From positions 1 to 41,176 of the forward strand of contig JAIOHV010000102.1 of NCBI GenBank assembly GCA_019912885.1: a stretch of 41,176 bases of DNA. The letters run 5' to 3'. Numbering within the stretch: the first letter of the stretch is position 1; every line of letters begins with the position of its first letter. Shown one piece after another: positions 1 to 41,176 of the stretch. The notes beneath the pieces are model-generated. The model was given only the letters and a program-made list of their open reading frames with translations, made no database searches and was not told where the DNA came from. Source of the stretch: a bacterium (GTDB taxonomy: Bacteria > Lernaellota > Lernaellaia > JACKCT01). The position numbers were made by a program, and so were the translations under genes.

Positions 1-281
1 GCAAGAAGCGCGACGACGGCCGCCGCGCCGGCGCCGCACGCCGCGGAAAACAGATGCACACGCAGGGTGAAATCGAGAAACGCGGTGAGGTACGTGAACA
101 GTTTGGCCGCGACGATGTAAACGGGAAAACCCGGCTCGTACGGCACACCCAGGTCGCGGATCGCCGCGAGGAACAGGCCGGAGTCCTGCCAGCCCACCGT
201 GCGCGGCGCGGTGATCGCATAAACCGCGAACGCCGGCACGAAGACCGACGCGGCAAGGACGATGTTGCCCCGGCGCGTCAC
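1..281 (-). CDS. DUF2723-family membrane protein, N-terminal part (cut by window edge)
   Basis: Reading the minus strand from a GTG at 281 gives an open frame to the window edge (93 codons). It starts with a basic residue pair and a hydrophobic helix, followed by a segment with the order D-S-G then L-G-V-P-Y-E-P-G-F-P-V-Y, then a helix ending in A-A-K-L-F-T-Y-L. That DSG...(H/E)PPGYP layout is typical of DUF2723 proteins, polytopic membrane proteins related to the C-type glycosyltransferase fold (PMT/ArnT-like) that use lipid-linked sugars. The frame stays open upstream of 281 through a repeat, so the start is not certain; GTG 281 is the first start codon giving a sensible N-terminus. Everything after about residue 93 lies outside the window. 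Family call is from motif layout only. Confidence 0.68.
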   Translation of the reverse strand, partial: MTRRGNIVLAASVFVPAFAVYAITAPRTVGWQDSGLFLAAIRDLGVPYEPGFPVYIVAAKLFTYLTAFLDFTLRVHLFSAACGAGAAAVVALL

Positions 282-328
282 GCGGCGGGCGCGGCCATGA
301 GAACGAGCGTCCGCCGGCGCGCGGCCAG

Positions 329-349
329 ATCCTTCGCTTCGCTCAGGAT
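329..349 (-). repeat. GA-hairpin repeat, ATCCT variant
   Basis: On the minus strand this reads ATCCT-GA-GC-GAA-GC-GA-AGGAT: a 5-bp stem, tandem G.A mismatches, two G-C pairs and a GAA loop. Same architecture as the CCGC-GA hairpins at 5741-5760 and 26457-26476, and nearly identical to the inner hairpins at 26258-26279 and 26536-26555. Confidence 0.75.
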
Positions 350-444
350 GACGTCGTCCGTCAGGATGACATTATCCGTGGAAAAACAATTCTGCGATTC
401 CATTCCCAATTCGCAATTCCCCACTCCCAATTCACATTGCGATT

Positions 445-476
445 CCATTCCGCATTCCGCACTCCGCACTCCGCAT
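445..476. repeat. Heptamer tandem array (CATTCCG/CACTCCG)
   Basis: Four 7-bp units, two CATTCCG then two CACTCCG, ending at the stop codon of the GH92 gene, which is transcribed leftward. The array is therefore directly 3' of that gene. Related CATTCCC/CAATTCC wording extends upstream to about 400. Same family as 20940-20970 and 21396-21432. Confidence 0.8.
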
Positions 477-2926
477 TATTCGAACATCTCCCCCTGGCCC
501 CAGCTCGACGGCGACGCGCCCATCACGAAACGCAGCTCGCCGCCCGCCGCGACATCCGCGTGTGCGATCCACGGCTCGGTCAGCGGCTCGTCGTTCAGCG
601 TCGCGGACTGCACGTAGATGTTGGTGTCCGACGTGTTCTCCGCGACGATCGACAGCGTCTTGCCCGGGCCAACGCGCACGTCCGCGCGCGGGAAGATCGG
701 CGAGCCGATGAAGTAATACGGCGAACACGGCGCGATCGGATACAGCCCGAGCGCGGAAAACACGTACCACGCCGAGAGCGTGCCGCCGTCGTCGTTGCCG
801 TAGATGCCGTCGGGCGTTTCGTCGTAGTGCGTCGTCATGATCCAGCGCGCCCACTTCGCCGCGAGATCGGGCCGGCCGGCCGCGCTGAAAAGATACGCCG
901 CGTGAATGTCCGGCTCGTTGCCGTGGTAGTAGTGCAGATCCGGCAGGATCATCCACACCTCGTCGAGCGTCGCCGTGAAGAAGGCGTCGAGTTCGCTGAC
1001 GAAATCGTCCACGCCGCCGAACAGATCGACAAGCCCCGGCACGTCGTGCGGCGCGTACCAGCGCCAGTGCCGTGCGTTGCCCTCCGTGTATTCCTCATAC
1101 CACAGCCACCATTCGGCAAACGGCTCGGGCGTGAAATCTCCGATCGAATCGCGCCCGCGAAAATGTTTCGTCGCCGGATCCCACAGATTCGCGTAGTTCC
1201 CCGCGCGATCCATGAACAGGTCGCGATCGGCGGTTTCGCCGAGATGATCGGCCATTTGCGCGAGGCAGAAATCGTCGTAGGCGTACTCCTGCGTCTTCGA
1301 TACGGAGCCGCTCGTCACATCCGACGGCACCCAGCCAAGCAGCATGTATTCGTCAAGCCCGCTGCGCCCGCCGTACGGCACATCGCCGACCGCGTGCAAG
1401 CGCAGGCCGTCGTACGCCTCCTGCACATCGAAACCGTCGATGCCCTTCACGAGCGCCTCCGCGATGACCGAATCGGAGTGCGTTCCGATCATGCTGCCCG
1501 CGTCGCCAAGGCCCGCGGCCCAGCGCGGATACGAGCCGCCCTCGTCGTTCATCGCCATGAGCGAGTGCACGAAATCGAGCGCGATCTCCGGGCGCAAAAG
1601 CGCCATCGCCGGATGCAGCGTGCGGTACGTGTCCCACAGCGAGAAGTCGGTGTAGTACGTAAAGCCCGTCGCGGTGTGCACCGCGCGATCGAAGCCGCGA
1701 TATTCGCCGCCCTCTTCCGTGAACGATGTCGGCAGCACGTAGAGATGGTAGAGCGCGGTGTAGAAGACCGTGCGCGTCACGTCGTCGCCGCCGTACACGA
1801 TGACGTCGGAAAGGATGTCGTTCCACGCATCGACCGCGTCACTCTCCGTGCCGTCGAAATCGAAAAGAGTCATCTGCGCGTTAAGGTTTTCGCGCGCCTT
1901 TTCGACGCTGATAAACGAGATGCCGACCTTCGCGGTCACGCTCGTCGTGCCCGGAGCGAATCCGACGTACGCGCCGCAGTCCGCGCCGGATTCCGTCGTG
2001 CCGCCCGGATCGCGCACATCATTGGCGAACGTGCCGTGGCTTGCGATCGTCTCCGAGAAACGCACGACGAAATACGTCGGCAGCCCGTCGGTGCGCCCGG
2101 TGAATCCCTGGCGCATGTCGGTCATGCCGAAAACCTCGCCCGCGCCGGTGTCGATGGTGATCTCCGCCTCGCCGGTCGCGGACGGGTCGTTCGCGAAGGT
2201 CGCGTCGATGACGACGTGCGGATCGCCGCCGCCGGTGGGGAACGTGTAGCGGTGCACGCCCGCGTTAATCGTGCTCGTCAACTCGACGTCGATGCCGAAC
2301 CGTTCGAGCGTCACCTTATAGTAGCCCGGCCGCGCGACCTCCGTGGCGTGGTCGTATTTCGAGCGATAGCCCGCGTCGGTGATGCGTTCGTCGGAAATGC
2401 CGAGAACGGGCATGAGGTTCACGTTCGCCAGGTCCGTGACGCCGGTGCCCGGCAGGTGCGTGTGCGAGAAGCCGCGAATCCAGCCGTCGTAATAGTAATA
2501 CCCGCCGGCGTGCATCTTCGTGATGATGAGGTCGTTGATCGACGTGTCCGGTCCGAGTTTCACCGGTGCGTTCGGCAGCATCGGCCCAGGATTCAACGCG
2601 CCCATGCCGTAGATCCATCCGCCCGTGCCGATCAGCGGATCGACGTACTGTGCGGGATTGTCGACGGGCAGGTCGTCGTCCAGGTCGTCGTCGAAATCGT
2701 CGTCATCGCTCGTATCGTCGTCATCGGCGGATGTGTCGTCATCGTCGTCGTCGTCGTCATCGTCGTCGCCGGTGTCGTCGTCCGCGTCGTCGTCGGCGGC
2801 GGTGTCGTCGTCATCCGCGGACGTGTCGTCGTCATCGTCGTCGCCGCACGAGCAGCCGCCGGAAAACGCGAGCGCGAACGCGAGCAGCGCGAGGAACACG
2901 ATGGACCGAATGGACTTGATGGACAT
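476..2926 (-). CDS. GH92 family alpha-1,2-mannosidase, lipoprotein
   Basis: 816-residue exported glycosidase. ATG 2926 is chosen because AGGA lies about 10 nt upstream and it opens a lipoprotein signal (hydrophobic residues 10-22, S-G-G-C with Cys25 as lipidation site); the frame is open further upstream but only through repeat DNA. Residues 27-90 are an Asp-rich spacer. The catalytic module starts near 95 with Y-V-D-P-L-I-G-T-G-G and contains G-F-S-H-T-H-L-P-G-T-G, GNEPDIH near 669, and GNDDGG-LSAWYVFSALG near 710, which are hallmarks of GH92 (calcium-dependent inverting exo-alpha-mannosidases); the conserved Asp pair in GNDD is the proposed base region. The C-terminus has the family's Y-F-I-G-S-P-I-F segment. 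Expected on the cell surface or in the periplasm, trimming mannose glycans. The first residues (MSIKSIRSI) are encoded by a 9-bp tandem repeat. Family call firm; substrate inferred. Confidence 0.93.
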   Translation of the reverse strand: MSIKSIRSIVFLALLAFALAFSGGCSCGDDDDDDTSADDDDTAADDDADDDTGDDDDDDDDDDDTSADDDDTSDDDDFDDDLDDDLPVDNPAQYVDPLIGTGGWIYGMGALNPGPMLPNAPVKLGPDTSINDLIITKMHAGGYYYYDGWIRGFSHTHLPGTGVTDLANVNLMPVLGISDERITDAGYRSKYDHATEVARPGYYKVTLERFGIDVELTSTINAGVHRYTFPTGGGDPHVVIDATFANDPSATGEAEITIDTGAGEVFGMTDMRQGFTGRTDGLPTYFVVRFSETIASHGTFANDVRDPGGTTESGADCGAYVGFAPGTTSVTAKVGISFISVEKARENLNAQMTLFDFDGTESDAVDAWNDILSDVIVYGGDDVTRTVFYTALYHLYVLPTSFTEEGGEYRGFDRAVHTATGFTYYTDFSLWDTYRTLHPAMALLRPEIALDFVHSLMAMNDEGGSYPRWAAGLGDAGSMIGTHSDSVIAEALVKGIDGFDVQEAYDGLRLHAVGDVPYGGRSGLDEYMLLGWVPSDVTSGSVSKTQEYAYDDFCLAQMADHLGETADRDLFMDRAGNYANLWDPATKHFRGRDSIGDFTPEPFAEWWLWYEEYTEGNARHWRWYAPHDVPGLVDLFGGVDDFVSELDAFFTATLDEVWMILPDLHYYHGNEPDIHAAYLFSAAGRPDLAAKWARWIMTTHYDETPDGIYGNDDGGTLSAWYVFSALGLYPIAPCSPYYFIGSPIFPRADVRVGPGKTLSIVAENTSDTNIYVQSATLNDEPLTEPWIAHADVAAGGELRFVMGASPSSWGQGEMFE

Positions 2927-2934
2927 TATGGACA
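2901..2934. repeat. ATGGACNNN nonamer array overlapping the GH92 start
   Basis: Four 9-bp units ATGGAC followed by CGA, TTG, ATT and AAT. Read on the minus strand it supplies the GH92 start codon and its first nine codons (Ser-Ile-Xaa repeats). One of the few copies placed at a gene start rather than after a stop. Confidence 0.85.
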
Positions 2935-2982
2935 ATTCCTCTGTCGCGCTTTGGATTGACGGAACCCCGGCATGGGGCGGTA

Positions 2983-3106
2983 TCGACCGCGCACTCCGCT
3001 GCGCTTCCCTCGGCGGCCGCTCGGGACTTGCGGCCCTGAAAAGAAGCTCCACGTTCGGCGTTGCCGACCGCGCACTCCGCTGCGCTGCGTTTGCGGCTCG
3101 GACATC
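2983..3106 (-). repeat. Two copies of a GC-rich repeat related to the 70-bp repeat at the window end
   Basis: Copies at about 2983-3037 and 3061-3106 share CGACCGCGCACTCCG followed by a variable stretch and TTGCGGC...GACATC. The reverse complement matches the 70-bp unit at 40990-41176. The second copy runs up to the ceramidase stop codon at 3105-3107. The remaining sequence between the GH92 start and 3105 holds no gene. Confidence 0.65.
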
Positions 3107-5777
3107 AGTCCAGCGCGATCGGCGCAAGCGCGTTCGCGTTGGCGTTGCCGTCCGCGTCCGTCGCGTCGCCGGCGCGAATCTCGACCGTCGCGTCCGCGTA
3201 CGAATCCGCAAGGAACGATCCTTCAAAGTGCCCGTCGGAGACAAAGTCGAGCGTCACCTCCTGCTCGCTTTCGTCGGCGAATACGACCGTCGCGACGATC
3301 TCGCCGCCCGTCACCGGGGCGTTTTCGTTCGCAGCCACGGCCGCGTTACGAACGCGGTATCCCGTCGCGGGCGGCCAGAATAGCCCCGCCGCGATCGTCA
3401 CCGCGTTGCCGTCCGGCGTCGCGGCGAGCGCACCCGCGATGAGGTTTCCCGCGGACTCGATTTCAAATCCGGAGGAAATGACTTCATACGGCTCGTATTG
3501 CGCGCCGTCGAACGAGCGGCCGTTCGCGCGGATGCGATACGTCCCCGCCGGTGTGTCGGCGAGCGTCTCCCAAACGAAGCGGTAGCGGTGTTCGCGCTCG
3601 TTCGGATATTTCGTCGCATTGTAATCCGGCACGGGCGTGTAGTGCAGGAACGTATCCGTCGTGGCGTCCGTGATCGCCTCGCCGGTCGCGATCGTCGCGG
3701 CGATCCACGCGCCGCCGTCCCATCGCTCGACGGCGACGCGGTGCGGATCGACCGTGGTGTAGCCCCCGCGGAAGCCGAACTCGACCGTGTCGAATCGCGC
3801 GTACGACGCTGCGACGTCCGTCACGATCGTGCCCGGGCTTGTCCCCGGCTCCGGATCCAGCGGCACGATGGACGGCGGCCACGGATGCCGTTGTTGATCC
3901 GGCGCGCCCGTCGCGTTGTCCTCGCGCGTGGGCGTGAGCAACTGGCCGACGAGCGCCGTGCTGCGGCCGGCGAGGAAATCGCCGTATTTCGGACCCCACG
4001 CGCTCATCGACGTTTCGTACCCGCCCTGCAGCCAGTCCCACTCCGTGAGCAGATACATCTGATAGCCGTTCGCGTAGCCGAATGTCGCGTGCCCTTCGAT
4101 CGTCGCGTCCGCCGCAAGGATCGGCGCCATGTCCTCGCGCATCTTCTTCGACAAAAAACTGCCAAGCTCGCCCGGCATGAACGAAAGCACCGTCGAGCCG
4201 AGTCGCACGTGCCCGATCTGCGTCGATTTCATGAACCACGTCAAAGGCTCAAGGAAATCGAACACCGGAATCAGGCACCCGTAGTAGCCCTCGAGAAGCT
4301 GCGTCTCCAGGTTGTTGCAGTCGCTGATCGAGCCGTGCTGCGCCTCGTAGTCCGTCAGAAATTCGCCGCACATAAAACCGCCGTTGTCGAACGGCTCCCA
4401 GTTCCCCGTGAAGCGCGAGACGTGCCCGAACTCGTCGTCCGCGTAGGCGATCGTGTCGCGGTTCACCTCGACGCGCTCGGTGATCATCTCGAGCGGGATG
4501 TCGTCCGTCGTGACAAGCCCGTCCCACACCTCGCGAAGCGGCGGGCCGATGCGACGCGAATACGAGTCGAACTGCGCGAAATCGCCGTAGCCCCACGGCG
4601 GCGTCGGCGAAACATCGCCCGCCGGTCCGTTCAAAAAGATGACCGGCACGTACGTGTCGAACGTGCGTTCGAGCCCGCGCTCGAGCGCGCCCGGCGCGTC
4701 GTTGTGAAGGATCGTCCCGCCGACGAAAGTCCCGTGCATGGCGTAATTCACGAGCGCCGCGAGCGGCTCGCCGTTCGCGCGCTCGATGCGCGAAAGGAAC
4801 AGGAAATCTTCCTTGTAGCTCGGCGGCCCGTTTTCGCAGCGGCGATCGCGCGAAAATCCGTTGCCGGGATCCCACCCCTCGATGACGGCCGCGCCGATCT
4901 TCGCCGGCGCAAGATCGTCCATCGCGGCGATCACCGCGTCGGCGACGCTCGCGGCCATGAGCTGCGTGATCGGCTCGTCGTACAGATCCGCGCCGGCGAT
5001 CGAAAATGGCGCGGGCAGCGGATAGAAATGCCCCGGCCCGCTGTGCGTGTGCGTGCCGGAAAGCAGGAACCGCTCGGACAGGTCGATGCCCGTGCGTTCG
5101 CAAACCTGATCGGTGACGGCGGTGTGCAGCACCTCGGAGACGAACACCGTGGGCAGCCGCGCGAACACCACGCGCTCCTGCCCGTTGTCGAGCGCGACGG
5201 CCTTCACGTTCGGCCGCTCGAGGTATCCCGACGAGCCGCCGAGCACCTGCTGCAGCGGATGCTTCTCCCCGCCGCGCGCCCCGTAGCCCGCGAGGCTGAT
5301 GCCGATCGGCGAATAGAAATCGCCGACCGCAACGCCCGCCTTCAAGGGCGCGCGCGCGCCGCCTCCCGGCGCGACGCACAGCACCGGGTCCGTATCGTCG
5401 TCGTCGGCATCGTCGTCGGCGCTGTCGTCATCCGCGGAATCGTCATCGGCGGCATCATCGTCGTCGTCGTCGTCCGCCGCGTCGTCATCATCCGCGTCAT
5501 CGTCGGCCAACGTATCGTCGTCGGCCGCATCGTCGTCGGCCGCGTCGTCGTCATCGATGCCATCATCGTCGCCCGCGCCGCCCCGCGGCACGTTGTAACC
5601 GGCGCTCGCGGTGTCTTGCTCATCGGCCCCGCCGCACGAACAGCCCGCGAACGCAAACGCCATCGCAAATATCAGTGCCGCGAGCGCCAGCGAGCGGTCA
5701 CGTGTCCCCGCCCCTCCGCGCGTCTTCCGCGCGGTCAGAGCCGCGACCGTCAGGGAGCGGGTGGTTGGCATCGGCAT
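3105..5777 (-). CDS. Neutral/alkaline ceramidase-family lipoprotein with Asp-rich spacer
   Basis: 890 residues from ATG 5777, preferred because AAGGAAG lies 9 nt upstream; an in-frame ATG at 5855 would add 26 residues made of repeat DNA. A hydrophobic stretch ends in F-A-F-A-G-C, a lipobox with Cys47, followed by C-G-G and a ~60-residue Asp-rich spacer. The core has the neutral ceramidase landmarks: GTHTHSGPG and M-H-G-T (zinc ligands) and G-D-V-S-P, whose Ser is the nucleophile in characterised bacterial enzymes. The C-terminal ~170 residues resemble the immunoglobulin-like ceramidase tail (DTPAGTYRIR). It should hydrolyse the amide bond of ceramide-like lipids outside the inner membrane. 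Residues 1-46 are built from repeats (5678-5823). Same strand as GH92 but 178 bp away. Activity is inferred; all key motifs are present. Confidence 0.85.
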   Translation of the reverse strand: MPMPTTRSLTVAALTARKTRGGAGTRDRSLALAALIFAMAFAFAGCSCGGADEQDTASAGYNVPRGGAGDDDGIDDDDAADDDAADDDTLADDDADDDDAADDDDDDDAADDDSADDDSADDDADDDDTDPVLCVAPGGGARAPLKAGVAVGDFYSPIGISLAGYGARGGEKHPLQQVLGGSSGYLERPNVKAVALDNGQERVVFARLPTVFVSEVLHTAVTDQVCERTGIDLSERFLLSGTHTHSGPGHFYPLPAPFSIAGADLYDEPITQLMAASVADAVIAAMDDLAPAKIGAAVIEGWDPGNGFSRDRRCENGPPSYKEDFLFLSRIERANGEPLAALVNYAMHGTFVGGTILHNDAPGALERGLERTFDTYVPVIFLNGPAGDVSPTPPWGYGDFAQFDSYSRRIGPPLREVWDGLVTTDDIPLEMITERVEVNRDTIAYADDEFGHVSRFTGNWEPFDNGGFMCGEFLTDYEAQHGSISDCNNLETQLLEGYYGCLIPVFDFLEPLTWFMKSTQIGHVRLGSTVLSFMPGELGSFLSKKMREDMAPILAADATIEGHATFGYANGYQMYLLTEWDWLQGGYETSMSAWGPKYGDFLAGRSTALVGQLLTPTREDNATGAPDQQRHPWPPSIVPLDPEPGTSPGTIVTDVAASYARFDTVEFGFRGGYTTVDPHRVAVERWDGGAWIAATIATGEAITDATTDTFLHYTPVPDYNATKYPNEREHRYRFVWETLADTPAGTYRIRANGRSFDGAQYEPYEVISSGFEIESAGNLIAGALAATPDGNAVTIAAGLFWPPATGYRVRNAAVAANENAPVTGGEIVATVVFADESEQEVTLDFVSDGHFEGSFLADSYADATVEIRAGDATDADGNANANALAPIALD

Positions 5778-5823
5778 TCCGCGTGTCTTCCTTGCGGTCA
5801 GAGCCGCGAGCGCCAGCGAGCGG
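5678..5823 (+). repeat. Three GA-hairpin repeats inside the ceramidase N-terminus
   Basis: Copies at 5678-5697 and 5804-5823 read CCGC-GA-GC-GCCA-GC-GA-GCGG; the copy at 5741-5760 reads CCGC-GA-CC-GTCA-GG-GA-GCGG. The inner 2-bp pair changes from GC/GC to CC/GG on both sides, so pairing is kept. Intervening DNA (GCGTGTCTTCC...GCGGTCAGAG) is also duplicated. On the minus strand they encode the S-L-A/T-L/V-A-A-L hydrophobic segments of the signal region. Confidence 0.85.
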
Positions 5824-6000
5824 TCACGTCCTGCCGGCAATTCGCTTGTCTTCATGGTTGCTCTTTTACGGCGCGGCCGAAAACGCGCAATGGCGCGACG
5901 AAAATCCCCGCGGCCCGTCAGCCGCTCCCCTCCCCCTGAACCGGACTCGCGAGGGGGCGGATTTTACGCGAGCGCGCCGCCGCTTACAACGCGTTATGCC

Positions 6001-6151
6001 CCTGGGACCGCGGGCGGCTCGCCCGCTTCGTTCGCGCCCCGGAAGAACGTTCGCACAACGCTCCGCCATCCCGACGCGCCCCCAAATCCCCTGCGACTAG
6101 TCTCCCCGACGCGGCCGCTCCCTGGGACCGCAGGTGTCCTCACCTGCTTCG
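6001..6151 (+). repeat. Pair of CCTGGGA hairpin repeats with spacer (BIME-like)
   Basis: Copy 6001-6030 is CCTGGGACC followed by GCGGGCG-GCT-CGCCCGC and TTCG. Copy 6121-6151 is CCTGGGACC followed by GCAGGTG-TCCT-CACCTGC and TTCG. The spacer carries CCCGACGCGCCCCCAAAT, which recurs at 12129-12270 and near 39271-39292. The block fills most of the 413-bp gap between the two ceramidase-family genes; the rest of the gap (5778-6000) holds repeat DNA and a CCCCCT/AGGGGG hairpin near 5931-5956 but no gene. Confidence 0.8.
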
Positions 6152-6183
6152 AAAAAACACACCCTTCCCCGGCGCGCCTCCGC

Positions 6184-6203
6184 CCGCTCCCTAACGGTCG
6201 CGG
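6184..6203 (-). repeat. GA-hairpin repeat carrying a stop codon
   Basis: Minus strand: CCGC-GA-CC-GTTA-GG-GA-GCGG. The loop plus the next G supply the TAG stop (6191-6193) of the ceramidase-like gene; most other copies have GTCA here. Confidence 0.85.
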
Positions 6204-8038
6204 CTCTGATCCGCTGGCCGGTCGCGCTCCGCCTTCAACAACTCCACCAGCCCGCCGACGAGGCGCTCTTCCATGAGGCGGCTTGCCGTGTTGCTTTCCT
6301 CGTAGTGCGGGTTCGACGACGAATCGAAGCAGATCCACCACGCCGAAAACGGCGGGACCCACAAGTCGTGCGGCGGGTCGAAATCCGACGCCGGGATCAC
6401 GTACCCCATATCGCTTTGCGCCAGGCCAATGACGGCGGGATACCGCCGCGTCGCGAGCTTTTTCAGCGGCGGGTACATCAGCTTGTAGTCCGCGCCCGCC
6501 GCGTGATGTTTTGCGTCATTCGGGAAATAGCGCGGCACGTTCGTATCGAAATCCGCGGGTTTGCCAAGCGAGATCTCGCCGACCACCTCCGCGGGGATGT
6601 TGATGAGCTGCGCCGGGCCGATGTTGACGACGCTGACCTCCGTCCGGAGATTCCGCCCCTTCGGGATGTCCACCCCCGGAACGCACACGCCCTTCGCGCA
6701 ATGCCCCGTGCGCGCGTCCGGCCGCCCCTTATCGTCGTACATCGTGCCGCGATGCCGCCCCAGGATGCCGAGCCCCGCCACCAGGCGGAACAGCGGATTA
6801 TCGAGCGGCAGCAGCACGTCCTTGCGGCGAAACGACACGTCCGGCCGATCCGCCGCGCGCGCATCCGCGAGCGACGCCAGCGCCGCCTTCGCCATCTCGC
6901 GCCCCTGGATCGGCGCCATGCGGAAATCCGGCGGGATCTTGATCGCCTCGGGCACGCTCGCCGGGTCGGCGCTCGCGGGATATTCCGGATGCGCCTCCGG
7001 ATCCCAGATCTTCGTGCTGATGTTCGTCACCATCGCGCCGAGCGCGCCGGAAAAATAAAGCGGCACGCCGCCACGTTTTTCGCGCACGTGGTTTCGCACC
7101 CAACCCGGAAACCCCGGCGTGATGATGTGCCCCCACGCCGCCCGCGTCTCGGCCGGGATCGCGTCCAGGTCGTCGATCAGCGTGTATTTCGGATCGGCGA
7201 AAAGCAGCACCGACTCCGGGTGGCAGTTGCCCTGGATCAGCGTGGCGATCGGCTTCCCGTCCGCGCCGTCCAGCGCGATCGTCAACAGCTCGTCGTCAAT
7301 GATCTTCGGCTCGCGCTCGTCGGTCATGCCGAACGAAAAATGCGACTTGCCGACGCGCAGCGTCGCCGGCTTCAGATTCGCCGCCGCTTGCTCGACGAGC
7401 ATCGCCGTCGTTTTCGCCATGCGGTCGAACCACACCGCGTTGACGCCGCTTTCGATCGACGCGCCCTCGAACAGCGCCGCGAGGATCGGCCCCGCGCCCA
7501 CCACGCCGAGTGACGCGATGCCGAGCGTGTCGGGGCCCATGTGGTTGTGCGTCGGCGCGACGACCACATGGTCGACGCGCGCGCTCGGGCCGATCATTGC
7601 GCGAATCGCGTCCGTGTCGTGTTGCAGCAGCAGATACAGATCGCTCGACACGTACCCCACGCGCACGCCCGTGTCCGGGTCCTCGACGACGAGCGCCGAC
7701 GCATAAAGCGGCGCGTGCACGTGCGTCGCCGCGCCGTTGCCATTGCCGACAAAGATCGTGCCTTCCTCGAACTCGACGACCCGCTCGCCGATGTCGTACG
7801 CCTTTTTCGGATCGCCCCCGTCGTGCACGCCGTTGCCGTTGGCGTCCACGAAAGTCCTGATGCGCGGGGTGATGTCGGCCTCGGCCGCTCCGGCGCGAAA
7901 AACGCCCGTGCCGCGCGGCGCGGCGTCGTGATCGATGGTGACGACTTGGCCCTTCAGTTGTCCGAAATCGCTCGCCCGCGCGCCGCAAGGAACGATCAAC
8001 GCAAGGGCGATCGCGGCGATGCCAAGGAAACGCCTCAC
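6191..8038 (-). CDS. Secreted ceramidase-fold protein lacking the ceramidase nucleophile motif
   Basis: 615 residues from GTG 8038, 7 nt after the desaturase stop, so the two genes form one transcription unit. Residues 1-22 are a Sec signal ending A-R-A before S-D. The N-terminal half follows the neutral ceramidase fold (A-D-I-T-P early, then A-P-T-H-N-H-M-G-P in place of GTHTHSGPG, and a later N-C-H-P). Where true ceramidases have G-D-V-S-P this protein has S-G-A-L-G-A-M-V-T-N, so the Ser nucleophile appears lost. An insert D-A-N-G-N-G-V-H-D-G-G-D (about residues 53-65) looks like a calcium-binding loop. Probably a periplasmic or secreted metal-dependent hydrolase of lipid or amide substrates; exact substrate unknown. 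The last residues and the stop codon come from a GA-hairpin repeat. Confidence 0.75.
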   Translation of the reverse strand: MRRFLGIAAIALALIVPCGARASDFGQLKGQVVTIDHDAAPRGTGVFRAGAAEADITPRIRTFVDANGNGVHDGGDPKKAYDIGERVVEFEEGTIFVGNGNGAATHVHAPLYASALVVEDPDTGVRVGYVSSDLYLLLQHDTDAIRAMIGPSARVDHVVVAPTHNHMGPDTLGIASLGVVGAGPILAALFEGASIESGVNAVWFDRMAKTTAMLVEQAAANLKPATLRVGKSHFSFGMTDEREPKIIDDELLTIALDGADGKPIATLIQGNCHPESVLLFADPKYTLIDDLDAIPAETRAAWGHIITPGFPGWVRNHVREKRGGVPLYFSGALGAMVTNISTKIWDPEAHPEYPASADPASVPEAIKIPPDFRMAPIQGREMAKAALASLADARAADRPDVSFRRKDVLLPLDNPLFRLVAGLGILGRHRGTMYDDKGRPDARTGHCAKGVCVPGVDIPKGRNLRTEVSVVNIGPAQLINIPAEVVGEISLGKPADFDTNVPRYFPNDAKHHAAGADYKLMYPPLKKLATRRYPAVIGLAQSDMGYVIPASDFDPPHDLWVPPFSAWWICFDSSSNPHYEESNTASRLMEERLVGGLVELLKAERDRPADQSRDR

Positions 8039-8045
8039 GCGTCGA

Positions 8046-9119
8046 TCAGCGGTGCGCGGCCGGCGCCGGTGCGGGGTTTTCGGCGATGCCTTCGGATGGA
8101 CCCGCGTCCCACTTCGTGTGCGCCGGGAAATTTTTCACGAGCCAGCCCCACAGCAGATGCCCGTAGCCGACGCTCGGAAGGCCGATCGCGTCGAAGAACG
8201 GGCGCAGTTCGCGGTTGAGCTTTTTCAGGTTGTACATCGGCACCGTGGGGAAGTAGTGGTGCTCCAGGTGGAAGTTCGACCACACGAACAGGAAGTGCCA
8301 CACCGGGTTGCCGTCCACGCGCGTGCCCCACTTGGCCGGGTCGGCCGGATCGATCTCGTAATGCTGCCCCAGGCGATTCAGGATGAAGGCGATGGGAAAA
8401 AACACCGTCATCGGCACGAGATACGCGCGCGCCATCACGCCCCACCCGCCGGCAACGACAAGCAGCGCCGCGATCGCGAAATGCAGCGAGAAGTTCGCGA
8501 TGCGTTCGCGCCGGATACGCCGGCGAAGCTCCTGCGGATAAATCGCCGTCTCCGTCGCCGCCGCCTTCGCGTAGATGACGATGAGCGCGATCGTAAAATA
8601 GAGCGCCTTGTACCAGCGCGCGTTGAGCTTCGGAGACAGGTGCGCGCGCTTGGGATCGTCGATCTCGCTGCCGAGATTCGCGTGGTGATCCAGGTGCCAC
8701 CGCGTGAACTGCGAAGCGGAAATCGCGCTCGGAAACGAATACAGCAGCCCCAGGAACCGCTTGGCCTTCGGGTGCGGCTTCACGAAGATCGCGTTGTGAA
8801 GCTGCTCGTGCAATAGGATGATGAACCCCAGCACGGTGAATCCCTGAAGCGCCGCCGCGGGGATCCAGATGAGCGGGTTCGTGAACGTCCAGCACACCCA
8901 GCCAAGCAGGAACATCTGCGCGTAAAGCCGCCCGACGGTCAGAAAGTGCCGCCACGGGCGGATCTTCTGCAACGCGCGCACGCGCTCGGGCGGCACGTGC
9001 TCGCGAATGCGCGCAAGCACGTCACCGGAGTGCGCAAACCAGGTCTTTTCCTTCTCGTAATTCTTCGGCGCCGCCGCGAGGTTTTCGGCGGCGTTGGTGT
9101 CTTTTGTCGTGGCTTCCAT
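8046..9119 (-). CDS. Membrane fatty acid desaturase
   Basis: 357 residues, ATG 9119 behind GGGGA; an in-frame TTG one codon upstream is less likely. Three histidine boxes are present: HEQLH (about 104-108), HLDHH (142-146) and HLEHH (284-288), the di-iron ligand set of integral membrane acyl desaturases (PF00487). Hydrophobic segments around 68-102, 172-188, 212-250 and 274-282 fit the four-helix membrane topology. It should introduce a double bond into an acyl chain at the inner membrane, using O2 and an electron donor not encoded nearby. It is the first gene of a unit with the ceramidase-fold protein, so the substrate could be an N-acylated or sphingoid lipid rather than a phospholipid acyl chain, but that is inference from context. 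Confidence 0.9.
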   Translation of the reverse strand: MEATTKDTNAAENLAAAPKNYEKEKTWFAHSGDVLARIREHVPPERVRALQKIRPWRHFLTVGRLYAQMFLLGWVCWTFTNPLIWIPAAALQGFTVLGFIILLHEQLHNAIFVKPHPKAKRFLGLLYSFPSAISASQFTRWHLDHHANLGSEIDDPKRAHLSPKLNARWYKALYFTIALIVIYAKAAATETAIYPQELRRRIRRERIANFSLHFAIAALLVVAGGWGVMARAYLVPMTVFFPIAFILNRLGQHYEIDPADPAKWGTRVDGNPVWHFLFVWSNFHLEHHYFPTVPMYNLKKLNRELRPFFDAIGLPSVGYGHLLWGWLVKNFPAHTKWDAGPSEGIAENPAPAPAAHR

Positions 9120-9541
9120 CAAATCCCCGTTCCAACGGTCCTGGTTCGACGACCAACCTTTTATTATAAGGAACGCGCCCGCTTACGAAAAGGCGCCCCA
9201 CGCGCGCGGATTTTGCGTTCTCTGTGCGTTATCAATCGAATTGGAGCGATTGCCTCCCCCGTATCGCCTTTTGAGCGATAATGGCCGATAGATAGGTGTT
9301 GGCTCGCCGCCCGGCGCGCCGAGGGACGAGGTGCTAATCCCGCCGTTCTTTCCGGCGGCTTATGACGAACAACCCGCCCGCCGGGTCGAAAGGTTGGTAT
9401 TGCGAGGGAAACGACGAATTTTATTGAATTTTTGACGAAATTCCTGGCGATCCTGACAAAGCGGAGCCGGTGGTTACATTGCGTTGTGGCCGCAAAAAAA
9501 CGGCCGATCCGGCCATGAGCCGGGGGACGAAAGGGAGCAAG
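9120..9541. other. Divergent intergenic region between the desaturase and lon, with three GC hairpins
   Basis: 422 bp between divergent genes, so it must hold both promoters. Visible structure: an imperfect CTCG...CGAG dyad near 9303-9323, CCGCCG-N7-CGGCGG at 9340-9358, and ACCCG-N5-CGGGT at 9372-9386. The half-site GTGCTAA at 9331-9337 has no CIRCE partner. No clear sigma-70 or heat-shock promoter could be assigned. No gene seen. Confidence 0.45.
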
Positions 9542-11902
9542 ATGTTCTTCGACGAAAACAAACACCCGAAAAACCTGCCCGTTCTGGCGCTTCGGAATGC
9601 GGTCCTGTTCCCGAACGCGATCGCGCCGATGGCCGTCGGACGGAAATTTTCGCTCGCCGCGATCGAAGCGGCGCAGGAAGCCGACGGCTTCATTGCCATC
9701 TTCACGCAACGCGATCCGAAGGTCGAAAATCCCGCGGGCGAAGATCTGCACGCCTTCGGAACGCTCGCCAAGATCCTGAAGGTCATGGACGAGCGTTCCA
9801 GTTCGACGCAGACCGTCCTTTTGCAGGGCCTCGCCCGCATCCAGGGCACCGAGTTTTCCGCGTACACGCCGCACATGCGCGTGGACGTGGATTATCCCCT
9901 CGAAACGCCCGTGATCGATGCCGAGGTCGAGGCGCTCGCCAAAAAGACCAAGGAGCTGGCGCTCCAGGTCATCCAGCTTTCGCCGAACATCCCCGGCGAG
10001 GCGCGCCAGTTCGTGGACGAGATGCAGGAGATCGGACCGCTTTGCGACCTCATCGCCGCCAACATGTCGATCCCCGTCGACGAACGCATCGCCATCCTCG
10101 AAACGCTCGACATCAAGGCGCGCTGCCGACGCATCATCCGCCTGCTCAATACCGAGCTTGAGATGCTGCGCGTCAAAAAACGCATCGACGAGGAAATCCG
10201 CGGCGAGCTCGACCGCAACCAGAAAGAGTTCTACCTGCGCAAGCAGATGGACGCGATCCGCAAGGAACTCGGCGACGACGACGGCGCGGAATCCGACATC
10301 GACGATTTCCGAAAGCGCATCGACGAGGCCGAACTGCCCAAGGACGCCCTCGACGTCGCCGAACGCGAGCTGAAGCGCCTGCAACGCATTCCTCCCTCGA
10401 GCCCCGAGCACACGGTCAGCCACACCTATCTCGAGTGGATTCTCGACCTCCCGTGGAACGAGGAGACGGAAGACCACATCGACCTCAAGGAGGCCGAGAA
10501 GATCCTCGACGAGGATTCCTACGGCCTGGAGAAAGTGAAGCGGCGCATCCTCGAATATCTCGCGGTACGCAAGCTCAAGCCCGGCATGAAGGGACCGATC
10601 CTGTGCCTCGTCGGCCCTCCGGGCGTCGGCAAGACCTCGCTCGGAAGCAGCGTCGCCCGATCCATGGGACGCAAGTTCTATCGCATGAGCCTCGGTGGCC
10701 TGCACGACGAGGCCGAAATCCGCGGCCATCGGCGCACCTACATCGGCTCCATGCCCGGCCGCATCCTGCAGACGATGAAAAAGGTCGGCGTACGCAATCC
10801 CGTTTTCGTCCTCGACGAACTCGACAAGGTCGGCGCGGACTTCCGGGGCGATCCTTCAAGCGCGCTTCTCGAAGTCCTGGACCCGGAGCAGAACTTCGCG
10901 TTCTCCGACAACTACCTGCAAATCCCGTTTGACCTGTCGAAGGTGCTGTTCATCGGAACGGCCAACCGCATGGATACCGTCCCGCCCGCGCTGCGCGACC
11001 GCCTGGAGGTCATCGAGATCCCCGGTTACACCACCGAGGAAAAGATGATCATCGCGCGCCAGCACCTCATCAAGCAGGAACTCGAAAACCACGGCCTGAC
11101 TGCCGAGCAGATCGAGATCACCGACGACGCGCTCGCCCGGCTCATCGATCACTACACGCACGAGGCCGGTGTTCGCGAGCTCAAGCGCAACATCGCTTCG
11201 ATCTGCCGCGCCGGCGCGCGCATCATCGCCGGCGGCGAGGCCGAACACGTGCAGGTAACCGGCGAGAAGGTCGGCGATATCCTGGGCGCCGAGCGTTATT
11301 ACCCCGAGGTCGCCGAACGCACGAGCGTCACAGGCGTCGCGACCGGCATGGCCTGGACGCCCGCCGGCGGCGACATCCTGTTCATCGAGGCCAGCATGAT
11401 GAAAGGCAAGGGCAACCTCATCCTCACCGGCAAGCTCGGAGAGGTCATGCAGGAGTCCGCCAAGGCCGCGCTGTCCTACATCCGAAGCAAGGCCGAGGAT
11501 TTCAACATCGATCCGCAGGTCTTCCAGGATTACGACATCCACATCCACATCCCCGCCGGCGCCATCGGCAAGGACGGACCGAGCGCCGGCATCACCCTGC
11601 TCGCGGCGCTTGCGTCGCTTCTCACCGGACGCAAGGTCAACGCCGACATGGCGATGACCGGAGAGGTCACGCTGCGCGGCCAGGTTCTCCAGGTCGGCGG
11701 CATCAAGGAAAAAATCCTCGCCGCCAAACGCGCGGGCATCAAGCGAATCCTCCTGCCCGAGAAAAACCGCAAGGACCTGCTTGAGATTCCCGAAAGGCTG
11801 CGCGCGGGTGTGGAGTTCCACTTCATCAACAACATCGACGAGGCGCTCGCCAGCGCCCTCGAGGCCGTCGCCCCGCCGCCCCCGGCGCCCGGAGCGAACT
11901 GA
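9542..11902 (+). CDS. lon: ATP-dependent protease Lon
   Basis: 786 residues, normal bacterial Lon length. ATG 9542 is chosen because GGGAG lies 4 nt upstream; in-frame starts at 9470 and 9515 lack a comparable site. The N-terminal substrate-binding domain opens with N-L-P-V-L-A-L-R-N-A-V-L-F-P. Walker A GPPGVGKT is at 358-365, with Walker B V-F-V-L-D-E-L-D-K-V after it. The protease domain has D-G-P-S-A-G with Ser681 and Lys724, 43 residues apart as in E. coli Lon (Ser679/Lys722). Lon is a cytoplasmic AAA+ hexamer that degrades misfolded and selected regulatory proteins. The gene stands alone and ends at a strong terminator at 12015. Nothing looks abnormal. Confidence 0.98.
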   Translation: MFFDENKHPKNLPVLALRNAVLFPNAIAPMAVGRKFSLAAIEAAQEADGFIAIFTQRDPKVENPAGEDLHAFGTLAKILKVMDERSSSTQTVLLQGLARIQGTEFSAYTPHMRVDVDYPLETPVIDAEVEALAKKTKELALQVIQLSPNIPGEARQFVDEMQEIGPLCDLIAANMSIPVDERIAILETLDIKARCRRIIRLLNTELEMLRVKKRIDEEIRGELDRNQKEFYLRKQMDAIRKELGDDDGAESDIDDFRKRIDEAELPKDALDVAERELKRLQRIPPSSPEHTVSHTYLEWILDLPWNEETEDHIDLKEAEKILDEDSYGLEKVKRRILEYLAVRKLKPGMKGPILCLVGPPGVGKTSLGSSVARSMGRKFYRMSLGGLHDEAEIRGHRRTYIGSMPGRILQTMKKVGVRNPVFVLDELDKVGADFRGDPSSALLEVLDPEQNFAFSDNYLQIPFDLSKVLFIGTANRMDTVPPALRDRLEVIEIPGYTTEEKMIIARQHLIKQELENHGLTAEQIEITDDALARLIDHYTHEAGVRELKRNIASICRAGARIIAGGEAEHVQVTGEKVGDILGAERYYPEVAERTSVTGVATGMAWTPAGGDILFIEASMMKGKGNLILTGKLGEVMQESAKAALSYIRSKAEDFNIDPQVFQDYDIHIHIPAGAIGKDGPSAGITLLAALASLLTGRKVNADMAMTGEVTLRGQVLQVGGIKEKILAAKRAGIKRILLPEKNRKDLLEIPERLRAGVEFHFINNIDEALASALEAVAPPPPAPGAN

Positions 11903-12014
11903 ACGCGAGACAACCATACGCACGATAAAGGCGGCGCGCGGACATAAAAGACGCGCGAACGCACGATAGGGGTGCCGCGCCGAAGCGCGCGAAAACCGGA
12001 CGCGAAAACGTCAT

Positions 12015-12051
12015 CCGCCCCGCCCCGCTCAGAGCGGGGCGGGGCGGTTTT
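12015..12051 (+). terminator. Rho-independent terminator for lon
   Basis: Perfect 15-bp GC stem (12015-12029 with 12033-12047) around the 3-nt loop CAG, followed by TTTT at 12048-12051. It lies 112 nt after the lon stop. The stem is a doubled CCGCCCC motif. Confidence 0.85.
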
Positions 12052-12128
12052 GCGTTGGCGGGAGGCTCGGCGCCGCATGCCGGCACACGGTTGTACCGTG
12101 CCTGTGCCCGGAGGAAATTCGTCTCAAC

Positions 12129-12270
12129 CCGACGCGCCCGCAAATCCCGTCTCTACCCGACGCGCCCGCAAATCCCGCACGACCCGTCTCCCCGCCACGG
12201 CCGCTCCCTGGGACCGCAGGTGTCCTCACCTGCTTCGAAAAAGCGCACCGTTCCCCGACGCGCCCGCAAA
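12129..12270 (+). repeat. CGACGCGCCCGCAAAT repeats with one CCTGGGA hairpin
   Basis: CCGACGCGCCCGCAAA-type units at 12129-12149, 12157-12177 and 12254-12270. A CCTGGGACC hairpin (GCAGGTG-TCCT-CACCTGC, TTCG) lies at 12207-12237. The block occupies the space between the lon terminator and the PIN gene stop, where both flanking genes end. No gene in 11903-12316. Confidence 0.75.
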
Positions 12271-12316
12271 CACCCCACCACGCCCGCGTCGGGCGCGGTT
12301 TGCCACGAAAGCCCGA

Positions 12317-12754
12317 TCAGCGCGCGGGATCGACCCATTCGACGCGAACGCCAAGATCCGCAAGAGGTAAGAAATCGCGATCGCTGGTCAGAAGATACGC
12401 GTTTATATTGAGCGCCGTCGCGGCGATCCAAAGGTCGTTGTGGCTAACGGTCAGTCCGCACCGGCGAGTGGATGTATCCAAATCGGAATAGATTTCGGCG
12501 ATTTCGAAATCATCGAGACCGACAATCGCAAGCTCATGAAGGTACGCGTACATGTCGTTGATCCTTTGCGCGCCCCATTTCGATTGCGCCGCGAACGACA
12601 GGATTTCTCCAGCGGTGACGATGGAAATGAATGCCTTCTCAACGCGCGTACCAAGTTGGTAATCGTTAAAGATTTGCACGCCCGTTCTTTTGCCTCGCAG
12701 CAAATGAACCAGCACGCTCGTGTCGTATTGGATATTCGCGAACGCGGGAATCAC
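12317..12754 (-). CDS. PIN-domain protein, probable VapC-like toxin RNase
   Basis: 145 residues, start GTG 12754, overlapping the upstream gene's stop in a GTGA arrangement. PIN landmarks: Y-D-T-S-V-L-V-H with Asp11, T-A-G-E-I with Glu50, S-H-N-D-L-W-I-A-A-T-A with Asp107, and L-L-T-S-D-R-D-F with Asp125/Asp127. These four acidic positions bind Mg2+ in VapC-type endoribonucleases. Length and the L-W-I-A-A-T-A-L helix fit type II toxins. The coupled upstream gene is the natural antitoxin candidate even though it is not a recognisable VapB. Cytoplasmic; RNA target unknown. PIN call firm, toxin role inferred from the pairing. Confidence 0.85.
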   Translation of the reverse strand: MIPAFANIQYDTSVLVHLLRGKRTGVQIFNDYQLGTRVEKAFISIVTAGEILSFAAQSKWGAQRINDMYAYLHELAIVGLDDFEIAEIYSDLDTSTRRCGLTVSHNDLWIAATALNINAYLLTSDRDFLPLADLGVRVEWVDPAR

Positions 12755-13215
12755 TTCCGGCGCCTGAGCAAATCCTCAATCTCCTCGTCCGTCTCGTCAC
12801 CGGGCCACTTGCCGAAAATCGCGTTGATGCCCGTCGTCGCCGTCTGCGGCTCGCGGTAATCGCGCTTGGGGCCGCCGGCAAGCGGACGCGGCATCTTGCG
12901 CCACGGGCTCGTGTTCTCCGTGGCGGCGGCAACCCGCACGGCTTCGATCAGCACCGCCTCGCCCGCGGACGAAAAAATCGCGCGCCCCGAGACAATGACG
13001 ATCGTGCCCAAAAGCGCGGCGAGGTCGTCGCCGGGCATATCGATCGCAACACCCGGCAGCCTCTCGCCGCTTTCCAGCACGAGTACAAACGTTCTGTCGC
13101 CGGCGTGGACCGACCCCAGCGTTCCCGCCACGCGGACCTGCCGGTCCGGGGGTCGATCGCGCTTCTCGTTGATTCGCTGAGCCGTCACGATCGCGCTCCC
13201 TTTCTTGCCGCCCAT
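12751..13215 (-). CDS. OB-like protein upstream of the PIN toxin, candidate antitoxin
   Basis: 154 residues from ATG 13215. A GTG at 13188 with GGGAG 7 nt upstream is a strong alternative (145 residues). Residues about 27-100 look like an all-beta OB-like domain: V-R-V-A-G-T-L, then F-V-L-V-L-E-S-G-E-R-L-P-G-V, then L-L-G-T-I-V-I-V-S-G and V-L-I-E-A. The C-terminal tail from about 125 (I-N-A-I-F-G-K-W-P-G-D-E-T-D-E-E-I-E-D-L-L) is short, acidic and Trp-containing, like the toxin-wrapping tails of VapB antitoxins. No AbrB, RHH or HTH domain is visible. The stop overlaps the toxin start (GTGA), so translation is coupled with this gene first, the usual antitoxin-toxin order. Function inferred. 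Confidence 0.7.
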   Translation of the reverse strand: MGGKKGSAIVTAQRINEKRDRPPDRQVRVAGTLGSVHAGDRTFVLVLESGERLPGVAIDMPGDDLAALLGTIVIVSGRAIFSSAGEAVLIEAVRVAAATENTSPWRKMPRPLAGGPKRDYREPQTATTGINAIFGKWPGDETDEEIEDLLRRRK

Positions 13216-13312
13216 TGTATATCACCCGCCCGCACGGCAAACCACCGGCCTCGCCCCTGATAGCCCCGGGGCTGCGGGCGGCCCGCTTGCCTCGATCGTA
13301 CCCGTGTCCGAT

Positions 13313-13433
13313 GGACAGAATGGACTCAACGGACAGGATGGACGTCGGAAGGAACCGACAGCCCATCGAGCCGGCCGGACGCGCCCGGCGGGTCCATCAA
13401 GTCCATCCAGTCCATAATGTCCATTGCTGTCCG
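13313..13433. repeat. Inverted pair of nonamer arrays between divergent genes
   Basis: Left arm about 13313-13350: ATGGAC units spaced by AGA, TCA (next unit ACGGAC), AGG and GTC. Right arm about 13393-13433: GTCCAT units spaced by CAA, CCA, AAT and TGC. The arms are inverted round a ~45-bp core containing GTCGG-AAGGAA-CCGAC, so a long imperfect hairpin is possible. It lies between the divergent OB-like and transglutaminase genes. Confidence 0.8.
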
Positions 13434-13480
13434 TTCGGTTTTGCTTGACCTTCCCCCTCGCGATTTGCGACGGTGCTCCC

Positions 13481-14650
13481 ATGACCACGCGCACGCGGCC
13501 AATCTCCAATCGTCGTTCTTCAATCTTCAATTTTCGCCTTCTCGCACTTGCCTTGTCGCTCGCGTTACCGTCCCCCGCCCTCGCCGCCGACTGGACCCCC
13601 TGGGCGCTTGGATACACCGCCGACATGGACCATCTCCCGGCGCAGCCGATCCTCGCCGCGGACCCCGTGATCTACAACGTCGAGGTCAACGCCGAGTTTC
13701 ACGTCCGCGACAATCCGGACAACGAGACGCTCATCGTCACCATGCCGCTTCCCGCCGACACCGATTCGCAAAAGGTGCAGGTCTGGCGCGCCTCGCCGCC
13801 GCCGGCGCGCGAGTGGACGACGCGCTACGGATACCGATACGCGCAGTGGGAGCTTGGCCCCGGCTATCCCGGCGAGCGCCTCGCCGTCAAATACGAGGCG
13901 AACGTCGAGCTGCGGAAGGTCCGCTACGAGATCGACCCGACCACCGTCGGGACGCTCGACGCGATCCCCGAGGACATCCGCCGCGACTACCTCGCCGACG
14001 GACCGTATTACCGGCTCGACAAGCCCATCATCCGCAACGCCGCGGCCGAGGCCGTCGCCGGCGAGACGAACGCGCTCGCCGCCACCCAGCGCGTCTGGAA
14101 TTACGTGCGCGGCCGGCTTTTTTACAAGGGCGACGGACGCAAGCTCCCCGCGCCGCGCACCCTGCTTTTGGGTCACGGCTCGTGCACGGAATATTCGTTC
14201 TCGATGATCGCGCTTTGCCGCGCCGCCGGCATCCCCGCGCGCTACGTCTCCGGCACCGTGGCGCGCAACCGCCCGCACCGCGTCACGGCGTACGACCTCG
14301 CGTTTCACAAGGTGGCCCAGGCGTACATCCCGAATCACGGCTGGGTGACGATGGAATCCTCGCGCGGCGACGGCGTGTACGGCGTCGATCTCACGAGCCG
14401 GCTTTTCGCCACGTCGTCCGGCAAGCTCTTCAATGTCATCTACGAGCCGGAACGGGAGGAGACGAGCCTCGATCCGCGCAACAACGTCGCGACGTACGCC
14501 CCGAGCGGCGCCGGCAAGCTTGATTATTACGGCGTCATCTCCTCGGACTGGAAGGTGCAGGAAGTCTTGCGCCGAGCCCCGTCGATGGAACTCGACCTCG
14601 AACCCCTCGACGGCGAGGGCGAACCGGACGACGACCCGGGCTCATACTGA
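13481..14650 (+). CDS. Secreted transglutaminase-like (cysteine protease fold) protein
   Basis: 389 residues from ATG 13481, chosen because it opens a signal peptide: basic n-region (R-T-R-P-I-S-N-R-R), hydrophobic L-L-A-L-A-L-S-L-A-L, cleavage near A-L-A-A-D. Residues about 40-160 form a beta-rich N-terminal domain. The transglutaminase-like core (PF01841) follows: G-H-G-S-C-T-E-Y-S with the Cys nucleophile near residue 235, then C-R-A-A-G-I-P-A-R-Y-V-S-G, then H-K-V-A-Q-A-Y-I-P-N-H-G-W with the catalytic His. The usual Asp after the GW motif is replaced by V-T-M-E-S-S, so the third triad residue is not clear. Such proteins act outside the cytoplasm as proteases or crosslinkers. No operon partner; no good ribosome site seen. 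Confidence 0.82.
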   Translation: MTTRTRPISNRRSSIFNFRLLALALSLALPSPALAADWTPWALGYTADMDHLPAQPILAADPVIYNVEVNAEFHVRDNPDNETLIVTMPLPADTDSQKVQVWRASPPPAREWTTRYGYRYAQWELGPGYPGERLAVKYEANVELRKVRYEIDPTTVGTLDAIPEDIRRDYLADGPYYRLDKPIIRNAAAEAVAGETNALAATQRVWNYVRGRLFYKGDGRKLPAPRTLLLGHGSCTEYSFSMIALCRAAGIPARYVSGTVARNRPHRVTAYDLAFHKVAQAYIPNHGWVTMESSRGDGVYGVDLTSRLFATSSGKLFNVIYEPEREETSLDPRNNVATYAPSGAGKLDYYGVISSDWKVQEVLRRAPSMELDLEPLDGEGEPDDDPGSY

Positions 14651-14660
14651 CCCTGGGAAC

Positions 14661-14678
14661 GCCGAACCACGGTTCGGC
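14661..14678 (+). repeat. CCTGGGA-family hairpin, GCCGAAC type
   Basis: GCCGAAC-CACG-GTTCGGC, preceded by CCCTGGGAAC starting right after the transglutaminase stop. Shares its CCTGGGA head with the 6001 and 39187 families. Confidence 0.75.
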
Positions 14679-14776
14679 TCCGGAGTCCGCTGCACGCATC
14701 AATAACGTGCATCGCGAGGCGTTCAAGCCGCCGATGATCAATTCGGCCGCGTTCGCCGAAGGAAAGGACGACGCAC

Positions 14777-15442
14777 ATGTCCAGGCTCCGGGTCAATGCC
14801 TTCTCCATCTCCATTGACGGCTTCGGCGCCGGTCCCGGCCAGGACCTGGACAATCCGATGGGCGTCGGAGGGATGGCGCTGCACAAGTGGGTCCTCGGAA
14901 CGAAGACGTTTCGGGACATGCATGCCGATTTCGCCGCATCGTTGTTCGGCGACGAACCGGCCCGCCAAGACGCCGATGACGACTTCGCCGCACGCGGTTT
15001 CGAGAACGTCGGCGCCTGGATCATCGGCCGCAACATGTTCGGGCCGGTGCGCGGCCCCTGGCCCGACGAAAGCTGGAAGGGATGGTGGGGCGACAATCCC
15101 CCCTACCACGTGCCGGTCTTCGTTCTCACGCACCACGCCCGCGCGCCCATCGCGATGGAAGGGGGCACGACGTTCCACTTCGTGACCAGCGGCATTCACG
15201 CCGCGCTCGAACGGGCGATGGCTGCGGCCGGGGGAAAGGACGTCCGGCTCGGCGGCGGCGTGGCCACCATTCGCCAGTACCTCATCGCGGGACGGATCGA
15301 CGAGATGCACCTCGCGCTCTCTCCGGTGCTTCTGGGCCGGGGCGAAAACCTCCTCGCCGGCATCGATATGGTGAGCCTCGGGTACAAGTGCGCCCAGCAC
15401 GTCTCCACGAGCATGGCCACGCATTTTGTCCTGACAAAGTGA
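14777..15442 (+). CDS. Dihydrofolate reductase / RibD C-terminal family reductase
   Basis: 221 residues, ATG 14777 with GGAAAGGA about 10 nt upstream. It matches the RibD_C/DHFR-like family: S-I-D-G-F near the start, I-I-G-R-N-M-F (residues about 78-84), V-F-V-L-T-H-H-A-R, and L-G-G-G-V-A-T-I-R-Q-Y-L as the glycine-rich NADP-binding segment, then L-A-L-S-P-V-L-L-G-R-G. These are cytoplasmic NADPH-dependent reductases, often of unknown substrate, distinct from true folate FolA or full RibD because the deaminase domain is missing. It stands alone, separated from the transglutaminase gene by a repeat. Specific substrate not predictable. Confidence 0.85.
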   Translation: MSRLRVNAFSISIDGFGAGPGQDLDNPMGVGGMALHKWVLGTKTFRDMHADFAASLFGDEPARQDADDDFAARGFENVGAWIIGRNMFGPVRGPWPDESWKGWWGDNPPYHVPVFVLTHHARAPIAMEGGTTFHFVTSGIHAALERAMAAAGGKDVRLGGGVATIRQYLIAGRIDEMHLALSPVLLGRGENLLAGIDMVSLGYKCAQHVSTSMATHFVLTK

Positions 15443-15510
15443 TACCGGGAGCGCGATGCCATCCTTCTTGTTGCCCCGAGCGACGCCGAAGGGTGGTGAA
15501 AATTGTGACG

Positions 15511-15560
15511 ACCTTCCAGACTTTCGGACTTCCAGTCTTTCAGACTTCCAGATTTTCATA
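15511..15560. repeat. Octamer tandem array (CTTCCAGA)
   Basis: About six 8-bp units of CTTCCAGA/CTTTCGGA/CTTTCAGA type, 69 nt after the reductase stop. It is the inverted, more diverged form of TCTGGAAG at 39139-39169. Confidence 0.75.
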
Positions 15561-15651
15561 CATTTGATCCCGGTCAACTTGCGCGCCCGCGTGAATGGGC
15601 GTATGCAATCATTGTAATCATGGATTCATGACTGCCTGGGGAGGGTTCACC

Positions 15652-18027
15652 ATGCGTTTTGTTCCCATCGTGTGCATGTTGGCAATTCTTGTCGCCGTGA
15701 CGTGGGTCGGCTGCGAGGGCGATTTTGACAAACCAGAAACCGCATCGTTCACCGCCGCGCAATCCGCCGACGATTCGTGGAGCGACGACGACGCGGAATT
15801 CGACGCCGCGGCCGGCGGCGCGATCGCGGCGAACGAGCCGTTCTGGCACGTCGAGAGCGACGATATCAATGCGCTCATGGGTGAACGGAATCATCTCGCC
15901 GTTTGCGACGTGAACAACGACGGTTACGACGACGTGATCGTTGGATCTCGTAATTACGGGAACTCCGATCTCGGGCGCGTCGATCTGTTCCTCGGTAACG
16001 CGTCCGGGTTTTCGGCGACGCCCGATTGGACGGAAACGCCCGATCAGGAAGACGCTGGATTTGGCGTCGTCGCGTGCGCCGGCCGCACGAATAACGATGA
16101 TTACAACGATGTAATCGTCTCGGCCACGGTCTATTCAAACGGCCAGAACGCGGAAGGGAAAGCGTGGATTTATCGCGGTAGCGCAAGCGGGCTGGATGGC
16201 AGTGCTACCTGGCAGGTCGAGTCGAACGTCACCAATTTTGGTCTTGGTACGTCGCTTGCGGGAAATTGCGACGTTAACGGTGACGGATACGACGACGTCC
16301 TGGTCGGGATCCAGAACTACGACAACGATCAGAACAACGAAGGCGCCATTTATGTCTTTCACGGCGCTTCTGGTGGACCGTCGACGAGTACCGACGCGAT
16401 CATCGAGGGCAATCGCGACGTCGCCTATTTCGGCTGGAATGTCGCGTGCGCGGGCGACGTCGACGCCGATGGGTACGATGATGTCATCCTCGGTTCCTAC
16501 AATTGGACCAATGGAGTGACGCAAAATGCCGAAGGAGCGGCTTTTGTTTACTACGGTAGTAACGCCGGCCTGAATGTTGGTTCACCCTGGTCGTATGAAA
16601 GCAATACGGCAAGCCAGCGGCTCGGGTATTCCGTCGCGGCTGCGGGCGACGTCAACGCGGACGGCTACGACGACGTGATCGTCGGCGCGCCCGGACATGG
16701 CGCAAACGCGACGACTCCGGACTACGCGTACGTGTTCACGGGCGCGGGTGCGGGCCTCGTTTCCTCCCCGGCCGCGACACTCACGTTGGGCGAACTCAAG
16801 GGATACTTCGGCGTCGCCGTTTCCAGCGCGGGCGATGTGAACGCGGACGGCTACGATGACGTGGTCGTCGGCCATCCGCGATTCAGCGGCGGTCAGACCA
16901 CCGAAGGGGCGGCCTGGATTTACCTGGGCGGCTCCGCGGTGACGAGCGCCGTCGATACGACGCCGGTTTGGCGCGCCGAATCAAATATCGCCCAGACCCA
17001 GTTGGGTGAATCGCTCGCATGGGCACGAGACGCCGACGGCGACGGCCGCGACGATATCCTCGTAGGCACGCACAACTATTCAAATGGTCAAAACGGCGAA
17101 GGCGCCGTGTTCGCCTTCTCCCCGTACCCGTTCAACGACACCTGCGAGTTCGTCGAACACATTGCGTCCGTTCCGGCCGTTCGAACGGGCGAGACCGACA
17201 AGGCCAGCGACGACTACACCCCCGCCTGCGGCGGGTCCGGCGCCGGATTCGACGTCGTCTACAGTTTCACCGGCACGTTCGGCGTGGAGTACGTCGTCAA
17301 CGTCACGGCCGACTACAACACGATGCTCGTCGTCACCTACGACACCTGCACGGGCACGTCGATGGGCTGCAACGACGATTTTGGAGGATTGACGCAATCT
17401 CAGGTGACGTTCACCGCGCCGGTGACGGGGACATTCTACATCTGGGTAGACGGTTGGTCCGCCGCGTCGTTCGGCGACTACACGCTGACGATCAACGTCA
17501 CCGGCACCACGACCACAACGACCCCGACCACCACCACGACCACCGCGCCCACCACCACGACCACCGCGCCATCGACGACAACCACCACCGGCGGTACGAC
17601 GACGACGACGGGAGCAACGACCACCTCCACCGGCGGCACGACGACTTCGACCGGCGGTTCGACGACGACCTCGACGGGTGGAACCACAACGAGCACCGGC
17701 GCGACCACGACGACGGGTGCGACCACCACATCGACGGGCGCGACAACGACATCCACGGCGGGAAGCACCACGACCACCGGAGGTTCGACGACCACGACCA
17801 CCATCCCCGGCGATGACGATGATGCCGATGACGATGACGCGGACGACGATGATTCCGATGACGACGCGGATGACGACGCGGACGATGACGCTGCGGATGA
17901 CGATGACACGGGCGCGGACGACGACGACGACGCGGTTGACGACGACGCTTCGGACGACGACGCTTCAGACGACGACGATGACCGATCCGGCGATGACGAC
18001 GATGGCGGAGGCTGCTGCGGCGGCTGA
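15652..18027 (+). CDS. FG-GAP beta-propeller lipoprotein with Thr-rich and Asp-rich tail and terminal Cys
   Basis: 791 residues, ATG 15652 with GGAGGG 6 nt upstream. Signal with lipobox T-W-V-G-C at about residue 23. Residues about 80-490 hold seven FG-GAP/VCBS-type repeats (D-V-N-x-D-G-Y-D-D-V-I-V-G and close variants), the calcium-binding blades of an integrin-like seven-bladed propeller. Residues about 500-615 look like a pre-peptidase C-terminal (PPC) beta-sandwich (G-F-D-V-V-Y-S-F, F-Y-I-W-V-D-G). Next comes a ~100-residue Thr-rich linker, then ~65 mostly Asp residues, ending G-G-G-C-C-G-G. Likely a surface adhesin or carbohydrate-binding display protein; the Thr linker could be O-glycosylated. 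Lipidation and the C-terminal Cys motif suggest two anchoring options. Ligand unknown. Confidence 0.85.
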   Translation: MRFVPIVCMLAILVAVTWVGCEGDFDKPETASFTAAQSADDSWSDDDAEFDAAAGGAIAANEPFWHVESDDINALMGERNHLAVCDVNNDGYDDVIVGSRNYGNSDLGRVDLFLGNASGFSATPDWTETPDQEDAGFGVVACAGRTNNDDYNDVIVSATVYSNGQNAEGKAWIYRGSASGLDGSATWQVESNVTNFGLGTSLAGNCDVNGDGYDDVLVGIQNYDNDQNNEGAIYVFHGASGGPSTSTDAIIEGNRDVAYFGWNVACAGDVDADGYDDVILGSYNWTNGVTQNAEGAAFVYYGSNAGLNVGSPWSYESNTASQRLGYSVAAAGDVNADGYDDVIVGAPGHGANATTPDYAYVFTGAGAGLVSSPAATLTLGELKGYFGVAVSSAGDVNADGYDDVVVGHPRFSGGQTTEGAAWIYLGGSAVTSAVDTTPVWRAESNIAQTQLGESLAWARDADGDGRDDILVGTHNYSNGQNGEGAVFAFSPYPFNDTCEFVEHIASVPAVRTGETDKASDDYTPACGGSGAGFDVVYSFTGTFGVEYVVNVTADYNTMLVVTYDTCTGTSMGCNDDFGGLTQSQVTFTAPVTGTFYIWVDGWSAASFGDYTLTINVTGTTTTTTPTTTTTTAPTTTTTAPSTTTTTGGTTTTTGATTTSTGGTTTSTGGSTTTSTGGTTTSTGATTTTGATTTSTGATTTSTAGSTTTTGGSTTTTTIPGDDDDADDDDADDDDSDDDADDDADDDAADDDDTGADDDDDAVDDDASDDDASDDDDDRSGDDDDGGGCCGG

Positions 18028-18034
18028 ACCAACG

Positions 18035-18132
18035 TTTACCGCGAAGGCGCGAAGCATGCGCAAAGGTCGCAAAGGATTTTGAGTTTCATCGGCTTTGCGT
18101 TCTTGCCGTTGACTTCGCGCCTTTGCGGTAAA
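18035..18132. repeat. 98-bp element with 20-bp inverted ends between convergent genes
   Basis: Left end 18035-18054 and right end 18113-18132 are inverted copies with one mismatch (TTTACCGC-G/A-AAGGCGCGAAG). Further CGCAAAGG/CTTTGCG inverted pieces lie inside. It is MITE-like and may also act as a bidirectional terminator, though there is no T-run. Confidence 0.75.
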
Positions 18133-18138
18133 TTCGCC

Positions 18139-18459
18139 TTACCCCAACAGCTTGATCCCCGTCAGCGCCGAGATCGCCGCGGCGAGCGCCGCGGCGAGAA
18201 TCTTCAGCACCTCGTTTCGCGTCGAGTCCCGGCGCGTCTCGTCGTGACGCAGTTCGTCCAGGCGATCGAAAAAATCGTCCTTGTCGAGCTTGACCGCCAC
18301 CTGGACGGCGATCGCGTGCACGGACTCCTCCAGCCGCGCCAGCCGCTCGATCTGCGCGCGGTTGTCCTCGTGGATGCGCGACAGTTCGCGATACAGCCAG
18401 AACCCGTGATCGCCGATGTTCTCCGGCGCCCGGCGCGCCGCCGTTTCGGTTGCGTTCAT
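18139..18459 (-). CDS. Small coiled-coil protein with C-terminal membrane helix (XhlA-like)
   Basis: 106 residues from ATG 18459, overlapping the upstream HTH gene stop in ATGA. The middle (about 30-85) is a charged coiled-coil with heptad-like spacing. The C-terminus is one hydrophobic helix (I-L-A-A-A-L-A-A-A-I-S-A-L-T-G-I) ending K-L-L-G. This layout resembles phage XhlA/hemolysin-associated membrane proteins, although no lysis gene or other phage gene is nearby. It could equally be a membrane-tethered partner of the HTH protein. The longer open frame upstream is out of phase with the overlapping HTH gene and was not used. Function not known. Confidence 0.65.
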   Translation of the reverse strand: MNATETAARRAPENIGDHGFWLYRELSRIHEDNRAQIERLARLEESVHAIAVQVAVKLDKDDFFDRLDELRHDETRRDSTRNEVLKILAAALAAAISALTGIKLLG

Positions 18460-18743
18460 GGCATCGCCTCCGGCGAATGCAAAAGGGAATCGGAGCCGCA
18501 TGCGACGGCCCGCGGGCTTTCTTGCCGCTCGCGCATGTTTGCCGGGGAGTGAAAAGCTTCCTCGCCCAAAGCCCAGGCCCGCAACGCCGCCTTGCTCGCG
18601 CACGGCGTGCTCCGCGTGCCCGCCGGCCACGTGACCGGCAAGCCCTTGTGCCGCGCCCAGCGCTGCACCGTACGCACGCTGCGGTCCAGATACGCCGCGA
18701 TCTCCTTCCATCCCGACAACAGTTCTTCACATCGCCCGATCAT
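18456..18743 (-). CDS. Small helix-turn-helix DNA-binding protein
   Basis: 95 residues, ATG 18743 with GGAGGA 5 nt upstream, a strong ribosome site. Residues about 10-40 (S-G-W-K-E-I-A-A-Y-L-D-R-S-V-R-T-V-Q-R-W) form a MerR/excisionase-like HTH of the W-K-E-I-A-x-Y-L type, followed by G-L-P-V and a G-T-R wing. The same HTH is known fused to larger proteins in Acidobacteria and Planctomycetes; here it is free-standing with a ~40-residue polar tail. It is translationally coupled to the small membrane protein. It could be a repressor or excisionase-like factor; target unknown. Confidence 0.78.
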   Translation of the reverse strand: MIGRCEELLSGWKEIAAYLDRSVRTVQRWARHKGLPVTWPAGTRSTPCASKAALRAWALGEEAFHSPANMRERQESPRAVACGSDSLLHSPEAMP

Positions 18744-18916
18744 CGTATTCCTCCGAGGGTGCGGGGGCGCGCGCCTTCACCTATCGCGAATTGACCGGGT
18801 ATCGGCCGCGAAAAAAAAGACCCGCGCGACACGATGGGCTTTCGCGTTGGCCGGCGGGCGACGCCATCGCGCGACGTGTCGCGACAACGCCAACATTCCG
18901 CGCGAAACGCCCGACG

Positions 18917-19897
18917 CTAGTTTTTCAGGACGTCCGGAAAATCGCGGAGGATGACGCGTTCGAGGTCCGCGGCCAGTTTCTCGTGCCCTTCGGGGTTCAG
19001 GTGGTGACTTGAACGCAGCACATGGGACTTGAAGTAGCGAATGGGAAAGGCGCTCGAGCGGGCGTTCGACGACTCGCGCAGTTTTTGCAACTCGCCGTTT
19101 AAAAGCGACGGCGGAAGGCTTTCCCGATATTGGCGATCCACGATCGCCTTGAAGGTGAACAGGATCGGGGTGTCGCGTTTCTCGAGGACGTGCAGAAGAT
19201 TCCGAACGGACGCGAGCGAATCCGGCACCCGCGTCTGATGCCGGTCGCCGATCTCTTTTACCCACAAAAAGAACAATGCAATGCGCCCGAGCCGCGTGTT
19301 GGCGACGAGGTTGTCCTCGTAGAGGGGATTCAAGGCCACGACGGGATCGTCGTCGTTCGCATTGATTTGAAAAATGACGAGCGCCGCGTCAAATCGCCCC
19401 GCCATATCCTCGGCCATCATGGAACTCTGATACCCGGTATATCCGAGGACACCGAAGTTCAGGACGTTCGCGCGGCCCGCGAGCCGTTGGCCAAGCCGGT
19501 AAGCATAGGTTTCGTCCCCGTTGACGCCCATGCCGAACGTCACCGAGTCGCCGACGCAGATGATGTATGGGGGAGCGTATTCCCGCGGCGTGCCCGAATC
19601 GGCGATGCGTTCCCCGTATGGTCCCGTGACGTAGCTCAGCACGCGATGGTCTTTCGGCAAATAGTGAAAGTCGTAAACGCGCGTGAGCGCCCGCACCCGA
19701 TAGCGCAGAACGTCGTCCAACTCCAGCAAGTCGTGCAAATCCGGCAGGACGAGATAACTGGCGAAATGCGCGCCGAGAATCGTCACCGCGATCGCGAGGA
19801 TGACGGCGCGCGTTTTCCGATACAGGCGGACCAGCGAGCGCCTGAGGCTCCACGAGCGCCGGGGCGGCGGTGTCGCGAGACGCGGTTTCGCGCCCAT
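18917..19897 (-). CDS. SGNH/GDSL-type hydrolase with N-terminal membrane anchor
   Basis: 326 residues, ATG 19897 behind GGGAGAGG. An N-terminal basic stretch precedes a helix (A-V-I-L-A-I-A-V-T-I-L-G), so the catalytic part faces the periplasm. Block I is I-C-V-G-D-S-V-T-F-G-M-G with the Ser nucleophile; V-L-N-F-G-V-L-G-Y is the Gly block; I-N-A-N-D-D-D is the Asn block. Near the C-terminus S-S-H-H-L-N-P-E-G-H carries the His, but the Asp usually three residues before it is replaced by Ser or Arg, so the charge relay may be a Ser-His dyad. Such enzymes usually de-acylate or acylate polysaccharides or lipids. It ends about 170 bp from the HTH gene and follows the SurA-like gene by 26 bp, so the two may be co-transcribed. 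Confidence 0.83.
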   Translation of the reverse strand: MGAKPRLATPPPRRSWSLRRSLVRLYRKTRAVILAIAVTILGAHFASYLVLPDLHDLLELDDVLRYRVRALTRVYDFHYLPKDHRVLSYVTGPYGERIADSGTPREYAPPYIICVGDSVTFGMGVNGDETYAYRLGQRLAGRANVLNFGVLGYTGYQSSMMAEDMAGRFDAALVIFQINANDDDPVVALNPLYEDNLVANTRLGRIALFFLWVKEIGDRHQTRVPDSLASVRNLLHVLEKRDTPILFTFKAIVDRQYRESLPPSLLNGELQKLRESSNARSSAFPIRYFKSHVLRSSHHLNPEGHEKLAADLERVILRDFPDVLKN

Positions 19898-19923
19898 GCC
19901 TCTCCCGATTCAGCCGGACGTTT

Positions 19924-20775
19924 TCAAGACTCGGCCTCCGTCACCGCGCCCTCGCGGATCGGATCGAAACCGAGATAATCGATCAGCACCGCGCGGTAAC
20001 GGCGGTCGAGCACCGTAATGCGTTCGCGGGACGCGATGTCGCGGACCCACTCCTTGAGGAGCTTCAGATAAAGCTCCTGGCGGCGCGTCTTGTCTTCGGG
20101 CGACAGCGCCTCGGACGCGGTCTCCCCGCCCGCCGGCGCGGCCGCTTCGGGACCCGCGTTTTCCATCCGTTGCTGATCCATCGCCAGGCGAACCTGCAAG
20201 TCGAGCTTCTTGTCGACGAACCGTTTGACGACGAAAACGTTGCGGAATCGGTAATTGATGTCGATGCCGTATTCGGCGGTCTGATCGGCGTCGTCCGGCA
20301 GCGTGCCGTCCTTGAGTTCCATCTCATTCAGGAAGACGACGTAATCGCCCGCGCCGCCGAAGAGCGCGCGGAACGGCACGGTCATGTTGTCGACCTCTTC
20401 GGTGGTGATCGTCGAAAGGCCCATCTTGACGGCGGTGTTCATCAGCAGCCGGCGAACGACGAGTTCCAGAAAGACCTGCCGATCGTTCAGCGAATCCTCT
20501 TGCCCCGGAAACAGCAGCGAGTCATGCGCGCGGCGCAGAATGCTCCCCTCCTGACGCACCTGCTGCATGGTGATGATGTCGTTGCCGATCTCGCAGAGGA
20601 TTTTATCGACCGTCACGACCTTCGCGCGCGCGCCGGGCGCGGCGAAAATCAACGCCAGCGCGATCGCCGCGCCGGCTACCGCCATGCGAACGCCCGCGCG
20701 ACGCGGACCGCAAGGCGCGCCCTCGCACCGGGTCCTGGCCGGGTTCGCGGCGGGTTTCGTCGTTCGATTCATCAT
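19924..20775 (-). CDS. SurA-N-like periplasmic protein
   Basis: 283 residues from ATG 20775; a shorter start at ATG 20685 would lose the basic n-region but keep the hydrophobic core (A-V-A-G-A-A-I-A-L-A-L-I-F-A), with cleavage near A-R-A. The mature protein begins V-V-T-V-D-K-I-L-C-E-I-G-N-D-I-I-T, the pattern of the SurA/parvulin N-terminal chaperone domain (V-D-x-I-v-a-x-V-N-x-x-x-I-T). No PPIase domain follows; the rest is helical and charged, ending in Y-L-G-F-D-P-I-R-E-G. It may be an outer-membrane protein chaperone or a lineage-specific derivative. The start lies only 12 bp from the 3' end of tRNA-Cys and no ribosome site fits between them. Confidence 0.65.
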   Translation of the reverse strand: MMNRTTKPAANPARTRCEGAPCGPRRAGVRMAVAGAAIALALIFAAPGARAKVVTVDKILCEIGNDIITMQQVRQEGSILRRAHDSLLFPGQEDSLNDRQVFLELVVRRLLMNTAVKMGLSTITTEEVDNMTVPFRALFGGAGDYVVFLNEMELKDGTLPDDADQTAEYGIDINYRFRNVFVVKRFVDKKLDLQVRLAMDQQRMENAGPEAAAPAGGETASEALSPEDKTRRQELYLKLLKEWVRDIASRERITVLDRRYRAVLIDYLGFDPIREGAVTEAES

Positions 20776-20787
20776 TCGGATTCGCGT

Positions 20788-20860
20788 AGGCGGCGACCGG
20801 AGTCGAACCGGTGCATAAAGGTTTTGCAGACCTTCGCCTTAACCACTTGGCTACGCCGCC
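20788..20860 (-). tRNA. tRNA-Cys (GCA)
   Basis: 73-nt cloverleaf on the minus strand: acceptor GGCGGCG/CGCCGCC, D-arm GCC...GGC, anticodon stem AAGGT/ACCTT around CTGCAAA (anticodon GCA), T-arm ACCGG-TTCGACT-CCGGT and discriminator U73, typical for tRNA-Cys. The CCA end is not encoded. Confidence 0.96.
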
Positions 20861-20939
20861 ATTTTATCGCCGGCAGGGCGCCTGCCGGGCGGAGATGGCA
20901 ATATCGCAGGGGCTGGGGCGTGTCAAGGAAACTGCAAAG

Positions 20940-20970
20940 TGTGGAGTGCGGAGTGCGGAGTGCGGAATGC
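20940..20970. repeat. Heptamer array (GAGTGCG), left flank of a four-helix-bundle gene
   Basis: Three GAGTGCG units plus one GAATGCC, ending 2 bp before the four-helix gene's stop codon. Inverted relative to the array at 21396-21432. Confidence 0.8.
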
Positions 20971-20972
20971 CA

Positions 20973-21335
20973 TCACGAGAGACTTTGCCTGGATTTGGCT
21001 GTTTTCGCGGATGCCACTACTATTTTCAGAATTTCCGACGTTTCGCGCATCAGATCCGCCAAGCGCTGTTCCTTTACGATTTCGCTTTTTACCAGCAACT
21101 CCATCCAGAATAACGACTCGTCGCATTCCTCCTCGACGATCCCGAGCTTGAATACAAAGTCCTTTTTCGATTTGGCGCGACAGGCTGCCCGGTAATTCGC
21201 GGCAACGGAGGTGCCGGCGCGCAATAGCTGCCTCGCGATCGTGTCCGCCGCACGAGATTTCGGCAAGGATTCCGTTAGACGAAGAATTCGCAAGGCGAAT
21301 TCAGACGTGCGAATCCGAAGGTTGTCGTGTTTCAT
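20973..21335 (-). CDS. Four-helix-bundle protein (S23/IVS-Avd family)
   Basis: 120 residues from ATG 21335, the usual start position for this family (M-K-H-D-N-L-R-I-R-T-S-E-F-A-L-R-I-L-R-L). Conserved signs include A-R-Q-L-L-R-A-G-T-S-V-A-A-N-Y-R-A-A-C-R-A-K-S-K-K-D-F and E-E-x-D-E-S-L-F-W-M-E-L-L. This is the small basic four-helix-bundle family first seen in 23S rRNA intervening sequences and related to the Avd accessory protein of diversity-generating retroelements. They form pentameric barrels that bind nucleic acids; cellular role uncertain. The gene is enclosed by inverted heptamer arrays, giving a ~490-bp cassette. No rRNA or reverse transcriptase lies in the window. Confidence 0.88.
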   Translation of the reverse strand: MKHDNLRIRTSEFALRILRLTESLPKSRAADTIARQLLRAGTSVAANYRAACRAKSKKDFVFKLGIVEEECDESLFWMELLVKSEIVKEQRLADLMRETSEILKIVVASAKTAKSRQSLS

Positions 21336-21395
21336 TCGCGGGTCGATTCGTAGCCCCAAAACGATTCCGTCGTCAAACGAAATCGCGCGCCGGTT

Positions 21396-21432
21396 TCACT
21401 CCGCACTCCGCACTCCGCACTCCGCACTTCGA
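21396..21432. repeat. Heptamer array (CACTCCG), right flank of a four-helix-bundle gene
   Basis: Four CACTCCG units and a CACTTCG, ending 3 bp before the START-like gene's stop codon. Inverted copy of 20940-20970. Confidence 0.8.
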
Positions 21433-21435
21433 ATT

Positions 21436-22377
21436 CTACTTCGCCTTCCCCGACACCCACGTCCGGTACGCCTCGATCTCCGCCTTCCACGCCTCGTACA
21501 ACCCCGGATGCGTGTTCTTCATGTGGGCCTCCCAGCGCCCGGCGTGGAATTTCAGGCTGTCGGCCACCGCGGGCAGCGCGGTTTTCGTCGCCATGTTGAC
21601 CGCGAACGCGATCTTGCCGATGTCGCCGCCGGGGTTGCTGTCGACGTAATAGGTGACGTCCGACTTCAGCCGGTCGCCCGGGCGCGTCACCATCGATTCC
21701 GGAAGCGGGTTGACCACCCACGCGCCGAGGTTTTTTGCCGGCACGACCGCGTCCGCGCGATGCGCGTCCATTTCGGGGTCAAGCTTGTCCTGGCACTTCA
21801 TCGCGGGCGCGTCCTTCCAGTGGACGTACCACGGAAACGCCTCGCGATCGGCCGCGCGCTCGATCGTGAAGTGACGCGGCGACACGAGCGGCAGCACGAG
21901 CAGGTGGTAGAGATATTGTTTGCCGCCCTCGCGGCAGGACGCGCCGTCAAAGACGTAGGGCATGAAGGTGCGCCGTCCCTTGTTCTCCGGGTATTCCGGC
22001 GAAACCTGATCGAAGTGGTCGATGTCCGTGACGATGCGCCACACCGTCGGCGGCTCCTTGTCGACGATGACGCGCAGGTAGCCGCGCTTGGTGGATTCGC
22101 CGCCGTCGAGAAGCCGCGTCACGGGCTTGCCCGCCGCGAGATCGGCCATTTCCGACGCGGTGAACGCGATATCCGGCACCGGCGCTTTGCGTCCGGCCGC
22201 GAGCGCGAACTTCGAATCGGCCGCGGCTTGCCACGCGTCGTATCCGTCCGCCGCCCGCGCATCCGGCGCCGCCAAAAGCGCGGCCAACCCGGCAAGGACG
22301 CACGCTGCGCCAAAGGCGCGCGCGCGTTTATCGGACGCTCCGTGACAATTACCTGACCTTTTCATCCATTTTTCCAT
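21436..22377 (-). CDS. Secreted START/SRPBCC-like lipid-binding protein
   Basis: 313 residues, ATG 22377 with GGAGGG 5 nt upstream. Basic N-terminus, hydrophobic segment (A-C-V-L-A-G-L-A-A-L-L-A-A) and cleavage near A-R-A-A-D. The mature part follows a START/polyketide-cyclase-like helix-grip fold: V-W-R-I-V-T-D-I-D-H-F early, P-R-H-F-T-I-E-R-A in the middle, M-V-T-R-P-G-D-R-L-K-S-D-V-T-Y-Y-V-D-S-N-P-G-G later, and a long amphipathic C-terminal helix. Bacterial exported START proteins bind hydrophobic ligands; the ligand cannot be told here. No operon partner, although it is divergent from the iron operon and shares its promoter region. Confidence 0.75.
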   Translation of the reverse strand: MEKWMKRSGNCHGASDKRARAFGAACVLAGLAALLAAPDARAADGYDAWQAAADSKFALAAGRKAPVPDIAFTASEMADLAAGKPVTRLLDGGESTKRGYLRVIVDKEPPTVWRIVTDIDHFDQVSPEYPENKGRRTFMPYVFDGASCREGGKQYLYHLLVLPLVSPRHFTIERAADREAFPWYVHWKDAPAMKCQDKLDPEMDAHRADAVVPAKNLGAWVVNPLPESMVTRPGDRLKSDVTYYVDSNPGGDIGKIAFAVNMATKTALPAVADSLKFHAGRWEAHMKNTHPGLYEAWKAEIEAYRTWVSGKAK

Positions 22378-22438
22378 AGACGCCCTCCGGAACTTTTTGT
22401 AGGGTGCGTTTCGAGGCTGCGCTAGATCATATTTGGAC

Positions 22439-22467
22439 TTGACGGGTCCTGATTTGAATGCTACAAA
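22439..22467 (+). promoter_or_regulatory. Candidate sigma-70 promoter upstream of fur
   Basis: TTGACG (22439-22444), 17-bp spacer, TACAAA (22462-22467). If used, the transcript has a leader of about 430 nt before fur. Match to consensus is 5/6 and 4/6. Confidence 0.4.
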
Positions 22468-22852
22468 AAACAGCGTCGAAGATCGGTCGATCCATTGGGG
22501 GAATTCTTCCGCCGTTCGTCAAGCGCGCACTTCGCGCATCCGGCGGGAATCGGGGTCAGCGGCAAAACATGACCGCTTTCAATCAGCACGAAACGCCCGG
22601 CACGACGGCGCATGTTCGCGCCCCCGGCTCGACGCCCATTTTTTTGACTCGCTTGTCGGGATTTATTCGCAACAAGCAGCCCCGGCGCGCGGCATCGGTT
22701 TTGACCGCCGCCGGCGTTCTTTTTCGGCATGTTCTATCGAGACTAAGTCGCAATATTATTTCGCGCTCTTGTCGCGACAGAGTTTCAATAATCGCGAAAT
22801 TCCTGGCCCAAGCCGTGATCTTGACCGGCGACCCCTCTATTTTTCTGACTTC

Positions 22853-22876
22853 TTATCGGGATCAAGTTTCGATAAT
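22853..22876 (+). promoter_or_regulatory. Dyad TTATCG-N11-CGATAA overlapping a -10-like GATAAT
   Basis: Perfect 6-bp inverted repeat, 31 nt before the fur start. Its right arm overlaps GATAAT (22871-22876), a good -10 hexamer. A Fur-family autoregulatory operator is plausible, but it does not match the classic Fur box. Confidence 0.4.
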
Positions 22877-22906
22877 GACACCTGTTCCTGAACCCGGAGG
22901 ATGTGC

Positions 22907-23422
22907 GTGAGCGCCCAGGAAACCTTTGATTCGATCGACAACGTGATCGCGCCGGGGAGCGTCGATCCAATCGATCGTTTCAAGGAATACCTCGCCAAAC
23001 GCAGCCTGCGCATGACGCGCGAGCGGCGCATCCTCGTGGAAGAGATTTTCAACGGCCAGCACCATTTCACGGTATCCGATCTATGCGAGCGCCTGGTCGC
23101 CGCGGGCTTGCGCGGGGCGAGCCGTTCGACGGTTTACCGCGCCATCCCGCACCTTCTGGACGCGGGCCTCATCTTCGAGGTGTCGCTGAAAAGCGGCAAC
23201 GAGGAGCAGGTCTACGAAAACACGCTCGTGCCGCGCCACCACGACCACCTGACCTGCGAGAAGTGCGGCGAGGTGATCGAGTTCGACAACGAGGCGATCC
23301 ACGAGATGCGCGAGCACGTCGCCCGCAAATACGGCTACATGCTGCGGCGCCACGTCCTGCACCTGCGCGGCATCTGCGCGCGCTGCCAGGAGGGGCTCTC
23401 GCCCGAGGAGATGGAATCGTGA
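22907..23422 (+). CDS. fur: Fur-family metal-responsive repressor
   Basis: 171 residues from GTG 22907. The ATG six bases upstream abuts GGAGG directly, so GTG with 6-nt spacing is the better start. Winged helix: T-R-E-R-R-I-L-V-E-E-I, then H-F-T-V-S-D-L, then S-R-S-T-V-Y-R-A-I-P-H-L as recognition helix. The dimerisation half has H-H-D-H-L-T-C-E-K-C-G and, near the end, C-A-R-C, forming the structural Cys4 zinc site, with His residues for the regulatory metal. Placement at the head of feoAB argues for iron-responsive Fur rather than Zur or PerR. It should repress this operon, including itself, when Fe(II) is plentiful. Its stop overlaps the next start (GTGA). Confidence 0.92.
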   Translation: MSAQETFDSIDNVIAPGSVDPIDRFKEYLAKRSLRMTRERRILVEEIFNGQHHFTVSDLCERLVAAGLRGASRSTVYRAIPHLLDAGLIFEVSLKSGNEEQVYENTLVPRHHDHLTCEKCGEVIEFDNEAIHEMREHVARKYGYMLRRHVLHLRGICARCQEGLSPEEMES

Positions 23423-23640
23423 CGCGCCGCGACGCCGATACCGACCTGCGCTGCCGCGATTGCCACAAGCTCATTGCGCGCCTCGACGGCGACTGCGTCG
23501 TCGTCCGGTGCGCCCGGTGCAAGTCGGAAATCCGGCTCGCCATTACGACGGAATCAACGCGCGGAAAAAATCCGCGCTCTTCGGCCGTCCCGGGCGCGAG
23601 CGCGCGCGGGCGGAACACGGGCCAGGGGCCCTGGAGTTAA
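23419..23640 (+). CDS. Small Com-like zinc-ribbon protein between fur and feoA
   Basis: 73 residues from GTG 23419, overlapping the fur stop as GTGA. The N-terminal 40 residues form a zinc ribbon: L-R-C-R-D-C-H-K-L-I-A and V-V-R-C-A-R-C-K-S-E-I, two CxxC knuckles about 16 residues apart, close to the phage Mu Com family (R-C-x-x-C-x-K-L...I-K-C-P-R-C). The last ~30 residues are low-complexity and basic. Com proteins bind RNA and activate translation; in this position it could bind the feo transcript or sense metal. Position and coupling suggest it is real, but role is inference. Confidence 0.72.
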   Translation: MTRRDADTDLRCRDCHKLIARLDGDCVVVRCARCKSEIRLAITTESTRGKNPRSSAVPGASARGRNTGQGPWS

Positions 23641-23642
23641 CC

Positions 23643-23906
23643 ATGCAAGCTCTCATCACCGCCGCGACATCCACCTTGACCCTCCGCCAGTGCAAGCGCG
23701 GCGAGCGCGTGCGCATCGTCGGCCTGGCCGGCGCCGGCCCGATCCGCCGCCGCCTGATGGAGATGGGCTTCCTGCCCGGCGCCACCGTCGAGGTCCGCCG
23801 CTTCGCGCCGCTGGCCGATCCGATCGAGTTCGTCCTGCGCGCAAGCCACGTGTCGCTGCGCAAGGCCGAAGCCGAGATGATCACCGTGGAGCGGTTCGCC
23901 AACTAG
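23643..23906 (+). CDS. feoA: FeoA, SH3-like accessory protein of ferrous iron transport
   Basis: 87 residues, ATG 23643 with GGAG 6 nt upstream. FeoA/SH3-like signs: T-L-R-Q-C-K-R-G-E-R-V-R-I-V-G-L, R-R-R-L-M-E-M-G-F-L-P-G-A-T-V-E-V, D-P-I-E-F-V-L-R and L-R-K-A-E-A-E-M-I-T-V. Cytoplasmic partner of FeoB, thought to modulate its activity. It begins 2 nt after the zinc-ribbon stop and is followed by feoB 11 nt later. Confidence 0.95.
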   Translation: MQALITAATSTLTLRQCKRGERVRIVGLAGAGPIRRRLMEMGFLPGATVEVRRFAPLADPIEFVLRASHVSLRKAEAEMITVERFAN

Positions 23907-23917
23907 GCGCGCGCGCG

Positions 23918-26125
23918 ATGGCTTCTCCTCTCGTGACCCCCGCCCCCGCGAGCGCGGCCACCGCGGCCAAACCGCTGCGCATCGCCCTGTGCGGCAATCC
24001 GAACTCCGGCAAGACGACCGTCTTCAACGCGATGACGGGATCCTGGCAGAAGGTCGGGAACTGGCCGGGCGTCACCGTGGAGAAGAAGGAAGGCCGGTGC
24101 ACATTCGAAGGTCGAGCGATCCACGTGGTCGATCTGCCCGGCACGTACAGCCTGTCGCCGTACACGATCGAGGAGATCGTCGCGCGCAATCATTTGCTCG
24201 ACGACCGCCCGGACGTGATCGTGCAGGTCGTCGACTCCACGAACCTGGAGCGGAACCTCTACTACACGACGCAGCTTCTCGAACTCGGCATGCCGCTCGT
24301 CCTGGCGATGAACGTGTACGACGAGTTCGAAAAATCGGGCGCTCGGCTTGATCTTGCGCTCCTGGCCGCGCGGCTTTCGGTCCCGGTCGTCACGACGGTC
24401 GGCATCCGCGGCAAGGGGATCAAGGAATTGCTCGCGGCGTGCGTGAAACGGGCCGAGGCCAGGGACGCCCCCCGTCCCGCGTCGGTTGACTACGGCCTCG
24501 ACCTCGAGGTGCAGATCAAGAGCATCGAGGATTCCGCGAGTCTCGCGGGATTGCAGGAGAGCGGTTTCGATCGCCCCACGCGCTGGACGGCCGTGAAGCT
24601 GCTCGAAAACGACACCGATGTCGAAAATCGCCTTTCCACGACGGCCAACGGAGAGTGGAAGGACATCGCGGGCGCCGCCGAGGCCGCGCGCCGGTTTGTC
24701 GCCGACGAGTTCCAGGACGAGCCGCAGATGGTGCTTGCGCAACGGCGCTACGCGTTCATCGGCCGCGTGCTCGACGAGGTGTACGAGGCACCCGTCGATC
24801 AGCCCCGCCGCATCACCGACCGGATCGACGCCGTCCTGACGCACCGGCTGTTCGGCCTGCCGTTTTTCTTCTTCGTGATCTGGGCGATGTTCCAACTCAC
24901 CTTTACGGTCGGCTCGTATCCGCAGGACTGGATCGACGCGGGCGTCGCGTGGCTTGGCGAGGGCATCACGACAATCATGGGCGCGGGCTTCTATCGCGAT
25001 CTCATCGTGGAGGGCGCGCTGAACGGCGTCGGCTTCGTCATCGTGTTCCTGCCAAACATCCTCATCCTGTTTTTCTGCATCAGCCTGATCGAGGACACCG
25101 GCTACATGGCGCGCGCCGCGTTCCTGATGGACCGCGTGATGCGTTCGGTGGGTTTGCAGGGGAAATCGTTCATCCCGATGCTGATGGGATTCGGCTGCAA
25201 TGTTCCCGCGATCATGGGAACGCGCGTGCTGCCGACCGAGCGCGACCGCCTGCTCACCATGATGGTCAATCCGCTGATGTCCTGCTCCGCGCGCCTTCCC
25301 GTTTATATCCTGCTCGCGGGAACGTTCTTCGCCGCCGAATGGGCCGGCACCGTCATCTTCAGCATGTACGCGCTTGGCATCGGCTTGGCGATCTTCATCG
25401 CGCTGCTGTTTTCGCGCACGATCCTTCGCGGCGAGTCGTCGCCGTTCGTCATGGAGCTGCCCCCGTATCGCGTCCCCACGCTTCGCGGCTGCGCGATCCA
25501 GATGTGGGATCGCGGCAAGATCTTCCTCAAGAAGATGAGCACCGTCATCCTCATCGGATCGGTGACCGTCTGGACGCTCTCCTATTTCCCGCGCCACGCG
25601 GATGAAACGGCCGTCGCCGATGCCGGATTCGTCGCGGTCAACGCCGCCGCGGCGGTCGGCGAAACGGACGATCTCGCCGATGCCGGCGCCGCCGAACCGG
25701 TCGCCGAGACGGAGCGCGACATGGGAGAGAGCTATCTGGCGGGCATCGGCCGCGCGCTCGATCCGATCTTCGCGCCGCTCGGCTTCGACTGGCAGACGAA
25801 CGTCGCGATCCTGACCGGCTTTGTCGCGAAAGAGATCGTGGTGTCGACCTACGGCGTCATCTACCAGGTCGGCGACGAGGTGGACGAAACGAGCCAGGCG
25901 CTGCGCAACAAGCTGGCGTCATCGAGCGCGCTCACGCCGTTGACGGCGCTCGCGCTCATGGCGTTTGTCCTCATCTACACGCCGTGCCTGGGCACGATGG
26001 CGGCGATCCGCCGCGAAACGCAGTCCTGGAAATGGACGCTGTTTTCCATCGGCTATTCAATGCTGCTCGCGTATGCCGTCGCGTTCACGATCGTCCACGG
26101 CGGCCGGCTGCTGGGGTTTGCATGA
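23918..26125 (+). CDS. feoB: FeoB, ferrous iron transport GTPase/permease
   Basis: 735 residues from ATG 23918. N-terminal G domain: G1 GNPNSGKTT at 26-34, G3 D-L-P-G-T-Y-S-L-S-P-Y near 71-81, G4-like M-N-V-Y-D near 131-135. A helical GDI-like region follows, then the membrane part from about 305 with two Gate segments; G-F-G-C-N-V-P-A-I-M-G-T-R is present with its pore Cys. Between helices near residues 560-610 lies an acidic, Ala-rich loop (D-E-T-A-V-A-D-A-G to A-E-T-E-R-D) that is longer than usual. It imports Fe(II) across the inner membrane. It lacks its own clear ribosome site and is probably translationally coupled to feoA. Confidence 0.97.
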   Translation: MASPLVTPAPASAATAAKPLRIALCGNPNSGKTTVFNAMTGSWQKVGNWPGVTVEKKEGRCTFEGRAIHVVDLPGTYSLSPYTIEEIVARNHLLDDRPDVIVQVVDSTNLERNLYYTTQLLELGMPLVLAMNVYDEFEKSGARLDLALLAARLSVPVVTTVGIRGKGIKELLAACVKRAEARDAPRPASVDYGLDLEVQIKSIEDSASLAGLQESGFDRPTRWTAVKLLENDTDVENRLSTTANGEWKDIAGAAEAARRFVADEFQDEPQMVLAQRRYAFIGRVLDEVYEAPVDQPRRITDRIDAVLTHRLFGLPFFFFVIWAMFQLTFTVGSYPQDWIDAGVAWLGEGITTIMGAGFYRDLIVEGALNGVGFVIVFLPNILILFFCISLIEDTGYMARAAFLMDRVMRSVGLQGKSFIPMLMGFGCNVPAIMGTRVLPTERDRLLTMMVNPLMSCSARLPVYILLAGTFFAAEWAGTVIFSMYALGIGLAIFIALLFSRTILRGESSPFVMELPPYRVPTLRGCAIQMWDRGKIFLKKMSTVILIGSVTVWTLSYFPRHADETAVADAGFVAVNAAAAVGETDDLADAGAAEPVAETERDMGESYLAGIGRALDPIFAPLGFDWQTNVAILTGFVAKEIVVSTYGVIYQVGDEVDETSQALRNKLASSSALTPLTALALMAFVLIYTPCLGTMAAIRRETQSWKWTLFSIGYSMLLAYAVAFTIVHGGRLLGFA

Positions 26126-26137
26126 ACTTGATACGAA

Positions 26138-26289
26138 CCGCGACCGTCAGGGAGCGGGTTTCGCGCCTACGAACCGTACGCTTACGAACCGCGACCGTGA
26201 GGGAGCGGGTATGCCGAACTGGGGTTCGGCGTTCCCAGGCCGGAACCGCGAGAGCTTGTCCTGAGCGCGAGCGAAGGATCAGGGAGCGG
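26138..26289 (+). repeat. Cluster of GA hairpins with one CCTGGGA-family hairpin, after feoB
   Basis: GA hairpins at 26138-26157 (loop GTCA) and 26189-26208 (loop GTGA). A composite lies at 26246-26289: outer CCGC-GA...GA-GCGG enclosing inner TCCT-GA-GC-GCGA-GC-GA-AGGA. Between them 26213-26239 is GCCGAAC-TGGG-GTTCGGC followed by GTTCCCAGG, an inverted CCTGGGA-type element. The cluster separates feoB from its Cys-rich partner. Confidence 0.85.
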
Positions 26290-26297
26290 GTATTCGC

Positions 26298-26468
26298 ATG
26301 ATCGACCATGAAGTCCTGACCGGCATCGTCATCGTCGCGGGCGCGCTCTTGCTGGTCGTCCGCCAGGTGCGCCGCGAACTGACGGAAAAGCCGGAAAGCG
26401 CGTGCGGCTCCGGTTGCACGGGCTGCCCGGTGGCCGGGAAGGAGCCCGGAACAGAGCCGCGACCGTAA
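26298..26468 (+). CDS. FeoB-associated Cys-rich single-pass membrane protein
   Basis: 56 residues: ATG 26298 to TAA 26466-26468. One N-terminal helix (L-T-G-I-V-I-V-A-G-A-L-L-L-V-V) is followed by basic R-Q-V-R-R and then a Cys motif A-C-G-S-G-C-T-G-C-P. This is the standard layout of the small FeoB-associated Cys-rich proteins (PF12669 type) that sit beside feoB and may handle iron or redox at the membrane. GGGAG lies 10-14 nt upstream within the repeat. The final codons E-P-R-P and the stop come from a GA-hairpin repeat at 26457-26476. Confidence 0.85.
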   Translation: MIDHEVLTGIVIVAGALLLVVRQVRRELTEKPESACGSGCTGCPVAGKEPGTEPRP

Positions 26469-26566
26469 GGGAGCGGGCGGTTACGCGCTATCGATTCGCG
26501 TGTTCGCGCCGCATGAAACAGAGCCGCGAGAGCTTGTCCTGAGCGCAAGCGAAGGATCAGGGAGCG
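26457..26566 (+). repeat. Two GA hairpins after the Cys-rich gene
   Basis: 26457-26476 reads CCGC-GA-CC-GTAA-GG-GA-GCGG, a true GNRA loop, and contains the TAA stop of the small gene. A composite at 26523-26566 encloses TCCT-GA-GC-GCAA-GC-GA-AGGA. No gene in 26469-26664. Confidence 0.85.
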
Positions 26567-26664
26567 GGTGAGAACGAAAAGCAATCAACGAGGCCGGAGG
26601 TCTTGAACCCGGAGCCCGGACGCCGACACGCGGCATTCGGGCTTCCGCCATTTTGGAGTCGAAT

Positions 26665-27219
26665 TTGTCCGACCAGAAAAACACTCTGTACGACGCGCCG
26701 CTCGCGACGAAAATTGCGTGGACGTTTTTTCTCGTCTTCACGCTCGCCGCGCTCGCGTTTTCGGTCTGGCGCGTCACGGATGCCGGAACCGCGACCGCGC
26801 GCGGCATCGGCGCGACCTACGGCGCCGAGCCGATCGACCTGGAATCGAACGAGACGCCGGCCGCCGGTCCCACGCTGGACCTGCCCGACGATCCCGCGAT
26901 GATCGCCCGCCCCGCGCGCTCAAAGGGCGAGATGATCGTCGTCGCGCACGTGCACGCCTTCATGATCCCGGCCGTTCTGTATCTGGTCACCCTGATTTTT
27001 TTACGCGCGGGGCTCGCCTCGTCGCTGAACGTCATGACGATCGTCATCGCCAACCTCGCCGTGGCGATCGACCTGTCGTCGATCGGACTCGTGCGCTACG
27101 TCTCCACCGCGTTCGCGCCGCTGGTGATGGTGGGCGGCATCGCGATGACGGGATCGTTCCTGTTCATGATCGGCGCGGCGCTCATCGCCATCTGGCACGC
27201 GCCGGGGGAGGAATCATGA
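26665..27219 (+). CDS. Four-helix inner-membrane protein with HxH motif, in the feo operon
   Basis: 184 residues from TTG 26665, chosen because GGAG lies 6 nt upstream; a TTG at 26653 is the next option. Topology: helix 1 about residues 14-36 (I-A-W-T-F-F-L-V-F-T-L-A-A-L), a ~50-residue periplasmic loop rich in Pro and acidic residues, then three helices (about 92-115, 120-140, 147-175). The second helix begins V-A-H-V-H-A-F-M-I-P-A-V-L-Y-L; in-membrane His residues spaced like this could ligate heme or metal. No family is recognised with certainty. Its stop overlaps the FMN-binding gene start (ATGA), so the two products are probably partners, perhaps passing electrons to the flavin. Confidence 0.75.
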   Translation: MSDQKNTLYDAPLATKIAWTFFLVFTLAALAFSVWRVTDAGTATARGIGATYGAEPIDLESNETPAAGPTLDLPDDPAMIARPARSKGEMIVVAHVHAFMIPAVLYLVTLIFLRAGLASSLNVMTIVIANLAVAIDLSSIGLVRYVSTAFAPLVMVGGIAMTGSFLFMIGAALIAIWHAPGEES

Positions 27220-27806
27220 ACCGCCGCCTCGCCGCGTTTGTCCTGGCCCTGGCGCTTTTCGCGCCCGCCTCGGCGCGCGCGAAAGACGAGCCGGCCGACG
27301 AAAAGCGCCCGCCGGCCAGCGAACACGTTTACCTCACGCGCGAAAAGGCGCTCGCCGGGTTTTTTCCGGATGCCGAAAAAATCGGCTACGAGCGCAAGAC
27401 GCTCACCGGCGCGCAGGCTGCCCAATTCCGGAAGGATCTGGGCTACGCCCCGCCGCGCCTGGATTACGTCGTGTATATCGCGACCAAAAACGGCAAGCGC
27501 GCGGGATACGCGCTGATCGATAACGAGCTTGGCAAATACGAGATGATCACCTTTGCCGTCGCCGCCGGAACCGACGGGCGCGTCGCCGACAGCGCGGTGA
27601 TGGTGTATCGCGAGGAAATCGGCCACCAGGTGAAGGAGCCGATGTTCCTCGAACAGTTCAAGGGCAAGGGGACCGATGCGCCCCTTCGCCTCGGCCGCGA
27701 CGTGAACGGCATTTCCGGCGCGACCGTTTCCAGTCGATCCATCGCGCGCGGCATCCGACGCGCGTTGTGGCTCATCAACACGTTTTACCCAACCGAGGAG
27801 AGATAA
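27216..27806 (+). CDS. Exported FMN-binding domain protein (RnfG/NqrC-like)
   Basis: 196 residues, ATG 27216 overlapping the previous stop. Sec signal 1-22 (hydrophobic F-V-L-A-L-A-L-F, cleavage A-R-A). The domain fits PF04205: G-Y-A-L-I-D-N-E-L-G-K-Y-E-M-I-T-F and, at 162-174, D-V-N-G-I-S-G-A-T-V-S-S-R-S, where Thr170 of SGAT is the residue that ApbE-type transferases flavinylate in this family. No ApbE is in the window. Periplasmic covalent-flavin proteins carry electrons; next to FeoB and a 4-TM protein the simplest reading is reduction of Fe(III) to Fe(II) for uptake. No CxxCH heme motif is present. Function inferred from domain and neighbours. Confidence 0.85.
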   Translation: MNRRLAAFVLALALFAPASARAKDEPADEKRPPASEHVYLTREKALAGFFPDAEKIGYERKTLTGAQAAQFRKDLGYAPPRLDYVVYIATKNGKRAGYALIDNELGKYEMITFAVAAGTDGRVADSAVMVYREEIGHQVKEPMFLEQFKGKGTDAPLRLGRDVNGISGATVSSRSIARGIRRALWLINTFYPTEER

Positions 27807-27808
27807 AC

Positions 27809-29071
27809 ATGGGAGTGCTTGTGAGGAGTGCGGTCGCCCTGGCCGCGATACTGATTTTCGCGTCGGTGGCGGTCGCCCAGCCGACGATGGACCTGCCACC
27901 GGAGGAGGCGCCGCCCGAGGTGGGGCTGGACCTGTCGAAGGTGCGTATCGGCGGCTACGGCGAGTTGCACTACACGAACGCGGAGAAGGAAGTCGCGGAG
28001 CTCGACCTGCACCGCTTCGTGCTCTACTTCGGCTACCGCTACGACGACATCTGGACCTTCCACTCGGAGCTCGAGGTCGAACACGCCGTCACCGGCGGCG
28101 ACGAGCCGGGCGAGGTCGAGATGGAGCAGGCGTTCGTCGACGCGCGCTTTTTTCCGGAGCTTGGCCTGTCCGCGGGTGTCATGCTGATCCCGCTTGGCAT
28201 CATCAATCAGCGTCACGAGCCGCCGACGTTCAACGGCGTCGAGCGCCCGGAATACCACCGCGTCATCATCCCCACGACCTGGTGGGAGGGCGGCGGACGC
28301 CTGTACGGCGATGTCGGTCACTGGATGAGCTGGCAGGTGCTCGGCACATCGTCGTTTGACGCCATGGGCTTTTCGCCGGCTTCCGGCGTGCGCGGCGGGC
28401 GGCAGAAGGTCGCCGAGGCCAAGGCCGAGTCGATGGCCGTCACCGGCCGCGTCGATATCCATCCGTTCACCGACCTGAACCTGGGCCTCGCCGCGTTCCA
28501 CGGCGGCACCGATCAGATCGGCGGGTTCGGCTGGCCGGTTACGATCCTCGCCGGCGACCTGACCGCGAAGGCGCTCGGATTCGAATTGCGCGCCGAGGGC
28601 GCGCTCGTGCAGATTCCCGAGGCTGAGGAGATCAACGACGCGATCGCCGACGCCGCCGCCGCGGCAGCCGCGGCCGAAGCGGAAGGGAAGTCCGCCGCCT
28701 TCGCGGATCCCGACGCGCTTCCGTTCAAATTCGGCGAGGCGGCGGCCGCCGCCGCCGCGGGCGGAGCGCCGGGCGTGCCCGAGTCCTATTACGGCTTCCT
28801 GGCCGAACTCGGATTCGACACCCTGACGTTCTTCGACACGACGCACGTCCTCAACATCTTCGGCCGTTACGAGCGCATCGACCTGAACGCGAGCGTCCCG
28901 GACCCGTTCGAGGAATCCGACGCGCTGCGTTATTCGGTCGTCACCGCGGGACTGACGTACAAGCCGATCTCCAACATCGCCTTCAAGGTCGACCAGCAGT
29001 GGACCACCACCGACGAAAAAGACGCCGAAGCCCTCAAGGCGTTCCACGCGGGCGTCGGTTACATGTTCTGA
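27809..29071 (+). CDS. Outer-membrane beta-barrel porin
   Basis: 420 residues, ATG 27809 with GGAG 8 nt upstream, 2 nt after the FMN gene stop. Signal peptide ends A-V-A-Q. The barrel starts I-G-G-Y-G-E-L-H-Y and continues with D-L-H-R-F-V-L-Y-F-G-Y-R, E-L-E-V-E-H, E-V-E-M-E-Q-A-F-V-D, R-H-E-P-P-T-F-N-G-V-E-R-P and I-I-P-T-T-W-W-E-G-G; the chain ends G-V-G-Y-M-F with the terminal Phe used for BAM recognition. This is a phosphate-selective-porin-like/OprO-P-like family. An Ala-rich segment (about 287-330) is probably a periplasmic or surface loop. Placed last in the feo operon it may admit ferrous iron or small iron complexes across the outer membrane; substrate not shown. Confidence 0.85.
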   Translation: MGVLVRSAVALAAILIFASVAVAQPTMDLPPEEAPPEVGLDLSKVRIGGYGELHYTNAEKEVAELDLHRFVLYFGYRYDDIWTFHSELEVEHAVTGGDEPGEVEMEQAFVDARFFPELGLSAGVMLIPLGIINQRHEPPTFNGVERPEYHRVIIPTTWWEGGGRLYGDVGHWMSWQVLGTSSFDAMGFSPASGVRGGRQKVAEAKAESMAVTGRVDIHPFTDLNLGLAAFHGGTDQIGGFGWPVTILAGDLTAKALGFELRAEGALVQIPEAEEINDAIADAAAAAAAAEAEGKSAAFADPDALPFKFGEAAAAAAAGGAPGVPESYYGFLAELGFDTLTFFDTTHVLNIFGRYERIDLNASVPDPFEESDALRYSVVTAGLTYKPISNIAFKVDQQWTTTDEKDAEALKAFHAGVGYMF

Positions 29072-29148
29072 GCCTTCGTTCGGGGGCGCGCGAGCGATCG
29101 CGCCCCCCCCTGGGCATTCAAGACCAACAGCCCATCCGCACGTTGCGG

Positions 29149-29177
29149 AAACGCGTCCGAGAGGGCGCGTTTTTTTT
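29149..29177 (+). terminator. Rho-independent terminator of the iron operon
   Basis: AAACGCGTCC-GAGA-GGGCGCGTTT (one G.T pair) followed by a T-run to 29177; 78 nt after the porin stop. Confidence 0.9.
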
Positions 29178-29405
29178 GAAAGCATCACAACAAAAAGCCG
29201 TGGCGTCCCACGAATTTTCGGCGCGCGCATCTCGCATCCGGCGACGCGACGGCGACGGGCGCCCGGCCGGGTCCAGGGCGCAACGATCGATATTCGCTCG
29301 CGAATTCGCCGCGCTTGACATTCGCGGCACGCAAGTTGCTCATAGGGACCGGCAAGCGGCGGCCATGTGCGCCGCGATCGGGTTCACAACAAGGAGGCTT
29401 TGGCC
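29178..29405. other. Leader region of the small Cys-rich lipoprotein
   Basis: No gene. TTGACA at 29315-29320 is a perfect -35 hexamer, but no good -10 lies 16-18 bp downstream. GGAGG at 29391-29395 serves the next gene. Confidence 0.4.
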
Positions 29406-29798
29406 ATGAGGAATCCGAATTCATTCGTCTACGCCCTTTTTGCGTTTCTGTTTTTGATCGCGGCCGTCGGCCTTTCCGCCGCCTGCGGCGACGACGACGA
29501 TGACGATGACGATGACGACGACGACAATGACGACGACGCGGACGACGACGACGATGACGCGGACGATGACGACGATGACGACGAGTGCACCGCGGAAGAC
29601 GCTTGCGGCGAGCTGGTCGCTTGCGACGTTTACGACGACGTTCAGTTCTGCGCCCAGGCCATCGTTTCCGATTGCCTGGATACCGAAGGGAGTGAGCGGA
29701 TCGTCGATTGCATGTGCGAGTGCACCGCCAATGCGACAACCTGCGAAGAAACCGAGGCCTGCCTGGAACCGTGCGTCAGCGCCTGCTGGGAGGAATGA
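29406..29798 (+). CDS. Small lipoprotein: poly-Asp spacer plus 12-Cys domain
   Basis: 130 residues, ATG 29406 with AAGGAGG 8 nt upstream. Signal peptide with lipobox L-S-A-A-C, Cys27. Residues about 29-58 are almost all Asp. The remaining ~70 residues hold 12 Cys in an acidic context (E-C-T-A-E-D-A-C-G-E-L-V-A-C and M-C-E-C-T-A-N-A-T-T-C), enough for six disulfides. No known family recognised. The acidic spacer probably lifts the disulfide-rich domain off the membrane, and could itself bind Ca2+ or other cations. It is a single-gene unit: a terminator lies on each side, the second at 29862. Confidence 0.85.
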   Translation: MRNPNSFVYALFAFLFLIAAVGLSAACGDDDDDDDDDDDDNDDDADDDDDDADDDDDDDECTAEDACGELVACDVYDDVQFCAQAIVSDCLDTEGSERIVDCMCECTANATTCEETEACLEPCVSACWEE

Positions 29799-29861
29799 CG
29801 GCCCCAAACCGGCCTGCCCAGGCGAACCCATTCGAGGAAATCCGTAAAATCACCTGACAGG

Positions 29862-29892
29862 AAACGCGCCCTTGAAGGGGCGCGTTTTTTTT
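29862..29892 (+). terminator. Rho-independent terminator of the Cys-rich lipoprotein gene
   Basis: AAACGCGCCC-TTGAAG-GGGCGCGTTT perfect stem with a T-run to 29892. Almost the same stem as 29149-29177. Confidence 0.92.
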
Positions 29893-29960
29893 GGATGGTT
29901 TGAAAAAACCATGCACGACCGGTATTGTCATCGAGTTCACATCATCCATGGGAGCGCCGC

Positions 29961-31643
29961 ATGTTACGTTTCATGAAGTTATTCTGGACGATTGTGCTGG
30001 CCGTCGGCGTGTTCGCCTTCGCCCATGCGGAGGAAAGCAAGGACTGCCACACGCTGATGGGGACGTTTGAGTACGACGGTTCGTCGCACTTCGACGACAC
30101 GCCGACCGCGTTTCGCCACGCAGGCGACACGCTCGCGATGGCCGGGTGGACGGCGAAGAACGACGCGGCTTCGGACGCCGACGGCTTTGTTTCGCTGTGG
30201 CGGCCGTTTTCCAAGGAAACGAAGATTTCGACGGAGTGGGACGGCCCCGCCGCCGGGTTCGACTCCTTCAACGACGCCTGGCTCGACCCGACGCTGCCCG
30301 CCGGCCCATTTGCCGCCGCGGGGTATTCGTCGAACACGGGCACCGGCGGCGATTTCACGCTCGTGATTTTCGACGAGGACGGCACGCCCGTGAAGGAAGA
30401 TCTGTTCGACGCGGGCGCGTCCGGCGAGGACTGCGCGTTCGCGGTGACGCGGTCTGGCGACGCGCTCTACGCGGTGGGATACGGAACGCCCGGCGGACAG
30501 GCGCACGTGGACTGGCTTGTCATCAAATACGATCTCTCGGGCAATCGCCTGTGGGAACGCACGTACGCGGGCGAAACCGCGGGCCACGACGTCGCCCGCA
30601 AGGTCGCGCCCGATGGCGAAGGCGGCATTATCGTGGGCGGCGAGACGTGGGGGCCGACCGGGCCGCGTCTGACGGGCGTGCAATGGAATAGCGGCGGAAA
30701 CGTCGTGCGCAGCGGCGTTTTGCAGCCGCCCGTCGGCACGACGCGCACGGTGGTGACGAACATCGTGGTGGTGGACGAAACGATTCTCATCGGCGGAAAC
30801 TACCACGGCGCCAACGACGCCTTCATCTCGTCCGACGCCCAAACGATCGACGCATCGCGCGCGGCGGGCTCCTTCAACCCGGACTTGTCCCCGGGCGCGC
30901 TCGAACAAACGGTCCTGGAGAGTTTCGCCGACGGCTCGGTCCCCACGATGGATCTGGCGACGTTCGCCTTCAACCCCCCGGACGTGACCGCCCCGGCCAA
31001 GGGACCGGACCAGGAGACGCTCGTTGAGGCGTACGACGCATCGGGCACGTCCGCGTGGTATGGGACTTGGGACCCGTCCGACCAGGGGTTGCTTGGCGTC
31101 ATCAACACGTTCGACGACAACGGCGACGTGCTTTTCGCCGGCGGGCACACGATCGACGGCGACGGCACGACGCGGGCGGCGCTGCTTTATTTCGATCACA
31201 CGGATTGGGACCAGGCCAAGCGCACCTTCGTCTTACCGCACTTTCTCGAAGTGTCGGGCAAGATCACCGACACGCAGAACACCTTCGACACCACGGTGTT
31301 CGTCCAGTACACGCCCGATCTTTCGGGAATCGGCGACGACGACGACGACGATGCCGATGACGACGATGCCGGCGACGACGACATGGATCCCATCGAATAC
31401 CTGGCCGGCGCGATCCGGTTCAAGGGGCCGGATTCGGCCTTTTTCGACATCCAGCTCTTCTTGCTCTCCCTCGACTGCCCGCCGGGCGACGATGACGACG
31501 ACGCGGACGATGACGATGCCGTCGACGATGACGACACGGCCGACGACGACGACGCGAACGACGACGGGAACGACGACGATGACGACGATGACAAAGGCGA
31601 CGATGACGACGACGACGACGGCTGTGGAGGTTGCGGCTGCTGA
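29961..31643 (+). CDS. Secreted propeller-like protein with Asp-rich tail ending in a Cys cluster
   Basis: 560 residues, ATG 29961 with GGGAG 6 nt upstream. Sec signal (F-W-T-I-V-L-A-V-G-V-F-A-F-A-H-A) without lipobox. Residues about 30-430 carry degenerate beta-propeller-like repeats (W-L-V-I-K-Y-D-L-S-G-N-R-L-W-E-R-T-Y, then G-G-I-I-V-G-G), like bacterial SBBP/delta-60-type repeats. An Asp-rich block near 460, a ~40-residue folded insert, and a second Asp-rich block (about 512-553) follow. The chain ends G-C-G-G-C-G-C. This parallels the G-G-G-C-C-G-G end of the FG-GAP protein at 15652-18027. Probably displayed at the cell surface; function unknown. Confidence 0.75.
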   Translation: MLRFMKLFWTIVLAVGVFAFAHAEESKDCHTLMGTFEYDGSSHFDDTPTAFRHAGDTLAMAGWTAKNDAASDADGFVSLWRPFSKETKISTEWDGPAAGFDSFNDAWLDPTLPAGPFAAAGYSSNTGTGGDFTLVIFDEDGTPVKEDLFDAGASGEDCAFAVTRSGDALYAVGYGTPGGQAHVDWLVIKYDLSGNRLWERTYAGETAGHDVARKVAPDGEGGIIVGGETWGPTGPRLTGVQWNSGGNVVRSGVLQPPVGTTRTVVTNIVVVDETILIGGNYHGANDAFISSDAQTIDASRAAGSFNPDLSPGALEQTVLESFADGSVPTMDLATFAFNPPDVTAPAKGPDQETLVEAYDASGTSAWYGTWDPSDQGLLGVINTFDDNGDVLFAGGHTIDGDGTTRAALLYFDHTDWDQAKRTFVLPHFLEVSGKITDTQNTFDTTVFVQYTPDLSGIGDDDDDDADDDDAGDDDMDPIEYLAGAIRFKGPDSAFFDIQLFLLSLDCPPGDDDDDADDDDAVDDDDTADDDDANDDGNDDDDDDDKGDDDDDDDGCGGCGC

Positions 31644-31689
31644 CCGGCCGCGCGGCACGGGGCGGGAACGCAACGGCGGACGCCCGAAC

Positions 31690-31975
31690 GAATGGACAAA
31701 ATGGACCGAATGGACCGAATGGACAGGATGGACAGGTTGCTGGAAGCGCGCGGCGGGTCGGACGGATTTTGATCGGGGGCAGGCGGCGCGCGCGTCAGGT
31801 TTGCGTTTCGTCCATGAGGTCCATTTTGTCCATGATGTCCATGCGCCTTGCGCCGCCGCCTTGACGCTGCTGGAAGCGCGCGGCGGGTAGGACGAATTTT
31901 GGATGGGGGTAGGCGGCGCGCGCGTCAGGTTTGCGTTTCGTCCATGAGGTCCATTTTGTCCATGATGTCCATGCG
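31690..31975. repeat. Nonamer inverted-array element and its 130-bp tandem duplicate
   Basis: Left arm 31690-31735: five ATGGACNNN units (NNN = AAA, CGA, CGA, AGG, AGG). Core about 31737-31808. Right arm 31808-31852: inverted GTCCAT units. A second copy of core plus right arm follows with a 130-bp period (TGGAAGCGCG at 31741 and 31871). The core also occurs inverted at 33607-33680. The 403-bp gap 31644-32046 holds no gene. Confidence 0.88.
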
Positions 31976-32046
31976 CGTCGCGCCGCCGCCTTGACGCTGC
32001 CCGGACGGACGGCAAGAATCCGTCAACCCCTTTCCCCCGCGAGATC

Positions 32047-32898
32047 ATGGCCCACGCAGACAATCCCGAAGCCGACGCGCTTCTCGACAAGGAATTTCCC
32101 GTCCTGGACAAGGGCTTCGTGCGCCTTGTCGATTACCTCGGCTCGGACGCGCGCATCGTGCAGTCGGCGCGCGTGTCGTATGGCGCGGGCACCAAAACGG
32201 TGCGCGAGGACAAGGGGCTGATCGACTACCTGATGCGTCACCGGCATACGTCGCCGTTCGAGCAGGTGAACTTCACGTTCCACGTGAAAATGCCGATCTT
32301 CGTGGCGCGTCAATGGGTCAGGCACCGCACCGCGCGCATGAACGAAATCAGCGGCCGTTATTCCGTGATGCGCGACGAGTTCTATGTGCCCGAGATCGAG
32401 CACGTGAATTTCCAGAGCGAGACGAACCGGCAGGGGCGCGCGGACCAGGCCGCGCCCGAGGCGATCGCCGCGAAGTTCCGCGACGATCTCGTGCGGATGA
32501 ATCGCGAGACCTACGAGCACTATGAGGCGCTGCTGGCCGAGGGCGTTTCGCGCGAGCTGTCGCGCATCAATCTGCCGTTATCGCTTTACACGGAGTTTTA
32601 CTGGCAGATGGACCTGCACAACCTGTTTCATTTCCTCAGTCTGCGCCTGGACGCGCACGCACAGCTCGAAATCCGCCTGTTTTCGCGCGCCATTGCCGAT
32701 ATCGTGAAGGTGGTGTGTCCGTTCGCGTACGAGTCTTTCGAGCGCCACATCCTTAACGGCCGGCGTTTTGCGTCCGACGAGATCGACGCGATCCGCGCGA
32801 TGATCAAGGGCGAAAAGCCGGACCTGCCCAAGCGGCGGATGGCGGAGTTTTTGGCGAAGCTGGGGATGGCGGAGGAAGAGGACGAACCGGAGAGTTGA
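32047..32898 (+). CDS. thyX: FAD-dependent thymidylate synthase ThyX
   Basis: 283 residues from ATG 32047. The ThyX signature R-H-R-x5-N-E-x-S-x-R-Y is present as R-H-R-T-A-R-M-N-E-I-S-G-R-Y (about 97-110); also L-M-R-H-R-H-T-S-P-F-E-Q and, later, R-I-N-L-P-L-S-L-Y-T-E-F-Y-W-Q-M-D-L-H-N-L-F-H-F. It methylates dUMP to dTMP using methylene-THF, FAD and NADPH. Slightly longer than many ThyX because of an acidic C-terminal tail (E-E-E-D-E-P-E-S). Single gene; a nonamer array starts 16 nt after its stop. Confidence 0.97.
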   Translation: MAHADNPEADALLDKEFPVLDKGFVRLVDYLGSDARIVQSARVSYGAGTKTVREDKGLIDYLMRHRHTSPFEQVNFTFHVKMPIFVARQWVRHRTARMNEISGRYSVMRDEFYVPEIEHVNFQSETNRQGRADQAAPEAIAAKFRDDLVRMNRETYEHYEALLAEGVSRELSRINLPLSLYTEFYWQMDLHNLFHFLSLRLDAHAQLEIRLFSRAIADIVKVVCPFAYESFERHILNGRRFASDEIDAIRAMIKGEKPDLPKRRMAEFLAKLGMAEEEDEPES

Positions 32899-32913
32899 GC
32901 GTGGAAACCGCTG

Positions 32914-32955
32914 CCATGGACATGATGGACAAAATGGACTGAATGGACATGGACA
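32914..32955. repeat. Nonamer array between thyX and a four-helix-bundle gene
   Basis: ATGGAC units followed by ATG, AAA and TGA, then two more ATGGAC. The last units supply the start of the next gene (Met-Asp-Met-Asp-Lys). Confidence 0.85.
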
Positions 32956-33548
32956 AAACGAACAAAAGGCCGGCAACCGCAAACCGCGACGGCGGAATCA
33001 TCGTCAAACACGGTGGCTATCGCAACCTGAAAAGCTTCCGGATTGCACAACTTGTTTTTGATGTGACGGTTCGTTTTTGCGAACGCTACATCGACAAGAA
33101 AAGCCGCACGCGCGATCAGATGGTGCAGGCCGCGCGCTCGGGCGTGCAGAACATCGCCGAAGGCAGCGTCGCAAGCGGTACGTCGAAAAAGAGCGAGATG
33201 AAATTGACGAACGTGGCGCGCGCGAGCCTTGAAGAGTTGCGCCTTGATTACGAGGATTTTCTTCGTCAGCGGAATTATTCGCCTTGGCCGGCGGACGATC
33301 CGCGACGAACGCCCCTGATCGAACGGCGTTGTTCGACCGCGGACGACGTCGCCGCGTGGGTGAAGGAAAATGCGCCGGCGCGATCCGCCTTTGCGGAAAC
33401 GGCCGCCAACGCCGCGCTCGTTTTGACCGGCGTGGCGATACACCTTTTGGGCAAGCAGCTTGCCGCGCAGGCGGACGCGTTCGTAAGCGAAGGCGGCTTC
33501 ACCGAGCGCCTGTATCGCACGCGCAAGGACCGCCGCGACGGACCCTGA
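32943..33548 (+). CDS. Four-helix-bundle suffix-domain protein
   Basis: 201 residues from ATG 32943; a start two codons later is equally possible, both lying in the nonamer array. After a polar lead (K-H-G-G-Y-R-N-L-K-S-F) the S23/IVS-type bundle follows: A-Q-L-V-F-D-V-T-V-R-F-C, D-Q-M-V-Q-A-A-R-S-G-V-Q-N-I-A-E-G-S and L-T-N-V-A-R-A-S-L-E-E-L-R-L-D-Y-E-D-F-L. The ~80-residue C-terminal extension with a hydrophobic helix (A-A-N-A-A-L-V-L-T-G-V-A-I-H-L-L) and F-x-E-x-G-G-F-T-E-R-L-Y-R-x-R fits the four-helix-bundle suffix family. Nucleic-acid binding is likely, role unknown. Flanked on both sides by nonamer arrays, as the first four-helix gene is by heptamers. Confidence 0.87.
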   Translation: MDMDKTNKRPATANRDGGIIVKHGGYRNLKSFRIAQLVFDVTVRFCERYIDKKSRTRDQMVQAARSGVQNIAEGSVASGTSKKSEMKLTNVARASLEELRLDYEDFLRQRNYSPWPADDPRRTPLIERRCSTADDVAAWVKENAPARSAFAETAANAALVLTGVAIHLLGKQLAAQADAFVSEGGFTERLYRTRKDRRDGP

Positions 33549-33572
33549 ACGCGCGCAAGGCTCGCCGAACGC

Positions 33573-33723
33573 CCATGGACACCATGGACAAAATGGACTG
33601 AATGGACGACGCGCAAACCTGACGCGCGCCGCCTACCCCCGCTCAAAATCCGTCCTGCCCGCGACGCACTTCCAATAACCCGTCCATCATGTCCATTCAG
33701 TCCATTCGGTCCATTTCGTCCAC
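33573..33723. repeat. Nonamer inverted-array element with reversed core
   Basis: Left arm 33573-33606: ATGGAC units with ACC, AAA, TGA and GAC. Core 33607-33680 is the reverse complement of the core at 31737-31808. Right arm 33681-33723: GTCCAT units with CAT, TCA, TCG and TTC. The core is thus inverted relative to the arms. Confidence 0.88.
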
Positions 33724-33826
33724 CCTGTAGCCTTCCTTCCCTTTCAGGATATTCCAGCTTTACGCCAAAACGCCGATAGATAACGATGACCGACATGGTT
33801 TTTTGAAAAAACGGAGTTTTTTTAAA

Positions 33827-35653
33827 ATGTGCGGAATTATTGGCTACATCGGCGGCAAGGACGCGCGGGACATCCTGATCGACGGGCTCAAAAAGCTCGA
33901 ATACCGCGGCTACGACTCGGCCGGCGTCGCGCTGGTCCATGACGGCGAGCTTCGCCTTCGCCGCTCCGTCGGCAAGCTCATCAACCTGGAATCCAGCCTC
34001 GCCGAGGTGCCGATCGACGGCACGCTCGGCATCGGGCACACCCGTTGGGCCACGCACGGCCGCCCCACCGAGCAAAACGCCCATCCGCACGTCGTCGACG
34101 GCATCGCCATCGTCCATAACGGCATCATCGAAAACCACACCGACCTGCGCGACGAGCTGGCGAAAAAAGGGTGCGTCTTTTCGAGCGACACCGACACCGA
34201 GATCGTCGCGCATCTGATCCGGCTCGCGCACGATCGCGGCCTGAACCTGTTCGACTCGGTCAAGGAAGCCCTCACGCACGTTGAGGGCGTGTACGCGCTT
34301 TTGGTCGTCAGCAGGCACGAGCCCGACCGCATGATCGTCGCGCGCAAGGCGAGCCCGCTGATCGTCGCGCTCGGCGACGGCGAAAACTTCGTCGCCTCGG
34401 ACGTCCCGGCGATCCTCAATCACGCCAACAAGATCGTGTACCTGGAGGACGACGATATCGCGATTGTGAAGCGCGACGGCGTCCGCGTGTTCCACGGCGA
34501 CGCCGAAGTCGAGCGCCCGTCCCGCGTCATCGCGTGGAATCCCGTGGCCGCGGAAAAAGAGGGCCACAAGCACTTCATGCACAAGGAGATTTTCGAGCAG
34601 CCGCAGGCGATCATCTCGAGCCTGGAGGGACGCTTCACCCTGCCCGAGGGAAACGTCTATTTCGACGGCGGCGGCCTCGAGGCCATCAACGCCGCGGACG
34701 TCCAGCGCGTCACCCTGCTGGCCTGCGGAACCGCCTGGCATGCCGCGCAGATCGGCCGCTTTTTCATCGAAACGCTCGCCGGCATCCCCTGCGAGGTCGA
34801 TCTCGGCAGCGAATACCGCTACCGCGATCCCATCGTGCAAAACGGCGCGCTGTGCGTCGTCGTTTCGCAGTCCGGCGAGACCGCCGACACGCTCGCGAGC
34901 CTTCGCGAAGCCAAATCGCGCGGCGCAAGGTCGATCGCGGTCTGCAACGTGCAGGAGTCGTCCATCGCGCGCACGGCCGACGCGGTCTGCTACACGCACG
35001 CCGGCCCGGAGATCGGCGTCGCCTCGACCAAGGCTTTCACGACGCAGCTCGCGGTGCTGATGCTGGTGGCGATCTGGCTTGGCCGGCGCAACGGATTTTT
35101 GTCGGAAAAGGACGCGGCGACGCACCTTTCGGAACTGGCGCGCATGCCGGTGCGCATGCAGCAGATCCTCGCGGGCGAGGAAAAGATCCGCGAGATCGCG
35201 CGCACGGCGCGCAACGCGAAAGGTTACCTGTACCTGGGCCGGCACGTGCAGCACTACATCGCGCTCGAGGGCGCGCTGAAGCTCAAGGAGATCAGCTACC
35301 TGCACGCGGAGGGCTATGCCGCGGGGGAAATGAAGCACGGCCCGATCGCACTGATCGACGAGGAGATGCTCGTCGTCGCCATCGCGCCCAAAGCGCCGAC
35401 CTACGAGAAGATGCTGTCGAACGTGGAGGAAACCAAGGCCCGCGGAGGGCGCGTGCTGTCGATCGTCACCAAGGGCGACACGGCCGTCGCGCGCCGCAGC
35501 GACCACGTCATCGAAATCCCGACCTGCCCCGCGATCGTCTCGCCGCTTTTGACCGTCCTGCCCCTGCAACTGCTCGCGTATCACATCGCCGACCTGCAAG
35601 GCACGGACGTGGACCAGCCCAGAAACCTGGCCAAGAGCGTGACGGTGGAGTGA
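33827..35653 (+). CDS. glmS: Glutamine--fructose-6-phosphate aminotransferase
   Basis: 608 residues, the standard GlmS length. ATG 33827 places Cys2 (M-C-G-I-I-G-Y) as the N-terminal glutaminase nucleophile; GGAG is 10 nt upstream. The amidotransferase domain has Y-R-G-Y-D-S-A-G and T-R-W-A-T-H-G; two SIS domains follow (A-C-G-T-A-W-H-A; S-Q-S-G-E-T-A-D-T; S-T-K-A-F-T) and the chain ends P-R-N-L-A-K-S-V-T-V-E, the canonical C-terminus. It makes glucosamine-6-phosphate for peptidoglycan and LPS. Single gene; no glmS ribozyme is visible in the short upstream region. Confidence 0.98.
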   Translation: MCGIIGYIGGKDARDILIDGLKKLEYRGYDSAGVALVHDGELRLRRSVGKLINLESSLAEVPIDGTLGIGHTRWATHGRPTEQNAHPHVVDGIAIVHNGIIENHTDLRDELAKKGCVFSSDTDTEIVAHLIRLAHDRGLNLFDSVKEALTHVEGVYALLVVSRHEPDRMIVARKASPLIVALGDGENFVASDVPAILNHANKIVYLEDDDIAIVKRDGVRVFHGDAEVERPSRVIAWNPVAAEKEGHKHFMHKEIFEQPQAIISSLEGRFTLPEGNVYFDGGGLEAINAADVQRVTLLACGTAWHAAQIGRFFIETLAGIPCEVDLGSEYRYRDPIVQNGALCVVVSQSGETADTLASLREAKSRGARSIAVCNVQESSIARTADAVCYTHAGPEIGVASTKAFTTQLAVLMLVAIWLGRRNGFLSEKDAATHLSELARMPVRMQQILAGEEKIREIARTARNAKGYLYLGRHVQHYIALEGALKLKEISYLHAEGYAAGEMKHGPIALIDEEMLVVAIAPKAPTYEKMLSNVEETKARGGRVLSIVTKGDTAVARRSDHVIEIPTCPAIVSPLLTVLPLQLLAYHIADLQGTDVDQPRNLAKSVTVE

Positions 35654-35667
35654 GGGTGGAAGGCCGT

Positions 35668-35695
35668 CAGCAATCAGCCATCAGCCGTCAGCAAT
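35668..35695. repeat. Heptamer array (CAGCAAT/CAGCCAT/CAGCCGT)
   Basis: Four 7-bp units, 14 nt after the glmS stop. Confidence 0.75.
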
Positions 35696-35753
35696 CTGAA
35701 TAGCCTCGGACCCATCATTGGCACGCGCTCAGGAGGGGCCGCTTCCGTCAGAG

Positions 35754-35920
35754 CCGCGACCGTCAGGGAGCGGGCTGGATCGCATCGGCAATAACGCGAC
35801 GCCGCCGGGGGGTTCGGCGCCACCGGGATCATGCCGAACGGGGGTTCGGCGTTCCCCGGAGCAACGCACGCGTCGTGCGGCGTCGAAGCCACAAACGGAC
35901 GCCACGCCAAAGGCGTGGCG
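35754..35920. repeat. GA hairpin, CCTGGGA-type hairpin and a 9-bp-stem hairpin
   Basis: GA hairpin at 35754-35773 (loop GTCA). GCCGAAC-GGGG-GTTCGGC at 35833-35850 followed by GTTCCCCGG. CGCCACGCC-AAA-GGCGTGGCG at 35900-35920. The gap 35654-35957 contains only such repeats. Confidence 0.8.
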
Positions 35921-35957
35921 GGAGTGCGCGGGTATCGCGGGCGATCCGCGACCCGTC

Positions 35958-36260
35958 CTAAAACTCCGGCAGCATCCCCACGTCGTCCCGCGCGCGTTCG
36001 CGCGGATTGCGCGACAGAAAAATGTTCTCGTCGCTGAACACGCGGTGGAGGGGATCGCCCTTTTTGACCGTGCCGGCCGCGTCGGAAAACGCCGTGTAAA
36101 CCGGGTATCCGCCCGTCAAAAGCGCCAGCACGGACAGCTTGTCCAGAACGTACTCCGCGCCGAGAACCGCGCCCATCCGCTCGTGAAGTTTCAGTCTTTT
36201 TACTTGATGACGCGTTGCGTCATAACGGACCGCCGAAACGATGAATTCTTTTTTCCGCAT
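35958..36260 (-). CDS. Small DUF3892-like protein
   Basis: 100 residues from ATG 36260 with GGAG 8 nt upstream. It opens M-R-K-K-E-F-I-V-S-A-V-R-Y-D, then K-R-L-K-L-H, a helical middle, L-L-T-G-G-Y-P-V-Y-T-A-F, and a basic-acidic tail with V-F-S-D-E-N-I-F-L-S-R-N. The I-x-A-V-R-Y-D opening and the G-G-x-x-V-Y-T-A strand resemble DUF3892, a small domain of unknown role. Upstream frame extension contains repeat-poor, AT-rich DNA and no better start. Cytoplasmic; function not known. Confidence 0.68.
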   Translation of the reverse strand: MRKKEFIVSAVRYDATRHQVKRLKLHERMGAVLGAEYVLDKLSVLALLTGGYPVYTAFSDAAGTVKKGDPLHRVFSDENIFLSRNPRERARDDVGMLPEF

Positions 36261-36496
36261 TTTACAAACTCCAACATAAACCGCCAAAAAAACCGGCGGC
36301 AAGATGGCAACGAAACTCGCTTCTAATACTTCTAAAACGCCTGCTCTTAACGGCGCTGCTGCACCAAAAGTGAATATAGCGCAAATCGATCCGAATGTCC
36401 CGATTTTTTTCAGGTGGGCGCTATTTTTTTTGCGTTGGTGGGACGGCTCACAACGACACCGAAATAACTACGCGCAAACGCGCGGACTCCCTGACG

Positions 36497-37600
36497 TTAT
36501 TCTTTTATATCTTCGATGATCTGTACATCGAGCGCCCGAACGCGCTTAAGGAAGTCGCGCGGGTCGGACAAGAGGCGCTCCGGAGGATAAACGCCCCCCG
36601 GCAAATCCGCGAATTCGCCGGCCGCCGCCATCTTCGCGGCCACCAGGCACGGCGCGCTCGTGATGTGCGCGATGTGCCCGGAGTACAGCGCGGTCCAACT
36701 CGCTTCCGCGCCGTTTCGCGTTCCGCGCACCTCGACCCGCCCGGCGGAGATGTCCGGATCGCTCTTGCTTGCGAACAGCGGGATGATCGGGTTGAAGATT
36801 GAAAGCAGAACCTTGCGCCGGCGCTCCGTTTTCGTCAGCCCGAGCCGCGCCAGCCGCGCGACAAACGGAAATATCCACCTGGGAACGCACCCGCCGCGAA
36901 GCCACACGTTTTGCAGGCCGGGGATGAATCGCGGCAGCGTCACCGACTCGGCGTGCCCCGTATAAACGCACGGCACGTCGCCGAGCGGTTCGGGCATGCG
37001 CGCCATCTTCGTGCCGGTTCCGCACCGAACGCGCACCTCGCGGCCGTCCCGCCATTGCAGCGTGTCGCCGGTCATCAGGTGCATCACGTGCAGGATGTTC
37101 GCCGGGCCGACGTTTTCGTTCGCGCCCGCGGCCCAGAAGATGTCGACATCGCGCGGCGCGTCCATCGTATTGCAGCCGGCCTTCGCGAGCGCCTGCGTCA
37201 GCCCGGGGGAGTTCCCGAATCCGGTCAGCATCAACACGCCCGCCTCGCGCGCGGCGCCGTCGAGCTCGTACACGGAAAGGAATGCGTCGTAATCGTCCGC
37301 GATCGTCACGACGGGCTTGCGCGCGTCGATCGCCGCTTGCGCGACGAGGCGCTCGAAGCGATACGCCGGCCCGACGAAGCTGATCGCGGCGTCGTACTCG
37401 CGCATCGCGCCGGCGAGCGCGGCGCGATCCGTCACGTCGACGACGCGCGGCGCGAACTTCGTGTGCTCCCTGGCCGCCGCCTCGGCGCGCGTGCGATCGA
37501 TGTCGGCAATGGAGACGTGCTCGATGCCGGCGTCCGCCGCCATCAGCCGCCGCATCGCGACGGCCATCTCGCCCGCCCCGCCAAGAAACAGGATTCGCAT
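36497..37600 (-). CDS. Saccharopine dehydrogenase-like NAD(P)-binding oxidoreductase
   Basis: 367 residues from ATG 37600. Rossmann start M-R-I-L-F-L-G-G-A-G-E-M-A, then a beta-strand ending V-S-I-A-D-I-D-R-T-R and D-A-A-I-S-F-V-G-P as in the saccharopine dehydrogenase/LYS9 family. L-T-G-F-G-N-S-P-G-L-T is the usual junction to the C-terminal domain (N-x-x-P-G). The C-terminal part has hydrophobic stretches (W-I-F-P-F-V-A-R-L). Family members include lysine-pathway enzymes, carboxynorspermidine dehydrogenase and many uncharacterised reductases, so the reaction is not fixed. A CCTGGGA-family hairpin starts 10 bp upstream of the start codon. Start has no clear ribosome site; CGGGGCGGGCGAG lies downstream. 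Confidence 0.82.
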   Translation of the reverse strand: MRILFLGGAGEMAVAMRRLMAADAGIEHVSIADIDRTRAEAAAREHTKFAPRVVDVTDRAALAGAMREYDAAISFVGPAYRFERLVAQAAIDARKPVVTIADDYDAFLSVYELDGAAREAGVLMLTGFGNSPGLTQALAKAGCNTMDAPRDVDIFWAAGANENVGPANILHVMHLMTGDTLQWRDGREVRVRCGTGTKMARMPEPLGDVPCVYTGHAESVTLPRFIPGLQNVWLRGGCVPRWIFPFVARLARLGLTKTERRRKVLLSIFNPIIPLFASKSDPDISAGRVEVRGTRNGAEASWTALYSGHIAHITSAPCLVAAKMAAAGEFADLPGGVYPPERLLSDPRDFLKRVRALDVQIIEDIKE

Positions 37601-37609
37601 GCGTCACCC

Positions 37610-37743
37610 CCGGGACCGCGGGCGGCTCGCCCGCTTCGCAACTTTTTTGTATCCGCAGATTACGCCGATTTCGCCGATTGAAAATGCATGCCGGGTCGTT
37701 TGCCGTTTGCGGCATAAGCGGGCGAGCCGCCCGCGGTCCCAGG
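37610..37743. repeat. Inverted pair of CCTGGGA hairpins
   Basis: 37610-37638 (CCGGGACC + GCGGGCG-GCT-CGCCCGC + TTCG, plus strand) and 37716-37743 (same element, minus strand) with a 77-bp spacer. A BIME-like head-to-head arrangement. Confidence 0.85.
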
Positions 37744-37829
37744 ATCGTACCGGCGTTCGGCGCTCCCGGCTCCTTTCCGCCCTTTGCGTCTTCGCGGTGA
37801 AACCTCATAATGCGCGCGCGCGGACGCAT

Positions 37830-37856
37830 GCCGAGCTGGTGCTCGGCGGTCTCAGG
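37830..37856. repeat. CCTGGGA-family hairpin, GCCGAGC variant
   Basis: GCCGAGC-TGGT-GCTCGGC followed by GGTCTCAGG. Compared with GCCGAAC copies both arms changed (A to G, T to C), keeping pairing. It ends 9 nt before the GH4 start. Confidence 0.8.
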
Positions 37857-37864
37857 GGGAGAGC

Positions 37865-39133
37865 ATGAAAATCTGCATCATCGGCGGCGGCAGCACATAC
37901 ACGCCGGAGGTCATCGACGGCCTGATCGGGCGCGCGGGCGCGCTCGGTCTTTCCGAAATCGTCCTGCAGGATATCGACAACACGCGGCTTGACGTCGTCG
38001 GTGAGTTTTCGCGGCGGATGGTGCGTCACGCGGGCGGCAAATTCGCGGTCACGACGACAAACGACCGGCGCGCCGCGATCGACGGCGCCGCGTTCGTGCT
38101 GACGCAGTTTCGCGTCGGCGGGCAGAAGGCGCGACACGAAGATATCAAGCTCGGTCTGCGTCACGGGCTTGTCGGCCAGGAGACGACCGGCGTCGGCGGC
38201 ATGGCCAAGGCGCTTCGCACGATCCCCGTCATTCTCGACATCTGCCGCGACGTCACCAAGGTCGCCCGGGACGCGTGGATCATCAATTTCACGAACCCGT
38301 CGGGCCTCATCACCGAGATGATCCTGAACCACACCGACGCCGAGCGGTGCGTCGGGCTTTGCAACGTGCCGATCGAAATGAAGATGAATATCGCCAAATA
38401 CCTCGGCATCGAGGAGTCGCGCGTGCGCATGGAGTCCGTCGGCCTGAACCACCTGGGGTGGGTGCGCCGCGTGGATGTGGACGGCGAGAACATCCTGCCG
38501 CGCGTCATGGAGGTGCTCGCAGGCGCCGATGGACCCAAAAACATCCCCGACCTGCAGATCGCGCCGGAGCTGCTGCATTCGCTTGGCGCGCTGCCGCTTT
38601 GGTACTGCCGCTATTTCTACAACACGGATTCCGTCATCGCGGAGTTGAAGTCGAAAACGAAAACGCGCGCCGAGGAGGTGATGGAGATCGAAAACGCGCT
38701 TCTTGCGAAGTACCGCGACGAGTCGGTCGTCACGAAGCCCGCGGAGCTCGACCAGCGGGGCGGCGCGTACTATTCCAAGATCGCCGTGGAACTGATCGAC
38801 GCGATCGTGCACGACACCGGCGCGGAGCACACCGTCAACACGCACAACGGCGGCGCGATGCCGGACCTGCCCGACGCGAGCGTGGTTGAGGTGCTGGCGA
38901 AGATCGACGCGAACGGCGCGCACACGATTCCCACCGCGCCGATGGAGCCGCACATCCGCGCGCTCGTGCAGTCGGTGAAGGCGTACGAGGAGCTGACGAT
39001 CGAGGCGGCGCTGAACAAGTCGTACGGCGCCGCGTTCCGCGCGCTGATCACGAACCCGCTGGGGCCGAAGGCGGAAAACGCGAAGGCGGTGCTGGACGAC
39101 ATTCTCGCGACGAACGGGTTGGAGTACGTCTGA
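37865..39133 (+). CDS. GH4 family 6-phospho-glycosidase
   Basis: 422 residues, ATG 37865 with GGGGGAG 3 nt upstream. It opens M-K-I-C-I-I-G-G-G-S-T-Y-T-P-E, the NAD-binding Rossmann motif of GH4, then I-N-F-T-N-P-S-G-L-I-T-E-M and V-G-L-C-N-V-P-I with the metal-ligand Cys, and E-S-V-G-L-N-H-L-G-W. GH4 enzymes use NAD and Mn2+ and cleave by oxidation-elimination. The sequence is nearest 6-phospho-beta-glucosidases by motif, but no PTS gene lies nearby; the linked gene encodes a GPH symporter, which does not phosphorylate. The substrate may therefore be phosphorylated by a separate kinase, or not phosphorylated. Cytoplasmic sugar catabolism. Confidence 0.9.
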   Translation: MKICIIGGGSTYTPEVIDGLIGRAGALGLSEIVLQDIDNTRLDVVGEFSRRMVRHAGGKFAVTTTNDRRAAIDGAAFVLTQFRVGGQKARHEDIKLGLRHGLVGQETTGVGGMAKALRTIPVILDICRDVTKVARDAWIINFTNPSGLITEMILNHTDAERCVGLCNVPIEMKMNIAKYLGIEESRVRMESVGLNHLGWVRRVDVDGENILPRVMEVLAGADGPKNIPDLQIAPELLHSLGALPLWYCRYFYNTDSVIAELKSKTKTRAEEVMEIENALLAKYRDESVVTKPAELDQRGGAYYSKIAVELIDAIVHDTGAEHTVNTHNGGAMPDLPDASVVEVLAKIDANGAHTIPTAPMEPHIRALVQSVKAYEELTIEAALNKSYGAAFRALITNPLGPKAENAKAVLDDILATNGLEYV

Positions 39134-39138
39134 GAAAT

Positions 39139-39169
39139 AGTCTGGAAGTCTGGAAGTCTGGAAGTCTGA
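39139..39169. repeat. Octamer array (TCTGGAAG)
   Basis: Three exact TCTGGAAG units plus a partial, starting 5 nt after the GH4 stop. Confidence 0.85.
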
Positions 39170-39186
39170 AAAATCATCGCAACAAG

Positions 39187-39356
39187 CCTGGGAGCGCAGG
39201 CGTCCCGCCTGCTTCGAGCGCGACTCCCTGGGACCGCAGGTGTCCTCACCTGCTTCGTAAAAAAGTTCCGCCATCCCGACACGCCCCCAAATACCACGCC
39301 CCCCGTCGACACCGCGCGGCGACTCCCTGGGACCGCAGGTGTCCTCACCTGCTTCG
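39187..39356 (+). repeat. Three CCTGGGA hairpins between GH4 and the symporter
   Basis: 39187-39216 (GCAGGCG-TCC-CGCCTGC), 39227-39257 and 39326-39356 (both GCAGGTG-TCCT-CACCTGC), each with CCTGGGA before and TTCG after. The spacer 39258-39325 has CCCGACACGCCCCCAAAT. The gap 39134-39471 holds no gene. Confidence 0.87.
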
Positions 39357-39471
39357 AATGCGATGTCGCGTTTCCCAACAGCCGGCCCACGACGCACGCG
39401 GGGCGGCTATCAACTCTTTGCGTCCCTTGTGCTAGCGTTCCCCGATTTCGCGTGCATACCCAGGGGCAACC

Positions 39472-40980
39472 ATGACCGACGGCGACGTGCGGCCGGAGCT
39501 TGATCACGAGAACGGGCGCAAGCTCTCGTTCGCGGAGATGTTCACGTACTCGTTCGGCGAGCTTGGCGTATCGTTGTCGCCGGCGATCGTCGCGGGCTGG
39601 CTGATCTATTTCTACACCGGCCGCATGGCCGACGCCGGCTCCGCGGCCGTGCCAATGACCGGCATCGTCCTGACGCAACAGGCGCCGATGTTCCTCGTCT
39701 CCGCGTGGGGAATCGCGTTCCTCGGCCTGTTCGGGCGGCTTGTCGACTCGATTGCCGATCCGCTGGTCGGCTACTACTCCGACAAGTGGCGCTTCAAGCG
39801 CGGCCGGCGCATACCCTGGGTGCTCTGGGGCACGCCGCTTCTCGCGCTGTTTTCAATCCTCATCTGGATGCCGCCGGAGTCCGGCGGAATCGGCACGGTG
39901 TGGTTCAATGTCGGACCGCTCGCGGTGACGCCGAACTTTTTGTGGATCGCGTTCATGCTGTCGGGCTTCTGGTTTTTCTACACGGTGGTCGTCGCGCCGT
40001 ACCTCGCGCTGCTGCCGGAGATCACGCCGTTTAACCGCGAGCGTATCCGCGTCTCGGAGGCGATGGCGTATCAGGACGTCGTGGCGATGGTCATCGGCAC
40101 GATCGGGCTCGGCGCGATCCTCGAGGCGTTCGGCGCGGGGCTGACGATCGGCCCGATCACGCTCGACAACGGCTACGAGGTCGCGGGCATTATCCTGGCC
40201 GTCATCTTCACGCTTTGCTTTTTCATTTCCATCTCGCTGGTGCGCGAAACGGAGTGGAGCGCGTCGAAGGCGGTGCCGTTCAAGTTCCTTCAGGCGATGA
40301 TCGAATCGATCAAGAACCCGGCGTTTCCGCCCTACGTCATCTCCGTCTCGTTCCTGCGCCTGGGGATCGACATCGTCGTCGCGCTGATCCCGTTCATGGT
40401 CATCAACGTCATGGGATTCGGCGAGGGCCTCGCGGGCGGGTTGCAGGGCGTCATCGTCATCGCCGCGGCCGTTCTGTTTCCGCTTGTCTCGAAACTCGCG
40501 GCCAGGCACGGAAAAAAGAAGATCTTCTCCATCGGCCTCGCCGGCTTCGGGTTCGGGCTCGTGATGCTCTCGTCGTTTTATCACGCGCCGTTCATCGGCT
40601 GGATCGTGTCCTTCGTGGCGAGCCTGTTCGGCGCTCCGCTCTCGAATTCATGGATCATGTTCGCGCATTGCCTGGGCGTCATGTTCCTCATCTCGTTCCC
40701 CATCGCGACCGCGCTCGTTTTGCCGCGCCCGATCTATGCCGACGTCATGGACCACGACGAGAAGCTCACCGGCTACCGGCGCGAGGCCATGTACAACGGC
40801 ATGGAAGGGCTGATCACCAAGTTCGCCGCGGGAATGGCCGCCTTCATCGTGCCGCTGCTCAACCAATACCTCGGCATCACCGCCGAGCGCCCGTGGGGCG
40901 GCGTCGCCGGCGGTCTCATCGGCGGCGTCATGCTGTTTCTCGCGTGGTGGGCGTTCAAATATTACCGGATCGAGACGTAG
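39472..40980 (+). CDS. GPH-family (MelB-like) sugar:cation symporter
   Basis: 502 residues from ATG 39472. About 12 membrane helices. The GPH signature is clear after helix 2: V-D-S-I-A-D-P-L-V-G-Y-Y-S-D-K-W-R-F-K-R-G-R with two Asp four residues apart, matching the cation-binding Asp55/Asp59 of MelB, and R-R-I-P-W-V-L-W-G after it. It should import a glycoside, pentoside or hexuronide with Na+ or H+. With the upstream GH4 it forms a likely sugar-use pair, although 338 bp of repeats separate them and they may have separate promoters. A ~40-residue hydrophobic insertion around V-P-M-T-G-I-V-L-T-Q is longer than in MelB. Confidence 0.88.
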   Translation: MTDGDVRPELDHENGRKLSFAEMFTYSFGELGVSLSPAIVAGWLIYFYTGRMADAGSAAVPMTGIVLTQQAPMFLVSAWGIAFLGLFGRLVDSIADPLVGYYSDKWRFKRGRRIPWVLWGTPLLALFSILIWMPPESGGIGTVWFNVGPLAVTPNFLWIAFMLSGFWFFYTVVVAPYLALLPEITPFNRERIRVSEAMAYQDVVAMVIGTIGLGAILEAFGAGLTIGPITLDNGYEVAGIILAVIFTLCFFISISLVRETEWSASKAVPFKFLQAMIESIKNPAFPPYVISVSFLRLGIDIVVALIPFMVINVMGFGEGLAGGLQGVIVIAAAVLFPLVSKLAARHGKKKIFSIGLAGFGFGLVMLSSFYHAPFIGWIVSFVASLFGAPLSNSWIMFAHCLGVMFLISFPIATALVLPRPIYADVMDHDEKLTGYRREAMYNGMEGLITKFAAGMAAFIVPLLNQYLGITAERPWGGVAGGLIGGVMLFLAWWAFKYYRIET

Positions 40981-40989
40981 TCGAGAGGC

Positions 40990-41176
40990 GCACCGCATTT
41001 GCGATGTCAGGCCCGCAAACGCAGGCCCCCGCCCCGAGCGGGGCCGGAGTGCGCGGTCGGCACCGCATTTGCGATGTCAGGGCCGCAAACGCAGGCCCCC
41101 GCTCCGAGCGGGGCCGGAGTGCGCGGTCGGCACCGCGTTCGCGATGTCAGGGCCGCAAACGCAGGCCCCCGCTCCG
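40990..41176. repeat. 70-bp tandem repeat, 2.7 copies, cut by window end
   Basis: Units start at 40990, 41060 and 41130 (GCACCGCATTTGCGATGTCAG, then GCAAACGCAGGCCCCCGC, CCCCG-AG-CGGGG hairpin and GGAGTGCGCGGTC). Copies 1 and 2 differ at a few positions only. Related, inverted copies lie at 2983-3106. Confidence 0.9.

Follow-up and report, generated by a model that had tools for sequence, protein, structure and literature searches.

An eight-gene block runs from fur through feoAB to a flavin protein and a porin

The analysed DNA (a stretch of 41,176 nucleotides, referred to here as the window) carries eight genes on one strand and in a single direction, encoding a Fur-family regulator, a zinc ribbon protein, FeoA, FeoB, a Cys-rich small protein, a membrane protein with four predicted helices and a His pair (4-TM HxH protein), an FMN-binding protein and a porin-like protein (Table 1). 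All eight were found at coordinates essentially as given in an earlier note on this DNA, and the gene overlaps described there were borne out, with GTGA at 23419 linking fur to the zinc ribbon gene and ATGA at 27216 linking the 4-TM gene to that of the FMN-binding protein. Folding also confirmed the single strong terminator after the porin gene (placed at 29149 in that note) as a 12-pair stem with a 4-base loop that ends in a U run, which a pattern scan had missed. The 4-TM gene is called here from 26653, with the earlier start near 26664 being possible as well, and an alternative in-frame ATG for fur lies at 22901.

Table 1. Features of the gene block in the window, and the Fur-FeoA fusion genes of two relatives
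Feature	Position	Strand	Remarks
Operator-like 21-bp palindromes, fur upstream region	22654..22874	+	Consensus WRTMGVGAYNNAGTYKCRATW; copies at 22735-22755, 22770-22790 and 22854-22874 (exact) and 22654-22674 (2 mismatches)
fur, Fur-family metal regulator	22907..23422	+	GTG start; PF01475, 82.3 bits
Com-like zinc ribbon, 73 aa	23419..23640	+
feoA	23643..23906	+	PF04023, 78.2 bits
feoB, 735 aa, predicted Fe(II) importer	23918..26125	+	TIGR00437, 621 bits (cut-off 316)
Dispersed repeat copies	26132-26159, 26183-26210, 26451-26478; also 26243-26291, 26521-26569		AACCGCGACCGTNAGGGAGCGGG
FeoB-associated Cys-rich small membrane protein	26298..26468	+	PF12669, 27.9 bits (cut-off 27)
4-TM HxH membrane protein	26653..27219	+	Family without profile match
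FMN-binding protein, RnfG-like, predicted periplasmic	27216..27806	+	PF04205, 30.2 bits (cut-off 22)
Porin-like protein, putative outer-membrane, 420 aa	27809..29071	+	Signal-peptide-like start; strand-rich model
Intrinsic terminator	29147..29174	+	Fold of 29145-29178: -18.1 kcal/mol, z = -4.3
Fur-FeoA fusion in relatives	L014:3613-4428; L015:11478-12302

The fur product matched through its FUR domain only and reached no NCBIfam cut-off, and its metal specificity is accordingly left at family level. Profile searches revealed the FeoB_N, FeoB_Cyto, Gate and FeoB_C domains in the feoB product, with FeoA encoded alongside. The PF12669 margin of the Cys-rich protein is narrow, and its assignment is backed by the same gene position in two relatives of the window genome, G001 and G002. 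The zinc ribbon, whose CxxC...CxxC arrangement is kept in three genera, matched the PHROG family gpCom (E 3e-4), and its G001 orthologue scored 24.1 with the Mu Com profile PF10122 (cut-off 22.9), the window copy staying below that cut-off. In each of the three genomes, such a phage-Mu-Com-like zinc ribbon is encoded after fur and ahead of the next feo gene; because Com is a translational regulator, post-transcriptional control of the iron operon by this protein is possible by analogy.

The apparently exported FMN-binding protein contains the flavinylation motif NGISGATVS (DGI[ST]GATIS in its orthologues), which fits [ST]GA[ST]-x-[ST], and scores weakly with the rnfG profile TIGR01947 (35.5 bits, cut-off 102). 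The window genome encodes ApbE outside the block, apparently as one gene whose parts lie on contigs C35 and C40, and has one further FMN_bind gene, while in G001 (99% complete) the FMN protein of the block is the only FMN_bind match and a single ApbE is present. The model of the porin-like protein is strand-rich and of low confidence (pLDDT 45). Its GYGELHY and HEPPTFNGVERP motifs are common to same-position relatives in Nitrospirota, and other members of the porin family at that position match BBP2/Porin_O_P; the window porin yielded no clear profile match, and its profile no meaningful match to PDB sequences.

Outside the block, exported-looking proteins with long poly-Asp stretches are encoded at 29367-29798 and 29925-31643, and also in another member of the phylum (L067:7310-8284 and 9148-10179).

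Gene order is conserved across three genera

The phylum sample comprised seven genomes, three of which (the window genome, G001 and G002) represent the window's family, each from a different genus. All eight genes occur in identical order in these three at a protein identity of 35-61%, which rules out chance adjacency and upholds the earlier description of one transcription-unit-like block in an iron context. Both relatives have a ninth gene, absent from the window, that encodes a Fur-FeoA fusion between the zinc ribbon and feoA. The G002 porin gene is frameshifted in the assembly (L042 from about 9100-9320 onward; L014 8392-8555 on the same contig), reflecting either a sequencing error or a pseudogene.

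Elsewhere in the phylum, three genomes have a Feo cluster that lacks the triplet of 4-TM, FMN-binding and porin genes: that of G003 includes Fur and a Fur-FeoA fusion, those of G005 and G006 a DtxR-FeoA fusion and the Cys protein. A profile search of G004 revealed no FeoB over the cut-off. These triplet-free clusters suggest that the triplet was probably added to a pre-existing Feo operon in the window's family. Fusion of FeoA-like domains to metal regulators is a recurrent pattern in its own right, with Fur-FeoA fusions found in G003 and L148 as well, and DtxR-FeoA fusions in G005, G006 and Scalindua.

In the window, copies of a repeat that is dispersed through the genome enlarge the interval from feoB to the 4-TM gene (26126-26652). 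With at most one mismatch, AACCGCGACCGTNAGGGAGCGGG occurs 147 times in the window genome, twice in the sister genus G001, and not at all in G002 or the control, and by these counts the repeat is recently expanded; a second repeat form of 49 nt shares the terminal AGGGAGCGGG. The 184 bp with dispersed repeats between the Cys and 4-TM genes might in turn indicate two independent units, in which a Feo operon would end after the Cys-rich gene and the 4-TM, FMN-binding and porin genes would be transcribed separately. We hold this arrangement to be quite improbable, given that contiguity is conserved at 35-61% identity, that the corresponding gaps in the relatives measure only about 100-130 bp and lack the dispersed repeats (the entire span from feoB to the 4-TM gene being only about 300-350 bp there, Cys gene included), and that the window interval contained no consensus promoter in a pattern scan and no special fold (z about 0).

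Palindromes in the fur upstream region

The palindromic dyad upstream of fur recurs at the fur promoters of both relatives, G001 and G002, where, read by eye, it overlaps the -10 region. Exact matches to WRTMGVGAYNNAGTYKCRATW in the three family genomes fall only at these fur promoters. Since the consensus was derived from these very sites, the meaningful test is that three promoters share it, and not its score in the window. We infer that the Fur-family protein binds these palindromes. A regulon search of the three genomes placed the other, one-mismatch sites in or near unrelated genes, and no wider regulon is claimed.

The 4-TM HxH protein belongs to a family spread over bacteria

The 4-TM protein had no match in Pfam, NCBIfam or PHROG, its profile had no meaningful match among PDB sequences, and a Foldseek search with its model returned no relative (best E 3.7). 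The model contains transmembrane-length helices at 17-44, 91-118, 124-149 and 152-182, with the HxH pair near the start of the second. In the family alignment, His99 is present in 51 of 51 members and His101 in 50. On an inside-positive reading, the HxH pair would lie at the periplasmic face, as helix 2 is preceded by a long acidic loop and followed by positive residues. A third His, 13 residues further along the same helix, is found in 27 of the 51 and is absent from the window's family, Scalindua and others. This spacing is close to that of di-heme cytochrome b helices, and the partial distribution of the third His would allow two hemes in about half of the family and fewer in the copy of the window.

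In a profile search (E<=0.001), 52 of 386 genomes, from across the bacteria, had members of the 4-TM family, and scanning named genomes added members in Scalindua, Nitrospirae and Hainich groundwater, whereas a scan of viral contigs with the protein found nothing. PepSY, MsrQ, DsbD, NqrB/RnfD and NapH-like families were all absent from the Pfam matches of 26 members at E<=1. Identity with DUF4405 was considered and rejected, there being no Pfam match in 26 members, an hhalign probability of 0.2% and four helices instead of six. A divergent, longer 4-TM paralogue, without flavin or iron-uptake neighbours, occurs in five phylum members (L124:3861-4583 on G000 contig C203, L125, L126, L067 and L070).

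The triplet accompanies several kinds of iron importer

The surroundings of 51 confident 4-TM loci were scored with profiles up to a limit of 6.5 kb, FMN_bind being counted with a profile free of FMN-ApbE fusions. FMN_bind genes lay near 40 of these loci (39 on the same strand), porin genes near 34, ApbE genes near 24 and an iron-uptake gene near 18. The canonical flavinylation motif was present in 31 of 44 candidate FMN genes and a GST variant in three. Five FMN_bind-like genes (L050, L051, L055, L060 and L105), four of which adjoin a BBP2-type porin gene, have lost the SGAT motif, and their products therefore probably carry no covalent flavin.

At the 18 iron-linked loci, the importer gene was feoB in nine, FTR1 in five, VIT1-like in three and a TonB receptor in one. 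The feoB-linked loci belong to the window's family, to f32 (G035, G182 and G317, with DtxR), to G364, and to L046 and L047 (with Fur). The FTR1-linked loci are those of G076, G217, G346, G294 and G062 (with FtrD-like and MacB/FtsX genes, P19-like), and in G053 an FTR1 gene lies just beyond the 6.5-kb limit. The VIT1-like genes accompany a DtxR-FeoA fusion in three Scalindua, the one scanned scoring 24.6 with PF01988, just under the cut-off of 28.1, and the TonB receptor gene is that of G079. Fur or DtxR regulators adjoin both the feoB-linked and the VIT1-linked loci. Many genomes in which the module lies away from feoB carry FeoB elsewhere; the FTR1-linked genomes of f73, G053 and G294 had no FeoB over the cut-off.

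With feoB near only 9 of the 51 loci, the triplet is found mostly away from it, and the earlier view of these genes as a part of Feo does not stand. The proposed link to iron does, in that the triplet travels with FTR1, VIT1-like and TonB-receptor genes as well, but it is not specific to Feo. By its neighbourhoods, the triplet is thus a separate, iron-linked candidate redox module, found across bacteria, that joined Feo in the window's family. In a tree of 48 4-TM proteins, feoB linkage requires about three changes, at least two of which are forced by well-supported branches, and FTR1 linkage about four. If each genome is taken to have one feoB and the lineages to be independent, a nearby feoB in 4 of 33 other lineages would arise by chance with a probability of roughly 1e-5.

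No recognised iron importer was found near the remaining 33 of the 51 loci and flavinylation has many redox roles (PMC8238504), so that the triplet might alternatively be a general flavin electron outlet, serving respiration or an extracellular or periplasmic acceptor and lying beside iron genes only sometimes. The triplet has separately become linked to FeoB, FTR1 and VIT1-like importers as well as to iron regulators, which makes this unlikely in our view, and no recurring respiratory oxidoreductase was noticed when the neighbourhoods were read by eye.

A proposed route from Fe(III) to FeoB

The simplest account of these data is an assimilatory iron-reduction cassette that serves varied importers, and FeoB in the window. 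We consider it probable that the block forms one iron-regulated operon combining the Feo Fe(II) importer with such a portable module. Small Fe(III) complexes would enter via the porin, while the 4-TM protein would take electrons from membrane quinol and deliver them at the periplasmic face near the HxH pair, perhaps via heme b and as a homodimer. The electrons would pass to FMN, attached by ApbE to the Thr of SGAT as the motif and the ApbE gene suggest, and the reduced flavin would turn Fe(III) into Fe(II) for import by FeoB, a family whose function in Fe(II) import is established elsewhere. When metal is sufficient, the Fur-family protein would bind the upstream palindromes and so repress all genes of the unit. 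In other genomes, the module would serve FTR1, VIT1-like or TonB-receptor importers.

The direction of electron flow cannot be read from sequence, and FTR1-type importers in other systems make use of the oxidation of iron, which leaves a very small chance that the flow is reversed, the module oxidising periplasmic Fe(II) or redox-balancing envelope thiols or FeoB partners. Iron oxidation beside FeoB would, however, be self-defeating, as FeoB imports Fe(II). Moreover, ApbE-dependent flavoproteins are known as outward electron carriers (PMC8238504).

Beyond the assimilatory reading of the block, we tentatively propose, at somewhat less than an even chance, that the 4-TM HxH proteins constitute a new family of small electron-transfer proteins of the membrane, which in many phyla would supply covalent flavins with electrons for reducing iron. 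They would probably be homodimeric and either contain one or two heme b or lack heme and have a metal or quinol site instead, and together with a dedicated porin would form a portable ferric-reductase cassette joined separately to FeoB, FTR1 and VIT1-like importers. For diderm bacteria, it is largely unsettled which Fe(III) reducers act ahead of import by Feo, and the triplet offers a testable candidate. It comprises a 4-TM family whose His pair is near-invariant, a putatively flavinylated partner and a porin, and occurs in about one in eight of the genomes sampled.

Comparison with known systems

The FMN-binding protein shares its FMN_bind domain and SGAT-type motif with the RnfG/NqrC subunits, but is a stand-alone, apparently exported protein encoded outside any Rnf/Nqr complex. 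The block resembles FeoAB operons with a PF12669 partner in having feoA, feoB and the Cys-rich gene in order under a Fur-family gene, whereas it runs on into the 4-TM, FMN-binding and porin genes and contains a Com-like zinc ribbon. The earlier judgement that this is not a standard Feo operon agrees with the literature searched, in which no paper contained both 'FeoB' and 'flavinylated' and no link between FeoB and flavinylation was reported; most subscription papers lay outside that search, and the novelty is provisional.

The DUF4405 and FezC cytochromes, associated with flavins and ferrosomes (PMC11334425), are likewise small membrane proteins with conserved His residues and with flavin and iron-transport gene neighbours, and action as a homodimer has been proposed for FezC. 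In comparison with these cytochromes as described, the 4-TM protein has no DUF4405 profile relation, four helices instead of six and a near-invariant HxH pair.

A further parallel comes from Meheust et al. 2021 (PMC8238504), who already reported flavinylation close to the VIT1 and P19/FTR1 iron systems; in that work, PepSY-, MsrQ- and DUF3570-containing clusters with VIT1, and P19-FTR1 clusters with FMN_bind, some of them Fur-controlled, were interpreted as serving assimilatory iron reduction. Those clusters and the present block have in common an ApbE-type FMN protein inside an iron-uptake gene cluster. In the present block, however, the importer is FeoB, which has 0 mentions in the text of that paper, the partner is an undescribed 4-TM HxH protein, and a porin belongs to the recurring set. 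The reported link between flavinylation and iron transport would thereby extend from VIT1 and FTR1 to FeoB.
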